A stretch of 64,000 nt of DNA, taken from Paenibacillus sp. (GTDB taxonomy: Bacteria; Bacillota; Bacilli; Paenibacillales; YIM-B00363). The stretch is taken from NCBI RefSeq assembly GCF_031177825.1, contig NZ_JAPSKE010000001.1, positions 248,001 to 312,000 of the forward strand, given 5' to 3'. A program made the position numbers and the translations under genes. Positions 1 to 64,000 of this stretch are shown in pieces. The notes beneath the pieces are model-generated. The model saw only the letters and a list, made by a program, of their open reading frames with translations. It was not told where the DNA came from and did not search any database. Numbering within the stretch: position 1 is the stretch's first letter; each line of letters opens with the position of its first letter.

Positions 1-27
1 ATATAACTGGCGCATCGCGATCGTCAT
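1..27 (-). CDS. 5' end of an unidentified gene running off the left edge
   Basis: Only nine codons are visible, starting with ATG at 27-25 (MTIAMRQLY). An AGGAG-type ribosome binding site lies on the minus strand at about 37-41, a normal distance upstream. The gene diverges from the Rrf2 regulator, which is the usual place for a regulatory target. Too little is present to name a product. Confidence 0.35.
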
Positions 28-80
28 GAGGGTTCGCTCCTTTTTCCAAACTGCGTATAACCTTACAAATTCTACTGATC

Positions 81-97
81 GGGAGGGAACTCCTCCC
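81..97. promoter_or_regulatory. Inverted repeat in divergent intergenic region, possible operator
   Basis: GGGAGG and CCTCCC arms, 6 bp each and perfect, are separated by GAACT. The repeat lies between the divergent left-edge gene and the Rrf2 regulator gene. Rrf2 proteins bind dyads near their own promoters, so an operator role is possible, but this sequence matches no Rrf2 box that I recognise. Confidence 0.25.
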
Positions 98-184
98 ATT
101 CCGCGAAAGCAGTTACCTATAGCATACCGGAACGACCCGACCGCTGTTTGCCACCAAACATATGTTCTCATATAGCGCGTGCTA

Positions 185-214
185 TTGCAATAATGGACAT
201 TACAGGTCTATAAT
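185..214 (+). promoter_or_regulatory. Sigma-A promoter of the Rrf2-flavoprotein operon
   Basis: TTGCAA at 185-190 and a perfect TATAAT at 209-214 are separated by 18 nt. Transcription would start near 221, so the in-frame ATG at 162 cannot be the start codon from this promoter. It leaves a leader of about 20-30 nt before the AAAGGAG motif. Confidence 0.7.
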
Positions 215-239
215 AGTCACTAATTACGTACGGAAAGGA

Positions 240-674
240 GTGCGCATCATTCAATTTTCCAAAAGCACCAGCTACGCGCTTCACGCACTGGTTCGACTCG
301 CCCGATCGGAGCCCGGGGTCAATGTAGGCATTAAGGAGCTTTCCGCATCGCTCGGCATCCCTGAAAGCTACTTATCTAAGGTCATGTCCAAACTAAGGCA
401 GGACGGCCTCGTCCGCGCCGTGACGGGAGCGAGCGGCGGATACGAGCTGGCTCGGTCTCCCGAAAAAATTTCATTCTTAGACGTCATTCAGGTCATCGAA
501 GGCCGCCAACATCTATACGAATGTTTCCATACCGACGCGCAGCGTCCTTCGAAACCGCAATGCCTCATTCATCAGGTGATGGACGGCGCCGAGGAACGAC
601 TGCTTCAGTATTTACGAGAACATACCATTCAATGGGTGCTCGACAGGAGGAAGGAACATGAACCGATTGTTTGA
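240..674 (+). CDS. Rrf2 family transcriptional regulator
   Basis: This is a winged-helix DNA-binding protein of about 142-145 residues, the usual Rrf2 length. The N-terminal stretch FSKSTSYALHALVRLA and the GIPESYLSKVMSKLRQDGLV recognition helix are typical. Only one cysteine pair is evident in the C-terminal half (in ECFHTD and PQCLIHQ), so an Fe-S cluster as in NsrR/IscR is uncertain. The start is unclear: GTG at 240 overlaps AAAGGAG (234-240), while ATT at 249 lies 8 nt after that motif and gives MQFSKST, a family-like N-terminus. The gene overlaps the next one by 17 nt, so the two are probably one operon and the regulator may sense the redox state governed by the flavoprotein. Confidence 0.88.
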   Translation: MRIIQFSKSTSYALHALVRLARSEPGVNVGIKELSASLGIPESYLSKVMSKLRQDGLVRAVTGASGGYELARSPEKISFLDVIQVIEGRQHLYECFHTDAQRPSKPQCLIHQVMDGAEERLLQYLREHTIQWVLDRRKEHEPIV

Positions 675-1566
675 CGCTTGCGTGATCGGAGGCGGACCGG
701 CCGGCTTAAGCGCGGCGTTGGTGCTCGGCCGAGCGAGAAAAGACGTCGTCGTCGTCGACGAAGGGCGCCCGCGAAACCGCGTCACCCGCGAATCCCACGG
801 TTACCTAACGAGAGACGGCATTCCGCCGGCCGAATTTCGGCGAATCGCGCGAGAGCAAATCGAGGCCTACCCTTCCGTTCGTTTCGTCGAAGACGCCGCG
901 GTGTCGATCTCCGGCGTCGACGGGGACTTCCGAATCGCGACCGCGCAAGGAACGATCGTAAGGAGCAAGAAGCTGCTCTTCGCCGTCGGCAAGAAAGACC
1001 TCCCGGTACATATCGACGGTTTGTCGGAAATATACGGGAAGAGTGCCTTCGTCTGTCCGTATTGCGACGGATGGGAACTGCGGGATCAGCCGCTCGTCCT
1101 GATCGCGAACGGCGCAAGAGCGCTGCATATGGCCAAGACGATTTCCGGCTGGTCGCGTCGGCTCACCCTTTGTACCAACGGACCCGAGGGATGGACGGAG
1201 GAACAACGCGAGGAGCTCTCCAGGCATCAAGTCCCCTCCTATGCGTCGCCGATCCGGCGCATCGCGTCGGTCGACGGCATGGTCCGACACGTCGAGCTGG
1301 AAGACGGTACGCGCATCCATTGCACGGGGATCTTCTTCGCGCCAAGGCTTGCCGCCGGCTCCGAGCTTCCGATGGCGATGGGCTGCCGCGTATCGGAATC
1401 CGGCTCCGTCGTCGTCGACCCTTTCGGCAAGACGAGCGTTCCGGGCATCTTCAGCGCCGGCGACGCGGCGACGGAACTGTATCAGGTCGTGGCCGCCGCT
1501 TCCATGGGTTCGTTGGCCGGCGTGGCCATCAATTCCGAGCTGCTCGAGGAAGCCTGGAACGCTTAG
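658..1566 (+). CDS. NAD(P)/FAD-dependent oxidoreductase, thioredoxin-reductase-like
   Basis: This is a 302-residue two-dinucleotide-binding-domain flavoprotein. The FAD-binding GGGPAGLSAAL loop is at about 11-21, a CPYC redox pair at about 133-136 and the C-terminal FAD motif SAGDAA near 267. The CxxC sits where thioredoxin reductases carry their active disulfide. The start is supported by AGGAGGAAGG just upstream and by overlap with the Rrf2 gene. Many relatives of this size are encoded next to regulators and reduce small thiols or quinone-like substrates; the partner here cannot be told from sequence. Confidence 0.88.
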   Translation: MNRLFDACVIGGGPAGLSAALVLGRARKDVVVVDEGRPRNRVTRESHGYLTRDGIPPAEFRRIAREQIEAYPSVRFVEDAAVSISGVDGDFRIATAQGTIVRSKKLLFAVGKKDLPVHIDGLSEIYGKSAFVCPYCDGWELRDQPLVLIANGARALHMAKTISGWSRRLTLCTNGPEGWTEEQREELSRHQVPSYASPIRRIASVDGMVRHVELEDGTRIHCTGIFFAPRLAAGSELPMAMGCRVSESGSVVVDPFGKTSVPGIFSAGDAATELYQVVAAASMGSLAGVAINSELLEEAWNA

Positions 1567-1619
1567 GTTCGCAATGGAATTAACCTTCCGGACGCGAACG
1601 GGACGCCTTTGATAGGCGC

Positions 1620-2117
1620 CTACCCGAGAAGGTTTCCTTTTTCGAATAACACGTAAGCTTTGTAACGGTCCAAGTCCTGGCTCTTATAGAATCGTAACAA
1701 TTTCAACTTTCGGTACAAGATCGCCAAGTCCAATGGGTGTTCGCAAGTAGCGAACGTTCGCAGCCGGTCCCCCGCCAGCTCCTGCAGCACTTCATACAAC
1801 GCCACATGCTGAGGGTGTCCGTATTCTCCTTCAGGCCCGTGCGTAACGATGACGCGGTAAGGTCGTTCCTCGATCGTTCGGCGCAGCGCCTCCTTGAGCG
1901 CCGGACGATCGAAATCGCCGCGCCGCCGATCCGGAAATGTCCAGATGTCGCGCTCCGCACCGACGTAACGCATCGCCTTAGCGAATTCTTCGCGCCGGAC
2001 CCGGTTGTTGCCGTTCGTGACGCAAACGACCTTCCACCCTCTCCCCTCAAGCAGCGCGGCGCCGCCGAAGATGCTTTCGTCATCCGGATGGGCGACGATC
2101 ATTAACTTATCCGGCAT
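1620..2117 (-). CDS. PIG-L family deacetylase
   Basis: This 165-residue protein belongs to the LmbE/PIG-L fold of Zn-dependent N-acetylglucosaminide deacetylases. The metal-binding AHPDDE motif (residues 9-14) and the later GHPQH motif (near 118) are present. It is shorter than BshB-type enzymes (about 220-235 aa), so it is a compact version. The start overlaps the end of the upstream glycosyltransferase gene by 11 nt, indicating translational coupling. Together they could add and deacetylate an N-acetyl sugar on a lipid or small molecule. Confidence 0.88.
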   Translation of the reverse strand: MPDKLMIVAHPDDESIFGGAALLEGRGWKVVCVTNGNNRVRREEFAKAMRYVGAERDIWTFPDRRRGDFDRPALKEALRRTIEERPYRVIVTHGPEGEYGHPQHVALYEVLQELAGDRLRTFATCEHPLDLAILYRKLKLLRFYKSQDLDRYKAYVLFEKGNLLG

Positions 2118-3192
2118 CGCCTTCCCTCCTTACTCGCTCATACAATCGCATAAGGATTCTTGCGACCTGAAGACGGTCGAACCTGCGAATCATCTCCTCC
2201 CGCCCCCGTCTCCCCCATTCGCTCCGCAGCGAAGGACTGGACAAGGCGATTCGCGAAGCTCCCGCGATCGAACCGGCCGTCGGTCTCCAATCGGCTCCAT
2301 GATCTCCGTAATATTTCCGCCATGCATAATCGTACAGAGGGGGCGTTACCAACCCGACATCGCCTTTCACGCCCACGGCGACGACGACCCGTTCGCAGGA
2401 CATCGCTTCCAACGCGATTCGCCCTGTCCCGACGACGACGCTGGCCGCCGAATAAAACTCCGGCATTTGTTCGACGTAGCCCAACGTATGGATGCGAGAG
2501 GCATGCCTCGACTTGCGGGCGAGCCCCGAGAGCCACTCCGCGTCGGCACCGTCGCCGGCCATTAGAAGGTGCGCCTCCGGGAACGTCTCCGCGAGCTCTC
2601 GGTCGAACGCCTCAAGCACAAGCTTGCCGATCTCCCCTTTCTTTCGATGCAATCGGCTGGCGTACGCCAAGACGGGAACGCCCGGATCGATCCCGCAGAC
2701 GGAACGGAGTCCGCTGCCTCTGTCGCGAAAGCGCTCGGTATCGATGGCGTTCGGTACCACGACCGACTCGATGCCGTTCGCTCGAAGCCAAGCCTGCAGG
2801 GCCGGGCTGACGCTGACGTAATGCGATACGGCGGACTTCAGCGCGAGGTTGCCATCGCCTCGGTAATGGACCGTGAATACGAGCGGTATTCCCGCGGCGG
2901 CCGCCGCTCCCGATAACAGCAATGCCACGTCCGCATGATGCGCGTTGATCACGCTCACGCCTTCTTCAAGCAACGACCTCGGCAACGAAGCCGCATGTTC
3001 GGCGTCGATGCCGCGAACGTCGCAGCCGAGCGCGGCGAATTTCGGCAGCAGCGGACCGGTCGGCGCCGCAGCGACGACCAACACCGAGACGCCAAGTTCG
3101 AGCAGCGTCTTCGTCACAGTATAAACGTAGGTTTGTACGCCGCCGACGTTGAAATTTTTCATCGCCATCGCGACCCGCAACGCTTTCCCCAT
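2107..3192 (-). CDS. Glycosyltransferase family 4
   Basis: This 361-residue GT-B fold enzyme has an N-terminal acceptor domain (VGGVQTYVYTV near 16-26) and a C-terminal nucleotide-sugar domain with SRLHRKKGE near 180 and an ALEAMSCE motif near 262, the conserved E-x7-E region of GT4 enzymes. It is coupled to a PIG-L deacetylase by an 11-nt overlap, the same gene logic as BshA-BshB in bacillithiol synthesis. It is not clearly BshA, so the acceptor is unknown. A 5' AGGAGGG ribosome binding site precedes the ATG. Confidence 0.88.
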   Translation of the reverse strand: MGKALRVAMAMKNFNVGGVQTYVYTVTKTLLELGVSVLVVAAAPTGPLLPKFAALGCDVRGIDAEHAASLPRSLLEEGVSVINAHHADVALLLSGAAAAAGIPLVFTVHYRGDGNLALKSAVSHYVSVSPALQAWLRANGIESVVVPNAIDTERFRDRGSGLRSVCGIDPGVPVLAYASRLHRKKGEIGKLVLEAFDRELAETFPEAHLLMAGDGADAEWLSGLARKSRHASRIHTLGYVEQMPEFYSAASVVVGTGRIALEAMSCERVVVAVGVKGDVGLVTPPLYDYAWRKYYGDHGADWRPTAGSIAGASRIALSSPSLRSEWGRRGREEMIRRFDRLQVARILMRLYERVRREGDAG

Positions 3193-3328
3193 ACATTCGC
3201 CCTCCTATGTCCTTATACGATATTCACCCTATGTTCGACGAGGTCGGGTTGCAAGGGACAGTCGCCGAGCGGCGCGGCGTATAGGACAACGAAAGGCGGT
3301 CATATACATGAGCAAGGAGAGGATGTAT

Positions 3329-3829
3329 ATGCGATTCACGATTCAGTATATACCTCTGAAGAAGATCGACGCGTCCGCCACCGTCCGCATCACCGAACGC
3401 ATCAAGCAACTGCGCGCCGTCGTCTGGGATAGCTCGAACCTGCTTGCCGTGAAGAGAAACCGCCGGGACGGCAGCTTTACCGTCGTCGGCGGACACGACC
3501 GTTACCGGTATATGAAAGCTCATACGAATAAACTGTACGCCCCTTGCGTGCTCGACGAATCCAAGGATTCGCCCGCCGCATCCGTCCCGTCCTGGATCCG
3601 GAAATTCCGCAACCGCAATCTGCCGAGGAAGTTTCCGAAATTCCACCCGGAGAAAATCACGCCCGCCGGCTGGTCGATCATCCGCGCGTTCGCGAAGGAG
3701 GAACCGCGATTCGAGCGGCTGACGCGGCTGCAGCAGGTGAAGGTGCTGCTCGTCGCCGTGCGGTACAAGAAAACCGTCGTCAAGGCGATGCGCGCCATGG
3801 TGGACGACATGACCGGTTCCGACGGGTGA
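3329..3829 (+). CDS. ParB-N-terminal-like conserved hypothetical protein
   Basis: This 166-residue basic protein begins MRFTIQYIPLKKI, with GGHDRYRYMKAHT near residue 52, a layout resembling the ParB/sulfiredoxin-type N-terminal domain (a 'VVGGHDRY' loop after two short strands). The C-terminal half has a helical basic region. I favour ATG 3329 because AAGGAG (3314-3319) lies 9 nt upstream; ATG 3308 and 3323 are in frame and possible. Similar proteins are common in Paenibacillus without known function. It is monocistronic, with a hairpin terminator immediately downstream. Confidence 0.6.
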   Translation: MRFTIQYIPLKKIDASATVRITERIKQLRAVVWDSSNLLAVKRNRRDGSFTVVGGHDRYRYMKAHTNKLYAPCVLDESKDSPAASVPSWIRKFRNRNLPRKFPKFHPEKITPAGWSIIRAFAKEEPRFERLTRLQQVKVLLVAVRYKKTVVKAMRAMVDDMTGSDG

Positions 3830-3841
3830 ACGCAACGCATC

Positions 3842-3880
3842 GAAGGCCGCCCCAAGTCGTTTGCGACTTCGAGGCGGCCT
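3842..3880. terminator. Convergent hairpin terminator
   Basis: GAAGGCCGCC (3842-3851) pairs with GGCGGCCTTC (3872-3881), with an inner AAGTCG/CGACTT stem, between convergent genes. The U-tracts are short on both strands, so efficiency is uncertain. Confidence 0.6.
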
Positions 3881-3907
3881 TCTTGGGCTTCCAGCGGACA
3901 GGCTTCC

Positions 3908-4492
3908 TTACGTCCGTTCTCCGATATGCTTCGTACAGTTGTATAGCTCGCACGTCCATTTCGCGTCCGCGAACGTAAAGATCGTTACGGACGTATTGCC
4001 TAGATGCTCGTTCATCTCCGCCTCCGGCGCCAATCGGCGCAACGTGTTCCCGATCAACGCGCCGTGGCTGACGATCAGCACCCGTTCTCCCGGATGGCGG
4101 TCGAGAACGTCCGCGACGAACGATTCGCCGCGAGCGGCTGCGGCTTCCGGCATCTCCCGACCGAAGTCCATCGACTCCCAAGCGGAACCGAACTGCAGCA
4201 CGCGCTCGTCCGGCGTCGTTCCTTCCAGCGTCCCGAAGGAGATTTCCCGCAGCCGCGGATCGACGCGTACGGGCAGCCCCAGCGCCGCCCCGATCGTATC
4301 CGCCGTCTCTTTCGCGCGCGACAGGTCGCTCGCGTAGACGACGTCCCATGCTTCTTCGTTCTTCAGCCTCTCCGCGACGAGCCGGGCTTGCGCCCGGCCG
4401 GCGTCGTTGAGCGGAATATCCGTTTGTCCTTGCGCTCTTCGTTCCATATTCCAATCCGTCACGCCGTGACGAATCCAACCGATCGTCGTCAT
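3908..4492 (-). CDS. Histidine phosphatase family protein (PhoE/GpmB-like)
   Basis: The 194-residue protein carries the phosphoglycerate-mutase-superfamily signature IRHGVTDWN near residue 7, with the phospho-accepting His. SRAKET follows near 58 and the second catalytic His is in VSHGALIGN near 143. This is the broad-specificity phosphatase branch rather than glycolytic mutase, judging by length. It lies 27 nt downstream of a WapI-like gene on the same strand. Confidence 0.88.
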   Translation of the reverse strand: MTTIGWIRHGVTDWNMERRAQGQTDIPLNDAGRAQARLVAERLKNEEAWDVVYASDLSRAKETADTIGAALGLPVRVDPRLREISFGTLEGTTPDERVLQFGSAWESMDFGREMPEAAAARGESFVADVLDRHPGERVLIVSHGALIGNTLRRLAPEAEMNEHLGNTSVTIFTFADAKWTCELYNCTKHIGERT

Positions 4493-4519
4493 GCGAATGC
4501 TGCCCCTTCTTTCTTTCGA

Positions 4520-4990
4520 TCAATCCGTGCTTCGAATGCTTTCGACGAGGATGCCCGACGCCGTTCCGCGCACCGGGTACCGATCGACGACGTCCCGCAG
4601 CTGCCCGATCAGCTCCGGCAACGCCTCCGCCGAGGCGAGGAACCCTAGCGCCAACGTCGTCCGCCGGCCGGTCGGAGGCGTCAGCCTGCCGGACCACGCC
4701 AACCTTCCCGCTTTATCGACTTGCAGCGTCAACCCGATCGTATCGTCCATATTTTCCAGACGCGCCTTCCCGCTTCGAGAGGACGACAGCCGTTCGATCT
4801 CGACCATGAGCGCCCGGAACTCTTCGGTGCGGATCGCGGTCGGGTACGAAGCCGCGATGCCCGGCGTCGCCGCCTCTACGTCGCATGCGAGCCAGTTGCC
4901 GTCCCAATAACAATTCGCATCCGGGTATGCATACCCTCGTACCTTAATGACCAGCCGTTCCCCTACGTCCCCAAACACTCGGATCTCCAA
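4520..4990 (-). CDS. WapI-type immunity-like protein, putative
   Basis: This 156-residue protein has a predicted beta-rich N-terminus with D-x-NWL (DGNWLACDVEA near 29) followed by a helix with IRTEEFRALMVEIERL. That pattern resembles the WapI family of immunity or immunity-derived proteins in Firmicutes. No toxin gene is adjacent, so it would be an orphan. It has a glycine-poor soluble composition and no signal peptide or membrane segment. The assignment rests on pattern memory only. Confidence 0.5.
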   Translation of the reverse strand: MEIRVFGDVGERLVIKVRGYAYPDANCYWDGNWLACDVEAATPGIAASYPTAIRTEEFRALMVEIERLSSSRSGKARLENMDDTIGLTLQVDKAGRLAWSGRLTPPTGRRTTLALGFLASAEALPELIGQLRDVVDRYPVRGTASGILVESIRSTD

Positions 4991-5112
4991 AGACGTACCT
5001 CCGTTTCGGATGAGTCTTTACAGGTCAATGCGCGATGTGGTCTCTTGGTTGGAAAACGCACCAAAATCATAAGTACGCGATGCCGAATCGTCCCATTCCA
5101 TACTCCTTGTTC

Positions 5113-5709
5113 TTATTGAAAGAAGCGAATATGATTCCATTGCGTGCGCAGCCGATCCCACGATTTGCGCCAAGCGCTCCGATCGTCGGGCAGCAGCTCG
5201 AGTCGCGCGAGCGCCGCGATGCGCTCCGCGTTGTCGCTCACGCTCCAACCGTCCGTATCGAGGTGATGTCGGAACGTCTCGTCGCGCAAGCCCTCGATGC
5301 ACCGATCGATCTGCCTCGCGGCCCAGGAGCGCTCGCCGTCGCCTCGACTTCGGAGCCGACGCAGCAAGACGTCTTTCGAGGCGCATAACGCGAAGTGGTG
5401 CACGACGACCCCTTCGCTCCGCAACCGACCTGCCATCTCGGCGAAATAGCCCGGATTCACTACGGTCATCGGAACAAGTACGACCCCGTCGTACGACGCG
5501 TCGATATATTTCAACATCCCGTAGTTCGTCTCGCGCCACATTGGAAAATCTTGGAAGTCGTCCCGCATGGCCGAAGACGGTACATTCTTACGGATATAAT
5601 AACCCGCGTTCTCCGGATCGAACACGAAGGAGTTCGGAATTCTTCGGTGGAGCTCGAACGCCGTCTGCGTCTTCCCGGCCCCGAACGCCCCGTTAATCCA
5701 CACGATCAT
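5113..5709 (-). CDS. tmrB: TmrB-like ATP-binding tunicamycin resistance protein
   Basis: The 198-residue P-loop protein opens MIVWINGAFGAGKTQTAFEL with Walker A GAFGAGKT at 7-14. It resembles B. subtilis TmrB along its length, including FVFDPENAGYY, VPMTVVNPGYF, VHHFALCASKDVLLRRL and SWAARQIDRCIEGL. TmrB confers resistance by sequestering tunicamycin at the membrane in an ATP-dependent way. The gene appears monocistronic. A natural resistance role is inferred from homology only. Confidence 0.9.
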   Translation of the reverse strand: MIVWINGAFGAGKTQTAFELHRRIPNSFVFDPENAGYYIRKNVPSSAMRDDFQDFPMWRETNYGMLKYIDASYDGVVLVPMTVVNPGYFAEMAGRLRSEGVVVHHFALCASKDVLLRRLRSRGDGERSWAARQIDRCIEGLRDETFRHHLDTDGWSVSDNAERIAALARLELLPDDRSAWRKSWDRLRTQWNHIRFFQ

Positions 5710-5770
5710 GCGTTTCGCCTCCGATGGGATACGATACCAAAACCGCTATGCACTATCTTATCCGATACCG

Positions 5771-6271
5771 TTAGGTCCGTAAAGATTTTACTTGTTCACG
5801 GGATCCGGATTCCGTCTCTTCCGCAAGCTTCTTCAGCGCCGCATTGCGATCCTCAAGAAATCGGGTCATGTACCGTCTTAATATCAGCCTCTCGACGAGC
5901 CAACCCAGCGGGCCTAACGGCGCCGAGAACGTCAGCGTGTCCTTCATTAACGTCTGCGCTCCGTCGCCGATCGGCTCGAAGTCATGCTCATGTCTCATGC
6001 GCTTGAACGCGCCGCGAACCATCCGATCCACGAATCTGAGAGGACGATCGAATTCGACGATTTCGGAGGTCAGCTTCTGCCTCACCCCGAGATGCGTCGC
6101 GTGGAACGTAACGGTTTCCCCCAATTCGATCCTGCCGCTCGTTCTGCCGGCGACGGCCCGCTCCTTCGTGCGCTTCCACACCGTCCGAGTATGGACGTCG
6201 ATATCCCGAGCCAAGTCGAAGACCGTCTCGATCGGGGCATCGACGACGATGCTCGTCTCCACTCGAATCAT
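5771..6271 (-). CDS. SRPBCC family protein (START-like hydrophobic ligand-binding)
   Basis: This 166-residue protein begins with VETSIVVDAPIETVFDLARD, the typical first strand and helix of the SRPBCC/polyketide-cyclase fold. LGETVTFHATHLG and DTLTFSAPLGPLGWLVE follow, and a C-terminal helix carries the conserved RFLEDRNAALKKL. Such proteins bind hydrophobic ligands. The gene is 15 nt from the upstream phosphatase gene and probably cotranscribed with it. Confidence 0.85.
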   Translation of the reverse strand: MIRVETSIVVDAPIETVFDLARDIDVHTRTVWKRTKERAVAGRTSGRIELGETVTFHATHLGVRQKLTSEIVEFDRPLRFVDRMVRGAFKRMRHEHDFEPIGDGAQTLMKDTLTFSAPLGPLGWLVERLILRRYMTRFLEDRNAALKKLAEETESGSREQVKSLRT

Positions 6272-6286
6272 CTCGTCGCCTCGCTT

Positions 6287-6844
6287 TCATCCTCCCGCAC
6301 GTTCATCCCATACCCGTTCCATCTCCACGAAGTCCCCGTCTTGAAATGAAAGTTTGTACACGTCCGGATTGCTAAGCGCCTTCCAAGTCTCGAAGCCGAC
6401 GGAAGCGTCGAACGCCTTCAGAAGCAGCGCCATCAGATTGCCATGCGTCGCAGCCGCGACGACGTTCGCTTCGCCGTTCGCGAGCTCCTTCACGACCGCC
6501 AACGCCCGTTCCGTCGCCCTGCGGGAAGATTCGCCGCCTTCGAGCGCGACGTCCATCTCCTCGAAGGATCGCCGCAGATGCTCCATCCAGTCGGGAAGAT
6601 CCCGTCCGCTCAGCACGCGCTCGCTCAGACGCTCGTCGACGGCGGCGTCGATCCCGAGCCGCCGGGACAGCGGCTCCACCGAACGAACGGCGCGTCGGAA
6701 CGGACTGGATACGATCTTTTGGATCCCCTTCCCTGCCAAGGCTTCCGCTAGTCGCTCCGCTTGCTTCATCCCTTCTTCGGTTAACGGCGCTTCCGCTTCC
6801 TGGCCCGCAGCCTTGCAGTGGCGGATGAGATAGATCGTCTTCAT
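6287..6844 (-). CDS. Histidine phosphatase family protein with RHC motif
   Basis: A 185-residue phosphoglycerate-mutase-fold phosphatase. The N-terminal signature is LIRHCKA instead of the usual RHG, so the residue after the catalytic His is Cys; the later SSPFRRAVRSVEPL and AATHGNLMALLL elements are intact. The start overlaps the stop of the Nudix gene by 4 nt (ATGA), so the two are translationally coupled. The substrate is unknown. Confidence 0.86.
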   Translation of the reverse strand: MKTIYLIRHCKAAGQEAEAPLTEEGMKQAERLAEALAGKGIQKIVSSPFRRAVRSVEPLSRRLGIDAAVDERLSERVLSGRDLPDWMEHLRRSFEEMDVALEGGESSRRATERALAVVKELANGEANVVAAATHGNLMALLLKAFDASVGFETWKALSNPDVYKLSFQDGDFVEMERVWDERAGG

Positions 6845-7287
6845 AAGTACCCCGCCCTCTTCAGAACAAGCTCGGAGAAGGGCTGCAGCCCCGGAATCGG
6901 CCGATCCAACGGGAAGTACGCCAGCGCCAACCCTTCGTCGTCGTTCACCTTCGGCTCCCCTTCGACGCCTTCCGCCTCGTATACCGCCATCACGTTATAG
7001 ATTTCGTCCCCATGCGGGTACTTGAAATACATATCCTTCCCGGATAACAACGCGACGAATTTGAATCCGCCCGCGGTCAATCCCGCTTCCTCGTACAGTT
7101 CCCTTGCCGCCGCTTCCTCGAAGGAGTCGCCCAGCTCCAGCGCGCCGCCGATCGTCCCCCAGTCGAGCGTATCGGCTCGCTTTTGCAGCAAAATATGCCC
7201 CTCCTCGTTCCTGACGATCACGCAAGCGCCGGCCATGATCAGCGGCGCCGTACCGACGTATTTCCTTAGCTCCTTAATGTATCCCAT
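6841..7287 (-). CDS. Nudix hydrolase
   Basis: This 148-residue protein has a Nudix box at about 49-71: GALELGDSFEEAAAREL followed by YEEAGL, with the REx2EE residues intact. The N-terminal strand AGACVIVRNEEGHILLQKR is typical. It probably hydrolyses a nucleoside diphosphate derivative. It sits between a GNAT gene (9 nt upstream) and a phosphatase gene (4-nt overlap), an apparent operon of housekeeping hydrolases. Confidence 0.9.
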   Translation of the reverse strand: MGYIKELRKYVGTAPLIMAGACVIVRNEEGHILLQKRADTLDWGTIGGALELGDSFEEAAARELYEEAGLTAGGFKFVALLSGKDMYFKYPHGDEIYNVMAVYEAEGVEGEPKVNDDEGLALAYFPLDRPIPGLQPFSELVLKRAGYL

Positions 7288-7296
7288 GGTACTTCC

Positions 7297-8112
7297 TCAC
7301 CCTTTCGACCAAGTCGCGCGCGTATACCCCAATCTCATTCCTGTCCTCTCCATGTTCCGGGAACTCTGCGACGCATAGGAGGCTTGTCCTACGACGAGCT
7401 CGCACCGCGCCGTCCGGGCTTCCCGCATCCGTCTCGCGATCAACGCCGTCTGCAGTCCCCGGTTTCTGAATTCCGGCAGCGTCGCCGCGAAGGTGAGCGA
7501 TGCCGTCCGATCCTTCGCGAACATGACGCCGACCGCGCCGGGCTCTCCGTGCCATTCCGCGACGTAGAATCGCCAGCCCGCGCGCCCCATCAACACTTCG
7601 TTATTACTAGCAACGTAAGGAATTCCATCGTCGCCTAAGCCGGTGCCTCTGCAATGAATCGTCGCATAGAGTTCAGCCTCTTCCTTCCCGATCTCTCGGA
7701 TTCGGATCGAATCGTCGACTGCCGGCAAGCCAGACCCGGTCGGTTCGGCATACAAGGATGCGTGGAAGCCCGATTGGTAATATCCACGGGAATGAAGCGC
7801 TTGGAATAGCTTCTTCGTTCCGTTGCCCGGCGTAATTTCGAATTGCGGAATCCGACCGCGAGCTTGGTAGAATTCGATAATGTCGTCCAAAACATCGATT
7901 TCTTCTTCGGATAGCAGCTTCACCGTATTGAACTGAGGCCAGGGCATCGATTTACTGTAGAATGCCAACGCGCCGCCGAATCGTTCGAACTCGACGCCTT
8001 CCGGATTCCCCGCTCTCTCCCGGATCGCGGTCATTCGATCGAGCATGTATTCCGACTCCGAACGCTCCAGCGTTCCATACAACGGTTCCGTCATGAGCGA
8101 TCCCAACCGCAT
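7297..8112 (-). CDS. GNAT family N-acetyltransferase
   Basis: The predicted protein has 271 residues from ATG 8112, chosen because GAGG lies 5 nt upstream; an in-frame upstream ATG at 8154 lacks this. The C-terminal half holds a GNAT core with EWHGEPGAVGVMFA, LPEFRNRGLQTALIARRM (acetyl-CoA loop R-x2-G) and a YASQSSRNMERTGM segment. The N-terminal half is a helical or second degenerate GNAT unit. The acceptor is not identifiable. Confidence 0.82.
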   Translation of the reverse strand: MRLGSLMTEPLYGTLERSESEYMLDRMTAIRERAGNPEGVEFERFGGALAFYSKSMPWPQFNTVKLLSEEEIDVLDDIIEFYQARGRIPQFEITPGNGTKKLFQALHSRGYYQSGFHASLYAEPTGSGLPAVDDSIRIREIGKEEAELYATIHCRGTGLGDDGIPYVASNNEVLMGRAGWRFYVAEWHGEPGAVGVMFAKDRTASLTFAATLPEFRNRGLQTALIARRMREARTARCELVVGQASYASQSSRNMERTGMRLGYTRATWSKG

Positions 8113-8193
8113 GACACCTCTTTTTCCTGTTCTGAAATGCGACTTAAGCTCCAATAATCGTTGTCCGGCGGGGCCAAATTGCCTTTTTTAGGG

Positions 8194-8222
8194 TTTCATT
8201 CGAAAATTCTTTATGATATGAT
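8194..8222 (+). promoter_or_regulatory. Promoter for convergent small RNA
   Basis: TTTCAT (8194-8199) and TATGAT (8217-8222) are separated by 17 nt, a good sigma-A match. No plus-strand open reading frame with a ribosome binding site follows, but structured RNA and a terminator do. Confidence 0.5.
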
Positions 8223-8228
8223 TTAATA

Positions 8229-8343
8229 AACAAAGCCGAGTGCGGCGAACACTCGGCTATACAATTGGCTTGGGCGGGGTATTCCCTCAAGCTGTACTCA
8301 AGAAAAAACCCACCTTCGGCTCTCAACCTTGGGGTGGGTTTTT
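8229..8343 (+). ncRNA. Putative antisense antitoxin RNA of a type I toxin-antitoxin locus
   Basis: Predicted transcript of about 115 nt from the promoter at 8194-8222 to the terminator at 8305-8343. It begins with an 8-bp perfect stem-loop (GCCGAGTG 8235-8242 / CACTCGGC 8250-8257). Its 3' end converges on, and is complementary to, the 3' end of the small membrane peptide mRNA. This is the arrangement of TxpA/RatA in B. subtilis. On the minus strand the same 5' stem-loop is followed by a T-rich run and could be a second toxin-mRNA terminator, making the RNA overlap longer. Confidence 0.5.
8305..8342. terminator. Bidirectional terminator shared by toxin mRNA and antisense RNA
   Basis: AAAACCCACC (8305-8314) pairs with GGTGGGTTTT (8333-8342). 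A T-run follows on both strands (TTTTTT on minus), so it can end both the small membrane peptide mRNA and the convergent RNA. Confidence 0.75.
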
Positions 8344-8437
8344 ACTTTCTTCGGTAGTTATTCCCGATGTAGGTTAAAAGGGCAACGACGAAAGATGCGA
8401 ATAACAGCATAATCGAGATTGCGTCCTTTAACTCCAT
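8342..8437 (-). CDS. Putative holin-like / type I toxin membrane peptide
   Basis: This 31-residue peptide reads MELKDAISIMLLFASFVV followed by ALLTYIGNNYRRK. It has one hydrophobic helix (about residues 7-25) and a basic C-terminus, the hallmark of the Firmicutes putative holin-like toxin and TxpA/BsrG-type peptides. A strong GGGAGGTGG ribosome binding site lies 4 nt before the ATG. Both the ribosome binding site and the start codon fall in an inverted repeat that could block translation. The stop codon is embedded in the downstream terminator. A convergent RNA gene next to it suggests antisense control. Confidence 0.8.
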   Translation of the reverse strand: MELKDAISIMLLFASFVVALLTYIGNNYRRK

Positions 8438-8467
8438 AGTTCCACCTCCCTTCGAAGGGAAACTATG
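8435..8467 (-). promoter_or_regulatory. Translation-blocking hairpin over toxin ribosome binding site and start codon
   Basis: Outer arms CATAGTT (8435-8441) and AACTATG (8461-8467) flank a perfect 14-bp palindrome TCCCTTCGAAGGGA (8447-8460). In the minus-strand mRNA the stem includes the AUG and part of the GGGAGGTGG ribosome binding site, leaving only GGTGG as a bulge. Such self-occlusion is a recurrent feature of type I toxin mRNAs. Confidence 0.65.
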
Positions 8468-8540
8468 CCCACCCAAGATTCAATTGTACCTCACAAGTAT
8501 ACCATTATGTGCCAGCTAAAGGAAGAACATTTGTTCCCTT

Positions 8541-9005
8541 TTATAGAATTCTATTATTTAGGATTCTGATGGAGTGGGTTACCTCCTCGTGATCGTCGTC
8601 TTTCGTAAAGCCAAGAGATCGATAGAATCGATCGGCTGGAATCGAATCCGTCCTCAACTGCAACACATCGAATGTGCCCGCCGCATCGGCCAGTAATGCT
8701 TGCATTAACTTTCTCCCGACCCCCAACCTCCGAAAAGCAGGCAGCACATAAAATCTTCGTACGCGCCCTACGCGAATTCCATCCCCCGCCGACACCCGAT
8801 TCACCCCGCAAATTCCGACGATCCTCGAATCCGCATAGCAGGCATATAGCGACTCGCCTGGTCGATCGAAACGGTTATGCCCCTCTATGTACTCGTCGAC
8901 GAGGCGTTGGACAAAGCGAAACCCTTCAAGTTTACTTTGAGCAAGCAATTCGTCCAAATCACGAATGATTACGGAACTTTCCACTTGCCGGATACGGTAC
9001 TCCAT
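8541..9005 (-). CDS. GNAT family N-acetyltransferase
   Basis: A 154-residue single-domain acetyltransferase. RVRRFYVLPAFRRLGVGRKL (about 83-102) contains the beta4 strand and R-x2-G-x-G/A acetyl-CoA loop, and DRFYRSLGF near 131 is the usual C-terminal motif. It is separated from the upstream Nudix gene by a single nucleotide, so coupled translation is likely. The substrate is unknown. Confidence 0.88.
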   Translation of the reverse strand: MEYRIRQVESSVIIRDLDELLAQSKLEGFRFVQRLVDEYIEGHNRFDRPGESLYACYADSRIVGICGVNRVSAGDGIRVGRVRRFYVLPAFRRLGVGRKLMQALLADAAGTFDVLQLRTDSIPADRFYRSLGFTKDDDHEEVTHSIRILNNRIL

Positions 9006-9006
9006 G

Positions 9007-9423
9007 CTAATACCCGTTAAACTCTACATAAATCGGATTTCCTTCAAGTTTCAGACTCATTTCGATTCTGTCCTTGAAGTTTAAGTAGTCGACCATCTGC
9101 AAAGCCTCTTCGATCGGGAAGAAGCCCGTCTCCAGACTTTCGCTCGTTGCCGTCGGTTCTCCTCCGATCGCCTTCGCAAGAAACAGCGTATTGCAGATAC
9201 AACCCTCTACATTATGGAAAATGCCGCAGAACTTGACGATCTCGATATCGATCCCGGCCTCTTCCTTCGTTTCCCGGATTGCAGCTTGAGCGAGGGATTC
9301 GCCAAGTTCGACTTGGCCGCCCGGCATCTCCCACCCCCTGCGCGGTCCTTTAATGAGCAATACTTCGTTGTTTTCGTTCAAGACGATCGCAGCCGCTGAA
9401 ACGATATGCTTGGGCGGATTCAT
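9007..9423 (-). CDS. Nudix hydrolase
   Basis: A 138-residue protein from ATG 9423, preceded by AGGAGGGG with 4-nt spacing; the in-frame ATG at 9441 lacks a comparable site. The Nudix box is GGQVELGESLAQAAIRE followed by TKEEAG at about 40-62. It lies between two GNAT genes and 1 nt from the downstream one. This GNAT-Nudix-GNAT run suggests a small operon modifying nucleotide-like or amine metabolites. Confidence 0.88.
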   Translation of the reverse strand: MNPPKHIVSAAAIVLNENNEVLLIKGPRRGWEMPGGQVELGESLAQAAIRETKEEAGIDIEIVKFCGIFHNVEGCICNTLFLAKAIGGEPTATSESLETGFFPIEEALQMVDYLNFKDRIEMSLKLEGNPIYVEFNGY

Positions 9424-9433
9424 TCGACCCCTC

Positions 9434-10036
9434 CTATACATTCAGTTTCAATATTTCTTCTTCTCCGAACCATGCCCCCGTACCTTCGAAGCCTCGTTGA
9501 AGATAAAAGCTTCTCGCCTTGCCGTTTTCCCGATGTACGGTAAGTCGTATCTCTTTGCATTGCGTAAACTTATTTTGTATCCAAGAGATCATTAGGGAGA
9601 GAGCGCTTCCGCCGTATCCTCTCCCTTGTTCTCTCTCGTCGATGAAAAATCCGTTAATCCAGTACATGTTTTCCGTGTTCTCTTCGTAAGCGTGCATGAT
9701 GAATCCTACCATTTTGTCGTTGTTGTATATGGCGAAGGGGATATATTCGACATGTTCTCCATCCGGTTTTATATAAACCTTGGCAAGCGAGACGGCAACG
9801 GATGGCACGAATTTCCGTTGATCCTCGGTTACGCGAAGCTTTAACGCCGTTTCCCAGTTATTCGAGTCCTTAAGGTCTTCGAAAAAATCGAGGCATTCTT
9901 GATAAAAAGCTTCGTATAGACTTGCGTCGATTTCTTTGGATTCTGCAGTAAAATCAAACCTCATTTTTATTAAATGCGGGATATCCCGTTCCATATACTG
10001 ACGAACGACCAACGAATCGCATGTCGGATGTTCCAT
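9434..10036 (-). CDS. GNAT family N-acetyltransferase
   Basis: A 200-residue protein from ATG 10036, placed behind GGGAGGGGG. The GNAT core is in the C-terminal half: INGFFIDEREQGRGYGGSAL (the loop RGYGG near 148-152), then EIRLTVHRENGKARSFYLQRGF. The N-terminal ~70 residues form an alpha-helical extension rich in acidic and aromatic residues. It is first in the apparent GNAT-Nudix-GNAT operon. Confidence 0.85.
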   Translation of the reverse strand: MEHPTCDSLVVRQYMERDIPHLIKMRFDFTAESKEIDASLYEAFYQECLDFFEDLKDSNNWETALKLRVTEDQRKFVPSVAVSLAKVYIKPDGEHVEYIPFAIYNNDKMVGFIMHAYEENTENMYWINGFFIDEREQGRGYGGSALSLMISWIQNKFTQCKEIRLTVHRENGKARSFYLQRGFEGTGAWFGEEEILKLNV

Positions 10037-10221
10037 AACGCCCCCCCTCCCAGGACAACTTAGATGCCCCACCTCTCGATATTACCTTATTCAGGTAACT
10101 TCGAACAGGCGTTTGTCGGACTGAGAACCAGGACTTTGGGTGCATTAATCCACTTTAGGGAATCTTTGCCATTAATAACTACGTATTACCTACGTGAACT
10201 TCATTTATAAGGGAGGATGAC

Positions 10222-12639
10222 ATGGGCAATCAGCGCAAGAAAATGAAGCGGTTTCAAGCGGCGGTCGTGAGCACGATGACGCTCACGATGGTGATGGGGG
10301 CGGCGCTGCCCGCTTGGGCGGCGCGGACGAGCGCAAGTGCAAGCGCAGGCGCGAGCGTCGGTACGGTCGTCGATACCGCCGTCGATGCAAGCGACGAAAC
10401 CTCGCCTAACGGTTCCGCGACGATGTCGGTAACGGAGGAAACGGCGAACATCTCCGGCGAGGAAGCGGAAGCGCGCATGAAGAAGCTGTTTCCCGCGCTT
10501 CGCGAGGCGAAGCTCGATCATATCCGGTTCGGCAGCGACCGCTTCCCTCCGGCGAGGGAAGCGGTGTGGAACTTGAATTGGTCGGTCACGAGCGCCGACG
10601 GTCGCGGTACGCACGGATTTTCCACCGAGATGGACGCGATGACGGGGGACGTATTGTCGATGTATGTACCGGAATTCGTGCTCGGGGAACCGTCGTTCTA
10701 CCCGCCTAAAGTGAGTCGCGAAGAAGCGCGGAAGACCGCCGAAGCGCTCGTCAAGCGAGCCGTTCCCTCGTTGGACGGCGTCGCGTTGTCGGTAAGAGAC
10801 GCCGATTCGTATGACGGGGCGCTGTTCGGACCGTTCCGGTATTCGTTCTACTTCGAGACGGAACATCACGGAATTCCGGTGACGTTCCGGTCCGTCCACG
10901 TCGGAATCGACGGGAACGGCAACGCGACGCAGCTGTCGTATCAGCCTCTCCCCGACGACATGCCGCCGGCGGCGAATCCGATCGCGAAGGAGAAGGTCAT
11001 GGCGGCCTACGAGGAGCATCTTGAACTGCAGCTGGCTTACGTCAACTTGAACCCTTACCGCGAAGAGCCGAAATGGGCGCTCGCTTGGGTCCCTGCGCCG
11101 TCTCATTCAGGCGTAATGGACGCGATCACGGGCGATTGGATCGGTTTCGACGGCATGGAAATCCCTAAGGGGGACGCAGCAGTTCGGTACGAGGCGATTG
11201 CGCCCTCCGCAGGAGCGGCCTACCAGCCGGCGCGACCGGAGGGGAAGACGATCACCCGGGCGCAAGCCGAGGAAATCGTCGCGTCGGTGTACCGCTTGCC
11301 GGACGACTATGAATTGGAACAGCATTCGCTGCAGGAAGATTTCAACGTAAAGCGTTCTGTATGGAGGCTGACATGGAGAGAAGGCAGCCCCTCCCCGATG
11401 GGCTTCCCTCCTGGCGTCACGGCGACGGTCGACGCGGAGAACGGGCAAGTTTACGAAATTCGGAAAGACCTGTTCTCGCCGTATGGCGCGCTTCCCAAGC
11501 CCGAGCAGGAGACCGGCAAGCCGATCTCCGAAACGGAAGCGAAGCGGAAAGCCGACGACCTTGTCGCGAAGCTGTTCCCGGATGCGAAGGAAACGTTGAA
11601 GCGGATCGAGGGATCGACGCCCGGCATGCCTCCGAATCCATCCGAGGACGAGTATACGTTCGTTTACCAGCCGTTCCGCAACGAATACCCGCTGCAGGAC
11701 GCCAGCGTCCGGCTGCAGCTGAGCAAGGACGGACAATTGGTATCCTACGCTGCGTGGAGCTCCGGTCCGGTGCCGGAAGCGTCCGAGCTTCCGAAGAAGG
11801 CGGCGTTCGGGAAAGCGGAAGCCGAACGCCTCTGGCTCGAACGCTCCGATCTGGCGCTGCGATACGACCGCTTCGGCGGATATTACGTGGACAACGGCGA
11901 GAGGGTCGAGGAGAAGATTCGGCTGACGTACCGCCACGAGTGGAAATCCGGCAACGAAGCGTTCGTCTTGGATGCGGCAACGGGCAAGTGGGTCTCAAGG
12001 GGCTTCGGGATCCCTCAGCCGACGGGCGAGCCGGTCGACCCGATCGATATCGAGGGGCATGCCGCCGAATCGGACCTTCGGACGCTGGCGCAATTCCGGG
12101 TCCTGGACGCGGACGAAGGCGGCCGCGCGAATCCGGATGGCGTCATTACGCGGGCGCAGTGGTCCCGTTGGCTCGCGGCTGCCCTGAATCCGCATTATGC
12201 GAACGAAGGATACTACGGTCCGAACGGTACGGAAGAGAAGCCGTATTATGCGGACGTCTCCGTCGACGACGAGCTGCACAAGGCGTTTCGCGTTCTTGCC
12301 ATGATGGGCTGGATCGGTACGGAGCATGAGGCCGGCTCGTCGTTCGGATCCGACGAAGGATTGACCCGAGAAGAGTTGGCTATATGGGCGGCGCACGTGC
12401 TGGGCTATGATCGCCTGGCCGAACTGCTGGGGGACGACCCGGTCATCGGCGGCGCCTCGGATGTCGGAAGCATCGAGCATCCGGGCGCCGCGGCGCTCTC
12501 CGTCAAGCTTCAGCTGCTGAACATCGAGGACGGCCGTTGGAACCCGGACAAGAAAGTCACGCGCGCCGAAGCGGCAAGCTTCTTGATGAAGCTCGTTCGG
12601 CTGCAATCGTCGGTAGACCAACCGGTGAACGGCCGATAG
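10222..12639 (+). CDS. Secreted YcdB/PepSY-like protein with C-terminal S-layer homology repeats
   Basis: An 805-residue exported protein. The N-terminus MGNQRKKMKRFQ, a hydrophobic stretch and LPAWAA give a Sec signal peptide cleaved near residue 35. Residues about 70-600 hold repeated units, each opening with I/V-S/T-x-x-E/Q-A (VSREEARKTAEALV, ITRAQAEEIVASVY, ISETEAKRKADDLV), as in PepSY/YcdB domain proteins. From about 610 to 800 lie three SLH-type units (TRAQWSRWLAAAL, TREELAIWAAHVLGY, TRAEAASFLMKLVRL) that should anchor it to pyruvylated wall polymers. GGGAGG precedes the ATG. It is monocistronic and ends in a strong terminator. Confidence 0.85.
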   Translation: MGNQRKKMKRFQAAVVSTMTLTMVMGAALPAWAARTSASASAGASVGTVVDTAVDASDETSPNGSATMSVTEETANISGEEAEARMKKLFPALREAKLDHIRFGSDRFPPAREAVWNLNWSVTSADGRGTHGFSTEMDAMTGDVLSMYVPEFVLGEPSFYPPKVSREEARKTAEALVKRAVPSLDGVALSVRDADSYDGALFGPFRYSFYFETEHHGIPVTFRSVHVGIDGNGNATQLSYQPLPDDMPPAANPIAKEKVMAAYEEHLELQLAYVNLNPYREEPKWALAWVPAPSHSGVMDAITGDWIGFDGMEIPKGDAAVRYEAIAPSAGAAYQPARPEGKTITRAQAEEIVASVYRLPDDYELEQHSLQEDFNVKRSVWRLTWREGSPSPMGFPPGVTATVDAENGQVYEIRKDLFSPYGALPKPEQETGKPISETEAKRKADDLVAKLFPDAKETLKRIEGSTPGMPPNPSEDEYTFVYQPFRNEYPLQDASVRLQLSKDGQLVSYAAWSSGPVPEASELPKKAAFGKAEAERLWLERSDLALRYDRFGGYYVDNGERVEEKIRLTYRHEWKSGNEAFVLDAATGKWVSRGFGIPQPTGEPVDPIDIEGHAAESDLRTLAQFRVLDADEGGRANPDGVITRAQWSRWLAAALNPHYANEGYYGPNGTEEKPYYADVSVDDELHKAFRVLAMMGWIGTEHEAGSSFGSDEGLTREELAIWAAHVLGYDRLAELLGDDPVIGGASDVGSIEHPGAAALSVKLQLLNIEDGRWNPDKKVTRAEAASFLMKLVRLQSSVDQPVNGR

Positions 12640-12650
12640 GATTGAGTCGA

Positions 12651-12686
12651 AAAAAGCGGGGAGACGCACGCGTCTCCCCGCTTTTT
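12651..12686. terminator. Strong bidirectional terminator
   Basis: A 16-bp perfect stem (12651-12666 with 12671-12686), CACG loop, and A and T runs at its ends, between the convergent SLH-protein and DinB genes. Confidence 0.9.
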
Positions 12687-12701
12687 CTCGCTCGCCTCGC
12701 G

Positions 12702-13220
12702 TTACATTCCCTTGTACCACTTTCTTAGCTGATTGATGTGAGCCTGATGGTAGCGGCTATGGTCCGCCATATGCCATAGACCCCAACGCAGGGTTGCTTG
12801 TTTCTCGTTTTCATGCCCGAAGGTAACGATTTTATCTAGGTCTTCATCCGTTATATGAGTACATGTATCTTTCAGCATTCGGATCACGTGTTCATATTTA
12901 GACACCAGCGTGTTCAATGACACCCCCTTCACCATCGGAAGCCTATGATTTGCATCGATCATGGGTCCATATTCCTCTTGTAAAGAAACAGGAAGCGGCT
13001 GCCCTTTCATTCTATAAACCCAGTTCAGATCCACATACGCGATATGCCTGAGCAACTGAGCGGTACTATTATGGGTATGATTCGGCCCCTTGAAATCTAC
13101 TTCTTCTTGCGACATGCCTTTAGTAATTAGCTGTAGTCGCTGGCTATTTTGTACTACTGCGGAATATAACATTCCCACAATCGGCGTCATACTGGCTTCT
13201 CCTTGGAGATCGTAAAGCAT
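12702..13220 (-). CDS. DinB-like superfamily protein
   Basis: A 172-residue four-helix-bundle protein from ATG 13220 (GGAAGGG lies 5 nt upstream). Metal-ligand histidines match the DinB/YfiT fold: HIAYVDLNW near 57, and WHMADHSRYHQAHINQLRKW at the C-terminus. Members include thiol-dependent transferases (bacillithiol S-transferases among them) and damage-inducible proteins. The exact reaction is unknown. It starts the more AT-rich stretch. Confidence 0.85.
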   Translation of the reverse strand: MLYDLQGEASMTPIVGMLYSAVVQNSQRLQLITKGMSQEEVDFKGPNHTHNSTAQLLRHIAYVDLNWVYRMKGQPLPVSLQEEYGPMIDANHRLPMVKGVSLNTLVSKYEHVIRMLKDTCTHITDEDLDKIVTFGHENEKQATLRWGLWHMADHSRYHQAHINQLRKWYKGM

Positions 13221-13281
13221 CCTATCCCTTCCTCTCCTCATTCCAAAATGGCGAATAATCGCCAAACTTTTGTTTCATAAT

Positions 13282-14064
13282 CTATACTCGATACATTCTT
13301 TCGAGAACGAGGGCCACGCCGTCATCGTCGTTATTCGCAGTAACCTCGTTCGCTGCTTCCTTCAACTCCCCGATCGCATTTCCCATAGCCACCGAGTACC
13401 CGGAAATCGAAAACATTCCCCGGTCATTATGATCGTCTCCGAATGCTATGATCCGAGCTAAGTCGATTCCCAGCCGATTGCATAACAGTTGAATCCCATT
13501 CTCCTTCGAAGCCTTCTTACTCATGACCTGCAATAACTTTCCATGATCTGTAACGACCATATGTAAATCGGACGCAAATTTTGATAAAATAGGAGCGCCA
13601 TCGCCGAACGACGTGATCAGTATTTTTGTCGGCTCATACTCCTTTAGTTCGCTTAAGGTTTTGACGATTGGATCTCCCTCTCTTCTCTGGATCATCGAAT
13701 AATCCATTTCTGTCAAGCTATACCATTCATCTTTCACCTCGACACTAATTTCGATATTCGCCTGGCTTTGAAGACAGAAGTCTAATAGCTCATTGGAAAG
13801 GTTTACGTCAATCGGAACATGTACATCCGTACCTGTTGTTTTACAAGAAATTAATGCCCCATTGTAGAAAATGAAAGAGCCGATCGATAACAGCTCTTCC
13901 GGCAATAATGCTTTAACCGCCCTTGGAGGTCGCGCTGTCGCAAAGATTACTTTCATGCCGTTCGCATAGCAATTCATAATGGCCTTTTGATTACGCTCTG
14001 AGACATTTTTGTTTCTATCGAGTAAAGTGCCGTCGAGATCAAGCACAACCGCCGAGAACATCAT
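13282..14064 (-). CDS. Cof-type HAD-IIB family hydrolase
   Basis: A 260-residue phosphatase with HAD motif I VLDLDGTLLD (8-17), motif II FATARPP near 41-47, a class IIB cap, motif III Lys in the ASKENGIQLLC region, and motif IV FGDDHNDRGMF near 208-218. These enzymes dephosphorylate sugar phosphates or cofactors such as FMN precursors. The gene diverges from the adenylyltransferase gene. Codon use is AT-richer than in the flanking 17-64 kb genes. Confidence 0.92.
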   Translation of the reverse strand: MMFSAVVLDLDGTLLDRNKNVSERNQKAIMNCYANGMKVIFATARPPRAVKALLPEELLSIGSFIFYNGALISCKTTGTDVHVPIDVNLSNELLDFCLQSQANIEISVEVKDEWYSLTEMDYSMIQRREGDPIVKTLSELKEYEPTKILITSFGDGAPILSKFASDLHMVVTDHGKLLQVMSKKASKENGIQLLCNRLGIDLARIIAFGDDHNDRGMFSISGYSVAMGNAIGELKEAANEVTANNDDDGVALVLERMYRV

Positions 14065-14174
14065 TGCCCCTCCCTCCGCTCAAAACGTACGATAACACAA
14101 CGTCGAAATTGTAATACATGCCTGCGACGGTTTACGGTTCATTATAAAAATGGGTTGGAACGGAGGACGACTGT

Positions 14175-15050
14175 ATGGTAAGAAACGAACAAGAGATGCT
14201 GAAAATGCTTATGGATTTTGCAAAGAACGACGATAGAATCCGATTGGCGATTTTGGAAGGTTCGCGTACAAATCGAAATATTCCCTCCGATCCATTTCAA
14301 GATTATGACATTTCTTACTTTGTAACAGATATCGACTCCTTCAAGACTAGCGATCAATGGCTCGACATTTTCGGGAAGCGGATGATGATGCAAAAACCCG
14401 AGGATATGGAGCTTTTTCCGCCGGAATTAGGGAATTGGTTTTCATACTTAATTCTCTTCGATGACGGGAATAAATTAGACCTGACGCTTATACCGATAAA
14501 CGAGGTTGAGGATTATGTTACAAAGAGCGACGGTTTGTTTGAGGTCCTACTTGATAAAGATACTCTCGTTAAAAATAAAGTGCTTGCTTCGGACTCCGCC
14601 TATTGGATTAAAAAGCCGACCGCGAGAGAATTTGACGATTGCTGCAATGAGTTCTGGATGGTTTCGACTTACATCGTTAAAGGGCTGGCGAGAAAAGAAA
14701 TCCTTTTTGCAATCGACCATTTAAACGAAATTGCTCGACCTAATTTGTTGAGAATGATGACCTGGCATGTCGGATCGGAGCAAGGCTTCACGTTTAGCGT
14801 GGGGAAGAACTATAAATTTTTGGAACGTTATCTTTCGAATGAAGATTGGGAAACTTTGCTGTCGACCTATTCCGAGAACGGATACCAAGAAATGTGGCGG
14901 TCTTTAATGGTTTGTTACGAGTTATTTAGAAAATACTCGAAGTCTGTGGCGTATACTTTCGGATATACTTATCCCGATTACGATGAAGCCATCACCAACT
15001 ATACGCATAATATTTGTAATTCCGTCTTCTTATCGAGCGATCAGAAGTAG
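14175..15050 (+). CDS. ANT(6)-like aminoglycoside 6-adenylyltransferase
   Basis: A 291-residue protein of the AadK/ANT(6) family, close to the usual 280-300 aa. The nucleotidyltransferase motif is RLAILEGSRTNRN followed by FQDYDISYFV (residues ~22-52), with a later LDLTLIP strand giving the third acidic residue. These enzymes adenylylate streptomycin. Whether this copy confers resistance is untested. It has a ribosome binding site (GGAACGGAGG) and overlaps the convergent HAD gene by 21 bp. Confidence 0.88.
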   Translation: MVRNEQEMLKMLMDFAKNDDRIRLAILEGSRTNRNIPSDPFQDYDISYFVTDIDSFKTSDQWLDIFGKRMMMQKPEDMELFPPELGNWFSYLILFDDGNKLDLTLIPINEVEDYVTKSDGLFEVLLDKDTLVKNKVLASDSAYWIKKPTAREFDDCCNEFWMVSTYIVKGLARKEILFAIDHLNEIARPNLLRMMTWHVGSEQGFTFSVGKNYKFLERYLSNEDWETLLSTYSENGYQEMWRSLMVCYELFRKYSKSVAYTFGYTYPDYDEAITNYTHNICNSVFLSSDQK

Positions 15051-15677
15051 TTCGCTAAATGCCGTTATCGTTGCATATGGAACTACACCCATCTTATTCA
15101 TCTTTTCTACATCGCCTTGATACGATATAAATGTAATTCCAGCCGCCGAGGAAGCCATCCCATCGATCCAAGAATCGCCCACTGAAATCCATTCCCGAAT
15201 TGAAATATCGTTGTACTTTTCCAATATCATGTTGTATCCGTCAGGGGCTGGTTTTAAGACCCCCATGGTTTCCCTGCCGACGATGTAATCGAAATAATCT
15301 AGGATGTTGTTGTCTTTGAGCGCTGTTTCTGCGGCTTGATTCGAGTTATTCGTAACGATGGATAACCGACATCTTCCTTTCAACTCGTCAAGAGTATCGG
15401 TGACCCCGGCTTCCAATTCGGCGCCCTTCATGCCCTCGATCTCAAACCGCTTAGGGATCTCCCACAGATCATGGAGCACTTCTTCAGTCATTCTAGTGGA
15501 CTTCGTTGCTTCTTTTATTATCGTCGAAGTCGTATGATTTGTTAGTTCAAGTTCTCTTGGGAGTATTCCACGGGTAACTAGAAAATTAAAGGTCTCCTGT
15601 TTCATGCCCTCAAAGTCAATTCTCGACCGTAATATGGTATTGTCCATGTCGAAAATGACGCCTTTTATTTTACACAT
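15030..15677 (-). CDS. HAD family hydrolase (PGP-like)
   Basis: A 215-residue HAD subclass I phosphatase. Motif I VIFDMDNTIL (7-16) puts the start at ATG 15677 rather than 15695. Motif II is SIVTNNSNQA near 104, motif III the Lys of GVLKPAPDGY near 136 and motif IV VGDSWIDGMAS near 165. It could act on a phosphorylated small molecule. Its 3' end overlaps the adenylyltransferase gene tail to tail. Confidence 0.88.
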   Translation of the reverse strand: MCKIKGVIFDMDNTILRSRIDFEGMKQETFNFLVTRGILPRELELTNHTTSTIIKEATKSTRMTEEVLHDLWEIPKRFEIEGMKGAELEAGVTDTLDELKGRCRLSIVTNNSNQAAETALKDNNILDYFDYIVGRETMGVLKPAPDGYNMILEKYNDISIREWISVGDSWIDGMASSAAGITFISYQGDVEKMNKMGVVPYATITAFSELLLIAR

Positions 15678-15734
15678 CCGCGAGTCCCGCTCCATTTTTG
15701 TTATTTAACATCATAATTTTCTCATCACTTCCGA

Positions 15735-16625
15735 TTACGCATACTGAACTTCAAGCTCTTTGACGAAAACCGCTGTTCCGGAAATAAACACTTCAATGGT
15801 GGAGTCGTGTCGGCGAACTTTCACAAAAACTCTACCCTCTTTATTTACCTCATAACCTTGTTCAACGATAAAGTTTATAGAGCGTTCCTCATGCTCGAGG
15901 TACGTTAAGTAGTACGCCCCCATCACACCTGATGCTGTACCTGTCACCGCATCCTCGGTAGTACCTGAGTAAGGAGATGAAAAATGCCTTGCATGCATCA
16001 TTGCTTCCTTATCGTAAGTTTCAATACAAAAAGGATGAACCGACGATTTCGGATTTTCGCGCAATATACTTGGGAATAAAGCGTTCTTTGGTTCCATTCG
16101 GTTGAAACAACTTAAACTTCGTATAGGCACCAACAACGTCCAAGTACCTGTGCTTCCATAAACAATCGGCTTTGTAGCATCTATATCCTCTAGAGACAAA
16201 CCCATGCTATGGGCAAGGTCGGAAATCGAACCATGAAACGGAATGAACTCCGGTCGGTCTTGTTTCATCGTTATAAATAATTGTCCGTTGTTCGTTTCAA
16301 AAAAAATCGGGAGCGTCCCGATCTTCGTTTCGATCGTTATTTGTTCATGATAGTTCAACAGCCCCTTCGTCCATAAGCAATACAAAGACGCAATCGTTGC
16401 ATGACCGCATAAATTCATCTCATGACCGGGTGTAAAATACCGTACTCTTAGATCCGCCTTATTTGAGGACAGAACAAAGACGGTCTCGTTGAATCCAACC
16501 TCCCTTGCAATGGATTGCATTTCGGCTGCTTCTAATGTATCGGCATTCAAAACAACGCCCGCTGGATTTCCTTTGTTTGCAATGGCTGAGAATGCATCAT
16601 AATGGAATACTTTTTGGGTCGGCAT
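15735..16625 (-). CDS. PhzF family isomerase/epimerase-like protein
   Basis: A 296-residue protein from ATG 16625 (MPTQKVFHYDAFSA); the open frame extends upstream without family similarity. It has the two-fold diaminopimelate-epimerase-like architecture of PhzF proteins. The catalytic Glu is in GFNETVFV near 45, GHATIA near 71 and EDAVTGTASGVMG near 222. PhzF proper acts in phenazine synthesis, but no other phz genes are here, so it is a stand-alone member of unknown substrate. Confidence 0.9.
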   Translation of the reverse strand: MPTQKVFHYDAFSAIANKGNPAGVVLNADTLEAAEMQSIAREVGFNETVFVLSSNKADLRVRYFTPGHEMNLCGHATIASLYCLWTKGLLNYHEQITIETKIGTLPIFFETNNGQLFITMKQDRPEFIPFHGSISDLAHSMGLSLEDIDATKPIVYGSTGTWTLLVPIRSLSCFNRMEPKNALFPSILRENPKSSVHPFCIETYDKEAMMHARHFSSPYSGTTEDAVTGTASGVMGAYYLTYLEHEERSINFIVEQGYEVNKEGRVFVKVRRHDSTIEVFISGTAVFVKELEVQYA

Positions 16626-16702
16626 CCTTGTCCTCGCTCTCGCTGTTGTTTTAGCTTTCTTTCTTGTTCTTTTTGTAACGTCTGTTCTTCGTAGTCCGCA
16701 CA

Positions 16703-17530
16703 TTACTCTCCCAACGAGACGCCGCTCCATATCATTCGCACGCCGAGCAGCGCCATTGCGACTCGCATTACCCACAGAAGCGCGTTCCCGCTTAATCGAT
16801 TGGCGATCGCGGCGCCCCATCGGCCGCCGATCCAGGCGCCCGGCGCGAGGAATAAAGCGCTGAACCAGTCGATCTCGCCATAGAGCATATGGCCAAGGCT
16901 GCCCGTGATCGAGCTTAAGAAGATGACGAACATCGATGTGGCCGTGGCGAGATGCGCGGGGTAGGCGAAGAGCAGGATCATGAGCGGCACGAACAACGAT
17001 CCGCCGCCGATGCCGAACAGGCCGGATACGAAACCGACGCCAAAGCCGACAAGAAGAGCCAGCGATAGGTTGTATCCATAATGATGCGTAATACCCGCTG
17101 CATCCGTGTAAGATCTACGATATTTCCAGGAGATCGGCAACGGCCTCAAGCGGCTCTTCAGCAAGAGCAGTGCGGACACGAACAAAATAAAGCAGCCGAA
17201 GCCGATCCGGAACGGGCCGGGCGCGATCAGTCCCGTGAACGAAGCGCCGAATAACGCTGCAGGACCGCTGCTGGCGAAGAATAGCAAGCCGCTCCGAACG
17301 TCCACCTTCTTCTGCTTATGGAATGCGAGCGTCGACGACAGCGCGGTGACGACCAACACGACCATGGACGTTCCGACGGCCGATGCGGTGGAGATGCCCT
17401 GATGCAAGAGGATAGGATCCAAGTACAAAAGAGCCGGGATGATAATAATACCTCCGCCTAAGCCCACGATACTGCCGAACGTCGACGCGAGGATGCCGAT
17501 CGACAACAATAATAAAATCGTAGCGATCAT
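16703..17530 (-). CDS. TauE/SafE family sulfite exporter-like membrane protein
   Basis: A 275-residue integral membrane protein with about eight predicted segments and two halves each carrying a G-x-G-G-G motif ([14 protein letters not shown] near 22 and [13 protein letters not shown] near 182), diagnostic for TauE/SafE transporters of sulfonates or anions. I start it at ATG 17530 because that ATG overlaps the stop of the esterase gene (ATGA); ATG 17545 is also in frame. Confidence 0.88.
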
Positions 17531-18273
17531 GGCAGCGGCAACCATTGGATCACGCGTTCGATGTTCCGATCCCAGTAGGCCCATTCGTGATCTCCCGCTT
17601 CCTCGCGGTAAGACAGTTCGCAGCCGAGTTCCTCGGCGTGCGCACGAAACCGTACATTATCTTGATACAGGAAATCCTCCGTGCCGCAGCACTGATACAG
17701 CTTCGGCAGCGTCGCTCCCTCTTCGACCCTCTTTCGCGCCAAGGCGAAGAGGTCGTCGTCGCTGCCCCGAATGCGGCTGCGTTTCCCGAAGATCAGCTTC
17801 ATGTCCGCTTCGCGAATGTCCCACATGCGATGTACATCGAGCGCTCCAGACAAGCTCGCCGCCGCGGCGAACCGATCGGGATGGCGCAGCGCCAGCTTGA
17901 AGGCGCCGTAGCCGCCCATCGACAATCCGGCGACGAAACGCCCCTCCCTACGCTCGGCGATCGGGAAGAACGATTGCGCCGTCTCCGGCAGCTCCTCGCT
18001 CACGAACGTCCAATAGTTCGGGCCGTACGCCATATCCGTATAATAGCTGCGATTGACGGCCGGCATGACGACCGCGAGGTTTCTCGCCTCGGCGTACCGT
18101 TCCACCGACGTGCGTCGAAGCCATATCGTATGGTCGTCCGAGTTGCCGTGAAGCAGGTAGAGCACCGGGTGCCCTCCTTCCGGCGGCCGCCCTCGGCGCT
18201 GCGGCAGGATCACGTTCATCGTCGCTTGCACGCCGAGCGTTTCGGCGAAAAACTGACATTGAAACAATGCCAT
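17527..18273 (-). CDS. Alpha/beta hydrolase, esterase D / tributyrin-esterase-like
   Basis: A 248-residue serine hydrolase. The oxyanion strand is [11 protein letters not shown] (37-47), the nucleophile elbow [10 protein letters not shown] near 117 and the C-terminal His in [13 protein letters not shown] near 227. This layout fits the putative esterase (EstA/FrmB-like) family that cleaves short-chain esters or S-formylglutathione-like thioesters. It is coupled to the TauE gene by a 4-nt overlap and follows the tautomerase gene by 15 nt. Confidence 0.88.
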
Positions 18274-18288
18274 AGGAACCCTCCTTTC

Positions 18289-18504
18289 TCAGGAATCTTG
18301 GCCGGCAGCGCCTTGTTTTCGAAAATCGTCCGTTAAAATCCCAGAAAATCCCCAAATTTCGTCCTCGATCTCTTGGATCACGATATGGGTATGTTCCGGC
18401 TTCTTCCCCAACACGCGAACGAGCGTCTCCGTAAACTCCTTAACGACTTGAGCCTTTTGCTCGCGAGTCGCGCCTTTCGTAATTTGCAGGTTGATATAAG
18501 GCAT
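18289..18504 (-). CDS. 4-oxalocrotonate tautomerase family protein
   Basis: A 71-residue small tautomerase. After Met removal Pro-1 (MPYINLQI) is the general base, and the following TREQKAQVVKEFTETLVRVLGK helix and VIQEIEDEIWG strand match 4-OT subunits, which form hexamers. Arg at position 11 of the mature enzyme is not obvious, so the substrate may differ. It is first in a tautomerase-esterase-exporter operon. Confidence 0.9.
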   Translation of the reverse strand: MPYINLQITKGATREQKAQVVKEFTETLVRVLGKKPEHTHIVIQEIEDEIWGFSGILTDDFRKQGAAGQDS

Positions 18505-18532
18505 CGATAACGCTCCTTAATCCCACAGGATT

Positions 18533-18637
18533 TTACAATAGTCTGCTCTCCATCTCGAAAATAGTCAATGCGCGTTCAGCGTTTTTTCGCGTGATGTCGA
18601 TCGCCGCGTTCAGCGTGACGGTGGCGATTCCATTCAT
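18533..18637 (-). pseudogene. Truncated 1-phosphofructokinase/PfkB-type kinase start
   Basis: A 34-codon frame whose first 14 residues (MNGIATVTLNAAID) match the N-terminus of the 1-phosphofructokinase/PfkB family (xxITVTLNxAID), after which similarity stops and a TAA follows 20 codons later. It retains a good ribosome binding site (GGAGGG, 6 nt) and its ATG overlaps the TGA of the upstream membrane-thioredoxin gene. A 12-bp direct repeat CGCGTTCAGCGT occurs at 18571 and 18605. Either a deletion remnant or a coincidental small ORF. Confidence 0.45.
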
Positions 18638-19710
18638 GGCCGCTCCCTCCTATCGGCGGTCGAGGACGACAGCAGCCGCTCGACCTCTTCCGCCATCGCC
18701 CGATAATGCATCGCGCCTTCGTATCGCCCGACGATGACGCCGTCCGCGTCGATCGCGAACGACGTCGGATACGCGCGGACGCGGAACGCGCGTTGCGCCT
18801 CCCCGCTCGCATCCGATACGGCGGGCATCGTGAGCCCGCGCTCCGCGAGGTAGCGTCCCCCAGCTTCGGAGCGGGTTTCCGTCGTCGTCATGTTGACGGC
18901 GAGCACGACGACGCCCCGCGGATCGAACGCCTCGTGCAGCCGCTGCAAGGAGGGCATCTCCGCGCGGCACGGCGGACACCAGCTCGCCCAGAAGTTCACG
19001 AACACGGGACGTCCGCGGTAAGCGGACAGCGTCGAGCTCGTGCCGTCCGGCAGCGTCAGCTCGACGTCCGGCGCGAGCTGCCCGGCCGCGGAACCGACGC
19101 CGGCGGACGCTTCGCGCTCCCGCGCCTCGTAGACGTGCGCCGCTTCCGCCGCGACGCCGAGCAGCAGCGCCGCCGCGACGACCCAGACCGCCGATTCGCT
19201 CGCGGCCTTGCGAACCGTCTCCGCACGGCGCCAGGCTTGCCGAACCGCGAACCAGACGCCGGTCGCGAGCGCGCCTGCCGCCGCGGTCGCAGGGGCGAAT
19301 TCGGGCCGCCCGAGCGCCGCGTAGCCGAGCTGCATCGCGAGCGCGCCCGATGCGGCGTACAACGCCAGCGCCGCCGCGCCCGACGCGAGCAGACGCGAGG
19401 AGGCGCGCCAGCGCAGCGCTACGTAAACGACGGCGATCCCGGTCGCCGCGTACCGCCCCGTCGTTCCGCCTTCGAGATACAAGAGCGATGACGGCGCGGC
19501 GAGAACGCCTTGCGGATCGAGCCAGAGAAGGGACGTTTTCCAAACGAGAAGCCAGAGGATGCCGCCTCCGAGCAAGTCGGAACGGATGCGGTCCTTCGCC
19601 TCCCCGCCGATGCCGGACGCGCGGACGACCGAATAGCCGGCCGCGCCGAACGCCAGCAGCAGGAGCAACGGACCGTTCAGGCTGAGCGGCCCGAGTTGCA
19701 AAATAAACAA
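18634..19710 (-). CDS. Polytopic membrane protein fused to TlpA-like thioredoxin domain
   Basis: A 358-residue protein. The first ~215 residues hold about six hydrophobic segments, starting ILQLGPLSLNGPLLLLLAFG as in Lgt/DsbD-like membrane modules; the last ~150 form a TlpA/ResA-type thioredoxin domain with FWASWCPPCRAEMP (CPPC near 245) and cis-Pro in RAYPTSFAID. It should face the cell exterior and reduce extracytoplasmic disulfides. I start at TTG 19710 because GAGAGGG lies 6 nt upstream; TTG 19725 has no such site. The membrane part may relay electrons, but no Cys pair is evident there. Confidence 0.8.
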   Translation of the reverse strand: MFILQLGPLSLNGPLLLLLAFGAAGYSVVRASGIGGEAKDRIRSDLLGGGILWLLVWKTSLLWLDPQGVLAAPSSLLYLEGGTTGRYAATGIAVVYVALRWRASSRLLASGAAALALYAASGALAMQLGYAALGRPEFAPATAAAGALATGVWFAVRQAWRRAETVRKAASESAVWVVAAALLLGVAAEAAHVYEAREREASAGVGSAAGQLAPDVELTLPDGTSSTLSAYRGRPVFVNFWASWCPPCRAEMPSLQRLHEAFDPRGVVVLAVNMTTTETRSEAGGRYLAERGLTMPAVSDASGEAQRAFRVRAYPTSFAIDADGVIVGRYEGAMHYRAMAEEVERLLSSSTADRRERP

Positions 19711-19820
19711 GGAAATCCCTCTCAATTCATAACCTGATTTCTTCGATAATATGGTATAGTACTAATTATTGTTTAGTGGCGTTGTTTCGTCCCCGCATCA
19801 GTGAAAGGTTAGGGAAATGG

Positions 19821-21128
19821 ATGGACATTACGAAGCTCTCGAAGCTCTATATCGATACAACCGACGATTTACTGTTTTTAGTGCGCGCGACCGGCTCGGC
19901 TCCTTACGAGTTCCGTTTCGAATCCGTCAACGCCGCGTACTTGCGTCATACCGGCCTGACGGAGGCGATAATCGGCCGCACGATTCAGGAGACGCTGCCG
20001 CGGGACGTCGTCGACTTCGTGCAAGACAAGTTTACGGAGGCCGTCGACTGCCGCCGCACCATCCTGTACGAGGAACCGGTCACCTTCCTCGGCAACGAAC
20101 GCATCGTCGAGACGACGCTGACGCCGTTCTTCGACGCCGCCTCCGGTCGGCCGGAATCGCTGCTCGGCGTCACCCGAGACATTACGGAGCGCAAGCGGAC
20201 CGAACGGTTCATCCGGGAGAGCGAGGAGCGGTACCGCACGCTCGTGCATCTGTCTCCGGACGCGATCTTCATCCACGACGAAGGCGAGATCGTCTTCTGC
20301 AACGAAGCGTGCGCTCGTCTCGTGCAAGCCGATCATCCGGACGAGCTGCTAGGCACGAATTTGTTCGACTACTTGATGCCCGACGCGCAACGCAAGATGG
20401 AGTTGTTGATGCAGCGCATCTACGGCATGGGGTCCGGCGAGCTCCCCGCGTTCGAGACGAAGCTCGTTCGTAGGAAAACACGGGAAGTCATCGACGTCGA
20501 AGGCACCGCCGCATTCGTCGAGCATAACAGGAAGAAGCTGCTCCAAGTCGTGCTGCGGAACGTAACCAAGCGCAGCATCGAGAAGGAACGGCTTCAGCGG
20601 CTGTCCCAGCTGGACGGGCTCACGAACATCGCGAACCGGCGATATTTCGACGCGGTAATGATCCGCGAAGTCAATCGCGCGAGGCGCAACAAGCTGCCGA
20701 TCGCCTTGCTGTTGTTCGACATCGACAACTTCAAGCAATATAACGATATGTACGGCCATCTAACCGGAGACGACTGCTTGAAGCGCGTCACCGCGGCGGC
20801 GGGCCGGATGCTGAAGCGGCCGGGCGATCTGCTCGCGCGTTTCGGCGGCGAAGAATTCGCGGTGCTGCTGCCGGAGACGGACGTGTTCGGCGCCGAGATC
20901 GTGGCCGAGCAGCTTCAAACGACCATCGAATCGCTGGCGATCCCCCATCCGCAATCGGACGTACTTCCGGTCGTCACGATCAGCGTCGGCGTCTCCAGCA
21001 TGACGCGCCCGACCTCGGCCGGTATCGTCCCTTTCATCGAGCGGGCGGATCGGGCGCTGTATGCGGCGAAACGCAACGGCAAGAATCGCGTAGAAGTATA
21101 TGATAAGCTTTCGTTCCGTAACGAATAA
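19821..21128 (+). CDS. Diguanylate cyclase with two PAS domains
   Basis: A 435-residue soluble protein. PAS domain 1 spans about 8-120 (ending DITERKRTE), PAS 2 about 122-245, and the GGDEF domain about 270-425. The signature is RFGGEEF, with the inhibitory I-site R-x-x-D (RPGD) five residues before it, so an active, feedback-inhibited c-di-GMP synthase is predicted. The FDIDNFKQYND motif is intact. ATG 19821 is chosen from AGGG upstream; an in-frame ATG at 19776 is possible. No transmembrane segment, so it senses a cytoplasmic cue. Confidence 0.9.
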   Translation: MDITKLSKLYIDTTDDLLFLVRATGSAPYEFRFESVNAAYLRHTGLTEAIIGRTIQETLPRDVVDFVQDKFTEAVDCRRTILYEEPVTFLGNERIVETTLTPFFDAASGRPESLLGVTRDITERKRTERFIRESEERYRTLVHLSPDAIFIHDEGEIVFCNEACARLVQADHPDELLGTNLFDYLMPDAQRKMELLMQRIYGMGSGELPAFETKLVRRKTREVIDVEGTAAFVEHNRKKLLQVVLRNVTKRSIEKERLQRLSQLDGLTNIANRRYFDAVMIREVNRARRNKLPIALLLFDIDNFKQYNDMYGHLTGDDCLKRVTAAAGRMLKRPGDLLARFGGEEFAVLLPETDVFGAEIVAEQLQTTIESLAIPHPQSDVLPVVTISVGVSSMTRPTSAGIVPFIERADRALYAAKRNGKNRVEVYDKLSFRNE

Positions 21129-21162
21129 CCGAAACGCACGACTTCCTGAGGAGGCTTCCCGA

Positions 21163-21357
21163 TTGCAAAAGTATAACTTTTTCCGCCCATTGATCATCTT
21201 GCTCGTCGCCTTCGCCACGAACAATCTCGCGAAACTCGTCTGCGCCGCCTTCGGCGTCGATCCGGAGACGACGGAGAGCATCGCCATCGGCGCGATGGTG
21301 CTCGCGGCGCTGTTTACGTACACGCGCCTCAATCGGAACCGCGCGAACAAGAAGTAG
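21163..21357 (+). CDS. Small two-helix membrane protein
   Basis: A 64-residue protein starting at TTG 21163, 8 nt after AGGAGG. It has two hydrophobic stretches (FFRPLIILLVAFATNNLAKLV and ESIAIGAMVLAALFTY) with a basic tail RNRANKK. It lies 34 nt downstream of the diguanylate cyclase gene on the same strand and may be cotranscribed with it. I do not recognise the family. Confidence 0.65.
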   Translation: MQKYNFFRPLIILLVAFATNNLAKLVCAAFGVDPETTESIAIGAMVLAALFTYTRLNRNRANKK

Positions 21358-21369
21358 TCTCTACCCTGG

Positions 21370-22005
21370 CTACAGACCGAGCCCGCGCGCGAGCAGCTTG
21401 CGAAGCGTCGAGGCGACGGCTTCCCCGCGCAACGCCTCTTCGTTGTGCGCCGGCGTGTAACAAGCGACGAAGCCTCGGCCGAACGCGTGAGACCAGCCTG
21501 CGATCGAATCGCCGTCCACGGAGGACGATCGCAGGAAGACGTGCGTGTTCGCTTCGTCGCACGCGACGAAGTAATGCTCGTCGTACAATTCGTAAGCGGC
21601 TTCGTCCGCCGCCGTCGGAACGTAACGCACCTGCTGATGCAGCGCCGGATGGAATTCGAAATACCCTCGAAGCATCTTCACGTAAGGCCCCTCAGGATCG
21701 TAACTCGCCAGACCGGAATGCCACGCGAGCCAGCTCCCTCCCGCTTCAACGTAGGCCGACGCTTTCCGTTGCAGCGCTTCGCTCATCCAGCGACGCGGCT
21801 CGTCCGCGTTCGGATCGACGCGATCCTCCTTGAACAAGACGACCATCCCGGGACCTTCCTCCAACGCCGCTTCGAATCCCGTTTCCTCGACGAACTGCAA
21901 TCGTACGTCATCCAGGCCGGCCGCAGCGCGGCGAAGCGCCGCTTCCGCCCACGACGCGCGATGATAATAGTCTCCTACCAGGGCGACTACGGTTTTCTTT
22001 GTCAT
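21370..22005 (-). CDS. ThuA-like domain protein
   Basis: A 211-residue class-I glutamine-amidotransferase-like protein. VALVGDYYHRASW at the N-terminus, WLAWHSGLASYDP near 93 and the C-terminal YTPAHNEEAL fit ThuA-type proteins, which act in sugar metabolism and lack the amidotransferase Cys. The start at ATG 22005 overlaps the stop of the VOC gene (ATGA), so translation is coupled. Confidence 0.82.
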   Translation of the reverse strand: MTKKTVVALVGDYYHRASWAEAALRRAAAGLDDVRLQFVEETGFEAALEEGPGMVVLFKEDRVDPNADEPRRWMSEALQRKASAYVEAGGSWLAWHSGLASYDPEGPYVKMLRGYFEFHPALHQQVRYVPTAADEAAYELYDEHYFVACDEANTHVFLRSSSVDGDSIAGWSHAFGRGFVACYTPAHNEEALRGEAVASTLRKLLARGLGL

Positions 22006-22409
22006 TCGTTCTTGTCGCCTTCCTCCCGCGAGGGAATTTTGCTGTTGAATTCCAGAACGTTGCCGTCCGGATCCGTCGTGAACAACTGGTGCCACCCCGT
22101 GATGCTCCGAGGGCGATCGTCGAACGGCCAGCCGGCCGCCTCGAGGCGGGCTCTCACTTCCGAGGCGTCGCGCACGCGAACGGCGAAGTGGCCGTCTTTC
22201 GAATCGATCGCGGAGGCGCCTCGCAGCGTCTTGGCCTCGTCATGCACGATCAGATGCAGCTGATCCGCCCCGAGCGCATACCACGCGCCGGGGAACGGAA
22301 AGGCGGGACGGCTGTCCAATTCCTCGAGTCCGAGCACGCCGCCGTAGAATCGTCTGGCCCGTTCCAGATCGACGACGACGACCGCGACATGGTGCAGCGC
22401 TTCATACAT
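22002..22409 (-). CDS. VOC family protein (glyoxalase/dioxygenase fold)
   Basis: A 135-residue vicinal-oxygen-chelate protein. ALHHVAVVVVDLERARRFYGG at the N-terminus supplies the first metal His; HLIVHDE, HFAVRVRDA and DPDGNVLEFNS supply the other strand ends and the terminal Glu. GGGGAGG precedes ATG 22409. Coupled to the ThuA-like gene by a 4-nt overlap. The substrate is unknown. Confidence 0.88.
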   Translation of the reverse strand: MYEALHHVAVVVVDLERARRFYGGVLGLEELDSRPAFPFPGAWYALGADQLHLIVHDEAKTLRGASAIDSKDGHFAVRVRDASEVRARLEAAGWPFDDRPRSITGWHQLFTTDPDGNVLEFNSKIPSREEGDKNE

Positions 22410-22533
22410 GGTTCGTTCCTCCCCAGATTCCGAGTGCAACGCTTCCATTGTAGCATAGAACGACCGGAGACTCCTTCGGAACATGCCGAAACAACCCGCC
22501 CCGCCGAATCGGCGAAACCGGTTGCACCTCTCA

Positions 22534-23442
22534 TTATCGGCGCTCCGGAACGATCAACGAGAGCCCTCGCGGAACGAGCGTCAGCTCGGAAGCGAACGGT
22601 TCGGCGGTTTCGCCGTCCACGTGGCAGGCCAGCGCGCGATCGCTCTTCAAACTCAGGCGCTCGCCGCGCAGCATTGTAACGTATGGCAACGAGACATGCG
22701 CGCCGCGGTAGATGAGCGGGAAGTGGCGCAGCAGCCGCAGCCGCCCGAGGCCGTGCACGACGCACACGTCCATGACGCCGTCCGTCGCGGACGCGCCGGG
22801 ACAAATATGCATTCCGCCGCCGAGATACGGCAAATTCGCCGCGACGACGAGCCATACGTTGTCGAAGTCGTACGATCGGCCGTCCAGCGCGACGTGGACC
22901 CGCGCGGGGCGGTATGCGCCGAGCGCCGCCAATACGATCATACCGTAGGAGACGGCGCCCAGCCCGATCTTATTCATCCACCGCTTCCATGGAGAGCCGT
23001 TCGACCTAGCGGCCACTTCTCCGTCGAAGCCGGAGCCGAACGAATTGACGAAGACGCGCCCGCCTGCGCGGCCGACGTCGATCTCGAGCCGCTCCCCGCG
23101 TACGAGCGCCTCGACCGCCTCGCCCGGCTCCGAAGGCAATCCCATGGCCCGCGCGAAATCGTTGCCCGAGCCGGCGCCGATATGCCCGAGCGCAGCGCCG
23201 CTGCCGAGCAGCCCCGCCGCGACCTCGTTCACCGTGCCGTCGCCTCCGATCGCCGTGATCGAGTCGTACGCCCGCTCCCGGACCATCCGCTGCGCGAGCG
23301 CCGTCGCGTGGCCGGACGCTTCCGTTCGGAAGGCGTCGTACGGCACGCCCCGCGCCGAAAGCTCCCTTTCGACCGCGGCCCAAACCTTCGCCCCTCGCCC
23401 GTTGCCGGAAGCGGCGTTGACGATAAACCCCAGCCTACCCAT
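22534..23442 (-). CDS. YegS/BmrU-type lipid (diacylglycerol-like) kinase
   Basis: A 302-residue lipid kinase of the DAGK catalytic family. FIVNAASGNGRG (6-17) and the nucleotide-binding GGDGTVNEVAAGLL near 65-78 are diagnostic, followed by GSGNDFAR and the C-terminal YVTMLRGERLSL segment. It probably phosphorylates a membrane diacylglycerol-type lipid. GGAGG lies 10 nt before ATG 23442. It follows cheX by 26 nt and so is probably expressed under the upstream c-di-GMP riboswitch. Confidence 0.88.
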   Translation of the reverse strand: MGRLGFIVNAASGNGRGAKVWAAVERELSARGVPYDAFRTEASGHATALAQRMVRERAYDSITAIGGDGTVNEVAAGLLGSGAALGHIGAGSGNDFARAMGLPSEPGEAVEALVRGERLEIDVGRAGGRVFVNSFGSGFDGEVAARSNGSPWKRWMNKIGLGAVSYGMIVLAALGAYRPARVHVALDGRSYDFDNVWLVVAANLPYLGGGMHICPGASATDGVMDVCVVHGLGRLRLLRHFPLIYRGAHVSLPYVTMLRGERLSLKSDRALACHVDGETAEPFASELTLVPRGLSLIVPERR

Positions 23443-23468
23443 GGGCAGCGTTCCTCCGTGCTTCAACG

Positions 23469-23918
23469 TCAGACGAGAATATTGATATCGAAGTCTCCGA
23501 TCCGCTCGACCGATAACGGGATGCTGACAGCCTTCTTGCCCCAATCGATCGCGCCGTCGCCGACGAGGCTCGGCGGCGTAATGTCGACGGCGATGCCGTT
23601 GTGATACAGCATCGTGCTGGCGTTGCCGCTGATCATATTGCCCAGCTCCGCGACGGCGCTCCGGCACATGTCGTCGAGTTCCGTGACCGTGTAGCCGCCG
23701 AGCATCGCCGACACGATATTCATCGCCATCGTGTCGGGGAAGCCGAACATAATCTCCTTCTCCATCTGGCCGTGTATGCGAATCTTGAGCCATACGTAAT
23801 TATCCGTATATTGCATCTGCTTCATCTGCAGTTTACCCACGGTCGGCTTCACTTGAATGATCGTCTCGAAGACTTGTATCGAAGAAGTCAAGAACGGGTT
23901 AATGAGTTCGGCCTGCAT
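23469..23918 (-). CDS. cheX: CheX-like chemotaxis phosphatase
   Basis: A 149-residue single-domain protein. The catalytic E-x-x-N of CheC/CheX/FliY phosphatases is in SAVAELGNMISGNAS (about 90-104), followed by the VDITPPSLVG strand as in Thermotoga CheX. Such proteins hydrolyse CheY-P. The start at ATG 23918 follows AGAGGGGGAG. No chemotaxis genes flank it; instead a c-di-GMP-I riboswitch and terminator lie directly upstream and a lipid kinase downstream. Confidence 0.9.
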   Translation of the reverse strand: MQAELINPFLTSSIQVFETIIQVKPTVGKLQMKQMQYTDNYVWLKIRIHGQMEKEIMFGFPDTMAMNIVSAMLGGYTVTELDDMCRSAVAELGNMISGNASTMLYHNGIAVDITPPSLVGDGAIDWGKKAVSIPLSVERIGDFDINILV

Positions 23919-23952
23919 GAAGATATCTCCCCCTCTTTGTCCATTTTCGCAA

Positions 23953-23980
23953 CAAAAAAAACGCCCGAATCGACGGGCGT
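23953..23980 (-). terminator. Riboswitch-associated intrinsic terminator
   Basis: ACGCCCG and CGGGCGT arms (23961-23967 and 23974-23980) are followed on the minus strand by eight T residues. It lies between the c-di-GMP aptamer and the cheX ribosome binding site, so it is the likely expression platform. Confidence 0.85.
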
Positions 23981-24004
23981 TCATTCGAGAACGAACGAAA
24001 CGTC

Positions 24005-24092
24005 TCCGCAATTTCGGTAACCCAGCTGCCTTAGCTCAGCCTTAGGCCTGTGGCTTTGCGCCCCTACCTTTCGATAGGTTTGCCTTTTCGAT
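24005..24092 (-). promoter_or_regulatory. c-di-GMP-I (GEMM) riboswitch aptamer
   Basis: Read on the minus strand, the segment contains the conserved GEMM-I elements in order: GGCAAACC, a GAAA tetraloop-closing stem, GGGGCGCAAAGCCAC, AGGCCTAAGGC, a second variable stem, and GCAGCTGGGTTACCGA. The GNRA tetraloop and its receptor-like stem are both present. It precedes an intrinsic terminator and cheX, so c-di-GMP should control read-through into cheX and the lipid kinase gene. Confidence 0.93.
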
Positions 24093-24116
24093 TTAGAAGA
24101 CTTGTAATATGGGCTT

Positions 24117-24144
24117 ATTCTACCATACAGTCCATACTTTGGCA
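24117..24144 (-). promoter_or_regulatory. Candidate promoter of the riboswitch-cheX transcript
   Basis: On the minus strand a -10 TAGAAT (24122-24117) and a weak -35 TGCCAA (24144-24139) are 16 nt apart. Transcription would start about 15-20 nt before the aptamer. The weak -35 keeps this tentative. Confidence 0.35.
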
Positions 24145-24177
24145 CTATAATAATTTAGCTCGCTTACAATTCCCCTT

Positions 24178-25041
24178 TTATTTGTCGATGAGCTGCACGT
24201 CCACGTCGACGAACAGCCGCTGGTTCGGCGTCCCGCGGTAGATCCCCTTCACCGGCACGATATCGAGATAGTCGCGACCGTGTCCGAGCTTGATATACCG
24301 GCCGTCGACGCGGTGATTGTTCGTCGGGTCGAAGCCGAGCCAGCCGGTGCCCGGTATATACGCCTCCACCCATGCGTGGGACGCCTGCTCGAAATCCGCG
24401 GCGCGCGACTGCAGGTCGCCTATGAAGTGATACCCGCTCGCGTACCGCGCCGGAATGCCCGATAGGCGGCATGCGGCGATCATCAAATGCGCGAAGTCTT
24501 GGCAGACGCCGGCGCGCCCCTCGAGCAGCTCCGCGGGCGTCGTGCCGATGCGGGTCGCGTTCGGCCGGTACTCGAACTCCTTGTAAATGCTGGAGACGAG
24601 CTCCATCGTCTGCTCGTAGACGCCTGCGCCCGGCCGCCTACACGACGCCGCGAACGCGGCGACGGCGTCGTTCGCCTCCGTGTAAGGCGTCGGGATCAAA
24701 TACTCGGCGTACTTGTTCTGCACAGCGTCGCTCGCGAGCGCCGCCCAATCCTCCTCGGGGGTCAACACTCGCTTACGCAAGCCGTCGTTGTCGTGCGTGA
24801 CGACCGTCGATTCGGATCGAATGACGAGCTCCCGATGCGAAGCATTGACCGTGAACGCGTGGATCCGGTTGCCGAAGCCGTCCTCGTAGGTAAGGAGCGG
24901 CGCGTTCGGTTCGATCGCGACGGAGTGATGGTAACAGGATTGCCGGTAGTTCGTACGCGGAGCGAGTCGGATTTCATTGACACTGTCCGTGACCGGTTCG
25001 TCGTATCGGTACGTGGTGACGTGACAAATTTTGAACTTCAT
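24178..25041 (-). CDS. Transglutaminase family protein of the CP-ATP-grasp cluster
   Basis: A 287-residue protein with an N-terminal beta domain opening MKFKICHVTTYRYDEPV and a transglutaminase-like core. The catalytic Cys is in AGVCQDFAHLMIAACRLSG near 168, His in HAWVEAYIPGTGWLGFD near 214 and Asp in DPTNN. Such proteins accompany circularly permuted ATP-grasp and alpha-E proteins in a predicted peptide-ligation or amide-handling system. ATG 25041 overlaps the alpha-E stop by 4 nt. Confidence 0.92.
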   Translation of the reverse strand: MKFKICHVTTYRYDEPVTDSVNEIRLAPRTNYRQSCYHHSVAIEPNAPLLTYEDGFGNRIHAFTVNASHRELVIRSESTVVTHDNDGLRKRVLTPEEDWAALASDAVQNKYAEYLIPTPYTEANDAVAAFAASCRRPGAGVYEQTMELVSSIYKEFEYRPNATRIGTTPAELLEGRAGVCQDFAHLMIAACRLSGIPARYASGYHFIGDLQSRAADFEQASHAWVEAYIPGTGWLGFDPTNNHRVDGRYIKLGHGRDYLDIVPVKGIYRGTPNQRLFVDVDVQLIDK

Positions 25042-25985
25042 GCGCCCGCCCCCTGCTCCGCGCGAAAGAACGCATTCCCGATCAAGCCTCCGAGCCCGTG
25101 AATGACCGTCATGCAATGCACCAAGTTGTCATGAAGCGAGGCTTCCCCGCCGTCGCTTCCTTCCAGCCACGACAGTTCCGCTCTCGCCTTGACGACGAGC
25201 CGGATCGCCTTGTCGTACGCCGCGTCGGAACTTTCGAGGTTGCGAAGCGAGCGAAGCTGCTCTTCCAGCTCCCCGAGGCCGAATTGCACCGAACGGGGAA
25301 ACTTCTCGTTGAGAATGAGCAGCGAGACGACGTTTTCCACCGTAAAGAGATCCATATGAAGGCGCCGGAACACGTCCGCGCCGCCGATCGCCCGAACCGC
25401 GGAGAACAAGTAAAACTGCGTCTTCTTCGGGTCCTCCAGAATCGAATGATATACCGAATCGAACAGCCTTGCCGTATTTTCCGCCCGTTCGAGAAACCGT
25501 CCGCTCTCCATCATATGCCAGTGGCGGTCTCGCATCATCGTATGATGCGCCGCGCCGTAGAACGCGCCGAGCCATTCCTTCACGCGCTTCAGGAACAAGA
25601 ACGGCGAATCGAGCAGCAGTTCGTCCGTTTCGTTGCTCTTGAGCCAAAGCGCGAAGCCGTTCAGAATATCCCACAGCTCCTCCGGCAGCCGGTCGCGGAT
25701 CGCCTTGAGATTCGAGCGCGCCTGATGGACGCAGGATTGGATCGAATTCAGATGATTCGGATCCAGAATCATGTAGTGCAATACTTCGCGTTCGCCGTAC
25801 GTGCGATACATCGTTTCGAACACCGCCGGATCGCCCAGCGCCTGCACGATGCGGATCCACAGCCGCTCGCCCGACGACGTCTCCTCCCGGATGTGATAGA
25901 ACGCGTCGATCAAGCGCGCGTGGTTTTCCGCCCGCTCCGTGTACCGCCCGATCCAGAACAACGATTCCGCAATGCGATTCATCAT
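25038..25985 (-). CDS. Alpha-E domain protein
   Basis: A 315-residue all-helical protein. MMNRIAESLFWIGRYTERAEN is the family N-terminus, so the start is placed at ATG 25985 (25982 also possible), although the frame is open up to 26039. The repeated E-R-A-E-N-x-A-R motif (RYTERAENHARL and RFLERAENTARL) marks its two symmetrical halves. It is found only beside CP-ATP-grasp proteins and transglutaminases. Its biochemical role is not known. Confidence 0.9.
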   Translation of the reverse strand: MMNRIAESLFWIGRYTERAENHARLIDAFYHIREETSSGERLWIRIVQALGDPAVFETMYRTYGEREVLHYMILDPNHLNSIQSCVHQARSNLKAIRDRLPEELWDILNGFALWLKSNETDELLLDSPFLFLKRVKEWLGAFYGAAHHTMMRDRHWHMMESGRFLERAENTARLFDSVYHSILEDPKKTQFYLFSAVRAIGGADVFRRLHMDLFTVENVVSLLILNEKFPRSVQFGLGELEEQLRSLRNLESSDAAYDKAIRLVVKARAELSWLEGSDGGEASLHDNLVHCMTVIHGLGGLIGNAFFRAEQGAGA

Positions 25986-26020
25986 CGCCGCCGCCCCCAT
26001 TCCGATATGTTTGGAAAACG

Positions 26021-27484
26021 TTACGTCCCCAGCACCCATGTGTCTTTCACGCCGCCTCCTTGCGAGGAGTTGACGACGAGCGAACCTTCCTTCATGGCGA
26101 CGCGCGTCAGCCCGCCGGGGATGACGTGCGTCTCCCGGCCCGACAGCACGAACGCGCGAAGATCGATATGGCGAGGGACGAAACCGCCGTCCCGATAAAT
26201 CGGCGCCGTGGACAGCTTGATCGTAGGCTGCGCGATGTAGTTGGACGGATTCTCTCGAATCTTGACCGCGAACGACGCGATCTCCTCGTCCGTGGCGGTC
26301 GGACCGATCAGCATGCCGTAGCCGCCCGAGAGCGACGTTTCCTTCACGACCATCTCGCCGAGCCGGGAGAGCACGTACTCCCGCTCGTCGGGCCTGGACA
26401 GCAGATACGTCGGGACGTTCGACAGCATCGGCTCCTCGTTCAAATAGTATTTGATCATGTCGGGAACGAACGTGTAGATCGCCTTATCGTCCGCCACGCC
26501 GGTGCCCGGCGCGTTCGCGATCGCGACGTTGCCCGCGCGGTACGCGTTCATGACGCCGGCGACGCCGAGCAGCGAGTCGGGTCGGAAGGCGAGCGGATCG
26601 AGGAAGTCGTCGTCGATCCGCCGGTAGACGACGTCGATGCGGCGCAGCCCCGTCCGGGTTCGCATGTAGATCTTATGGTCCATGCACACCAGATCGCGGC
26701 CTTCGACAAGCTCGATGCCCATCTGCTGCGCCAAATACGTATGTTCGAAATAGGCGGAGTTATAGCTGCCCGGCGTGAGCAGGGCGATCGTCGGGTTCGA
26801 GCGATCCGTTGGGGACATACACTTCAGCGCGGCGAGGAAATGGTTCAAGCTGTGGTCGACCTCTTCGATCGGATACGAGAAGTACAGCTCGCGGAACAGC
26901 CGTTTCATGATCGAACGCGAGGTAAAGAGGTAGGAGAAGCCCGAAGGCGAACGCAGATTGTCTTCGAGCACGAAATATTTGCCCCGCTCGTCGCGGATCA
27001 GGTCGATGCCGGCGCAGGTCGTATAGATGCCGTTCGGCACCTGCAGGCGCATCATCTCCGGCCGAAAATAACGATTCGCGACGATGAGCTTGCGGGGAAC
27101 GATGCCGTCGCGCAAGATGTGCTGCTCGTGGTACACGTCGGCCAGGAAGCAGTTCAACGCTTTCGTGCGCTGCACGAGCCCCCGCTCGAGCTCGCGCCAC
27201 TCCGCGTTCGGGATAATGCGAGGGATCAGATCGAACGGGATCGTCCGCTCGAGCGGATCCGCTTGACCGGGGTCGTAGAGCGTATAGGTGATCCCTTCTT
27301 CGAGCATGCGATCGTTCATCGCGGCTTGCCGGCGCGCCGCGAGCTCCGGCGTCATGCGCTCGAACGTTCGGCGGACCTCTTCGTAGTGCGGCCTGACCCG
27401 CCCCCCGGCGTCGTGCATCTCGTCGTAATATGCAGCTGTCGCCGCCGCGAACGGCAACCCGAACTGCGATTGCGGTAGGTTCAT
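26021..27484 (-). CDS. Circularly permuted type 2 ATP-grasp protein
   Basis: A 487-residue protein of the DUF404/407 CP-ATP-grasp group. Typical elements are YDPGQADPLERTIPFDLIPR near 80, a PNGIYTTCAGIDLIRD segment near 155, FVLEDNLRSPSGFSY near 171 and a C-terminal GGYGMLIGPTA near 378. It should form amide or peptide bonds using ATP. It is first in the operon with alpha-E and transglutaminase genes. AGAGGAGG precedes the ATG and a promoter with an embedded dyad lies upstream. Confidence 0.92.
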   Translation of the reverse strand: MNLPQSQFGLPFAAATAAYYDEMHDAGGRVRPHYEEVRRTFERMTPELAARRQAAMNDRMLEEGITYTLYDPGQADPLERTIPFDLIPRIIPNAEWRELERGLVQRTKALNCFLADVYHEQHILRDGIVPRKLIVANRYFRPEMMRLQVPNGIYTTCAGIDLIRDERGKYFVLEDNLRSPSGFSYLFTSRSIMKRLFRELYFSYPIEEVDHSLNHFLAALKCMSPTDRSNPTIALLTPGSYNSAYFEHTYLAQQMGIELVEGRDLVCMDHKIYMRTRTGLRRIDVVYRRIDDDFLDPLAFRPDSLLGVAGVMNAYRAGNVAIANAPGTGVADDKAIYTFVPDMIKYYLNEEPMLSNVPTYLLSRPDEREYVLSRLGEMVVKETSLSGGYGMLIGPTATDEEIASFAVKIRENPSNYIAQPTIKLSTAPIYRDGGFVPRHIDLRAFVLSGRETHVIPGGLTRVAMKEGSLVVNSSQGGGVKDTWVLGT

Positions 27485-27523
27485 GCGAACGGCCTCCTCT
27501 TCTGTAAAATGTCATCTATCTCC

Positions 27524-27552
27524 ATATTAATAACAGTAAATGTTATTGTAAA
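27524..27552 (-). promoter_or_regulatory. Promoter with embedded operator-like dyad for the ATP-grasp operon
   Basis: On the minus strand TTTACA (-35, 27552-27547) and TAATAT (-10, 27529-27524) are 17 nt apart. A perfect 7-bp inverted repeat AATAACA (27529-27535) / TGTTATT (27541-27547) fills the spacer, and outer arms TGTCAT (27510) and ATGACA (27552) extend it. A regulator bound here would block RNA polymerase. Confidence 0.65.
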
Positions 27553-27602
27553 TGACATTGTTAGAGGATTATTCAAATTTACATCACATAAAAATTACAT
27601 AA

Positions 27603-28325
27603 TCAGGCAGGATCGGGTCGATTTCGCTTTCGTCGGCGCGATGCGACGGCGTCCGCCGCCTTCACGATGCCGAGCAGCGCGAAGATCATCAGCAGCGCCA
27701 CCGCCTCGAGCTCGAGAATGTACCAAGGCCACGGCGCCAGCGCATCGAGCAGCGAGCCCGTCGGCGGCTTCCGCGCGAGGAACATGAAATTTTCGCCTGT
27801 GATCGCGTTCGCGATGCCCGCGGGGACGGCGAGCGCGTTCAACCAGAGGAGCGAACGGAGCGCGGAACGCCAGGTCGGACGAATCCCGTCCACCGCGGTA
27901 AGAAAGACGCCGGCGCAGACGATGCCGATATGCGCGAAGAAAAAGTGGAAATAGCGGAAGTCGGGGAAGCCTACGGTCAAATACGGCGTCGCCAGCGCTT
28001 GCAGCGCGCCTAAGATGCCCACAAAGAAAGAAATCTCAACCAACGACCGTTTCCGTGTCAGCAAAGCGAACACGGAAAACCATAACGTCATCGTACACAG
28101 CTGGAAAGGTAGCGCATAGAGCCCCCAAGCGTCCGTTATCGTATACCAGGAGTATAGCGCGACCTCCGAAGCGGCGAGCAAGCCGGCAAGCCCGTACCGC
28201 GCGATGCGGTTCGCCGCCGGACGGCGCAGCGCGGCGCGGAAGCCTACGATCGCCGCCACCGATAACGCCGCCGCGAGCAGACCCGCTCCGTGCGCCGCGG
28301 AGAATAAGACGAACGGTTCCCTCAT
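27603..28325 (-). CDS. ywaF: YwaF family TIGR02206-type membrane protein
   Basis: A 240-residue polytopic membrane protein with about six hydrophobic helices. LPFQLCTMTLWFSV near 93 and FRYFHFFFAHIGIVCAGVFL near 145-164 are characteristic of the YwaF/TIGR02206 family of unknown function. A basic tail SRRRKRNRPDPA ends it. It lies in tandem with, but 29 nt from, the upstream dehydrogenase gene. Confidence 0.82.
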   Translation of the reverse strand: MREPFVLFSAAHGAGLLAAALSVAAIVGFRAALRRPAANRIARYGLAGLLAASEVALYSWYTITDAWGLYALPFQLCTMTLWFSVFALLTRKRSLVEISFFVGILGALQALATPYLTVGFPDFRYFHFFFAHIGIVCAGVFLTAVDGIRPTWRSALRSLLWLNALAVPAGIANAITGENFMFLARKPPTGSLLDALAPWPWYILELEAVALLMIFALLGIVKAADAVASRRRKRNRPDPA

Positions 28326-28354
28326 GTTCCGACTCTCCCCTCTCCGTTCCGATA

Positions 28355-29311
28355 TCAGTAGCGCTTGCCTTGCGCGTCGAGCCGATTGATCGCCGGCGGC
28401 CGGCCGTCCAGAACCATCTCGAGGTTGCGCAGGAAAATATCGACCGCTCTCTCCGCGTACCGCTCGGTCGACCCGGCCGTATGCGGCGTCACGATGACGT
28501 TATCCATCGCCCAGAGCGGATGGTCCGCCGGCAGCGGCTCTTCCTCGAAGACGTCGAGCCCCGCTCCGGCGATCCGCCCCGCGTTCAACGCGTCGATCAG
28601 CGCTTGCGTATCGACGACGCTGCCGCGCCCGACGTTCACGAAGAAAGCCGTCTCCTTCATCGCCGCGAACGCACGCGCGTCGAACAGATGTTTCGACTCG
28701 GACGTCGACGGGACGACGGCGACGACGTAATCGCAGGACGGCAGCATGTCGAGCAAGCGTTCGACCGCGAACATCTCGTCGACGGCGGGCGACGGCGCGC
28801 CCGACCGGCGCACGCCGAGCACGCGCATGCCGAACGCCGCCTTCGCGATGCGCGCCGTCTCTTCCCCGATCGCGCCGACGCCGATGATGCCGATCGTTTT
28901 GCCGTGCATCTCGGATTTAAGGCCGGCGTGGTCCCATTTCCGATGTTGTTGGTTGCGGATGTATACGTCGATCTTGCGCGTGAAGGCGAGCAGCATCGCG
29001 AACACGGTTTCGGAAATCGGGTACGCGTGCACGCCGTTCGCGCTCGTCAGTTCGATCCCTCGCTCCAGGTAGCGATCGATTTCCAAATGATCCATGCCGG
29101 CGCTCCAGCTTTGCAGCCATCTTACGCGGGACGTCTCGGACAACACGGCCGACTCGAGCCCGTCCCGCCAGCCGACGACGATCTCGGCTTCCCGCACCGC
29201 GTCGTCCGTCGCCTCCGTTCCCGCCAGCACGGTCCAACCCGGCGCCGCTTCGCGAATCCGGTTCAACTCGGGCTCCTTCAATTTCGGTATGATCGCGATC
29301 GTTCTAATCAT
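28355..29311 (-). CDS. D-2-hydroxyacid dehydrogenase
   Basis: A 318-residue NAD(P)-dependent dehydrogenase. The Rossmann loop is GIIGVGAIGEETARIA near 137-152; catalytic residues fit Arg in NVGRGSVVD near 228, Glu in DVFEEEPLP near 258 and His in VTPHTAG near 278. AAAGGAGGAG precedes ATG 29311; the upstream open frame is non-coding. The substrate (glyoxylate, hydroxypyruvate or another 2-oxoacid) cannot be chosen. Confidence 0.9.
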   Translation of the reverse strand: MIRTIAIIPKLKEPELNRIREAAPGWTVLAGTEATDDAVREAEIVVGWRDGLESAVLSETSRVRWLQSWSAGMDHLEIDRYLERGIELTSANGVHAYPISETVFAMLLAFTRKIDVYIRNQQHRKWDHAGLKSEMHGKTIGIIGVGAIGEETARIAKAAFGMRVLGVRRSGAPSPAVDEMFAVERLLDMLPSCDYVVAVVPSTSESKHLFDARAFAAMKETAFFVNVGRGSVVDTQALIDALNAGRIAGAGLDVFEEEPLPADHPLWAMDNVIVTPHTAGSTERYAERAVDIFLRNLEMVLDGRPPAINRLDAQGKRY

Positions 29312-29351
29312 TCTCGACTCCTCCTTTATTTTCGCTTGCCCAGAAATAAAA

Positions 29352-29380
29352 ATCCCCTGGGCGAAGACGCCCAAGGGATC
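29352..29380 (-). terminator. Terminator of yjfB
   Basis: TCCCCTGGGCG and CGCCCAAGGGA arms around an AAGA loop (29353-29379) are followed on the minus strand by an AT-rich TTTTTATTT run. It separates the yjfB-type gene from the dehydrogenase gene. Confidence 0.7.
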
Positions 29381-29385
29381 ACCCG

Positions 29386-29562
29386 TCAAATTGTTACGTC
29401 CAGCACCTTCCCGAGATTCGGGTGCGGCGCCGGCTGCGGCTGCGCTCCGGCGAAGTCGGCCAACAACTGCGAAGCCTGCTGCTTGGCCAAATCCTTCACC
29501 TTGCCGTACATCGCATACGACACGTCTCGCTTCAAGATTGCGGTATCGAGCGAGATTTCCAT
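29386..29562 (-). CDS. YjfB family putative motility protein
   Basis: A 58-residue protein starting MEISLDTAILKRDVSYAMYG, with a helical middle KVKDLAKQQASQLLADFAG and a C-terminal HPNLGKVLDVTI, the pattern of the YjfB family (B. subtilis YjfB is a motility-associated protein). AAGGAGG lies 7 nt before the ATG. It is divergent from the CheA/CheX/adenylate-cyclase operon, which adds a motility flavour to that locus. Confidence 0.8.
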   Translation of the reverse strand: MEISLDTAILKRDVSYAMYGKVKDLAKQQASQLLADFAGAQPQPAPHPNLGKVLDVTI

Positions 29563-29665
29563 GCGGATTCACCCTCCTTGATTCAATCGCTTCTATTATA
29601 TCCGACCGCAAACTGGGAATCAATGCCTATTCGGGCGACCGGCCGCGAACTAGACTCGAGAAGGT

Positions 29666-29695
29666 TTACCGCACTACCCTTCCCTCTGGTATAAT
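29666..29695 (+). promoter_or_regulatory. Promoter of the kinase/cyclase operon
   Basis: A perfect TATAAT at 29690-29695 with TTACCG (29666-29671) 18 nt upstream. The transcript would start about 30 nt before the kinase ATG. It overlaps no other gene. Confidence 0.55.
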
Positions 29696-29734
29696 AGACC
29701 CATTCTGACTAATTAAGAGAAACCAGGTGAATGT

Positions 29735-32659
29735 ATGCAAGTTCCTCCCGGCGCGATCCCAAGGCCCCAGGCCCCACCGAAGAAGCGCAAGAATCGCAGA
29801 ACGCTGCGCAAGCGGATCGTCCGCAATATGAACTATTCTTCGCTGATCAATCTATTTTTGTTCGCCTGCGTTCTCCTCCTGCTGGTTACTGGCGTCCTGC
29901 GGCCGATCAGCTATTCGCTGTCGGAGTATTTCGCGAAGTCGATACAGAAGGATCTCTCCTCTCCGATCACGCTGCAATATTTCGGCGTCGAGCGGCTGTC
30001 GGAGCTCGACCCCCGGGACCCCGCGGTACACGCTTGGATCACGGAACGCGTCGAGGAAGTGACCAAATACGAACAGTTCTCGCTGATGGTGGAGATCGAG
30101 ATGGAAGACGGCCGGTTCGAGAGCGCGCCGAAGCCGGAGGACGCCGTCTATGTCGAGCTTCGACTCGGGGGCGCCGTGCCCTATTCGAATATCCCGCCGA
30201 TGGCCCAATTGGGAGACGGCCCGTTCCGGGAGCTCGTGGAGTATTACAAGACCGAGACGGTCCTTCCGCTCGTCGACGAGACGACGGGCGCTTCGGTCGG
30301 TTCGATCATGGTCGGCATCAATCCGAAAATTCCGGTAGCTATTACGTTCTTGCTCGGCTTCGCGATGCTCGCCTTATGCATCGTCGCGTTAATGCTCACG
30401 AAGCTGATCGCGAGGCTCCTTACCGTGCCGCTCATCGCGCCAATCACGCAGCTGGAACAGAAGGTCAAAGCGATCGCCGAAGGCGACTTCCAATCGACGA
30501 TGGACGCCAAGATCGAGCTGAAGCGGCCGCTTCGCGAAATCGAGTCGTTAATGGATTCGACGAATCTTATTATGGAAAATATGCAGCGTTACGCGGAGCA
30601 ACTCCAACAGCAGAAGACGACCGTGGAGGAGCAGAACGACGAGCTGGAAGCGCAGAACGACGAGCTCGTCCAATCGAAGCGCCGACTGCAAGAAGCCCAG
30701 CGCCTCCTCACCGCGCGGGAGCGCAGCGTCCGGAGCTTGCTCGACAACGCGAAGCAAGGGTTCCTCACGTTCGGGCCGGAACTGCTCGTCGACGAGGAAT
30801 ACAGCCGCGAGTGCGCTCGATTGTACGGCGGACCGATCGCCGGCCTCTCGTTCCCGGTTATGCTCTCGCAGGGCGACGAGGAGCAGCGGCTGTTCATCGA
30901 GCGGCTGCTGCGCAAGCTGTTCGACGAACGGGACGCCGCGCGGCGGCAGGTGCTGCTCCCGCTTCTCCCGGAAGAGACGCGGATCGGTTCGATCGACGTG
31001 CAGATCGAATACGCGATGATCGCGGATCGCGGCGAAGACGGCGAGCTCTCGGAGCGCTGCATGGTCATGTTGACCGACATCACCGAGAAGCGTCAGCTGC
31101 AAAACCGGATGGAACAAGAGCGCAATACGCTGCAGACGGTCGTCAAGGTCGTGGTGGATTACAACGGGTATTCGTCGCTCGCGCGTTCCTTCTCCGAATG
31201 GGTCGCGGCGCCGTTCGACGAGACATGTCCCCCCGCCGGCATGAAGTCGGCGCTGTTCGATCTGTTCCGCGCCGTCCATACGTTCAAGGGCAGCTTCGCG
31301 CAGATCGGCATGTCGCGCCTCGCGGCGCGACTGCACGGCGTCGAATCGCTCGTCTCCGCTTGGAGCAAGCGCCCGGAGCCGCCGGCGCCCGCGGAAGCGC
31401 TAGAGAAGCTGAACGAGCTACGAATGGGCGATTGGCTGCAAGAGGAGCACGAGGTGCTCCGAAGCGTGCTAGGCGACTCGTTCTTCGACCAAGATCAAGT
31501 CCTCCTCGTCGACCGCGCGAAACTGTTGGAAATCGAACGGAAGATGATGGCTACGCTGTCCCCGGCGGATTGCAGCTTGCTGCTTCCGGAGCTCCGGAAG
31601 ATCCGGTACAAGCCGTTCCGCGAGCTCCTGTCCTCCTATCCGGAATACGTCGTAGGCCTTGGGGAGCGATTCGACAAGATGATCGAGCCGTTCGACGTCG
31701 AAGGCGGCGACTTCCTCGTCGACGGCGACGCGTACCTGCCGCTCGCCCGATCGCTCGTGCACGTATTTCGCAACGCCGTCGACCATGGACTGGAAGGCCC
31801 CGACGAACGCGTCGAGGCCGGGAAGCCGGAAGAAGGGACGATCCGGTGCTCGGTGTCGCTGCAGGACGATACGATCCAGGTGCGCATTCGGGACGACGGC
31901 CGCGGCATCGACGTCGAGAAGCTGAAGCGGAAGGCGCTCGAGCAAGGCGTCCTCCAGGCGGAAGCGATCGAAGCGCTCTCCCCTGCGGAAGCGATGCAGC
32001 TGGCGTTCCTCGGCGAGCTGTCCTCCAAGGACGAGGTGACCGAATGGTCCGGACGCGGCGTCGGCCTCTCCTCGCTCCGCTACGAGGCGGAGCGGCTCGG
32101 CGGCACGGTGTCCGTCGCGTCGACGCCGGGCGCCGGCACCGCCTTCACCGTGACGCTGCCGTACGACGCCCTCGGGGGCATGCCGGACGTGACGCCCTCC
32201 TCCCTGCTGCTTCCGATCGCCGAGACGGCGGCGAGCTTCTTCCGGGAGAACGCGGACCTCGACTTCCGTCCGAACGGCGACGTTCGGGCCGAGACGGGCG
32301 GCAAGATGGCGCTGCTTAATTTCTCGACGTTCATGTCGGTTCAAGGCGTCTGCAACGGCATGTTCGTCCTGACGATGGACGAGTCGACGGCGAATACGTT
32401 GACGCGGCGGCTGGCGTACGGGGAACTGTCGCCCGAAGAGACGCGGCTGTATATGGAAGATACGCTCGCCGAAGCGGCGAATATCGTCTTGGGCAACTCG
32501 CTGAAGCGAATGGACGAGCTTGAAACCTACCTTTCGATCGACCCGCCGATCACCGTCTTTACGGAAGGCGCTTCGATGAAGGTGGCGGAGTCGGAGATGT
32601 GGTCGATCGAGCTCGGCGGCGCTTCGGGCGCGATCGCGATCGGTTTTATCAAAATGTGA
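29735..32659 (+). CDS. Membrane CheA-like sensor kinase with HPt, ATPase and C-terminal CheX domain
   Basis: A 974-residue protein. Order: basic Pro-rich N-terminus; TM1 ~36-57; extracytoplasmic sensor ~58-198; TM2 ~199-225; HAMP ~228-280; coiled coil ~283-335; PAS-like ~338-455; HPt with AVHTFKGSFAQIGM (His ~515); CheA-type ATPase with N-box FRNAVDHGLEG (~676), DDGRGID (~720) and GRGVGLSSLR (~773); CheX-like domain ~835-974 with AEAANIVLGNS (E-x-x-N ~912-915) and LSIDPPITVF. Autophosphorylation would put phosphate on the HPt His and then on the receiver encoded next. The CheX end predicts a built-in phosphatase. AGGTG lies just before the ATG. No P2/P5 or CheW-binding region is evident. Confidence 0.88.
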   Translation: MQVPPGAIPRPQAPPKKRKNRRTLRKRIVRNMNYSSLINLFLFACVLLLLVTGVLRPISYSLSEYFAKSIQKDLSSPITLQYFGVERLSELDPRDPAVHAWITERVEEVTKYEQFSLMVEIEMEDGRFESAPKPEDAVYVELRLGGAVPYSNIPPMAQLGDGPFRELVEYYKTETVLPLVDETTGASVGSIMVGINPKIPVAITFLLGFAMLALCIVALMLTKLIARLLTVPLIAPITQLEQKVKAIAEGDFQSTMDAKIELKRPLREIESLMDSTNLIMENMQRYAEQLQQQKTTVEEQNDELEAQNDELVQSKRRLQEAQRLLTARERSVRSLLDNAKQGFLTFGPELLVDEEYSRECARLYGGPIAGLSFPVMLSQGDEEQRLFIERLLRKLFDERDAARRQVLLPLLPEETRIGSIDVQIEYAMIADRGEDGELSERCMVMLTDITEKRQLQNRMEQERNTLQTVVKVVVDYNGYSSLARSFSEWVAAPFDETCPPAGMKSALFDLFRAVHTFKGSFAQIGMSRLAARLHGVESLVSAWSKRPEPPAPAEALEKLNELRMGDWLQEEHEVLRSVLGDSFFDQDQVLLVDRAKLLEIERKMMATLSPADCSLLLPELRKIRYKPFRELLSSYPEYVVGLGERFDKMIEPFDVEGGDFLVDGDAYLPLARSLVHVFRNAVDHGLEGPDERVEAGKPEEGTIRCSVSLQDDTIQVRIRDDGRGIDVEKLKRKALEQGVLQAEAIEALSPAEAMQLAFLGELSSKDEVTEWSGRGVGLSSLRYEAERLGGTVSVASTPGAGTAFTVTLPYDALGGMPDVTPSSLLLPIAETAASFFRENADLDFRPNGDVRAETGGKMALLNFSTFMSVQGVCNGMFVLTMDESTANTLTRRLAYGELSPEETRLYMEDTLAEAANIVLGNSLKRMDELETYLSIDPPITVFTEGASMKVAESEMWSIELGGASGAIAIGFIKM

Positions 32660-32699
32660 TTCGGAATAACCTGATTCGGAAAAGGACGGGACCCTCGAT

Positions 32700-33452
32700 A
32701 TGGCAACGGTATTGATCGTAGACGATTCGATTTTAATGAGGCGCAATTTGAAGATGATGCTGACGGAAGCGGGACACGAGGTCGTCGCCGAGGCGTCGAA
32801 CGGCATCGAGGCTTACAAAGAGTACGTGAAGACGATGCCGGACATCGTCACGATGGATATCACGATGCCGGTCATGAGCGGCATCGACGCGGTGAAGAAA
32901 ATCATCGCCTCGTATCCGGACGCGAACATCGTCATGATCAGCGCGCTCGACCAGCGCAGCATGGTGTTCGACGCGATTCAGAACGGGGCGAAGCACTACA
33001 TTTTGAAACCGATCACCGCGGAGAAGGTGCTGCACACGATCAACGAGGTGCTTCACCAGGAGTCGGCGGAGGACGAAATCGCCGCGGCGTCCGCGCCTTC
33101 CGGCGCCGGCGCCGGGAACGCAGCCCCTCCGTTCGAGATCGCCAATAAGAACGGCGTCTTCATCGTTACGCTGCGCGCGTCGATGGGCGGCGAGCAGCTC
33201 GACGCTCTCGGCGGCGCGATCGCCGGCTTCCAGTTCATTAAGCCGCTTAAAGTCGTGTTCCACTTCGACGAAGCCGAAGGCATCGCCGACGAAGCGCTCG
33301 TCCGCATCGCGGGGTACGCGAAGCAAGTGCTGCAGGCCGGGGGCACCTCGAAGACGGTGTCGACCGGGAAGCTGCTCAACGCGCGGCTGAAGTCGTTGGA
33401 CGAATCGCTGTTCGCCACGATCTACACCGATCTGTCGCAGATCGTCATATGA
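32700..33452 (+). CDS. Response regulator with CheY receiver and STAS-like domain
   Basis: A 250-residue protein. The receiver (1-120) has acidic D8/D9, phospho-acceptor D53 in MDITMP, S81 and K103 in LKPI, so it should be phosphorylatable. After an Ala/Gly-rich linker (~128-142) comes a ~105-residue domain resembling STAS anti-sigma-antagonist folds (LRASMGGEQLDALGGAIAGF, then KTVSTGKLLNARLKSLDESL), without the usual D-S-S-G phospho-serine motif. It lies 40 nt after the kinase and overlaps the cyclase gene by 4 nt (ATGA). It has no DNA-binding domain, so output is protein-protein. Confidence 0.85.
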   Translation: MATVLIVDDSILMRRNLKMMLTEAGHEVVAEASNGIEAYKEYVKTMPDIVTMDITMPVMSGIDAVKKIIASYPDANIVMISALDQRSMVFDAIQNGAKHYILKPITAEKVLHTINEVLHQESAEDEIAAASAPSGAGAGNAAPPFEIANKNGVFIVTLRASMGGEQLDALGGAIAGFQFIKPLKVVFHFDEAEGIADEALVRIAGYAKQVLQAGGTSKTVSTGKLLNARLKSLDESLFATIYTDLSQIVI

Positions 33453-34891
33453 ACGGCGAACGCGGCAACGAGGCATACCGGCGATTCGTGCCTCACGAGA
33501 TGCTGACTTACCTGAATAAGGGATCGTTCGACGAGCTGCGGCACGATGACCACGTACGGCTCGAGATGACCGTGCTGTTTTCGGACATCCGCGCGTTCAC
33601 GACGCTGTCCGAACGATGGAAACCGGAGGAAACCCTCCGGTTTTTGAATTCGTACTTATCTCGCATGGAGCCGAGCGTGGAGGCGTTCGGCGGCTTCATC
33701 GACAAGTTCATCGGCGATTCGATCATGGCGTTGTTCGGCGAAGGCGCGGACGACGCCGTAAAGTCGGCTCTGCATATGCTCGGCGCTTTGCGAGAGTACA
33801 ACCTCGGTCGGCTGCGCGCCGGCTATGAACCGATCCGCATCGGCATCGGCCTGAACAGCGGCCCCCTCCTGCTCGGCATCGTCGGCGGCGAGCGGCGGCT
33901 GCAGGGCACGGTCATCGGCGACGCGGTGAACGTCGCTTCCCGAGTGGAAGATCTGAATAAGGCATATGGGACGACGCTGCTGCTCACCGGCAACACCATC
34001 GACCGGCTCGCCGATCCGACCAAGTACGCGATGCGGCAGATCGACGCCGTCCAGGTGCGAGGACGCCAGCGCGTCGAACGCATCTACGAGCTGTTCGAGG
34101 CGGACGCGCCGGACATCTTCGAGAAGAAGCATCGAACAAGGGAACGGTTCGAGGAAGCGAGAAGCTTATTCGAGCGGGGCGCGTATGCGGAGGCGAAGCG
34201 CGCGTTCCGCGACGTATACGCCGCGAATCGGTACGACCTCGTAAGCCGCGCGTACGTCGATCGCTGCGACCGCCCGCCGGTCGAGCGGATCGAAGCGCCG
34301 CTCGTCTATCCGGACGTCGGCGACAAGCTGGAACGCGGCGAACGCCGGCTGACCGAATGGATCGACGCCGCGCTCTCCCCCGTTCCGTCGGCCGCGCGTT
34401 CGGCGTCATCCGGATCGGATGCCGGAACGCCGGCCTTGCTCGAGCGGTTGGTCGAGGCGGCGCGCATTTACTTCGCGTATCATCTCGGCTTGCGTCTCCC
34501 GGAGGACGCTTGGAAGAACGCCGTTCCGACCTGGTCCCCTTCCGCCCCGTTGCTCGATCTGACGGCATGCGTCTTTCTCGAAGGCGCGATGGACGGCGGA
34601 CTCCTTCTGAGCGTGGAGGTGGACGGCGGGCTCCGGCTTCTGCATCGGATGAGCTTCGAAGGCTGGAGCGCCGAAGAAGAGATGCCGCTGCTCATGGACG
34701 CCCTCGGCGAAGCGCTGAACATTGTCGCCGGCAACAGTCTGCGCATGTTCCAACAGTACGCCGACTTCGTCACGATCGAGCCGCCCGTCGCGATGCACAC
34801 CTTCCGCCGAGAGCTTCGTCCGCCCGAGGGCGTGTGGTCCGTCGCGGTGCCGTTCGGCGAGGCGCGGATCCGCTGGATGGCCGTCGCTTGA
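33449..34891 (+). CDS. Class III adenylate cyclase fused to CheX-like domain
   Basis: A 480-residue soluble protein. The cyclase domain (~35-200) has metal Asp D46 (VLFSDIRAFT) and D90 (FIGDSIMALFG), adenine-selecting K86 (DKFIGD) and D158, and transition-state N161/R165 (GDAVNVASR), so ATP is the predicted substrate. A helical middle (~215-300) precedes a CheX-like domain (~340-480) with LGEALNIVAGNS (E-x-x-N ~421-424) and VTIEPPVAM. Translation is coupled to the response regulator gene. cAMP signalling is uncommon in Firmicutes. Confidence 0.85.
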   Translation: MNGERGNEAYRRFVPHEMLTYLNKGSFDELRHDDHVRLEMTVLFSDIRAFTTLSERWKPEETLRFLNSYLSRMEPSVEAFGGFIDKFIGDSIMALFGEGADDAVKSALHMLGALREYNLGRLRAGYEPIRIGIGLNSGPLLLGIVGGERRLQGTVIGDAVNVASRVEDLNKAYGTTLLLTGNTIDRLADPTKYAMRQIDAVQVRGRQRVERIYELFEADAPDIFEKKHRTRERFEEARSLFERGAYAEAKRAFRDVYAANRYDLVSRAYVDRCDRPPVERIEAPLVYPDVGDKLERGERRLTEWIDAALSPVPSAARSASSGSDAGTPALLERLVEAARIYFAYHLGLRLPEDAWKNAVPTWSPSAPLLDLTACVFLEGAMDGGLLLSVEVDGGLRLLHRMSFEGWSAEEEMPLLMDALGEALNIVAGNSLRMFQQYADFVTIEPPVAMHTFRRELRPPEGVWSVAVPFGEARIRWMAVA

Positions 34892-34973
34892 TCTGCAAGA
34901 TTCGTGTTCGCGAGCCGCACTCGTCTATAATAAGCGGAAGCGAATATGCGAAGCGCGACAGGAGGTATGCGTC

Positions 34974-35987
34974 TTGAAACTGAAGATCAGCGTATTGGAT
35001 CAGTCACCGCTCTTGGAAGGAGCCGACGCGTCGGAAGCGCTCCGTCAGACGATCCGGCTCGCCAAGCGGGCCGAGGCGCTCGGGTACGGGCGGTATTGGG
35101 TCGCGGAGCACCACGACACCCCCGGCCTCGCCGGCTCCGCGCCGGAGGTGCTGATCGCCGCGATCGCGGCGAACACGGCGCGCATCCGCGTCGGCTCGGG
35201 CGGCGTGCTGCTGCCGCACTACAGCCCGTATAAGGTCGCCGAGCAATTCCGCGTCCTCGAGGCATTATCCCCCGGCCGCATCGATCTCGGACTCGGACGC
35301 GCGCCGGGCGGCATGCCGCTCGCCTCGAAGGCGCTGCGGTACGGTCGAACGAAGATCATGGACGATCGGCTGCCGGACGCGATGCTCGAGCTCCACGGTT
35401 ACTTGCATGACCGCCTTCCCGAGGGACACGAGCTCCAAGGGCTTCGGGCGACGCCGGTCGTCGCCACGGCCCCCGAGCTATGGTTGCTCGGCTCGAGCGT
35501 CGTCAGCGCGGAGATCGCCGCGAAGCTCGGGGGGGCGTTCGTCTTCGCCCATTTCATCAACGGCGACGACGGCGTGCAGGTCGTCCGGGATTACCGGGAG
35601 GCCTTCCGCCCCGGCCCGCTCGGCGACGCTCCCCGCGTGATGGTCGCGGTTCACGTCGTCTGCGCCGAACGCGACGAAGACGCCGAGGCGTATGCGACGG
35701 CGTTGGATTTGCGATTTCTGCTGTTCGAGCAAGGTCAGTTCGGCCGACCGTTCCCGACCCCCGAGGAGGTGCGCGACTACCCGTATTCCGAGTGGGATCG
35801 GATGCGCATCCGGGAAAACCGCAAGCGAATGCTGGTCGGCGGCCCCGAAGCGATCCGGGAGAAGCTCGCGGCGTTCGCGGACGCGTACGGCGTCGACGAG
35901 CTGATCGTCGTCACGTACGCGCCGACGTATGAGGCGCGCCTGCGCTCCTACGAGCTGCTCGCCGAGTCGACGATCGGCTCGCAGTAA
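34974..35987 (+). CDS. LLM class flavin-dependent oxidoreductase (MsnO8-like)
   Basis: A 337-residue bacterial-luciferase-like monooxygenase starting at TTG 34974, 8 nt after AGGAGG. The TIM-barrel markers are SVLDQSPLLEG, RYWVAEHHDTPGLAGSAPEV near 46, GSGGVLLPHYSPYKVAEQF near 77 and GRIDLGLGRAPGG near 103. It uses FMN supplied by a reductase. No desulfonation genes adjoin it. It is unrelated in function to the upstream signalling genes and has its own ribosome binding site. Confidence 0.9.
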   Translation: MKLKISVLDQSPLLEGADASEALRQTIRLAKRAEALGYGRYWVAEHHDTPGLAGSAPEVLIAAIAANTARIRVGSGGVLLPHYSPYKVAEQFRVLEALSPGRIDLGLGRAPGGMPLASKALRYGRTKIMDDRLPDAMLELHGYLHDRLPEGHELQGLRATPVVATAPELWLLGSSVVSAEIAAKLGGAFVFAHFINGDDGVQVVRDYREAFRPGPLGDAPRVMVAVHVVCAERDEDAEAYATALDLRFLLFEQGQFGRPFPTPEEVRDYPYSEWDRMRIRENRKRMLVGGPEAIREKLAAFADAYGVDELIVVTYAPTYEARLRSYELLAESTIGSQ

Positions 35988-36017
35988 AAAAAACCCCCGT
36001 CCGGCATGCGGACGGGG
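35985..36017 (-). terminator. Terminator of tlp
   Basis: CCCCGTCCG (35995-36003) and CGGACGGGG (36009-36017) arms are followed on the minus strand by a long T-run. It overlaps the stop of the convergent luciferase-like gene. Confidence 0.85.
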
Positions 36018-36039
36018 TACTTGTCGCGTTCGAATCGAA

Positions 36040-36258
36040 TCAATCGGAGTGAGCTTCGTCCTTCACTTCGCTGCGGAACTTCTCGATCGCCTCTTGGCGG
36101 CGTTCGTTTTTCGCGAGAAGCGTCTCCTTTTCGGAAACGGGAATCTCGTCCGCGAACTCCCCCAAGTAATCTTCGGTGTCGTGTTTTTTCTTCAGCGTGT
36201 TCTGAATCGCCTTCTGCAGATGTGGCACGTTGTCTTCCCGGTTATCCGGCTTCGCCAT
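36040..36258 (-). CDS. tlp: Small acid-soluble spore protein Tlp
   Basis: A 72-residue hydrophilic protein of the Tlp family: PDNREDNVPHLQKAIQNTL at the N-terminus and KETLLAKNERRQEAIEKFRS near 43-62 match B. subtilis Tlp, including the KNxRREQSI/EAI heptad. Tlp is made in the forespore under sigma-G and packed in the spore core. It has its own terminator and strong AAAGGGGGGG ribosome binding site. Confidence 0.9.
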   Translation of the reverse strand: MAKPDNREDNVPHLQKAIQNTLKKKHDTEDYLGEFADEIPVSEKETLLAKNERRQEAIEKFRSEVKDEAHSD

Positions 36259-36297
36259 GTCGCATATCCCCCCCTTTCCCAGCGAGGTTAGTATGCG

Positions 36298-37989
36298 TTA
36301 TGAAGGAACTGCTTCATACAAATAGATACGCCAAGCGGAGTCGGGATGTCGGAACTCGCGCCGCAGCGCCAAGCCGTTCGATTCGGCGTTCTCGATAGGC
36401 ACCGCGGAGAGAACGTACCGCCCTCCCAGCGCGCGGAACGCGTCGACGTCCCACTCGAAGTTCCGAATGATTTTCTTGGAGTTCGCCTTATAATCGTACT
36501 TCTTCCCCAATTCGTCGACGAACACGTAACAACGGCCGCCCCACGTATCGAAATATTCCCGAAGTTTCTCGTTCTTCTCGAGCTCCCGCGCAATGATGCT
36601 CCGGAACGCATGCTTGTAGGCGAGCGGATAGAAGTTGTTGTAGGTGTCCAAGGTGTAGAAGCCGTTGAATTGGGCGATCGCCGGATGGATCCCGACGCTG
36701 ACGACGCGGTAGCTCGACGGCGGCGCGCCGATATAGTCCCGGATGTCCCGAAATTGCGCTTCGGCGTAAAACTCCCGGAACGACGGCCGATGCCGGAACT
36801 CGATCTCCTCGTTGTGCAGCCCGAGCAGGATGAGCTGACCGAGCAGCCCGACGGAGACGAGCGCGCGCCCTTTGCTCCCGCCGTGCCGCCACAGCAGCGA
36901 GCAAGCGAGCGCAAACCCCGCATAGATCACCAGAGGCCGTAGAAAATGAAATCGCGCGAAGTTGAACGTATTGAGCAGTCCCCACCGTTCCTTCAGCGGC
37001 TGCCACCCTTCGTAAAACCAAAACGCGTACCACGTCGATAACGCCGCGTTCCACGCGAGCAGCCACAGCAGCCGTCGGCCGTCGACGTCCGTCCTCCATC
37101 GCTTGACGCCGGCCGCGAGCAGCGCGGCGATGCCCGTGATCGGCAATACGATCGCCGCGTGAAGCGTCCGCACATGCGTATGGCCGATGACGAAGTTTTT
37201 CGCGGCGAGCCGAACGGATCGCCACAACGGCAGCTTCGACGAGACGAACTCGTCGCGGCTCGTCGGCGCCTCGGATAGGACGAGCGACAGAACGAGCCGA
37301 TATTCGACGCATAGAAACAAGGCCGTCATCAGCGCGACCGCGCCCAAAAACCGGAGGTTCCAGCGGCGCTTTACGATCGCGTCCCACCCCCACCAAACGA
37401 ACATCGCGGAGAGGAAAAAGAAAAAGCCAAGTACGAAGCTCGAGTACAGCGGCAGCGCGACGATCGTCCACCAGTGACGCGCCCTTCCTCCGCCGGCGCG
37501 GATATGAAGCAGCGCCCAGAGCGCCAGCGGCTGCCCTAACGTGCTGAGCATGCCCGAAGGCCAGAACGGCGTCAGCGCGAACGCAAGCGAGACGCCGATC
37601 CGAATCCAGCCCGCGTCGTCGCGGCGAAGCGCGAAGTCCCGAAGCAGCAAATACATGCCTAAGAAGGCGAAGACGCGCACGATCGTCTGGCTGATCGCGT
37701 AAGCGAGCATCGACGGGAATACGGCGTGCAGCGCGACCAGCAGGCTGAACTCCGTGCCGAAGGCGTTCCGCGGCAAGCCGTTCATAATTTGCGGAATGAC
37801 GGCGTCATGCGCCCCGAACCATTGACCGCTCCGGATCAATACCCGGTACCATGCGATATTCGAATCCAAATTGTCGTGCACGCGCAGATGCGCCCGTTCC
37901 CCGAGCAGGAACAGAGGCGCGACGTAAGCCGCCAGCGCGGCCCCCGCCGCCCACAGCCCCGGGTGAATTCGGTTTTTTCCTCGTCGCAC
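36298..37989 (-). CDS. DUF6044-type polytopic membrane protein (YkoS-like)
   Basis: A 563-residue protein with about eleven hydrophobic helices and a C-terminal ~150-residue soluble region. RVHDNLDSNIAWYR near 37-50 and SVGIHPAIAQFNGFYTLDTY near 424 are the recognisable conserved segments; they recur in DUF6044 proteins, which resemble GT-C-type glycosyltransferases and include B. subtilis YkoS. The charged loop after TM1 would host the catalytic acid. Divergent from the LTA-synthase-like gene, suggesting an envelope glycopolymer role. Confidence 0.72.
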   Translation of the reverse strand: MRRGKNRIHPGLWAAGAALAAYVAPLFLLGERAHLRVHDNLDSNIAWYRVLIRSGQWFGAHDAVIPQIMNGLPRNAFGTEFSLLVALHAVFPSMLAYAISQTIVRVFAFLGMYLLLRDFALRRDDAGWIRIGVSLAFALTPFWPSGMLSTLGQPLALWALLHIRAGGGRARHWWTIVALPLYSSFVLGFFFFLSAMFVWWGWDAIVKRRWNLRFLGAVALMTALFLCVEYRLVLSLVLSEAPTSRDEFVSSKLPLWRSVRLAAKNFVIGHTHVRTLHAAIVLPITGIAALLAAGVKRWRTDVDGRRLLWLLAWNAALSTWYAFWFYEGWQPLKERWGLLNTFNFARFHFLRPLVIYAGFALACSLLWRHGGSKGRALVSVGLLGQLILLGLHNEEIEFRHRPSFREFYAEAQFRDIRDYIGAPPSSYRVVSVGIHPAIAQFNGFYTLDTYNNFYPLAYKHAFRSIIARELEKNEKLREYFDTWGGRCYVFVDELGKKYDYKANSKKIIRNFEWDVDAFRALGGRYVLSAVPIENAESNGLALRREFRHPDSAWRIYLYEAVPS

Positions 37990-38109
37990 GCCGTTCCCTC
38001 CCCGTCGTTACTGCCGCTTACATAGTATTCCAAAGAGAAAGCGGAATATTTTCGGAACGGGAAGGCAACGATAACGTCTGTCATTTTCCAATTTTCGGGG
38101 GGAGCGCCG

Positions 38110-39960
38110 TTGTCTAACAGAAACGCTTTTCTTTATGTAGGTCTGTTCGCGATATGGTTGAAATCTTATGTAGTGCAGCGGTTCGCCTTCTCCTTACCGG
38201 TCTCCGGCTGGAAACAAGAGCTGATGATGTTGGTGCATCCGATCGCTTCCGTACTCGGGATCGCGCTCGTCTGCATGGTCGCGCTTCGCGGCCGCCTCCG
38301 CTTCGGCATCGTCGCCGCCGCGTTCGCGTCGTCGGCGCTGCTGTTCGCCGACTTGGTCTTTTATCGATTCTTTAACGATTTCCTCACGCTGCCGGTTCTG
38401 CTTCTGTCGGAGCATATGGACGATTTGTGGGAGAGCGTATACGACTTGCTGCAGCCCGGCGACGTTCTCGTCTTCGCGGACGGCTTCGCGCTTACGGCGT
38501 TGGGGAGCCGATTCCGCCCGAAGCTCGTGCCATGGTCCAAGCTGAAGCTGCTCTCCGCTCTCGCCCTGCTGGCCGCGGTATTGTCGGCCAACTACTCGAT
38601 GGCCGAGAGCGCCCGGCCGGAGCTGCTCACGCGGGCGTTCGACCGGCAAATTTTGGTGCGCAGCATCGGCGCGTACAATTATCACCTGTACGACGCTGTC
38701 GTCAGCGCGCGTACGGGATCGCGGAAAGCGTTGGCGCGCGAGCCCGACTTCACGGAGGCGGCGCGCTTCTTCGAGACGCTTCCGCCGGACGGCGTCGATC
38801 CCGCGACCTTCGGGTTGGCCCGCGGCCGCAATGTGTTCTTGATCTCCCTCGAATCGCTGCAGAGCTTCATGCTCGATCGTCGCATCGAAGGCCGGGAAGT
38901 GACCCCGTTCTTAAACCGTCTGCGCCGGGAGAGCTTTTCGTTCGAAAATTTCTATCATCAGACGGCGCAAGGCAAGACATCGGATGCGGAATTTCTAATC
39001 GATACGTCGCTGTATCCGCTGCCGACCGGGGCGGTGTTCTTCACGCACGCCCAGAACGAGTACCATACGCTGCCGAAGACGCTGAAGGAGCATGGCTTTA
39101 CGCCCGTCGCGTTCCACGCGAACGGACCGTCGTTTTGGAATCGCGGGCGCATGTACGATACGCTCGGGTACGAACGGTTTTATTCGGTCGACGATTTCGC
39201 CGTCGACGATAGCGATCGGATCGGGTGGGGGCTGAGCGACGCTTCGTTCTTCCGCCAGAGCGTATCGATGGCGGGACGGCTGCCGGAACCGTTCTTCGCC
39301 AAGCTCATCACGCTTACGAACCATTATCCGTTCGAGCTCGACGAGGCGAATCGGCTCTTGCCGGAATATACGTCGAAGTCGAGAACGCTGAACCGGTATA
39401 TCCCTACGGTGCGATATTTGGATTCGGCGGTGGAGGCTTTCTTCGAAGCGGTGAAACGGGAGGGGTTGTACGAACGTTCGATGTTCGTGCTGTACGGGGA
39501 TCATTACGGCATCTCGTCGAAGCATAACAAGTCGATGGCCCAGCTTCTCGGGAAGGAGCGGATCACGCCGTTCGATACGATCCAGCTGCAGCGCGTGCCG
39601 CTGATCATCCATATTCCCGGCGTCGACGGGCGCGTCATGCCGACGGTTTCCGGTCAGATCGACTTGTATCCTACGCTGCTTCATTTGCTCGGCATCGTCC
39701 CGTCGGACCGGTTCTACTTCGGAAGAGATTTGTTCGCGAGAAGCCGGCCCGAATTCGTCGTCTTCCGGGACGGAAGCTTCGCGACGGACAAGCTCGTGTA
39801 CACGAAGAACGCTTGCTACGACAAGTCGACCGGCGAGGCCGTCGACGCGGCGGCGTGCGAACCGTTCAAGCGGATGGCGATCGATCGGCTGACGACGTCC
39901 GACGCGATCGTGTACGGCGACCTGTTCCGGTTCGATGCCGCCACCGCCAAGAAGCTGTAG
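38110..39960 (+). CDS. LTA synthase family protein (sulfatase-type)
   Basis: A 616-residue membrane protein starting at TTG 38110 after GGGGGGAG. Four N-terminal helices (rather than the usual five) precede an extracytoplasmic sulfatase-fold domain from about 230. Mn-binding/active residues correspond to Glu in LISLESLQSF (~258), nucleophile Thr in AQGKTSDAEF (~290) and YGDHYGIS (~460). LtaS-type enzymes add glycerol phosphate units from phosphatidylglycerol to lipoteichoic acid. It could also be a YqgS/YvgJ-type paralogue. Confidence 0.88.
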   Translation: MSNRNAFLYVGLFAIWLKSYVVQRFAFSLPVSGWKQELMMLVHPIASVLGIALVCMVALRGRLRFGIVAAAFASSALLFADLVFYRFFNDFLTLPVLLLSEHMDDLWESVYDLLQPGDVLVFADGFALTALGSRFRPKLVPWSKLKLLSALALLAAVLSANYSMAESARPELLTRAFDRQILVRSIGAYNYHLYDAVVSARTGSRKALAREPDFTEAARFFETLPPDGVDPATFGLARGRNVFLISLESLQSFMLDRRIEGREVTPFLNRLRRESFSFENFYHQTAQGKTSDAEFLIDTSLYPLPTGAVFFTHAQNEYHTLPKTLKEHGFTPVAFHANGPSFWNRGRMYDTLGYERFYSVDDFAVDDSDRIGWGLSDASFFRQSVSMAGRLPEPFFAKLITLTNHYPFELDEANRLLPEYTSKSRTLNRYIPTVRYLDSAVEAFFEAVKREGLYERSMFVLYGDHYGISSKHNKSMAQLLGKERITPFDTIQLQRVPLIIHIPGVDGRVMPTVSGQIDLYPTLLHLLGIVPSDRFYFGRDLFARSRPEFVVFRDGSFATDKLVYTKNACYDKSTGEAVDAAACEPFKRMAIDRLTTSDAIVYGDLFRFDAATAKKL

Positions 39961-39967
39961 CCGACGC

Positions 39968-41671
39968 TTAGGGAGACGAAATTCCGCAGCGGACGGCCGC
40001 TTGATCCAAAGCATCTTCAAGCTCCTCGAGCGGCACCGGCCGGCTGAGCAGGTACCCTTGCATCCATCGGCAGCCGAGGGCGCGCAGCGTCTTCCGTTGT
40101 TCGTCCGTCTCGATGCCTTCCGCGACGACCGCCAGCTCGAGACGTTCGCACATCGCGAGCAGCCCTTCGACGATCGCGCGGCTTCTCGGATCGTGCGGCA
40201 GCGCCTCGACGAATAACCGATCGAGCTTCACCTTCTGAACCGGCAGCTTCATCAGCAGCCCCAGCGTCGAATAGCCGTGGCCGAAGTCGTCCAAGGCGAA
40301 CGTCACGCCCATCTCGCGCAGCCGCATTACCTGCGGTTCGATCGCTTCGATGTCGAACATGCTGATTCGCTCGTTCAATTCGAATTCGATCCGATCGGCC
40401 GGGAACGACGTCTCGCGCAAGACGGCCGCGACAAGCTCGGGGAAATCCGGCCGGCGCAGCTCGATCGCGTCGCAATTGACGGCGAGCTTCGAAATCCGAC
40501 TTCTCCACCCGAGCAAGCTCTGAAGTTGAAGACATGCGTTCCGGAGCGTCTGTAAATCCATCTCGAGCAAATATCCCGACTTCTCCGCATGCGGCAAGAA
40601 GGCGTTCGGGCCGACGACCCCCATCTCGGGATGCTTCAACCGGATCAGCGCTTCGACGGCCGTCTCTCCCGTCGCCGCTTCGACGATCGGCTGATACAGC
40701 ACATGGAAGGCGTTATGCTTCACGCCTCGACGCAGTCCGTTCTCCGGAATGAGCTCCTCGAGCTCGTCCTCGTACACCGCGATGCCTTCCTTCCCGTTTT
40801 TCTTGATCTGATACATCGCTGCGTCGGATCGAATGATATGATCCGAGAGCGTCGTCCCCTCCATGCTGACGCCCATGCTGACCGTAATCTGTATCTCGTG
40901 GCCCATCACGTCGAACGGCGCCGTCAGCTGCTCGTAGATCGACTCCGCGATCCGATGGGCTTGCTCCGCGCTCCGATGGAACAAGAGCACCATAAATTCG
41001 TCTCCCGCATAACGGGCGGGAACGCCGATGCCGCGAACCGTATGCTTCAGCCGATCCGCGAACCGCTTCAACAGCGCGTCGCCGAAGGAGCGGCCGTACG
41101 TTTCGTTCACCGCTTTGCAGCGGTCGATGTCGATAAAGACGGCGGACAGCTCCGCGTCCGCGGAAAGATGATCGTAAAACATCTCTAAATAAGTACGGTT
41201 ATATAACGAAGTAAGCTCGTCTATGTAGAGGCTGTCTTCCACGTCGACCAATACGCCGAGGAAGACGGCCGCCTGTTCAAGGTAAGTCAGAGCGGGCGGC
41301 GTAAACCCGTTCGGACGGTCTAACGCGCAGATCGTCCCGAATCGGCTTCCGTCCCGTCGTCGTACGGGCAGCCCGATGAAGGAACGCGGACCGAGCAAGG
41401 AGGTCAAACGAAGATGTTGCGTAAGCGGGTGCGCGGCCGTATCCGGGATCATGACGGGTTCGTCCTTGTCCAACACGAGCTTGCAATAAGACTTCTCGTA
41501 AGCGAGGGTATCGCCTTCCGCGAACGTCGCATCGCTCCGATTCCAAGCGCTGACGATCCGATTCGTCTCAAGATCGCTTTCCGCGAGGAAGAACGTGTTC
41601 GCGCCGAGAAGCTGACCTAGATGCTCGAATACGACCTGAGAAGCTTCGTGTAAGACTTGTATCTGTTTCAA
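39968..41671 (-). CDS. GAF-GGDEF-EAL c-di-GMP turnover protein
   Basis: A 567-residue soluble protein: GAF (~1-155), GGDEF (~160-310), EAL (~325-565). The GGDEF signature is RYAGDEF, the metal motif is DIDRCKAVNETYG instead of FKxxND, and the I-site Asp is missing, so synthase activity may be lost. The EAL side looks intact: EALIRLKH, VNCDAIELR, DDFGHGYS, KLDRLFV and AEGIET, predicting phosphodiesterase activity. TTG 41671 lies 4 nt after GGTGGAG; an ATG at 41713 is also in frame. An operator-like dyad is upstream. Confidence 0.88.
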   Translation of the reverse strand: MKQIQVLHEASQVVFEHLGQLLGANTFFLAESDLETNRIVSAWNRSDATFAEGDTLAYEKSYCKLVLDKDEPVMIPDTAAHPLTQHLRLTSLLGPRSFIGLPVRRRDGSRFGTICALDRPNGFTPPALTYLEQAAVFLGVLVDVEDSLYIDELTSLYNRTYLEMFYDHLSADAELSAVFIDIDRCKAVNETYGRSFGDALLKRFADRLKHTVRGIGVPARYAGDEFMVLLFHRSAEQAHRIAESIYEQLTAPFDVMGHEIQITVSMGVSMEGTTLSDHIIRSDAAMYQIKKNGKEGIAVYEDELEELIPENGLRRGVKHNAFHVLYQPIVEAATGETAVEALIRLKHPEMGVVGPNAFLPHAEKSGYLLEMDLQTLRNACLQLQSLLGWRSRISKLAVNCDAIELRRPDFPELVAAVLRETSFPADRIEFELNERISMFDIEAIEPQVMRLREMGVTFALDDFGHGYSTLGLLMKLPVQKVKLDRLFVEALPHDPRSRAIVEGLLAMCERLELAVVAEGIETDEQRKTLRALGCRWMQGYLLSRPVPLEELEDALDQAAVRCGISSP

Positions 41672-41717
41672 GCTGCTCCACCCTCTGCGACAGTGACTGA
41701 CTCTATTTGACATTATT

Positions 41718-41732
41718 CGACAATCATTGTCG
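41718..41732. promoter_or_regulatory. 15-bp palindrome upstream of the EAL gene
   Basis: CGACAAT-C-ATTGTCG is a perfect dyad, with a further half site CGACAAT at 41750-41756. It sits 45-60 nt upstream of the GGDEF-EAL start, between it and the pseudouridine synthase terminator. A regulator-binding site is likely; I cannot name the regulator. Confidence 0.45.
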
Positions 41733-41776
41733 GTTTCCTGCTTTGCCCCCGACAATTTTCCATAGGATAGTAAACG

Positions 41777-41813
41777 AACGACCCTTCCCCGATCGCGTCG
41801 AGGAAGGGTCGTT
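41777..41813 (-). terminator. Terminator of the pseudouridine synthase gene
   Basis: AACGACCCTTCC (41777-41788) pairs perfectly with GGAAGGGTCGTT (41802-41813), a few bases after the stop codon. The T-run on the minus strand is short. Confidence 0.65.
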
Positions 41814-41817
41814 ATCG

Positions 41818-42747
41818 TCAGGCGTGAGGAAGCGTCAATCGCAGCTTTCGGAGGATGGAGCCGAACGCGTCCGGCGGCGGCGCTCGGAACGTCCGGCCGT
41901 CGGGCAGCGTAATCCTCCAGGCGTGGAGCAACTGGTGATTAACCCCCTCGTACGGCCGACCGCCGTATTTCACGTCGCCGAGGAGCGAATGTCCGATGCT
42001 TTGGAAGTGGGAGCGAATTTGGTGCGTGCGTCCGCTCTCGAGGTCGACCTCGACCAATGTATAACCGGACGTCGAATGCAGCGCTTCGTACCGGGTCATC
42101 GATTCCTTCGCGTCTTCCGCGGTCGAAACGCGCGTCCGGTTCGACCTCTCGTCCCGTTCGAGCGAAGAGGAAATTTCGCCCTTGCCCTCGAGGCGTCCCT
42201 GCACGATCGTCACGTAATATTTGCCGATCTCGCGCCGCTGCACCCATTGATTGAGCTTATGCAGCATGCCCGCCGTCTTGCCGATCAACACGAGTCCGCT
42301 CGTATTGCGGTCGAGCCGATTCGCGGAGGCCGGCAAGAACAGCCGGCTGTCGAGCGCGTCCTTCCGGTACAAGTACGCATGGACTCTCGCGATCAAGGTA
42401 TCCTTCTGCTCCGTTCGGTCGGGATGCGTCAACAGCCCCGCCGGCTTATTGACCACCAACAGCTCGTCGTCTTCGTAGACGACATCGATGTTCGCGGGAA
42501 TGCCGACGAATTTCGGCTTCTTCTCCGCCCCGACCGAGCGCTGGAACGTCTCTTCGTCCACGAAGATCGTCAGCTCGTCGCCGGACGCCATCTCGTAGTT
42601 TTGCTTCTTGCGCTTTCCGTTCACGCGCACTTTGCCTTGATCGATCATCTTGTAAATTTGGCCGAGCGGATAGTTGGGCATCAACGTGCACAAGTACCGG
42701 TGCAGCTTCTTGCCGCTTTCCGACGGGGTGACGGTTCGTGTGATCAT
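41818..42747 (-). CDS. RluA family pseudouridine synthase
   Basis: A 309-residue enzyme with an N-terminal S4 RNA-binding domain (~12-75) and a catalytic domain. The catalytic Asp lies in ANRLDRNTSGLVLIG near 139, where the usual His is Asn (NRLD rather than HRLD). YYVTIVQGRL and SGRTHQIRSHFQSIGHSLLGD are the other conserved motifs. It modifies uridines in rRNA or tRNA. It follows the Gfo/Idh gene by 12 nt. Confidence 0.92.
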   Translation of the reverse strand: MITRTVTPSESGKKLHRYLCTLMPNYPLGQIYKMIDQGKVRVNGKRKKQNYEMASGDELTIFVDEETFQRSVGAEKKPKFVGIPANIDVVYEDDELLVVNKPAGLLTHPDRTEQKDTLIARVHAYLYRKDALDSRLFLPASANRLDRNTSGLVLIGKTAGMLHKLNQWVQRREIGKYYVTIVQGRLEGKGEISSSLERDERSNRTRVSTAEDAKESMTRYEALHSTSGYTLVEVDLESGRTHQIRSHFQSIGHSLLGDVKYGGRPYEGVNHQLLHAWRITLPDGRTFRAPPPDAFGSILRKLRLTLPHA

Positions 42748-42759
42748 TCGCGGTCCGCC

Positions 42760-43833
42760 TTATAACGACCAGTCGAGCGTAATTTCCTTGCCCGAACGGG
42801 AAGATCGATAGATCGCGTCTAGAATCAGGTTGTTCGTATAGCCCGTCATAACCGAGGTGATCGGCTCCTTGCCGTCCCGAACGCAAGCTAGGAAGTGATC
42901 CGACATCCGCTTCCGAGCGCCCTCGTCCTGCTCCGGACGCGCGAGTTCGACCTCCATGGGGGCATCGAATCGTTCCGTCAAAAACTTGCCTCGGTTTCCG
43001 TACAGCGCGGCGCCGCCGTCCGTTCCCATCAAGTGCACGAACGGCGTACTGTTGGTGTCCATATGCACCGCCCAGCTCACCTCGAGCGTCAACGTCCGTC
43101 CGTCTTCCATCCGGATGAACGCCGTCGCGAGATCTTCGACGTCGTAGTAACCGTCCCAATTCGGCTTGCCCCACGTGCCGATCCCCTTTTTCCGGGGGCC
43201 GAACTCCGCGTACGTCGCGCCGGAGACGGCGACAGGCTTCGGACTCCCCATCAAGTGCAGCGATAAGTCCAGCATATGTACGCCGATATCGATCAGCGGA
43301 CCGCCGCCCGATTCGCTCATGCGGGTAAACCACGTGCCCCAGCCCGGAATGCCCTTCCGGCGATACCATCCGGCCTTAGCCGTATAGATCGTGCCCAGCT
43401 CGCCGCGGTCGACCTGCTCCTTCACTTTCGTCGCGAGCCATTCCCACCGCATCTGATGCGCGATCATGACGATTTTGCCCGTCTCTCGCTGCTTGCGCAC
43501 GATCGCCTTCGCGCTCTCGAGATCGATGCCCATCGGCTTCTCGAGCAGCACATGCTTGCCCTTCTCGAGCGCCAGCGTCGCGACCGGCGCGTGGAATTGG
43601 TTCGGCACGCCGACGACGACGGCGTCGACGTCGCTCTCGAGCAGCGCCTCCGCGCTATCGTATACGTTCGGAATCCCGTTGTCCTTCGACCGCTGCTTCG
43701 CAAGCGGAAGGTACGCGTCGGTCACCGCGACGACCTCGCATTGGTCCTTCATCGCCGCGAACTGCTTGATATGCTCATTGCCGATATTCCCGGCGCCGAT
43801 CACGCCGATCTTCACGATCTTATCGTTGCTCAT
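42760..43833 (-). CDS. Gfo/Idh/MocA family oxidoreductase
   Basis: A 357-residue NAD(P)-dependent dehydrogenase. The Rossmann loop is IGVIGAGNIGNEHIKQF (6-22), the EKPMGIDLESAK motif (~98) has the conserved catalytic-region Lys, and GGGPLIDIGVHMLDLSLHL (~170) is the DxxxH motif. It probably oxidises or reduces a sugar or inositol-like substrate. It is the downstream member of a set with an aldo/keto reductase and a second Gfo/Idh protein. Confidence 0.92.
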   Translation of the reverse strand: MSNDKIVKIGVIGAGNIGNEHIKQFAAMKDQCEVVAVTDAYLPLAKQRSKDNGIPNVYDSAEALLESDVDAVVVGVPNQFHAPVATLALEKGKHVLLEKPMGIDLESAKAIVRKQRETGKIVMIAHQMRWEWLATKVKEQVDRGELGTIYTAKAGWYRRKGIPGWGTWFTRMSESGGGPLIDIGVHMLDLSLHLMGSPKPVAVSGATYAEFGPRKKGIGTWGKPNWDGYYDVEDLATAFIRMEDGRTLTLEVSWAVHMDTNSTPFVHLMGTDGGAALYGNRGKFLTERFDAPMEVELARPEQDEGARKRMSDHFLACVRDGKEPITSVMTGYTNNLILDAIYRSSRSGKEITLDWSL

Positions 43834-43917
43834 GTTCGAGTTCTACCATCCTTCGCTTCGATTACTCCCATTATAATCTTCGCGGCGAAGGAATGGTAGC
43901 TTGCCCGCCTCGCCGGC

Positions 43918-44859
43918 TCAGCCCTCGAGACGGCGAATTTCTTCTTCGGTCAGCGTCAGGAAGCTCGCGTCTCTGCACGAATGCAGCTCGTCGAGATTGG
44001 CCGGTCCGATCAACGCGCAGGTCGGGAACGGCTGGTTCAACACGTACGCGAGCGCGATTTGGATCGTCGTGACGCCCTTCTCGGCGGCCAACTCGCTCGC
44101 GCGGCGTTGGCGCGCCCAGTTATCGTCGCTATAGAACACGCGGACGAGATCGGCGTTCTCCCGGTTGTCCGGCGTGAATCGCCCGGAGAAGAAGCCGCGA
44201 GCTTGCGACGACCAGGACAGCAGCGGCAGCTGCGTATCGCGATGCCAAGCCCACGTCTCGTCGTCGACCGAAACGCAGCCTTTCCAGAACGGCTCGTTCG
44301 CGCGAGCGAGGCTGAAGTTCGGGCTGCTGAAGCTGAAGCCGACGAGACCGTGGGCGGCGGCGTAATCGTTGGCTTCCTGCAGCCGCTGATACGACCAGTT
44401 CGAAGCGCCGATCGCCTTCGCGCGCCCCGCCTCGATGTGCGCGTTCAGCGCTTCGAGAATCGGCCCGACCTCGACGTCCGGATCGTCGCGGTGCAGCGCA
44501 TACAAGTCGACGAAATCAAGCTGCAGCGCCTCGAGGCTTCGCTCCATGTCGTCGTCGATCGCGGCTTTATTCACGCGAGGACCGTCGGCGTCATGATGGG
44601 CGCCCTTGGTCCAGACGTTGACTCGGTCGCGGTTGCCGCGTTCGCGAATCCACTGTCCCAGCGCGGCCTCGCTCTTGCCGCCTCCGTAGATGCGGCCGGT
44701 ATCGAACGTGTTGCCGCCGATCGCGACGAATTCGTCCATGATCGGGGCGATGCGCTCCATGATTTCGGGCGCGTAGTAGTCTGTGCCGAGGATGAGGCGG
44801 GATACGCCGCGGCTGACGCCCGGCAGGTCGATCGTATCGATCGTGCGTTGTTGTACCAT
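43918..44859 (-). CDS. Aldo/keto reductase
   Basis: A 313-residue (beta/alpha)8 NADPH-dependent reductase. The catalytic tetrad fits Asp in NTFDTGRIYGGG (~54, Tyr nearby), Lys in VWTKGAHHD (~83) and His in LYALHRDDP (~122), with SNWSYQRLQEA as the cofactor strand. It lies 13 nt after a Gfo/Idh gene on the same strand, suggesting a shared carbohydrate pathway. Confidence 0.9.
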   Translation of the reverse strand: MVQQRTIDTIDLPGVSRGVSRLILGTDYYAPEIMERIAPIMDEFVAIGGNTFDTGRIYGGGKSEAALGQWIRERGNRDRVNVWTKGAHHDADGPRVNKAAIDDDMERSLEALQLDFVDLYALHRDDPDVEVGPILEALNAHIEAGRAKAIGASNWSYQRLQEANDYAAAHGLVGFSFSSPNFSLARANEPFWKGCVSVDDETWAWHRDTQLPLLSWSSQARGFFSGRFTPDNRENADLVRVFYSDDNWARQRRASELAAEKGVTTIQIALAYVLNQPFPTCALIGPANLDELHSCRDASFLTLTEEEIRRLEG

Positions 44860-44872
44860 GGGAAGGTCCTCC

Positions 44873-45862
44873 TTATAACGTCACGCGAGCTTTCTCGCGA
44901 GCGGATTTCAGGCAAGCGTCGACGACGCGCATGTTCAGGACGGCGTCTTGCGGCGCGAACGGGAGCGGAGCTTCGCCGTTCACCGCTCTCGCGAAGGCGT
45001 CCGCCTGCAGCGTATACGTATTGAGCGTCGGCATCTCCAACTCGGTGCTCTGGCCTTTGGCATGAAGAATGATATTTTGCGGGCCGATATACGCGGACGG
45101 CACCTCGATGCGACCGGTCGTGCCGAGAATTTCCAGCGTGTTGCGGAATTCCGCCCACATGCCGCAATCGAACGTCAGCGAGACGTCGTTCGGAAACTCG
45201 ACGAGCCCCGAAGCCATCATATCGACGTCGCCGTGCTCCGGCGAGAACAGCGCGCGGCAGGTCGCCGCTTCCGGCTCCAACCCGGTGACGAGACGCGCGG
45301 CCGAAATCGGATAGACGCCGATATCGTACACCGAACCGCCGCCCCACTCTTTCACGAAGCGCACGTTGCTCTTGTTCGCGGCGCCGTTGAACGTGAACGT
45401 GCCGTGGATGCCGCGCAGCTCCCCGATGTCGCCGGCGGCGATCATCTCCCGAATTTTCTCGTACCGAGGATGCAGTCTATACATGAACGCTTCGGCCAAC
45501 ACGACGCCGGCCCGTTCGCAAGCTTCCGCCATCCGCTCGGCTTCGGCGGCGGTGAGCGCGATCGGCTTCTCGCACAGGACGTGCTTGCCGGCTTCCGCCG
45601 CCTTCAACGTCCATTCCATGTGCAGATGGTTCGGCAGCGGAATATAGACGGCGTCGATTTCGTCGTCCGCGAGCAGCGCCTCGTACGAAGAATACGCTTT
45701 CGGAATCTCGAGCCGCTCGGCCGTTTCCTTCGCCTTCGCTTCCGTCCGGCTCGCGATGGCCGCGACGACGCCCGACTCCGAACCCTTGATGCCGGGGATG
45801 ACCGCGCGTTCCCCGATGCTCGAGCAGCCTAAGATGCCCCATTTGATTTGACGACTTGCCAT
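44873..45862 (-). CDS. Gfo/Idh/MocA family oxidoreductase
   Basis: A 329-residue enzyme with start at ATG 45862 (MASRQIKWGILG), preceded by GGAG; an upstream in-frame ATG at 45877 is less likely. Motifs: GILGCSSIGERAVIPGI, CEKPIALTAAEAERMAE (~91) and GGGSVYDIGVYPISAARL (~163). First gene of the Gfo/Idh - aldo/keto reductase unit. Confidence 0.92.
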   Translation of the reverse strand: MASRQIKWGILGCSSIGERAVIPGIKGSESGVVAAIASRTEAKAKETAERLEIPKAYSSYEALLADDEIDAVYIPLPNHLHMEWTLKAAEAGKHVLCEKPIALTAAEAERMAEACERAGVVLAEAFMYRLHPRYEKIREMIAAGDIGELRGIHGTFTFNGAANKSNVRFVKEWGGGSVYDIGVYPISAARLVTGLEPEAATCRALFSPEHGDVDMMASGLVEFPNDVSLTFDCGMWAEFRNTLEILGTTGRIEVPSAYIGPQNIILHAKGQSTELEMPTLNTYTLQADAFARAVNGEAPLPFAPQDAVLNMRVVDACLKSAREKARVTL

Positions 45863-46015
45863 GACGACACGCTCCAATCCTTGAAATTCTTTGCGACGAT
45901 ATTCATATTATAAAAAACGTAATTCAATCGCGATATAAAACATTATTGAGAAACGATAGCACAATATTCATATCACTATACGAAACAAGAACGAAGGCGC
46001 AACTCATTCCGACGC

Positions 46016-46044
46016 TTGTCCCCCGGACGCGGATGCGGTATGAT
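46016..46044 (+). promoter_or_regulatory. Promoter of the YneQ-like gene
   Basis: TTGTCC (46016-46021) and TATGAT (46039-46044) with 17-nt spacing. The leader contains A8 and a CCGGT/ACCGG hairpin (46064-46078) before the AAGGAGGTTGGAGG ribosome binding site. On the minus strand the hairpin plus T8 would read as a terminator. Confidence 0.55.
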
Positions 46045-46114
46045 CAAGCCAAAAAAAACGCCCCGGTCCCATACCGGAGCGACGCGCAAGCATTCGAACA
46101 AGGAGGTTGGAGGA

Positions 46115-46441
46115 ATGGCGTTCGGCGTTTCAAGAGAACAACTCGCGGCCTGGAAGAAAGACGTCGCCGAAGGCCGCATCGCCTTCTTGACCCATTATTG
46201 GCTTCACCCGAAGGTTCCCGGCGTCACGTCCGTAACGAAGGTCGGCTGCTCGGATCTCGAGAAGCTCCGCCGATGGGCCGTCTCGCACGGTCTGCCCCCG
46301 CAATACATTCATCATCGCGACAGCTATCCGCACTACGACATCTTCGGGGAGATGCAAGCCGTCATCCTCGAGAGAGAAGGCCAATGGGAGCAGCTAAAGA
46401 AGTTCGCGCCGAAACCGGAGAACCGCCCGCCCGACCGCTGA
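46115..46441 (+). CDS. YneQ-like conserved protein
   Basis: A 108-residue protein beginning MAFGVSREQLAAWKKDV, with IAFLTHYWLHPKVPG (~22), TKVGCSDLEKLRRWA (~42) and YPHYDIFGEMQAVIL (~70). The segments resemble B. subtilis YneQ (about 99 aa), a protein of unknown function conserved in Bacillales. ATG 46115 is preceded by a very strong AAGGAGGTTGGAGG. Convergent with the next gene. Confidence 0.8.
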   Translation: MAFGVSREQLAAWKKDVAEGRIAFLTHYWLHPKVPGVTSVTKVGCSDLEKLRRWAVSHGLPPQYIHHRDSYPHYDIFGEMQAVILEREGQWEQLKKFAPKPENRPPDR

Positions 46442-46447
46442 CCGTCG

Positions 46448-47128
46448 TTACTCCTCGCCGCTCGGCGCGCCGTCCCGCTCGGACGCCAACGCCTCGAGTA
46501 CCCATGCCGCCGCCGCTTCCGTAGACGCCGTTAAATTCGAACGGCCGTCCGCGCTCAGGAACGGCGCATGCGATCGGAAGTAGTCGCGATGACCCCCGAT
46601 AAGCTTAAGCCCCATCGCCCGCGCCGGCGTCCTCGTCGCCCAGGCGCCGATGCGCGCGATCGGATCCGCCGGCATCCCGCGCGCGTCGGCGGCGTAGAAG
46701 AACGCCGTCTTCGAACGGATGCCGCGCGGCAGCGGCGTCTTCGGCGAACCGATCATCGCGACGGCGCCGATCCGGTAGCCGCGCTTCGACAGCTCGTCCG
46801 CCGCGTGCGCCGCCGCGACGCCGCCCCCGCTGTGGCCGACCAGCGCGACGGCGCCGCAGCTCGAGGGCGCTCCGCACAGACGGGCGGCTTCCGCCGCCGC
46901 CCGTTTGCCGCCGACGACCGGCGCGCAGGCGTCCGCCGCGACTTCCGCGGCCTGCCGCAGCTTCGACCTCGTCCAATCCCCGTAAGGCATCAGCGAGAAC
47001 GACGTCACGTCCCATCCCGCGCGCTCGCATCGCCTCGCCGTCTCCGCGAGGAACTCGTCCATGAAATTCGGCGCCGTGAACACCCCGGCCAACGCGAACA
47101 ACGTCAGCTTACGGCAGCGTACGGTCAT
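46448..47128 (-). CDS. Alpha/beta hydrolase
   Basis: A 226-residue protein with the nucleophile elbow VALVGHSGGGVAAAHAA (Ser ~100), preceded by LFALAGVFTAPNFMDEF. C-terminal GGHRDYFRSH supplies a candidate catalytic His. Such small hydrolases are esterases or thioesterases; the substrate is unknown. It begins 20 nt inside the M48 protease gene, indicating coupling. Confidence 0.82.
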   Translation of the reverse strand: MTVRCRKLTLFALAGVFTAPNFMDEFLAETARRCERAGWDVTSFSLMPYGDWTRSKLRQAAEVAADACAPVVGGKRAAAEAARLCGAPSSCGAVALVGHSGGGVAAAHAADELSKRGYRIGAVAMIGSPKTPLPRGIRSKTAFFYAADARGMPADPIARIGAWATRTPARAMGLKLIGGHRDYFRSHAPFLSADGRSNLTASTEAAAAWVLEALASERDGAPSGEE

Positions 47129-48425
47129 AGCCGAGCGCCTCCGTAATACGGTCCCCGAGCGACGGATGCGTGTAGCGGAACCAGTAGGTCAACGCCGGCG
47201 GGTGCAGCGTCCCCCGCGAGGAGGCCGCTAGCTTCTGGTACATCGTCACGGCGGCGTCCGCGTCGCCGGTAAGCGCGTACGCGTATCGGTCGGCTTCGAG
47301 CTCGGCGTTCCGGGACACCGCGCTCGCGAGCGGCGTCGTAACGAACGTCAGTACGGAGACGACGAGAAGCATGAGCGGAAGGCCCGGCCAATCCGCGGGG
47401 TGACGAATGAACAGGAACGATCTCCAGCGCTTGAGCGCGAAGCGGTACGTCTTGTTCCCGATCCACAGCAGGAAGAACATGGACGCGACGCCGCCGACCG
47501 CGCTCCATTGCAGATGCTTCTTCACGTAATGGCCGACCTCGTGCGCCGTCAGAACGACGATCTCCTCCGCCGTAAGCTTGTGAAGCGCCGTGTCCCAGAT
47601 CACGATGCGAAGCGACGGGCCGATGCCGTCGACATATGCGTTAATCGCGTTCGTCTTCTCCGAATAGTTCGCCTCGTATACCCGCTCCGCAGGCACCCCC
47701 GCCTTGGCCGTCATCTCGAGCACCGCATGCTCCAACGCCGGATCGGAGAGACGCTCGTACTTGTAGAACAGCGGATCGATCGCTACGGGCCGGATGAACA
47801 TCAGAAAGACGAGGAACGGAATCGAGAGCAGCCATAACCGGAACCACCACGTTCCGCCTTTGCGCGCCAGCGCGAAGACGACCGCCCCCACGGCGAGCAT
47901 CAGCGCGTAATCGACGGCGAGCTGCACCCATTGGTCTCTCCACCAGCCGCCGAACGACAGCGTGGAGACGTCGTAATTCCGCGAAATCGAATACGACAAC
48001 AGACGCAGCGGAAGCCCGAGAACGAACAGCGCCGCGGCGATGCCAGCGATATACGCCGGGAAGCGGAGCCATACGCCGCCGATCAGCTTCTTCAGCCCTT
48101 GCGACAACGTGCGGGCGTACCCGCTCGTCATGAGCCAGAGCAGCATGCCCCACTCCCAAAAGTACCCGACGAAAAACAACAGGTCGCGGAGCATCGAATA
48201 CGACGCGGCCCGCTCCACGTCCGCCTCGCTTAAGAACATCCGCGGGTCGGCGGCCGTGTTCGCCAGCGCTTCGGCCAAAGGCGCGCGGTAGGCGATCCAT
48301 AAATACGCGCCGATCGCCCCGGTCGCAAGCAGGAAGAACAGCATATATTTTCGGAAAGCCCGTACGCCGCGATGCGTCGGGCGGCTCGGCTGTCGGTTCG
48401 GCGTTCGATGTGAGCTTCGATTCAT
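47109..48425 (-). CDS. M48 family membrane metallopeptidase (Ste24-like)
   Basis: A 438-residue integral membrane zinc protease. Several N-terminal helices precede the HExxH motif in VLTAHEVGHYVKKH (~305), and the third ligand Glu is in NAELEADRYAYALTGD (~390). It is the CAAX-prenyl-protease-1 branch (large, many helices) rather than HtpX. It follows the ZIP gene by 26 nt and overlaps the hydrolase gene. Confidence 0.9.
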   Translation of the reverse strand: MNRSSHRTPNRQPSRPTHRGVRAFRKYMLFFLLATGAIGAYLWIAYRAPLAEALANTAADPRMFLSEADVERAASYSMLRDLLFFVGYFWEWGMLLWLMTSGYARTLSQGLKKLIGGVWLRFPAYIAGIAAALFVLGLPLRLLSYSISRNYDVSTLSFGGWWRDQWVQLAVDYALMLAVGAVVFALARKGGTWWFRLWLLSIPFLVFLMFIRPVAIDPLFYKYERLSDPALEHAVLEMTAKAGVPAERVYEANYSEKTNAINAYVDGIGPSLRIVIWDTALHKLTAEEIVVLTAHEVGHYVKKHLQWSAVGGVASMFFLLWIGNKTYRFALKRWRSFLFIRHPADWPGLPLMLLVVSVLTFVTTPLASAVSRNAELEADRYAYALTGDADAAVTMYQKLAASSRGTLHPPALTYWFRYTHPSLGDRITEALGYDRTLP

Positions 48426-48451
48426 TGTTCCGTATCACCGCCTATGCGTAG

Positions 48452-49186
48452 TTACCCGAACCATTCGATGAGCGCGATCATAGTGATAAGTCCGAAAATG
48501 AAGGAAAACGTCGACGAGCTTTCGTTCCCGTCCCCATGGCTCTCGGGGATCAATTCTTTATAAACGACGAACAACATCGCGCCGGCGGCGAACGCCAAGC
48601 CGTACGGCACCAAATTCGAGACGTAAGACGTTAAGAAGAACCCGAGCAGTCCCGTCACGATTTCGACCGTGCCCGTTAGGGTAGCGATCGCGAACGCCTG
48701 CCACTTCTTCACCTTCTGCGTCACAAGGAACAAAGCGACGAGGAACCCCTCCGGAGCGTTCTGCAGCCCGATGGCGAGCGCGATGATCGGACCGAGGCCG
48801 GCGTTCTCGCTCGCGTAGCTGACGCCGACGGACAGGCCTTCCGGCAAGTTATGCAGCGTGATCGCGGTAATGATGAGCATGCTCTTCTGATCGAATTGCA
48901 CGGTCGACGATTTCGAATGCTCAAGGTCGATATGCGGCATATACCGTTCCATGACGCTCAGCACGCACGTGCCGAGCAGAATGCCGATCGTGACGGTCAG
49001 CAAGTTCGAATGGTCGAGCGCGACCGGAATCAGGTTGAACACCGTGGCGGCGACCATGATGCCCGCGGTGAATGCGAGCAGAATGTCTCTCCATCGGTGC
49101 GTCACGACCTTCATCAGCAAGATCGGCAGCGCGCCGAGTCCCGTCGCCAGGGCGGAGACGATGCTTCCAACGAGGACTTCTTGCAT
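48452..49186 (-). CDS. ZIP family metal transporter
   Basis: A 244-residue membrane protein with about eight helices. The metal-site motifs are TLHNLPEGLSVGVSYAS (~112) in one helix and ALAIGLQNAPEGFLVALFLV (~136) in the next. It should move Zn2+ or other divalent cations into the cytoplasm. AGGAGG precedes the ATG. Confidence 0.9.
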   Translation of the reverse strand: MQEVLVGSIVSALATGLGALPILLMKVVTHRWRDILLAFTAGIMVAATVFNLIPVALDHSNLLTVTIGILLGTCVLSVMERYMPHIDLEHSKSSTVQFDQKSMLIITAITLHNLPEGLSVGVSYASENAGLGPIIALAIGLQNAPEGFLVALFLVTQKVKKWQAFAIATLTGTVEIVTGLLGFFLTSYVSNLVPYGLAFAAGAMLFVVYKELIPESHGDGNESSSTFSFIFGLITMIALIEWFG

Positions 49187-49279
49187 GGTGCAGCCTCCTA
49201 GCTGTCATGAATCAGTTGAGTTACGATTTCTACTATAGTACCATTGGGAATCATAGGTTGAAAATAAGGAGGACCCCCC

Positions 49280-49540
49280 TTGAACGTCCACGAGTCGATC
49301 TCGAAACACTCGAAGAAGCAGCATCTGCACCTCGTCGAGTTCGAACGGCTGGATGCGCTCCGCGAGGAGGCTATAGAAGAAGCCGTAACGAAATGCAGGA
49401 ACGGAGAACCGTTCGACGTCGATCGCATCAACGAAGCGACCGCTCGCATTCACGCGCATGCCAAACACGGAATTTCCCCCACTAGGAAATATGTTACGAT
49501 CGAAATGGTGAAACAATTCGTCTTTTCTTCCAAGGCATGA
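49280..49540 (+). CDS. DUF2533 family protein (YpbS-like)
   Basis: An 86-residue helical protein: MNVHESISKHSKKQHLHLVE and EEAVTKCRNGEPFDVDRIN are the conserved parts, and KYVTIEMVKQFV ends it. B. subtilis YpbS belongs to this family, function unknown. AAGGAGG lies upstream with near-ideal spacing. Confidence 0.82.
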   Translation: MNVHESISKHSKKQHLHLVEFERLDALREEAIEEAVTKCRNGEPFDVDRINEATARIHAHAKHGISPTRKYVTIEMVKQFVFSSKA

Positions 49541-49560
49541 ACGATTTTCCGCGAAAATAA

Positions 49561-49599
49561 AAACAGGACGGAACGGCAATCCCGCCGCTCGGTCCTGTT
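49561..49599. terminator. Bidirectional terminator between DUF2533 and flotillin genes
   Basis: AAACAGGA (49561-49568) pairs with TCCTGTTT (49592-49599), with an inner CGG/CCG stem, and T-runs on both strands (plus: TTTTTT; minus: TTTTTATTTT). Confidence 0.85.
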
Positions 49600-49610
49600 T
49601 TTTCGTTCCG

Positions 49611-51152
49611 TTACTTCCCTTCGTTCGACGGCTCCGATGCAGCCGCCGCTTCGATCGCGGCCGCTCCGGAAGCCGAAGCCGCGGGACGAGTCGACTTCTG
49701 CGTAAGCCCCTTGATCAGCCCTTCGACGTCGATGCCGGATACGTTCTTCAGCATCTCCGGCGCGGTAGCCATGAGCGAGGTCACGTAATTGCTCACCCTG
49801 GCCGCACCTTCGCCGTGCCCCGTATCCACGACCGTCAGCTTGTCGATCGCGGAGATCGGCGCCGCCACCTTGCCCGCGAGCTCCGGCAGCATCTTCACGA
49901 TGATGTCGAGCACCGCCGCCTCGCCGAACTTCGCGAACGCCTCGGCAAGCTTCTCCTTCGCTTCCGCTTCCGCAAGACCCCGGAGCCGGATGACCTCGGC
50001 GTCGGCCGTCCCTTTGGCCCGCTCGGCGTCGGCGATCGCAAGTCCTTCGAGCCGCTTCTGTTCCGCAAGCGCCTTCGCCTCGGCTTCGATCCGGAACTGC
50101 TGCGCCTCCGCCTCGCGGATCGCCCGCGACTTCGCCGCTTCCGCCGCCTGCTCGACCGAGTACCGGTCCGCGTCGGCTTTCTTCTTCACCTCGGCGTCGT
50201 ATTGCTTCTCGCGGCGGGAAATTTCCTTCTCCTCGATGTCGATCTCCCGTTCCTTGCGCACGATCTCGATTCGCATCTGTTCTTCGACCGCGAGCTGCTT
50301 CGACTTCGCCTCTTGAATATGGTACGCCTGATCCGCTTCCGCCTTCGCCACGTCCTGCTCGCGCCGGAACGCCGCGACCTTCAATTCCTTCTCCTTGTTC
50401 GCCTCCGCGACGTTCGTATCGCGAAGCAGCTCGGCTTTCTGCCCTTCCTCGTCGGCGCGCGCCTTCTGGATCCGGGAGTCCCGGATCGCTTCCGCTTCCG
50501 CGATTTCCGCGTCGCGCTTGACCGCCGCGATACGCGGCTTCCCGAGCGCATCCAAGTATCCGTGCTTGTCGCGGACGTCCTTGATCGTGAACGAGACGAT
50601 CTGCAAGCCCATCTTCTTCAAGTCTCTCGCCGCTACGCCTTGCACTTCCTGCGCGAACTTATCGCGGTTCCGGTACACTTCCTCGACCGTCATCATCCCG
50701 AGGATGGCCCGCAGGTGACCCTCGAGCACCTCTTGCGCTTCGCCCTTCAGCGCCTCCGTCGGCTTGCCCATGAACTGTTCCGCCGCAGTGGCGACGTCCT
50801 CGGTCGAGCCGCCGATCTTGATGATCGCGACGCCGTCCGCCATGACCGGCACGCCCTGTTCCGTATACACCTCGGGCGTCGAGACGTCCAGCTTGTGAGA
50901 CAAGAGCGATAAAAATTCCGCCTTCTGGAAGATCGGCCAGATGAATGCGCCGCCGCCGCGAACGATCTTGATCTTCCGGCCCGAATCGTCGACGAGCACG
51001 TTCTTCGAGCCGAGCAGCGAACCCGTCACGACCATCGCTTCGTCGGGACTGACCGTCTTATACCGCGCCCAGAACGCAAGACCGAGAAACACGATCACGC
51101 CGATGACGACGACCGGCACGAACAACCAAGACTCCGTCGTTAAGAAATTCAT
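49611..51152 (-). CDS. floT: Flotillin FloT (YuaG)
   Basis: A 513-residue flotillin. N-terminal hydrophobic anchor (WLFVPVVVIGVIVFLGLAFWA), SPFH/PHB domain (~30-200, including GGGAFIWPIFQKAEFLSLL), then a long Ala/Glu/Lys-rich coiled coil (~230-430) with EA repeats, and an Ala-rich tail. It scaffolds functional membrane microdomains. The open frame extends far upstream, but ATG 51152 with TAGGAGGAG upstream and the YuaF gene ending 11 nt before it fix the start. Confidence 0.95.
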   Translation of the reverse strand: MNFLTTESWLFVPVVVIGVIVFLGLAFWARYKTVSPDEAMVVTGSLLGSKNVLVDDSGRKIKIVRGGGAFIWPIFQKAEFLSLLSHKLDVSTPEVYTEQGVPVMADGVAIIKIGGSTEDVATAAEQFMGKPTEALKGEAQEVLEGHLRAILGMMTVEEVYRNRDKFAQEVQGVAARDLKKMGLQIVSFTIKDVRDKHGYLDALGKPRIAAVKRDAEIAEAEAIRDSRIQKARADEEGQKAELLRDTNVAEANKEKELKVAAFRREQDVAKAEADQAYHIQEAKSKQLAVEEQMRIEIVRKEREIDIEEKEISRREKQYDAEVKKKADADRYSVEQAAEAAKSRAIREAEAQQFRIEAEAKALAEQKRLEGLAIADAERAKGTADAEVIRLRGLAEAEAKEKLAEAFAKFGEAAVLDIIVKMLPELAGKVAAPISAIDKLTVVDTGHGEGAARVSNYVTSLMATAPEMLKNVSGIDVEGLIKGLTQKSTRPAASASGAAAIEAAAASEPSNEGK

Positions 51153-51163
51153 TCCTTCTCCTC

Positions 51164-51697
51164 CTAGGTATGTATAGGATAAGATTCCGTCCAACGGCAC
51201 ACGGTGACGACGCCGTCCTTCACGTCGATCGCGAGCACGCGCTCGCCGGCTTGGATCGTCTCCGCTTCGTCGCTGTTCGCGGTGTGATACACCAAGCCGT
51301 GACCGAACGTAAAGCCCACTTCGCCGTACCCGCCGACAGGAATCGGAACCGACACCTCGCCGAGCTTGCCTTCCAGCTCCTTCATCGAATAAGCGACCGA
51401 ATTTTCCGCCTGGCTCATCGGCTTGACGTAGAAGAAAAACAAACCGATCGCGAGGAGCGCCGCCGCGAGCGCCGATAACAGGACGACGGTCCAGACGCCG
51501 AACGAGCCGTATTCGGTCAGGAGGATGCCCGCTCCGCCGAAGGCGACGATGCCGCCGACGACGAGCATCGGATGGAGCGCGTCCGGCAATGCATCGAAGA
51601 CGCCGTCGACCCAACCGCCCGCGACCGTGTCGAACAGCACGAGCAATACCGCGAATGCCGCGCCGCCGAGGAAACAATACCAATACACGTCCAACAT
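51164..51697 (-). CDS. yuaF: YuaF (NfeD-like) membrane partner of FloT
   Basis: A 177-residue protein with three to four hydrophobic segments and a C-terminal OB-like NfeD domain (GGYGEVGFTFGHGLVYHTA, GERVLAIDVKDGVVTV). It matches B. subtilis YuaF in length and place, directly before FloT. A sigma-W-type promoter lies 60 nt upstream, so the pair is probably induced by envelope stress. Confidence 0.9.
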   Translation of the reverse strand: MLDVYWYCFLGGAAFAVLLVLFDTVAGGWVDGVFDALPDALHPMLVVGGIVAFGGAGILLTEYGSFGVWTVVLLSALAAALLAIGLFFFYVKPMSQAENSVAYSMKELEGKLGEVSVPIPVGGYGEVGFTFGHGLVYHTANSDEAETIQAGERVLAIDVKDGVVTVCRWTESYPIHT

Positions 51698-51755
51698 GTC
51701 GATCGAGACGCACGCTCCTTTTCATTTCCGAATGTGGAATCGTTCTCCATCTATA

Positions 51756-51782
51756 TACGCACGCAAAGCGGAAAACGTTTCA
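51756..51782 (-). promoter_or_regulatory. Sigma-W-type promoter of yuaF-floT
   Basis: On the minus strand TGAAAC (51782-51777) and CGTA (51759-51756) are separated by 17 nt, matching the sigma-W consensus TGAAAC-N16/17-CGTA. B. subtilis yuaF-floT is a sigma-W operon, which supports the call. Confidence 0.85.
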
Positions 51783-51822
51783 CGAGATAAAGCTTTCACT
51801 TTCTTCCATGCGGAACGCGAAA

Positions 51823-51859
51823 GACGCTTCCGGTCCCGATAGAGGGGTCCGGAAGCGTC
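51823..51859 (-). terminator. Terminator of the PhyH-family gene
   Basis: GACGCTTCCGG and CCGGAAGCGTC arms (51823-51833 and 51849-51859) 17 nt beyond the stop codon, followed on the minus strand by TTTCGCG; a modest T-run. Confidence 0.65.
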
Positions 51860-51875
51860 GTCGATGCAACTATCA

Positions 51876-52754
51876 TTACACTCTGTGAATCGGCTGCGCC
51901 GGTTTCTCCAGCGCTTCGCGCCACATGCGCTTCCACGCTTCGGCATCCTTCAAGACGCTGTCCGGATTGGCGCGGCTTCGGACGACGAACGACGGCTGAT
52001 GCGATCTTCCAGACGGCGCGCCGGTTTTATGATATCGGAGATCGAGCGACCAGCGCACGATGTTCGACCGGTTCGTCGTGCCGCGATGCGGCGTATATTT
52101 GTTCATTATGACGATGCCGCCCTTGCGGCATTCCGCGGCGACCGGCTTCGCGTGCGGGAGCCGTCTCGGCACGATCGTCGTGCCCCCCTCCGCTTGATGC
52201 TCGAGATAGCCGAGCTTGAACGCCTCGGGCATGATCTCCATGCATCCGGTATCCGCCGTCGCGTCGACGAGCGGCATCCAGAAGGTGAGGATTTCGGACG
52301 CCTCGGAATCGCTCGACGTCACGGCCGCGTCTTGATGCCACGGCACGTTCTCGTACCCTGCGGGCTGTTCGCCTTCGCCGGTCCACGGCATTTTCGCGCG
52401 GATATGTTGAATCGGGTTACAGCTCAGCTCGCGGCCGAGCAAGCTCTCGACGACGTCCAGCAGCTTGTCGTTGCGCAGGAAGTCGAACATGGCGGAGCCG
52501 AGCAAGAACATGATATCGAAACGTCTGCCGATGTCCGGACATTGGCGGTGCAGCAGCGCGTAGCGCCGTTCGAACGGTTCGTCCTCGTGCAGCGACGCGA
52601 TCTTGCCCTCCGCATGGAGCGTACGCGCCCTCCGGTCGATCTCCCGCTCCAGCTCCGCGATGACCGGCGCCAGATCGGCATCGGTAAAGACGTCTTCGGC
52701 GATGACGTATCCGTACGTTTGGAAATCAGCGACTTGCTCCCGGGTTAAGCTCAT
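51876..52754 (-). CDS. Phytanoyl-CoA dioxygenase (PhyH) family protein
   Basis: A 292-residue 2-oxoglutarate/Fe(II) oxygenase of the PhyH family. The metal motif is H-x-D in NVPWHQDAAVT (~141) with the distal His in YTPHRGTT (~220) and the 2-oxoglutarate Arg in IVRWSLDLRY. It probably hydroxylates a small molecule. It is codirectional with, and 111 nt from, an AraC-type regulator that likely controls it. Confidence 0.88.
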   Translation of the reverse strand: MSLTREQVADFQTYGYVIAEDVFTDADLAPVIAELEREIDRRARTLHAEGKIASLHEDEPFERRYALLHRQCPDIGRRFDIMFLLGSAMFDFLRNDKLLDVVESLLGRELSCNPIQHIRAKMPWTGEGEQPAGYENVPWHQDAAVTSSDSEASEILTFWMPLVDATADTGCMEIMPEAFKLGYLEHQAEGGTTIVPRRLPHAKPVAAECRKGGIVIMNKYTPHRGTTNRSNIVRWSLDLRYHKTGAPSGRSHQPSFVVRSRANPDSVLKDAEAWKRMWREALEKPAQPIHRV

Positions 52755-52865
52755 GGATCAGACCCACTCCTCGATACGTAAGATGGTTGCCTTCCTGTAC
52801 CTGACAGTCTCAGTATAGGGCAACCCTCTTCTTCGCAGTAGGCACGATCTTTTCCGTCATGCGGA

Positions 52866-53753
52866 CTATTTTATCCGGTTTCCGGCCAAGAGCCGCTTGC
52901 GGAACGCTTGCGGCGACTCGCCGGTCGTTCGGCGGAACACCCTCGCGAAGTAAGACGGTTCCTCGTAGCCGAGCTTCTCCGCGATCGTATACACGGGCAA
53001 GTCCGTGAGAGCGAGCAGCTTCTCCGCTTCGCGCATCCGGGCCGCCTGCAGATACCCCATCGGCGTCTCGCCGGTTCGCTCCTTGAAGGCGCGGCATAAG
53101 GAATTCGGCGTCATATGGGCGAAGTCGGCGGTCTCTCCAAGCGTTACAGGGCGCCCCCGGTTCGCCTGAAGGAACTGCTTGACGCTCTCGATCAACGCCT
53201 CCGACGAGTCAAGAGGCTCCTCCTCCTCGCGGCCTACGCCGAGCGCTACGGCTTCCGCCCGCGACAACAGGTCCGCGACCGCCAATGCGAGGCCGCCCCG
53301 CGGCAGCGGACTTCGGTACGCCTCGAGTACGCGCTCGAAGCCTTCCGTCAGCAGCGGCTTCATTCTCGCGGGCACGCGGATCGGCTGCGAGCGGAACGCT
53401 TCCGGCAAGCGTCGCCCCCGGGACGTCTCGATCAAGTCGAAGAAATCGACCTCCGCCGGCTCCTCCCGCTCGTCCAGCAGCCGGAACGTGCATTCCAGAT
53501 CCGTCAGCGGCTCTCCGTCGCCGAACAGGAAGCTATGAGGCACGTTCGGATTAATAATGTACAGCAGTCCCGGCGCCGCCGTCGTCTCGGTGCCGCCCAC
53601 CGTCACCTTCCCCTTCCCCTCCAACACGTAAATCAAATGAAATACCGGATGCCGGTGCATCGCGACGGCTTCGTTCCGCCGATTCCGCATCACATTCGTC
53701 GTTACATGCTCGATCGCGTAATTCGCGCCGCCCGCCGACAGACGAAATTCCAT
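52866..53753 (-). CDS. AraC family transcriptional regulator
   Basis: A 295-residue protein with an N-terminal cupin ligand domain (HRHPVFHLIYVLEGKGKVTV near 38) and two C-terminal helix-turn-helix motifs (~195-290; PMGYLQAARMREAEKLLALT and YEEPSYFARVFRRTTGESP). Such proteins activate adjacent metabolic genes on ligand binding. The neighbour PhyH-type gene is the obvious target. Divergent from the polyketide cluster. Confidence 0.92.
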   Translation of the reverse strand: MEFRLSAGGANYAIEHVTTNVMRNRRNEAVAMHRHPVFHLIYVLEGKGKVTVGGTETTAAPGLLYIINPNVPHSFLFGDGEPLTDLECTFRLLDEREEPAEVDFFDLIETSRGRRLPEAFRSQPIRVPARMKPLLTEGFERVLEAYRSPLPRGGLALAVADLLSRAEAVALGVGREEEEPLDSSEALIESVKQFLQANRGRPVTLGETADFAHMTPNSLCRAFKERTGETPMGYLQAARMREAEKLLALTDLPVYTIAEKLGYEEPSYFARVFRRTTGESPQAFRKRLLAGNRIK

Positions 53754-53825
53754 ACCGATCCACCCCTCGTGGAAAATATACCACGGCTCGCCGGACGACG
53801 TATACCGTCTCCCGATGCATAAGGA

Positions 53826-53851
53826 ATCCTAACAACTGGAAAACCTAGGAT
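53826..53851. repeat. Inverted repeat upstream of bpsA
   Basis: ATCCTA (53826-53831) and TAGGAT (53846-53851), 14 nt apart, lie in the divergent region between the AraC gene and bpsA, 28-50 nt before the bpsA ATG. Possibly an operator, including for the AraC protein, but the arms are short. Confidence 0.3.
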
Positions 53852-53878
53852 GACGAATTCGAATAGCGAGGTGTCACG

Positions 53879-54961
53879 ATGCTGCATGCGACGATCGCCG
53901 CCATCGGCACGGCCGTCCCCGATTACCGCGTTCCCCAAGCCGACGTCAAGGAAGCGGTTCGGCATATGTTCGGCGCCAGCGTCCCGCAGTTGGACCGATT
54001 ATTGCCTATTTTCGAGAACAGCGGAATCGACGCGCGGCATTTCTGCATGCCGCTCGAATGGTTTCTAGTCCCCCACGACGCGGAAGAGAAGCACCGGCTG
54101 TTCGTCCAACACGCCGCAACGCTTGCGGAACGGGCGGCGCGGCGCTGCTTGGAGCGCGCAGGCGTCGCGCCGACCGAAGTCGATCACATCCTGTTCGTTA
54201 CGACGACCGGCACGGCGACGCCCAGCATCGACGCGCGCTTGTTCAATCGGCTGGGTCTGCGCCCGAATGTCAAGCGGACCCCGATCTGGGGGCTCGGCTG
54301 CGCCGGCGGCGCCGCCGGCCTCTCTAGGGCCGCCGAATACGTGAGCGCGTTTCCCCGGCACCGCTGTCTTCTCGTCGCGGCCGAGCTGTGCAGCTTGACG
54401 TTCATCCGGGACGACGCCTCGAAAAGCAATCTTATCGCTACGTCCCTATTCGCCGACGGCGCCGCCGCGGCGCTCGTCGAGGGCGAGGCGGCGGCCGACG
54501 CGCGGTCCTCCGGCGGGCGCGCGGTCCCCGGCATCGTCTCGACCCGCAGCACGATCTGGCCGGACTCGCTCGACGTCATGGGCTGGGACGTCACGAACGA
54601 CGGGTTGAAAGTCGTCTTTTCGAAAGATATCCCAAGCCTCGTGACGCGCGAGATGCGCGGCGTGACGGAGGCGCTCCTCTCTCCCGCCGGTCTGACGATC
54701 CCGGACCTCGCGCATTATGCGCTGCATCCCGGCGGGACGAAGGTGCTTCGCGCGTACGGCGAAGCGCTCGGCTTGCCGTCGGAACGACTGGCGGCGGCCG
54801 AAGGCGTGCTGCGGCGATACGGCAACATGTCGTCTTGCACGGTGTTGTTCGTGCTCGAGGCGCTGCTCGGCGAGGCCGACGCGCTCCGCTCGGGCGAGTT
54901 CGGCATCGCGGGCGCGCTCGGTCCCGGCTTCAGCTCGGAGCTGCTGCTGCTGCGATTTTAA
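53879..54961 (+). CDS. bpsA: Type III polyketide synthase (BpsA-like)
   Basis: A 360-residue chalcone-synthase-fold enzyme. The catalytic triad fits Cys in WGLGCAGGAAG (~141), His in YALHPGGTK (~284) and Asn in RYGNMSSCT (~317). B. subtilis BpsA makes long-chain alkylpyrones and resorcinols from acyl-CoA starters; a methyltransferase-type partner (BpsB) is next, here as in B. subtilis. GAGGTG precedes the ATG. Confidence 0.92.
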   Translation: MLHATIAAIGTAVPDYRVPQADVKEAVRHMFGASVPQLDRLLPIFENSGIDARHFCMPLEWFLVPHDAEEKHRLFVQHAATLAERAARRCLERAGVAPTEVDHILFVTTTGTATPSIDARLFNRLGLRPNVKRTPIWGLGCAGGAAGLSRAAEYVSAFPRHRCLLVAAELCSLTFIRDDASKSNLIATSLFADGAAAALVEGEAAADARSSGGRAVPGIVSTRSTIWPDSLDVMGWDVTNDGLKVVFSKDIPSLVTREMRGVTEALLSPAGLTIPDLAHYALHPGGTKVLRAYGEALGLPSERLAAAEGVLRRYGNMSSCTVLFVLEALLGEADALRSGEFGIAGALGPGFSSELLLLRF

Positions 54962-55005
54962 AGTACATCCTCACTACGATTATAGGAAAGAGGCGAATTT
55001 CTTCG

Positions 55006-55518
55006 ATGAGTTTATGGTTTGCGCTCTGGTTCGGGGCGGTCGTCGTCCAACGATTGGCGGAGCTGCGCCTAGCGGCCCGCAATGCGGAACGGATCCGCCG
55101 GATGGGCGGGTACGAGGTCGATGCGGCGCATTATCCGAAGATCGTCCTGCTGCACATGTCGTTCTTCGCCTGCGTCTTCGCGGAGTTTCTTTGGCGCCGG
55201 CCGGAGCCGTCGCCTTGGATGGCGGCCGCCGCCGCGTCGTTCCTGGTGCTTCAGGCGGGACGCGTCTGGTGCATTCGCTCGCTCGGACCGTACTGGAATA
55301 CGCGCGTCTTCGTCGTCCCCGGCATGAAGCTCGTGCGCAAGGGTCCGTACCGGTGGATGAAGCATCCGAATTACTTGGTCGTGACGCTGGAGATGCTGGC
55401 GTTCCCGCTGTTGTTCGGCTGCTTCGGCGCCGCCTGCTTGTTTCCGGCGCTGAACGTTCTCTTGCTTCGCCGCCGCATCGCCGCGGAGGAAGCGGCGCTT
55501 CGAGCCGAATCCGCATAG
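55006..55518 (+). CDS. bpsB: Isoprenylcysteine carboxyl methyltransferase-like protein (BpsB/YpbQ)
   Basis: A 170-residue membrane protein with about four hydrophobic helices. SLGPYWNTRVFVVPGMKLV (~92) and RKGPYRWMKHPNYLVV (~112-127) form the SAM-binding core of ICMT-type methyltransferases, and the C-terminal EEAALRAE is conserved. BpsB methylates the alkylpyrones made by BpsA. It lies 44 nt after bpsA. Confidence 0.9.
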   Translation: MSLWFALWFGAVVVQRLAELRLAARNAERIRRMGGYEVDAAHYPKIVLLHMSFFACVFAEFLWRRPEPSPWMAAAAASFLVLQAGRVWCIRSLGPYWNTRVFVVPGMKLVRKGPYRWMKHPNYLVVTLEMLAFPLLFGCFGAACLFPALNVLLLRRRIAAEEAALRAESA

Positions 55519-55578
55519 CTGCCGCCGCGACGCCCGAGCCGATTGCGCTTCCGGAGCCGCCTGAGAGGAGAACATACC

Positions 55579-57126
55579 ATGCCCATGGAGCGAGAAGATG
55601 AACGACCGGGAGAATTCCCGTATACGAGGGGCATCCATCCCGAGATGTACCGAGAGCGGCTGTGGACGATGCGGCAATACGCCGGCTTCGGCACCGCCCG
55701 AGAGACGAACCGGCGGCTGAAGCGGCTGCTGGCCCAGGGCCAGACGGGTCTCTCGCTCGCCTTCGATTTGCCGACGCAGCTCGGCATCGACCCCGACGAC
55801 GCGCGCGCGGCCGGCGAAGTCGGCAGGACGGGCGTCTCCGTCGCGACCGCAGCCGACCTCGAGGCGGTGCTGAAGGGCATTCCGCTCGGCTCGGTCGGCC
55901 TGTCGATGACGGTGAACGCGACGGCGCCGGCCTTGTTCGCGTTCGCCGCGGCGACGGCCGGGCGATCCGGCGTCGGAGCGGACGCCCTTCGCGGTACGGT
56001 GCAGAACGACGTGCTGAAGGAATACGCCGCGCGGAATTTGTATTTGCTGCCGCCCGCGCCGTCGATGCGAATGGCCGTCGACCTCATCGAATTCGGCTGC
56101 CGCTTCTTCCCCCGGTGGCATCCGGTCAGCGTCAGCGGCTACCATCTGCGCGAAGCGGGCGCCGACGCCGGACAGGAGATCGGCTTCGCGATCGCGAACG
56201 GTCTGGCGTACGCGATTGCTGCGATGCGCCGCGGGCTGTCGGCCGACGCGGTCGCGCCGCGACTGTCGTTCTTCTTCTCCGCCGGCTGCGATCTGCTCGA
56301 GGAGGCGGCGAAATTCCGCGCGGCGCGCCGGCTGTGGGCGAAGCTCGCCCGAGCGCGGCTCGGCGCCGGAAAGCCGGAGTCGTGGCGCATGAAATTCCAT
56401 GCGCAGACGGCCGGCTCGGCGCTTACGGCCGTACAGACGGACAATAACGTCGTCCGCGTGACGTTGCAGGCGCTCGCGGCCGTATTGGGCGGCGCGCAAA
56501 GCCTGCACACGAACGCCAAGGATGAGGCGTGGCGGCTGCCGACGCCGGCTTCCGCCGCGCTCGCGCTCCGCACGCAGCAAATTCTCGCGTTCGAGTCCGG
56601 CCTCGCCGGCCATATCGATCCGCTCGCCGGAGCCCATGCGGTCGAGGCGGCGACCGACCGGCTCGAGGCGGAAGCGCTCCGGTGGGTGGACGCGGTCGAC
56701 CGGACCGGCGGCGCGCTCGCCGCCGTGGAGAGCGGCTTCGTCCAATCGACCGTGCGCGAGGCGGCGTACCGCGAATACGTCGCCGTGGAGAGCGGCGAGC
56801 GCGCGATCGTCGGCGTCAACCGCTTCGAGGGCGTTGCCCCGCGCCTCGTCGCGGCGGCCGACCGCCCGCGCGCGAGAAGCGGCGCCGCCGAAGAGGCGCG
56901 CGCCGTCGAGGCGGTACGCCGACATCGCGCGGCCCGCTCCGAGGCGGACGCCGGTCGTGCGCTCGCCGCCGTGCTGGACGCCGCGGAACGCGGCGCCAAC
57001 GTCATGCCGACGATGCTGGACGCCGCGAACGCCGGCTGCACCGTCGGCGAAATCTACGGGGCGCTCGCGCGGCTGTTCGGGGAATATCGAGAGCCAGTCT
57101 TCCCGGAAGGAGGCATCGCGCCATGA
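55579..57126 (+). CDS. Methylmalonyl-CoA mutase family large subunit lacking B12 domain
   Basis: A 515-residue TIM-barrel acyl-CoA mutase. The start ATG 55579 follows GAGAGGAG. Landmarks: YTRGIHPEMYRERLWTMRQY (~17), GQTGLSLAFDLPTQLG (~54), VSGYHLREAGADAGQE (~180) and GHIDPLAGAHAVEAATDRLE (~342). Substrate-carboxylate residues of methylmalonyl-CoA mutase, Tyr of RQYAGF and Arg of AARNLYLLPP, are conserved, whereas isobutyryl-CoA mutases carry Phe and Gln. The B12 domain is the next gene (4-nt overlap), so this is a split enzyme. Confidence 0.9.
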   Translation: MPMEREDERPGEFPYTRGIHPEMYRERLWTMRQYAGFGTARETNRRLKRLLAQGQTGLSLAFDLPTQLGIDPDDARAAGEVGRTGVSVATAADLEAVLKGIPLGSVGLSMTVNATAPALFAFAAATAGRSGVGADALRGTVQNDVLKEYAARNLYLLPPAPSMRMAVDLIEFGCRFFPRWHPVSVSGYHLREAGADAGQEIGFAIANGLAYAIAAMRRGLSADAVAPRLSFFFSAGCDLLEEAAKFRAARRLWAKLARARLGAGKPESWRMKFHAQTAGSALTAVQTDNNVVRVTLQALAAVLGGAQSLHTNAKDEAWRLPTPASAALALRTQQILAFESGLAGHIDPLAGAHAVEAATDRLEAEALRWVDAVDRTGGALAAVESGFVQSTVREAAYREYVAVESGERAIVGVNRFEGVAPRLVAAADRPRARSGAAEEARAVEAVRRHRAARSEADAGRALAAVLDAAERGANVMPTMLDAANAGCTVGEIYGALARLFGEYREPVFPEGGIAP

Positions 57127-57581
57127 ATCCGACGCATCCCGCCTTCGGTTCCCCGCCGGAGCAACCGCCCACGGTGCTGATCGCCAAGTGCGGCCTCGAC
57201 GGCCACGACCGCGGCGCGCTCGTCGTCGCTCGCGGTTTGAGGGAAGAAGGCTTCGCCGTGCATTACACCGGCATTCGCCGAACGCCGGAAGAAGTCGCCC
57301 GGCAAGCGGTCGACGTCGCCGCCGACTGCGTCGGGCTGTCGTCACTCGCCGGCGCGCACCTGACGATCGTGCCGCGGCTCGTCGACGCGCTGCGGGACGC
57401 CGGCTGGCGCGGGCTGCTCGTCGTCGGCGGCATCGTCCCGGCCGCCGACGAGCCGGCGCTGCGCGCCGCCGGCGTCGCCGCCGTCTTCCGGCCGCATCAG
57501 CGCGTGAGCGAAGCCGCCGCGTTCCTCCGCGACGCGCTGCGCTCCGCGAATAGCATCTTCGGCGAAAATGAGGTAGGATAA
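57123..57581 (+). CDS. Cobalamin-binding small subunit of the acyl-CoA mutase
   Basis: A 152-residue B12-binding domain protein. The DxHxxG motif is CGLDGHDRGALVVARGL (~23), and VDCVGLSSLAGAHLTIVPRL and GLLVVGGIVP (~94) are the later strands that contact the nucleotide tail. Its His is the lower axial cobalt ligand. Start ATG overlaps the stop of the large subunit (ATGA), so the two are made in balance. Confidence 0.92.
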   Translation: MNPTHPAFGSPPEQPPTVLIAKCGLDGHDRGALVVARGLREEGFAVHYTGIRRTPEEVARQAVDVAADCVGLSSLAGAHLTIVPRLVDALRDAGWRGLLVVGGIVPAADEPALRAAGVAAVFRPHQRVSEAAAFLRDALRSANSIFGENEVG

Positions 57582-57622
57582 TCGAAAACTCATTTTTCCT
57601 TCTTGGGAGTGGAGGGTTCGCC

Positions 57623-58603
57623 ATGGAAGACGTCATTGTCGTCGGCGCCGGTCCCTGCGGACTGGCGGCCGCGATCGCGCTGCAAGACGCCGGCATCGAC
57701 GCCGTCGTCATCGAAAAATACAATCTCGTCCATTCGATCTACCGATATCCGACGAATTTGCACTTCTTCAGCACGCCCGAGCTGCTCGAAATCGGCGGAT
57801 ACCCGTTTCCAACGCCGCACGACAAGCCTACGCGCCGAGAGGCGCTCGAGTATTACCGCAACGTCGCCCAACGGCGCAAGCTGGACGTGCGCCCGTACGA
57901 GGAGGCGACCTTGATCCGCAAGACCGCCGAAGGCTTCTTCCTCGTCGAGACGGAACGGCACGGCATCAAGCGGTTTTACGAATCCCGCGCCGTCGTCGTC
58001 GCGACCGGATACTTCGATCGCCCGAACGTAATCGGCATCCCGGGCGAAGAGCTGCCGCATGTTTCGCACTACTTCACGGAGGCGCATCCGTACGCCGGCA
58101 CGAAGGTCGCGATCATCGGCGGCAACAACTCGGCCGTGGACGCGGCGATGGAGCTCAGCCGCGTCGGCGCCGAGCCGTTCATCGTCTACCGCGGCGACGC
58201 TGCGAAGCAGAAGATCAAGCCTTGGGTGCGGCCGCTGTTCGAAGGCGCCGTCGCCAGGGGAGCGATCGGGATGCTGTACAATGCCCGGATCGTCGAAATC
58301 CGGCCCGGCCAAGTGACGATCCGACACGCGGACGGCGGCGCGGAGACGCGGGACGCCGACTTCGTGTTGGCGCTGACCGGCTTCCGTCCCGACCGAACGC
58401 TGCTCGGCGGCGCCGGCGCCGAGACGAAGCCGGAGACGGGCGCCCCGGTGTACGACCCCGAGACGATGGAGACGACCGTGAAGGGGTTGTACGTCGCCGG
58501 CGTCGTCGCCTCCGGCGAGGACGCGAACGAAGTGTTCATCGAGACCGGTCGGCACCATGGAACGGCGATCGCCCGGCACCTAAGCGCCGGGCGATCCGAT
58601 TAA
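57623..58603 (+). CDS. ypdA: Bacillithiol disulfide reductase YpdA (Bdr)
   Basis: A 326-residue FAD/NADPH enzyme. VIVVGAGPCGLAAAIALQDA (4-23) holds the conserved Cys of the FAD loop used by Bdr; YRYPTNLHFFSTPELLEIGG (~40), VAIIGGNNSAVDAAMELSR (~156) and DPETMETTVKGLYVAGVV (~280) match YpdA proteins. It reduces oxidised bacillithiol. It lies 41 nt after the mutase small subunit gene, perhaps part of the same transcript. Confidence 0.92.
   Translation: MEDVIVVGAGPCGLAAAIALQDAGIDAVVIEKYNLVHSIYRYPTNLHFFSTPELLEIGGYPFPTPHDKPTRREALEYYRNVAQRRKLDVRPYEEATLIRKTAEGFFLVETERHGIKRFYESRAVVVATGYFDRPNVIGIPGEELPHVSHYFTEAHPYAGTKVAIIGGNNSAVDAAMELSRVGAEPFIVYRGDAAKQKIKPWVRPLFEGAVARGAIGMLYNARIVEIRPGQVTIRHADGGAETRDADFVLALTGFRPDRTLLGGAGAETKPETGAPVYDPETMETTVKGLYVAGVVASGEDANEVFIETGRHHGTAIARHLSAGRSD
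58567..58596. repeat. Perfect 11-bp hairpin at the end of ypdA
   Basis: GATCGCCCGGC (58567-58577) and GCCGGGCGATC (58586-58596) within the last ypdA codons, between convergent genes. No T-run follows on either strand, so a classical terminator is not clear; it may still limit read-through or protect mRNA ends. Confidence 0.4.
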
Positions 58604-58614
58604 CCTCTATTCGA

Positions 58615-59409
58615 TTACCCCAATACGAGGCGTTCGTCGGCGAGCTTCTCGCCGCGAATCGCCGCGAATCGATCGAGAAGCGATTCGACCGTGAGCGCCC
58701 GCTTCTCCTCCCCGCCGATATCAAGAATGATCTTCCCTTTATCCATCATGATCAAGCGATTCCCAAGCCGAATCGCTTGCTCCATGTTATGCGTAATCAT
58801 TAACGTCGTCAGCCGGTTTTCGTTGACGATCTTATCGGTCAGCTCGGTCACGAGCGCCGCGCGGGACGGATCGAGCGCCGCGGTATGCTCGTCGAGCAGC
58901 AGCACCTTCGGCTGCGTGAACGTCGCCATCAGCAGGCTGAGCGCCTGACGCTCCCCGCCGGACAAGAGCCCCACGCGGGCGGTCAGCCGAGTATCGAGCC
59001 CCAGCCCGAGGCTGCGCAGCCGATCGACGAACATCGTCCGCTTCTCCTTCGTCACGCCGGCGCGAAGCCCGCGCGACGCGCCCCGCAGATGCGCGAGCGC
59101 GAGGTTTTCCTCGATCGTCATATGGGGAGCCGTTCCCGCCATCGGGTCTTGGAACACGCGGCCGATCCACCGGCTTCGTTCATGCTCGGACATGCCGTTG
59201 ACGATCGTCCCGTCGATCGACACGTCGCCTCGTTCCTGCGCGAGCACGCCCGACACGACGTTCATGAGCGTCGACTTCCCCGCCCCGTTGCTGCCGATTA
59301 CCGTGACGAAGTCCCCTTCCTTGAGCGTCAGCGACACGTTGGATAAGGCGATCTTCTCGTCGGCGGAATACGGGTAGAAGATTTTCGTAACGTTGGATAA
59401 GGTCAACAT
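58615..59409 (-). CDS. ABC transporter ATP-binding protein (TrpXYZ type)
   Basis: A 264-residue ATPase: Walker A GSNGAGKST (~38-46), signature LLSGGERQALSLLMA (~148), Walker B VLLLDEHTAAL (~170) and the H-loop His in MITHNMEQ. It is 0 nt from the permease gene and pairs with the lipoprotein for a family of uptake systems (ABC_sub_bind) that includes tryptophan importers. Confidence 0.88.
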   Translation of the reverse strand: MLTLSNVTKIFYPYSADEKIALSNVSLTLKEGDFVTVIGSNGAGKSTLMNVVSGVLAQERGDVSIDGTIVNGMSEHERSRWIGRVFQDPMAGTAPHMTIEENLALAHLRGASRGLRAGVTKEKRTMFVDRLRSLGLGLDTRLTARVGLLSGGERQALSLLMATFTQPKVLLLDEHTAALDPSRAALVTELTDKIVNENRLTTLMITHNMEQAIRLGNRLIMMDKGKIILDIGGEEKRALTVESLLDRFAAIRGEKLADERLVLG

Positions 59410-60339
59410 CTAGGTCCCCGCCTCCTCGGTCAGCTCGAGGCTGCGTTTGCGCCCGACGAGCCGTTGTCTTCTCCGCTTGTTCACCATCGGCACGATGAGC
59501 GCGATCGTGACGATCAGCGCCGTCATCAGCTTCATATCGGACGCCTCCAAGCCGTAGCGAATCGACAGGGCGATGACGATCCGGTAGACGACGGCGCCGA
59601 GGATGACGGCGAGCGTCGTCCGCCAAATCGAGCGTACGCCGAAGATCACTTCGCCGATAATTACCGATGCCAGGCCGATGACGATCATGCCGATGCCCAT
59701 CTGCAAGTCGGCGAAGCCTTGGTACTGCGCCACGAAAGCGCCCGCCATGGCCACGAGGCCGTTGGAGAGGCTGACGCCCGTAACGATCGTATTGTCCGTG
59801 TTGACGCCGAAGCTGCGGATCATCCGGGCATTGTCGCCTGTCGCGCGAATCGCCATACCGAGATCGGTGCGGAGAAACCAGTCCAGCAGCAGCTTCAGGA
59901 CGAGCACGACGATCGGAGCCATGATCAGCGCGTAGGTCGCGCTAAGGAACAGCTCCCCGTCCGGAAACACCGTCTCTTGATTCAACAGCGGAATGTTCGG
60001 CCGACCCATGATGCGGTAGTTTATCGTATACAAGGCGATCATCATGAGAATGCCCGACAAGAGCGGGTTGATGCCGCCCTTCGTATGGAGCAGGCCCGTG
60101 ACCGCGCCCGCCGCCAAGCCGCCGAGGAAGGCGACGCCCGTGGCGAGCCACGGCGAATACCCCGCGACGATCATGCCCGCCGCGATGCCCGCGCCGGTCG
60201 TAAAGCTCCCGTCCACCGTCAAGTCCGGAAAGTCCAGCACCCGGTACGTAAGGTACACGCCGAGCGCCATGATCGCGTACAGCAGACCGAGCTCCACCGA
60301 CCCGACGATCGATCCGAGCAAGGAACTTAAGAAAGCCAT
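59410..60339 (-). CDS. ABC transporter permease (BPD_transp_2 type)
   Basis: A 309-residue membrane protein with about nine predicted helices. MALGVYLTYRVLDFPDLTVD (~25) and GDNARMIRSFGVNTDNTIV (~181) are typical of the family that pairs with ABC_sub_bind proteins. The stop codon abuts the ATPase start. A basic tail NKRRRQRLVGRKRS ends it. Confidence 0.9.
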   Translation of the reverse strand: MAFLSSLLGSIVGSVELGLLYAIMALGVYLTYRVLDFPDLTVDGSFTTGAGIAAGMIVAGYSPWLATGVAFLGGLAAGAVTGLLHTKGGINPLLSGILMMIALYTINYRIMGRPNIPLLNQETVFPDGELFLSATYALIMAPIVVLVLKLLLDWFLRTDLGMAIRATGDNARMIRSFGVNTDNTIVTGVSLSNGLVAMAGAFVAQYQGFADLQMGIGMIVIGLASVIIGEVIFGVRSIWRTTLAVILGAVVYRIVIALSIRYGLEASDMKLMTALIVTIALIVPMVNKRRRQRLVGRKRSLELTEEAGT

Positions 60340-60363
60340 GGAAATACCCCTCCGTAAAAGGTA

Positions 60364-60389
60364 AGAGTGGCCCGCGCACGGGTCACTCT
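60364..60389 (-). repeat. Stem-loop between binding-protein and permease genes
   Basis: AGAGTGGCCCG and CGGGTCACTCT arms, with one G-T wobble and a CGCA loop. It lies 11 nt after the binding-protein stop, where such hairpins often stabilise the highly expressed upstream cistron or attenuate the rest. No T8 follows, so it is probably not a full terminator. Confidence 0.5.
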
Positions 60390-60400
60390 CCGGTAATTGT

Positions 60401-61426
60401 TTATGGTTGCGCGACTTCCTTGATCACCTGTACCGCTTCGTCGGAAATCAAGTCCCGAATCGCTTGCGTCACTTCGACGCCTTGCGCCGCGGCCGCCGGC
60501 TCGCTGTAGTACAAGTCGAGCTGCTCCGGGAAGCCGACCGGCACGTCGCCCGGATTTTTCCCGTTGAGCAAAATATCGGCCGCCATCTTGCCCGTCGTGT
60601 AGCCGATGTCGTAATACTCGTATCCGAACGTCGCGAACGCGCCGCGCTTGACGGAATCGATGTCGCCGACGAAGAGCGGAAGCTTGTTGTCGTTGGCGAC
60701 GCCGACGACCGCTTCGAACGCGGAGACGACCGTATTGTCCTTCGGAACGTAAATCGCGTCTACGCGGCCGACGAGCGATTCCGCCGCCTGCTTCACCTCG
60801 GAGCTGTTCGCGACGCCCGCCGTCTCGATCTTCACGCCGTGCGCGTCAAGCGCCGCTTGCGCCCGTTCGATCGAGACGACCGCGTTCTGTTCGCCTTGGT
60901 TAATGACCGTGCCGACCGTCTTCACGTCCGGGAAGTTCGCCGCGATGAAATCCATCAGCTTCGCGATTTCGTCCGGATGCGTATCCGAGACGCCCGTCAC
61001 GTTGCCGCCCGGCTTCTCCGGATTTTCGAGCAGTCCCGCGCCGACCGGATCGGTAACCGCCGTAAAGATAACCGGGGCGTCCTTGATCGCGTCCGCGAGC
61101 GCAATCGCGGAATCCGTTGCGATGCCGAGAACGAGATCCTTCTTGTCCGCTTTGAAGTTTTGCGCGATCGTCGCATTCGACGACTTGTCGCCGCCCGCGT
61201 TGCTATAATCGATCTTGAGGTTCTCGCCTTCGACGAGACCCGCGTCCTTGAGTCCCGCGATGAAGCCTTCCCGCGTCGCGTCGAGCGACGGGTGCTCTAC
61301 GATTTGCGAAATCCCGACTTGATAAACCTTCTCTCCGCTTCCTTGATTGGCGCAGCCGACCGCGAACGTCAACGTCGCCGCGGCGAGCACGAGCGAAATC
61401 GCTTTCCAGCTTGTCCGTAAACTCAT
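60401..61426 (-). CDS. ABC transporter substrate-binding lipoprotein (ABC_sub_bind, TrpX-like)
   Basis: A 341-residue lipoprotein from ATG 61426 (GGGGG upstream). Signal MSLRTSWKAISLVLAAATLT and lipobox FAVGC (Cys ~25). Periplasmic-fold domain with SQIVEHPSLDATREGF, FTAVTDPVGAGLLE (~123) and YVPKDNTVVSAFEAVV (~235). Family members bind aromatic amino acids or related ligands; substrate here is not proven. First gene of a three-gene operon with a strong promoter. Confidence 0.9.
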   Translation of the reverse strand: MSLRTSWKAISLVLAAATLTFAVGCANQGSGEKVYQVGISQIVEHPSLDATREGFIAGLKDAGLVEGENLKIDYSNAGGDKSSNATIAQNFKADKKDLVLGIATDSAIALADAIKDAPVIFTAVTDPVGAGLLENPEKPGGNVTGVSDTHPDEIAKLMDFIAANFPDVKTVGTVINQGEQNAVVSIERAQAALDAHGVKIETAGVANSSEVKQAAESLVGRVDAIYVPKDNTVVSAFEAVVGVANDNKLPLFVGDIDSVKRGAFATFGYEYYDIGYTTGKMAADILLNGKNPGDVPVGFPEQLDLYYSEPAAAAQGVEVTQAIRDLISDEAVQVIKEVAQP

Positions 61427-61475
61427 CCGTAAGTCCCCCTCAATGATATGCAATCTGTATAAAAACTTATCTCAC

Positions 61476-61504
61476 ATTCTATATTGAGCGGTGGTTAACG
61501 TCAA
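61476..61504 (-). promoter_or_regulatory. Sigma-A promoter of the ABC transporter operon
   Basis: On the minus strand TTGACG (61504-61499) and TAGAAT (61481-61476) have ideal 17-nt spacing. The leader is about 45 nt. No T-box or other riboswitch signature is seen in it. Confidence 0.75.
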
Positions 61505-61561
61505 TAAGAAAACGTATCTACGCGTCGACGCGCCACAGCGACCGTCCGCTTCGGATAAAAG

Positions 61562-61618
61562 AAAAAACCGGAGGGCGCCGCCGGCCGAGGGGCCGTATGC
61601 GGATCGCTTGCTCCGGTT
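61562..61618 (-). terminator. Terminator of the gene at 61622
   Basis: AACCGGAG (61566-61573) pairs with CTCCGGTT (61611-61618) around a GC-rich inner loop, and T6 follows on the minus strand. It overlaps the end of the gene closely. Confidence 0.75.
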
Positions 61619-61621
61619 CGT

Positions 61622-62146
61622 TCACGTCGTCTTCCAGTCCTCGACAGGTTCGTCGGCTTCCATGGCATATTCGAAATCTTCGATATCGAACACTTGGACC
61701 GGCACCTCGGTTTCGATCACGCGCTCGAGGAAATCCAGCTGGTCCGTCAAGATCGGAACCTGCTCCCGAAGCGACGTAAGCAGCAGCTCGGTCTCGATCG
61801 GATCGAACGTCTCTCCGTATTGCGCGTTCTCGATCGAATTCACGACCACGAACGACACCTGCTCGTTCACGACGAGCGGCGGGCTCTGTTTCCAAGGCGC
61901 GGAGAACGACCGTTCGATCTTCTTTCGATTGAACGAATCCTCGAAGAAGGCGATCATCTCTAGGATTTTCTTCTTGACGTGCGCGTCGTCCGCCGGGTCC
62001 GGCATGACGGGCTCCGAATTTTCTTTCATATCGTACAGCTCTTGCACGGTGGAATACGGCAGCAAATATTCTACCGGACGGTTCGGGACCATAATCTCTC
62101 CGTAAATGGCCGCCATGACCGCTTCGATGACAAAACGCCGTTTCAT
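61622..62146 (-). CDS. Conserved hypothetical protein, Paenibacillaceae type
   Basis: A 174-residue acidic protein (MKRRFVIEAVMAAIYGEIMV at the start, then NRPVEYLLPYSTVQELYDM near 22). It is mainly helical, with acidic stretches EPVMPDPADDAH and a C-terminal DIEDFEYAMEADEPVED, and has no membrane segment. Similar sequences are often labelled 'ADP-heptose synthase' without support. GAAGGAGGG precedes the ATG. No function can be given. Confidence 0.6.
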   Translation of the reverse strand: MKRRFVIEAVMAAIYGEIMVPNRPVEYLLPYSTVQELYDMKENSEPVMPDPADDAHVKKKILEMIAFFEDSFNRKKIERSFSAPWKQSPPLVVNEQVSFVVVNSIENAQYGETFDPIETELLLTSLREQVPILTDQLDFLERVIETEVPVQVFDIEDFEYAMEADEPVEDWKTT

Positions 62147-62309
62147 CAGGCGCCCTCCTTCCCGGACAATCCGAAATCGACTCTATACATACATATCATA
62201 AATGTCCCAAAAAGTTAAGATTCATTCCGCCCGATTTCCCGGACAGAACGAAAAGCGCCCCCGACGACAACAACTTCGCCGGAGGCAAACTCGATGTTTC
62301 GATCGGTGC

Positions 62310-62498
62310 TTAGGCCGGCGCGGGCGAAGAATTCGCCGCGAACCGGGGCGACAAGGACAACGGGACGACATGCAAATCCATGCACTCGAAGCAATGGTTC
62401 CAATAGCAGTCCGCCTGCTCGTGCAACACTTCGCCGCAGGTGCGGCAAAGCTTCGGCGGCAGGCTGTCGAAGAAGTGGACGACGGAAAGCTGCTGCAT
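62310..62498 (-). CDS. YhfH-like small zinc-ribbon protein
   Basis: A 62-residue protein. The N-terminal ~40 residues (FFDSLPPKLCRTCGEVLHEQ, then ADCYWNHCFEC) follow the pattern C-x2-C and C-x4-C-x2-C of B. subtilis YhfH (about 46 aa). A zinc site is likely. Function unknown. The C-terminal 20 residues are an extra Ser/Pro/Ala tail. Confidence 0.6.
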   Translation of the reverse strand: MQQLSVVHFFDSLPPKLCRTCGEVLHEQADCYWNHCFECMDLHVVPLSLSPRFAANSSPAPA

Positions 62499-62610
62499 TC
62501 GGTTTCACCGCCTTGTATTCGCCTCTGTACCTATTGTAATAGAACAGACGCTCGGACGACAAGCCTTATTTTGCAACCGCTTCGTCGACATCCCCCGACT
62601 TGATTCGGCG

Positions 62611-63099
62611 TTATTCTCCCGTGAGCTGCAGCGCGTTAACGACCTTCTGCAGGCGCAAATATTCGTTCTTCTCGAGCGTCGGCTTGAAGTAACCGAACAA
62701 ATACGCGGCTTCGATAAAGCTGAGCGTCGGATAACAAACCACTTCGTTGTTCGTGAACGGGTTATCCATGACGATCTGCCACTCGCCCTCGCGGTCCGCG
62801 GGCGATACGGCTTCGTAGGCGTACCGCTTCCAACGCAGCTTCTCGCCGAGCTCCGCCCACACGACCTGCCACGTCGGGCTGAAGCGGGACGGCTCCGGAA
62901 ACAATCGCTCCCCCGCGGCTAGACGGGCGGCGTAATCGTCGAACCCGCCCTCTTCGACTTCCTTCAGCGCTTTCTCCAATTGGTCGACCAAGACGCGGAA
63001 TGCGTCGTAGCCGATGCGAACGACCGTCTCCCTCAGCTCATCCTGCAGGTCCGGCGTTCCCAGCCATTCATAATAATTCGTCGTCGATGCGATCGTCAT
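62611..63099 (-). CDS. Conserved hypothetical protein
   Basis: A 162-residue soluble protein with strong aromatic content: YYEWLGTPDLQDELRETVVR near 9, ERLFPEPSRFSPTWQVVWAE near 64 and YPTLSFIEAAYLFGYF near 122. Helical and free of cysteines except one. I do not recognise it. It lies 51 nt after the 89-residue gene on the same strand and beyond that gene's terminator. Confidence 0.6.
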   Translation of the reverse strand: MTIASTTNYYEWLGTPDLQDELRETVVRIGYDAFRVLVDQLEKALKEVEEGGFDDYAARLAAGERLFPEPSRFSPTWQVVWAELGEKLRWKRYAYEAVSPADREGEWQIVMDNPFTNNEVVCYPTLSFIEAAYLFGYFKPTLEKNEYLRLQKVVNALQLTGE

Positions 63100-63135
63100 G
63101 CGATTCCTTCCCCCTGCCGACGCGACGCAACAAGC

Positions 63136-63164
63136 GAAAAAGTTCCGCCGTTATTCGGCGGAAC
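63136..63164 (-). terminator. Terminator at the end of the 63151 gene
   Basis: GTTCCGCCG (63142-63150) and CGGCGGAAC (63156-63164) with TTATT loop, then TTTTTCG on the minus strand. The stop codon lies in the loop. Confidence 0.85.
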
Positions 63165-63420
63165 CCTTCTCGACGCGAAGCGTCCCGTTGTCGTCGATAA
63201 ACAACTTCCGGCCGGCATCGTTATTCAGCTTTACATTGAACACTTTCAGCTTCGCTTCCGTCACCGGGGTCGGAATCCACTCCGGACGGGAAGCGGCGGC
63301 TGTCGCCGCCTCTTCCTCGGTTGCCCACCACGCCGCCCCGTAATAGTCGAGGTCGTACACGTTGCGCAACATCCCGGCCGCGATCTCGCCCGTATCCCGG
63401 TGCCGCAAATAATAAGGCAT
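63151..63420 (-). CDS. Small conserved hypothetical protein downstream of a PFOR subunit
   Basis: An 89-residue protein: YYLRHRDTGEIAAGMLRNVY at the start, then DLDYYGAAWWATEEEAATAA and a KLKVFNVKLNNDAGRKLFID strand-rich C-terminus. No Cys, no membrane segment. It begins 16 nt after the ferredoxin oxidoreductase beta gene and ends in a terminator, so it is probably cotranscribed with it. Function unknown; an accessory role is only a guess. Confidence 0.65.
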   Translation of the reverse strand: MPYYLRHRDTGEIAAGMLRNVYDLDYYGAAWWATEEEAATAAASRPEWIPTPVTEAKLKVFNVKLNNDAGRKLFIDDNGTLRVEKGSAE

Positions 63421-63436
63421 ACGCGTTCCCCGTTTC

Positions 63437-64000
63437 TTACAAGTACGGGTTCTCGTGCTTCGCCTTGAGGCGGCTCCAGCGACGATCCACTTCTTGCTCG
63501 AACGATTTGTACGCAGCTTCGTACTCCGGCTTCGTCATATGACGCGTCTTGCCCATTTGCTTCAGCCAGTCGGAGAGCGGAACGCGCTTGTTCTTCTCTT
63601 CCGGATTGTACGTAATGTTCGTCACGCCGTTCTCGATTTCGTACAACGGGAAGAAGCAAGAGTTGACCGCGTTGTCGATGATCGTCTGGCCGTCCTTCTC
63701 CTCCGACAGCCAGTTCAGCGGGCAAGTGATCAATATCTTACCATATACCATGCCCTCGTTTTGCGCGTAATATTGCGCCTTCGCGGCTTTACGCAGCAAA
63801 TCTTGCGGTTGGGACTCGGAGCCGGTGAAGACGTACGGAATGTTCGTCGCCGCCATGATTTGCGCCGTATCTTTATGGTGGAACAGCTTGCCGCCTTGGT
63901 GCTTGCCGACGTTGGACGTCGACGTGCGGTGGCCGAGCGGCGTCGAATAAGACAATTGCGCGCCCGTGTTCATATAGCCTTCGTTATCGTATTCGAGCAC
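63437..64000 (-). CDS. 2-oxoacid:ferredoxin oxidoreductase beta subunit (PorB-like), 5' end missing
   Basis: The C-terminal 187 residues of a thiamine-diphosphate-binding beta subunit; the gene continues beyond the right edge. YDNEGYMNTGAQLSYSTPLG at the visible start is the family NEGYxNTG motif, and GQTIIDNAVNSCFFPLYEIE precedes the C-terminal helix. Such enzymes convert pyruvate (or another 2-oxoacid) to acyl-CoA, reducing ferredoxin. The alpha/gamma subunit genes would lie outside the window. The next gene on this strand, at 63151, is 16 nt away. Confidence 0.85.
   Translation of the reverse strand: MLEYDNEGYMNTGAQLSYSTPLGHRTSTSNVGKHQGGKLFHHKDTAQIMAATNIPYVFTGSESQPQDLLRKAAKAQYYAQNEGMVYGKILITCPLNWLSEEKDGQTIIDNAVNSCFFPLYEIENGVTNITYNPEEKNKRVPLSDWLKQMGKTRHMTKPEYEAAYKSFEQEVDRRWSRLKAKHENPYL

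Follow-up and report, generated by a model that had tools for sequence, protein, structure and literature searches.

A membrane sensor kinase, a response regulator and a predicted class IIIb adenylate cyclase are encoded in one conserved operon of a Paenibacillus sp., and both the kinase and the cyclase end in a CheX domain. The operon lies in a window, the whole stretch of DNA that was analysed, of 64,000 nucleotides (G000:C4:248001-312000) from a genome of 6.36 Mb. On balance, and judging from sequence, we favour the explanation that the three genes form a self-contained kinase-regulator-cyclase module, with a bifunctional kinase/phosphatase, a regulator that would control cAMP synthesis, and a possible off-switch in the CheX domain of the cyclase. 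All of the parts are known already; their combination, and the presence of CheX on an output enzyme, are new to us. A sequence-only reading of this DNA knew of no described Firmicutes system with such a layout, and our results are consistent with this: a search of the open-access literature revealed no account of such an operon, nor of any fusion between a cyclase and CheX.

The coordinates of the three open reading frames agree with those proposed in the sequence-only reading, including a gap of 40 nt between the kinase and regulator genes and an overlap of 4 nt between the regulator and cyclase genes (Table 1). Pfam bears out these domains that it had named: the kinase contains Hpt, HATPase and CheX, the regulator a receiver, and the cyclase a class III catalytic domain followed by CheX. 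Upstream of the kinase gene there may be an extended -10 promoter element; a consensus promoter scan that required a -35 box did not have this element in its list. Next to the kinase gene, in divergent orientation, lies a gene for a YjfB-type putative motility protein of 58 amino acids (29386-29562, minus strand), which is conserved only within the genus.

Table 1. Features of the operon, in window positions.
Feature	Position	Strand	Basis or description
Possible extended -10 promoter element, TGGTATAAT	29687-29695	+	Suggested by sequence only
Membrane sensor kinase gene	29735-32659	+	974 aa
Hpt domain	31259-31414	+	Pfam PF01627, E 3.9e-6
CheA-type HATPase (P4-like)	31748-32167	+	Pfam PF02518 (HATPase_c), E 2.9e-17
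Kinase CheX domain	32324-32590	+	Pfam PF13690, E 7e-11
Response regulator gene	32700-33452	+	250 aa; CheY-like receiver and STAS-like C-terminal domain
Receiver domain	32709-33041	+	Pfam PF00072 (Response_reg), E 1.4e-25
STAS-like domain	33132-33398	+	Predicted topology and profile-profile comparison
Class IIIb adenylate cyclase gene	33449-34891	+	480 aa; C-terminal CheX
Cyclase catalytic domain	33563-34078	+	Pfam PF00211 (Guanylate_cyc), E 3e-20
Cyclase CheX domain, E421-x-x-N424	34562-34855	+	Pfam PF13690, E 2.7e-8; CheC-like, 0.002

The kinase is built in the order TM1, extracytoplasmic part, TM2, weak HAMP, coiled coil, PAS-like domain, Hpt, CheA-type HATPase and CheX. Its two hydrophobic membrane segments lie at about residues 32-63 and 191-237, the HAMP match is under the Pfam cut-off, and the PAS-like domain, at 331-460, is given no name by Pfam. 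The phospho-acceptor His515 (codon 31277-31279), inside the motif AVHTFKGSF, is invariant in an alignment of eight orthologs. Among solved structures its ATPase most resembles CheA, with PDB CheA chains matching residues 607-810 (E 2.9e-33), and the NCBIfam model CheA_Halo gave E 1.4e-52, a match far below that model's cut-off. Although the kinase has both an Hpt domain with its His and a CheA-type HATPase, we rejected its assignment as a CheA because the Pfam scan found no CheW (P5) domain in it; it also carries a sensor of its own. A genome-wide CheW search likewise found none at the locus or in the window's stretch of contig C4. The matches were on contigs C14, C49 and C55, and the CheW genes at these three other loci each have CheA-type sequence nearby. 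At the C-terminus, residues 861-952 match the CheX of Borrelia burgdorferi (3hzh_B, E 0.0012). The E-x-x-N pair that had been claimed for both CheX domains is E913-x-x-N916 in the kinase (codons 32471-32473 and 32480-32482) and is found again in the cyclase, and both domains exceed the Pfam cut-off (42.5 and 34.2 bits against 27). We consider it very probable that the kinase CheX is a phosphatase.

In the regulator, D8, D9, K103 and the phospho-acceptor D53 (codon 32856-32858) are invariant across nine orthologs. The best Foldseek match to the receiver is the CheY of Thermotoga maritima, at 50-51% identity, and 3hzh_A, the CheY of a CheX-CheY complex, is also among its matches. Since the matches listed for the regulator all correspond to the receiver domain, Foldseek says nothing about the STAS part. 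The proposal of a STAS-like C-terminal domain met with a divided outcome, in that Pfam gave no STAS match in the window regulator or in seven scanned regulators of relatives, but the structure model predicts the order beta-beta-alpha-beta-alpha-beta-alpha, and hhalign against STAS proteins of the same genome gave a probability of 94%, compared with less than 4% for reversed and unrelated controls. Predicted topology and profile comparison thus support a C-terminal STAS domain. The phosphorylatable Ser of SpoIIAA-type proteins is missing from it, its place in the regulator alignment being acidic or otherwise occupied.

Pfam recognizes only the catalytic and CheX domains in the window cyclase, which has no transmembrane segment; its predicted structure, at a pLDDT of 45, was too poor for use. 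The best PDB relative of the catalytic domain is the CyaC-type cyclase 2w01 (E 5.6e-25). Its catalytic residues are D46, K86, D90, T154, N161 and R165; D46, K86, D90, N161 and R165 are invariant in the cyclase alignment, and the DKDTNR set is kept by all 13 operon-type cyclases. The sequence-only reading had placed D158 in the catalytic set. That residue is conserved, yet in this enzyme family it is not base-selecting, and we have corrected the substrate-selecting residue to T154; K86 and T154 form the Lys-Thr base-selecting pair of class IIIb adenylate cyclases. The product is very likely to be cAMP. The same order also contains a long HAMP-type cyclase-like family whose members, where read, have N/Q/K, A/P/S and non-Arg residues at the catalytic places, the first metal Asp being replaced by Asn, Gln or Lys. 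As the operon cyclase retains its catalytic set and this family has lost it, the operon enzyme appears to be kept active. One member of the long family is encoded in the window genome itself (L032, G000:C22:316073-316879); we considered it as a second active cyclase and rejected it, its catalytic residues being gone. Similar relatives with a long frame occur in roughly 70 of the 399 genomes of the order and, to judge from the members read, make up a conserved pseudo-cyclase family.

We surveyed the same 399 genomes for the operon, with counts that represent related genomes rather than independent events. A full-length kinase ortholog was present in 15, in every case with a REC-STAS partner gene adjoining it, which upholds the pairing of kinase and receiver. 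Operon-type cyclases were found in 13 genomes, all within these 15, from five genera and three families, and in 12 of the 13 the cyclase is linked to the kinase, in two gene orders and with 4-nt overlaps. Layout A, in which the order is kinase-regulator-cyclase and the cyclase bears CheX, is seen in the window genome, G001, G002, G004, G033 and G167 (P. silviterrae); we count G002 as linked because abutting contig ends meet between its kinase and regulator. Layout B has the order regulator-cyclase-kinase-regulator and a cyclase that lacks CheX and has a membrane segment of its own, and it occurs in G043 (P. flagellatus), G183 (P. mesophilus), G203 (P. psychroresistens), G112, G324 (Cohnella sp. 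CFH 77786) and G376. The cyclase-CheX gene of G005 (P. thermotolerans) is truly unlinked, lying elsewhere in the genome, and G007 (P. turpanensis) and G155 have the kinase and regulator and lack an operon-type cyclase. Flanking genes are common only within the genus; the conserved unit is therefore the operon and not the region, and we set the neighbouring genes aside as a clue to function. The three proteins give trees with concordant main clades. Absence of synteny in related genomes had been put forward as the finding that would speak against the sequence-only reading, and the synteny that we see speaks for it. With both synteny and catalytic residues conserved, chance is excluded: the operon is real, and its conservation exceeds what chance would give.

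The CheX domain on the cyclase appears to have been copied from a kinase CheX of the module itself. We built a tree from 80 CheX domains; its seven cyclase-fused members form one clade (96/60, the SH-aLRT value being only 60), and 98% of the bootstrap trees hold them together as a single group. This clade stands beside kinase CheX (95/89), next to the kinase CheX domains of G007 and G155, and its branches of 1.28-1.38 indicate fast evolution. The tree gives moderate support for such an origin, since the alignment is short, with few columns, and the branches are long. The stand-alone CheX gene of the window (23469-24011, minus strand) falls far from the cyclase CheX clade and from the fused CheX domains generally, and a second such gene lies on contig C27.

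In the mechanism that we favour, the membrane kinase would sense a signal from outside, or one from inside through its PAS-like domain. Its CheA-like ATPase would autophosphorylate His515 of the Hpt domain, and the phosphate would then pass to D53 of the regulator, a transfer that family knowledge and the pairing of the genes make near certain. The kinase's own CheX would take the phosphate off the regulator again, making the protein a bifunctional kinase/phosphatase; to our knowledge, Hpt-type kinases are not otherwise bifunctional in this way, since they are without a DHp domain. The regulator would control the class IIIb cyclase, with its phosphorylation state setting the rate of cAMP synthesis. 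That the state of the regulator sets cyclase activity, in whichever direction, seems probable to us. In layout A, the cyclase CheX, which is likely to be an active phosphatase, would bind the phosphorylated regulator and dephosphorylate the cyclase's own controller; we propose that the effector would thereby limit its own activation. Phospholipase C-beta, which is a GAP of its own G protein, offers an analogy. Tentatively, the cyclase CheX could switch off the very regulator that activates the cyclase, as an effector-borne 'GAP' in a CheA-like, receptor-less cAMP pathway of the Firmicutes. Because the cyclase of layout B is without CheX and is anchored by a membrane segment of its own, CheX would be neither needed for coupling nor the sole contact. 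A Crp/Fnr-type protein with the cAMP-pocket-like motif GELSLIDGKPRSAS is encoded on contig C31 of the same genome; a receiver of cAMP would thus be available, and this protein is our candidate for it.

Other readings of the operon deserve consideration. The cyclase CheX could be a docking or dimerisation module and not a phosphatase, in which case binding of the phospho-regulator would alter the cyclase homodimer and the kinase CheX would remove the phosphate. CheX is a known docking partner of phospho-CheY (3hzh, which was matched in our searches), class III cyclases are known as a family to act as dimers, and the fast evolution of the cyclase CheX fits such a role. However, the catalytic E-x-x-N pair is kept in all seven cyclase CheX domains despite their divergence, and we think a docking function alone unlikely. 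We would also be surprised if the main output of the regulator lay elsewhere, through its STAS domain acting on, for example, another STAS-binding protein or the motor, with the cyclase as a side branch or a phosphate drain via CheX. Such an arrangement would accommodate the unlinked cyclase of G005 and the kinase-CheX and REC-STAS genes that occur without an operon-type cyclase in G007, G155 and most relatives outside the Paenibacillales. Yet all 13 operon-type cyclases come from genomes that have the kinase, and they retain intact active sites where those of the related family are lost.

Unrelated signalling genes are commonly co-transcribed, and the locus could in principle be an ordinary two-component system and a cyclase that are neighbours but do not signal to each other. 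We consider this very improbable, because the genes occur in two orders and in three families, their trees are congruent in the main clades, there are 4-nt overlaps, and the kinase and the cyclase share a CheX domain.

Several known systems resemble parts of the operon. The Hpt phosphodonor, CheA-type ATPase, CheY-like receiver and CheX with E-x-x-N recall the CheA-CheY-CheX core of chemotaxis; however, the kinase here has its own membrane sensor and no CheW, it appears to lack a chemoreceptor partner, and CheX is fused to the kinase and to the cyclase instead of being a separate protein. Fusion of a kinase with CheC/CheX has been described for CheA of Leptospirae, and a dual function was proposed (PMC10782961). 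Those fusions belong to a chemosensory system and are CheA proteins of the F1 class, whereas ours involves a CheW-less transmembrane kinase and a second CheX on the output enzyme. The nearest solved structure of the window cyclase is, as noted above, a CyaC-type enzyme. The relay domains of CyaC sit in the cyclase polypeptide; in contrast, receiver and kinase domains are absent from the window cyclase, the connection is made by a separate regulator, and the cyclase bears a predicted phosphatase domain. For the cyanobacterial CyaC, histidine-to-aspartate phosphotransfer is reported to raise cAMP synthesis (Kasahara and Ohmori 1999, listed in PMC1183210; review PMC4284465). In the SiaABCD system of P. 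aeruginosa (cited in PMC9239204), a nucleotide-messenger synthase is under the control of a STAS protein. That system works by Ser/Thr phosphorylation of the STAS protein and through a diguanylate cyclase, whereas a phosphorylatable Ser is missing at that place from the STAS-like domain of our regulator. If our preferred reading is right, the operon would be a compact cAMP pathway in the Firmicutes, whose model species have sparse class III cyclases (Bacillus subtilis, one of our controls, had no PF00211 match). Chemotaxis parts would be used without chemoreceptors, and the kinase and the output enzyme would each bear an off-switch for their shared regulator.

The sequence-only reading had treated the three genes as one unit. 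Their linkage is indeed conserved, but the cyclase is better seen as an add-on to an older and wider kinase-CheX/receiver module. We fetched 79 loci with relatives of the kinase from GTDB genomes, the named relatives being Paenibacillus and Cohnella species. CheX is fused in 52 kinases of these loci, with a receiver gene within 300 bp in 42 of the 52, and ExxNxxxG is kept in all 52 kinase-fused domains. The group has members in Bacillota, Gammaproteobacteria, Campylobacterota, Thermotogota, Calditrichota and others, and outside the order the majority of relatives lack a cyclase gene next to the kinase. In several genomes of Paenibacillus and Cohnella, separate genes for the kinase, CheX and the receiver stand side by side, so the CheX fusion appears to join parts that were already neighbours. 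In a Thermincola regulator beside the same kinase type (L098:12085-13098), the slot of the STAS-like domain holds GGDEF, which points to c-di-GMP rather than cAMP, so the module appears to feed nucleotide messengers elsewhere too. A regulator from Desulfosporosinus (L104:12096-13595) combines a receiver and a STAS-like domain with DUF2225. The metagenome-assembled Paenibacillaceae genome RE-23may17-333 (L075-L082), of 2.7 Mb, encodes 13 or more relatives of the kinase, of which some lack CheX and some are part of larger hybrid proteins.
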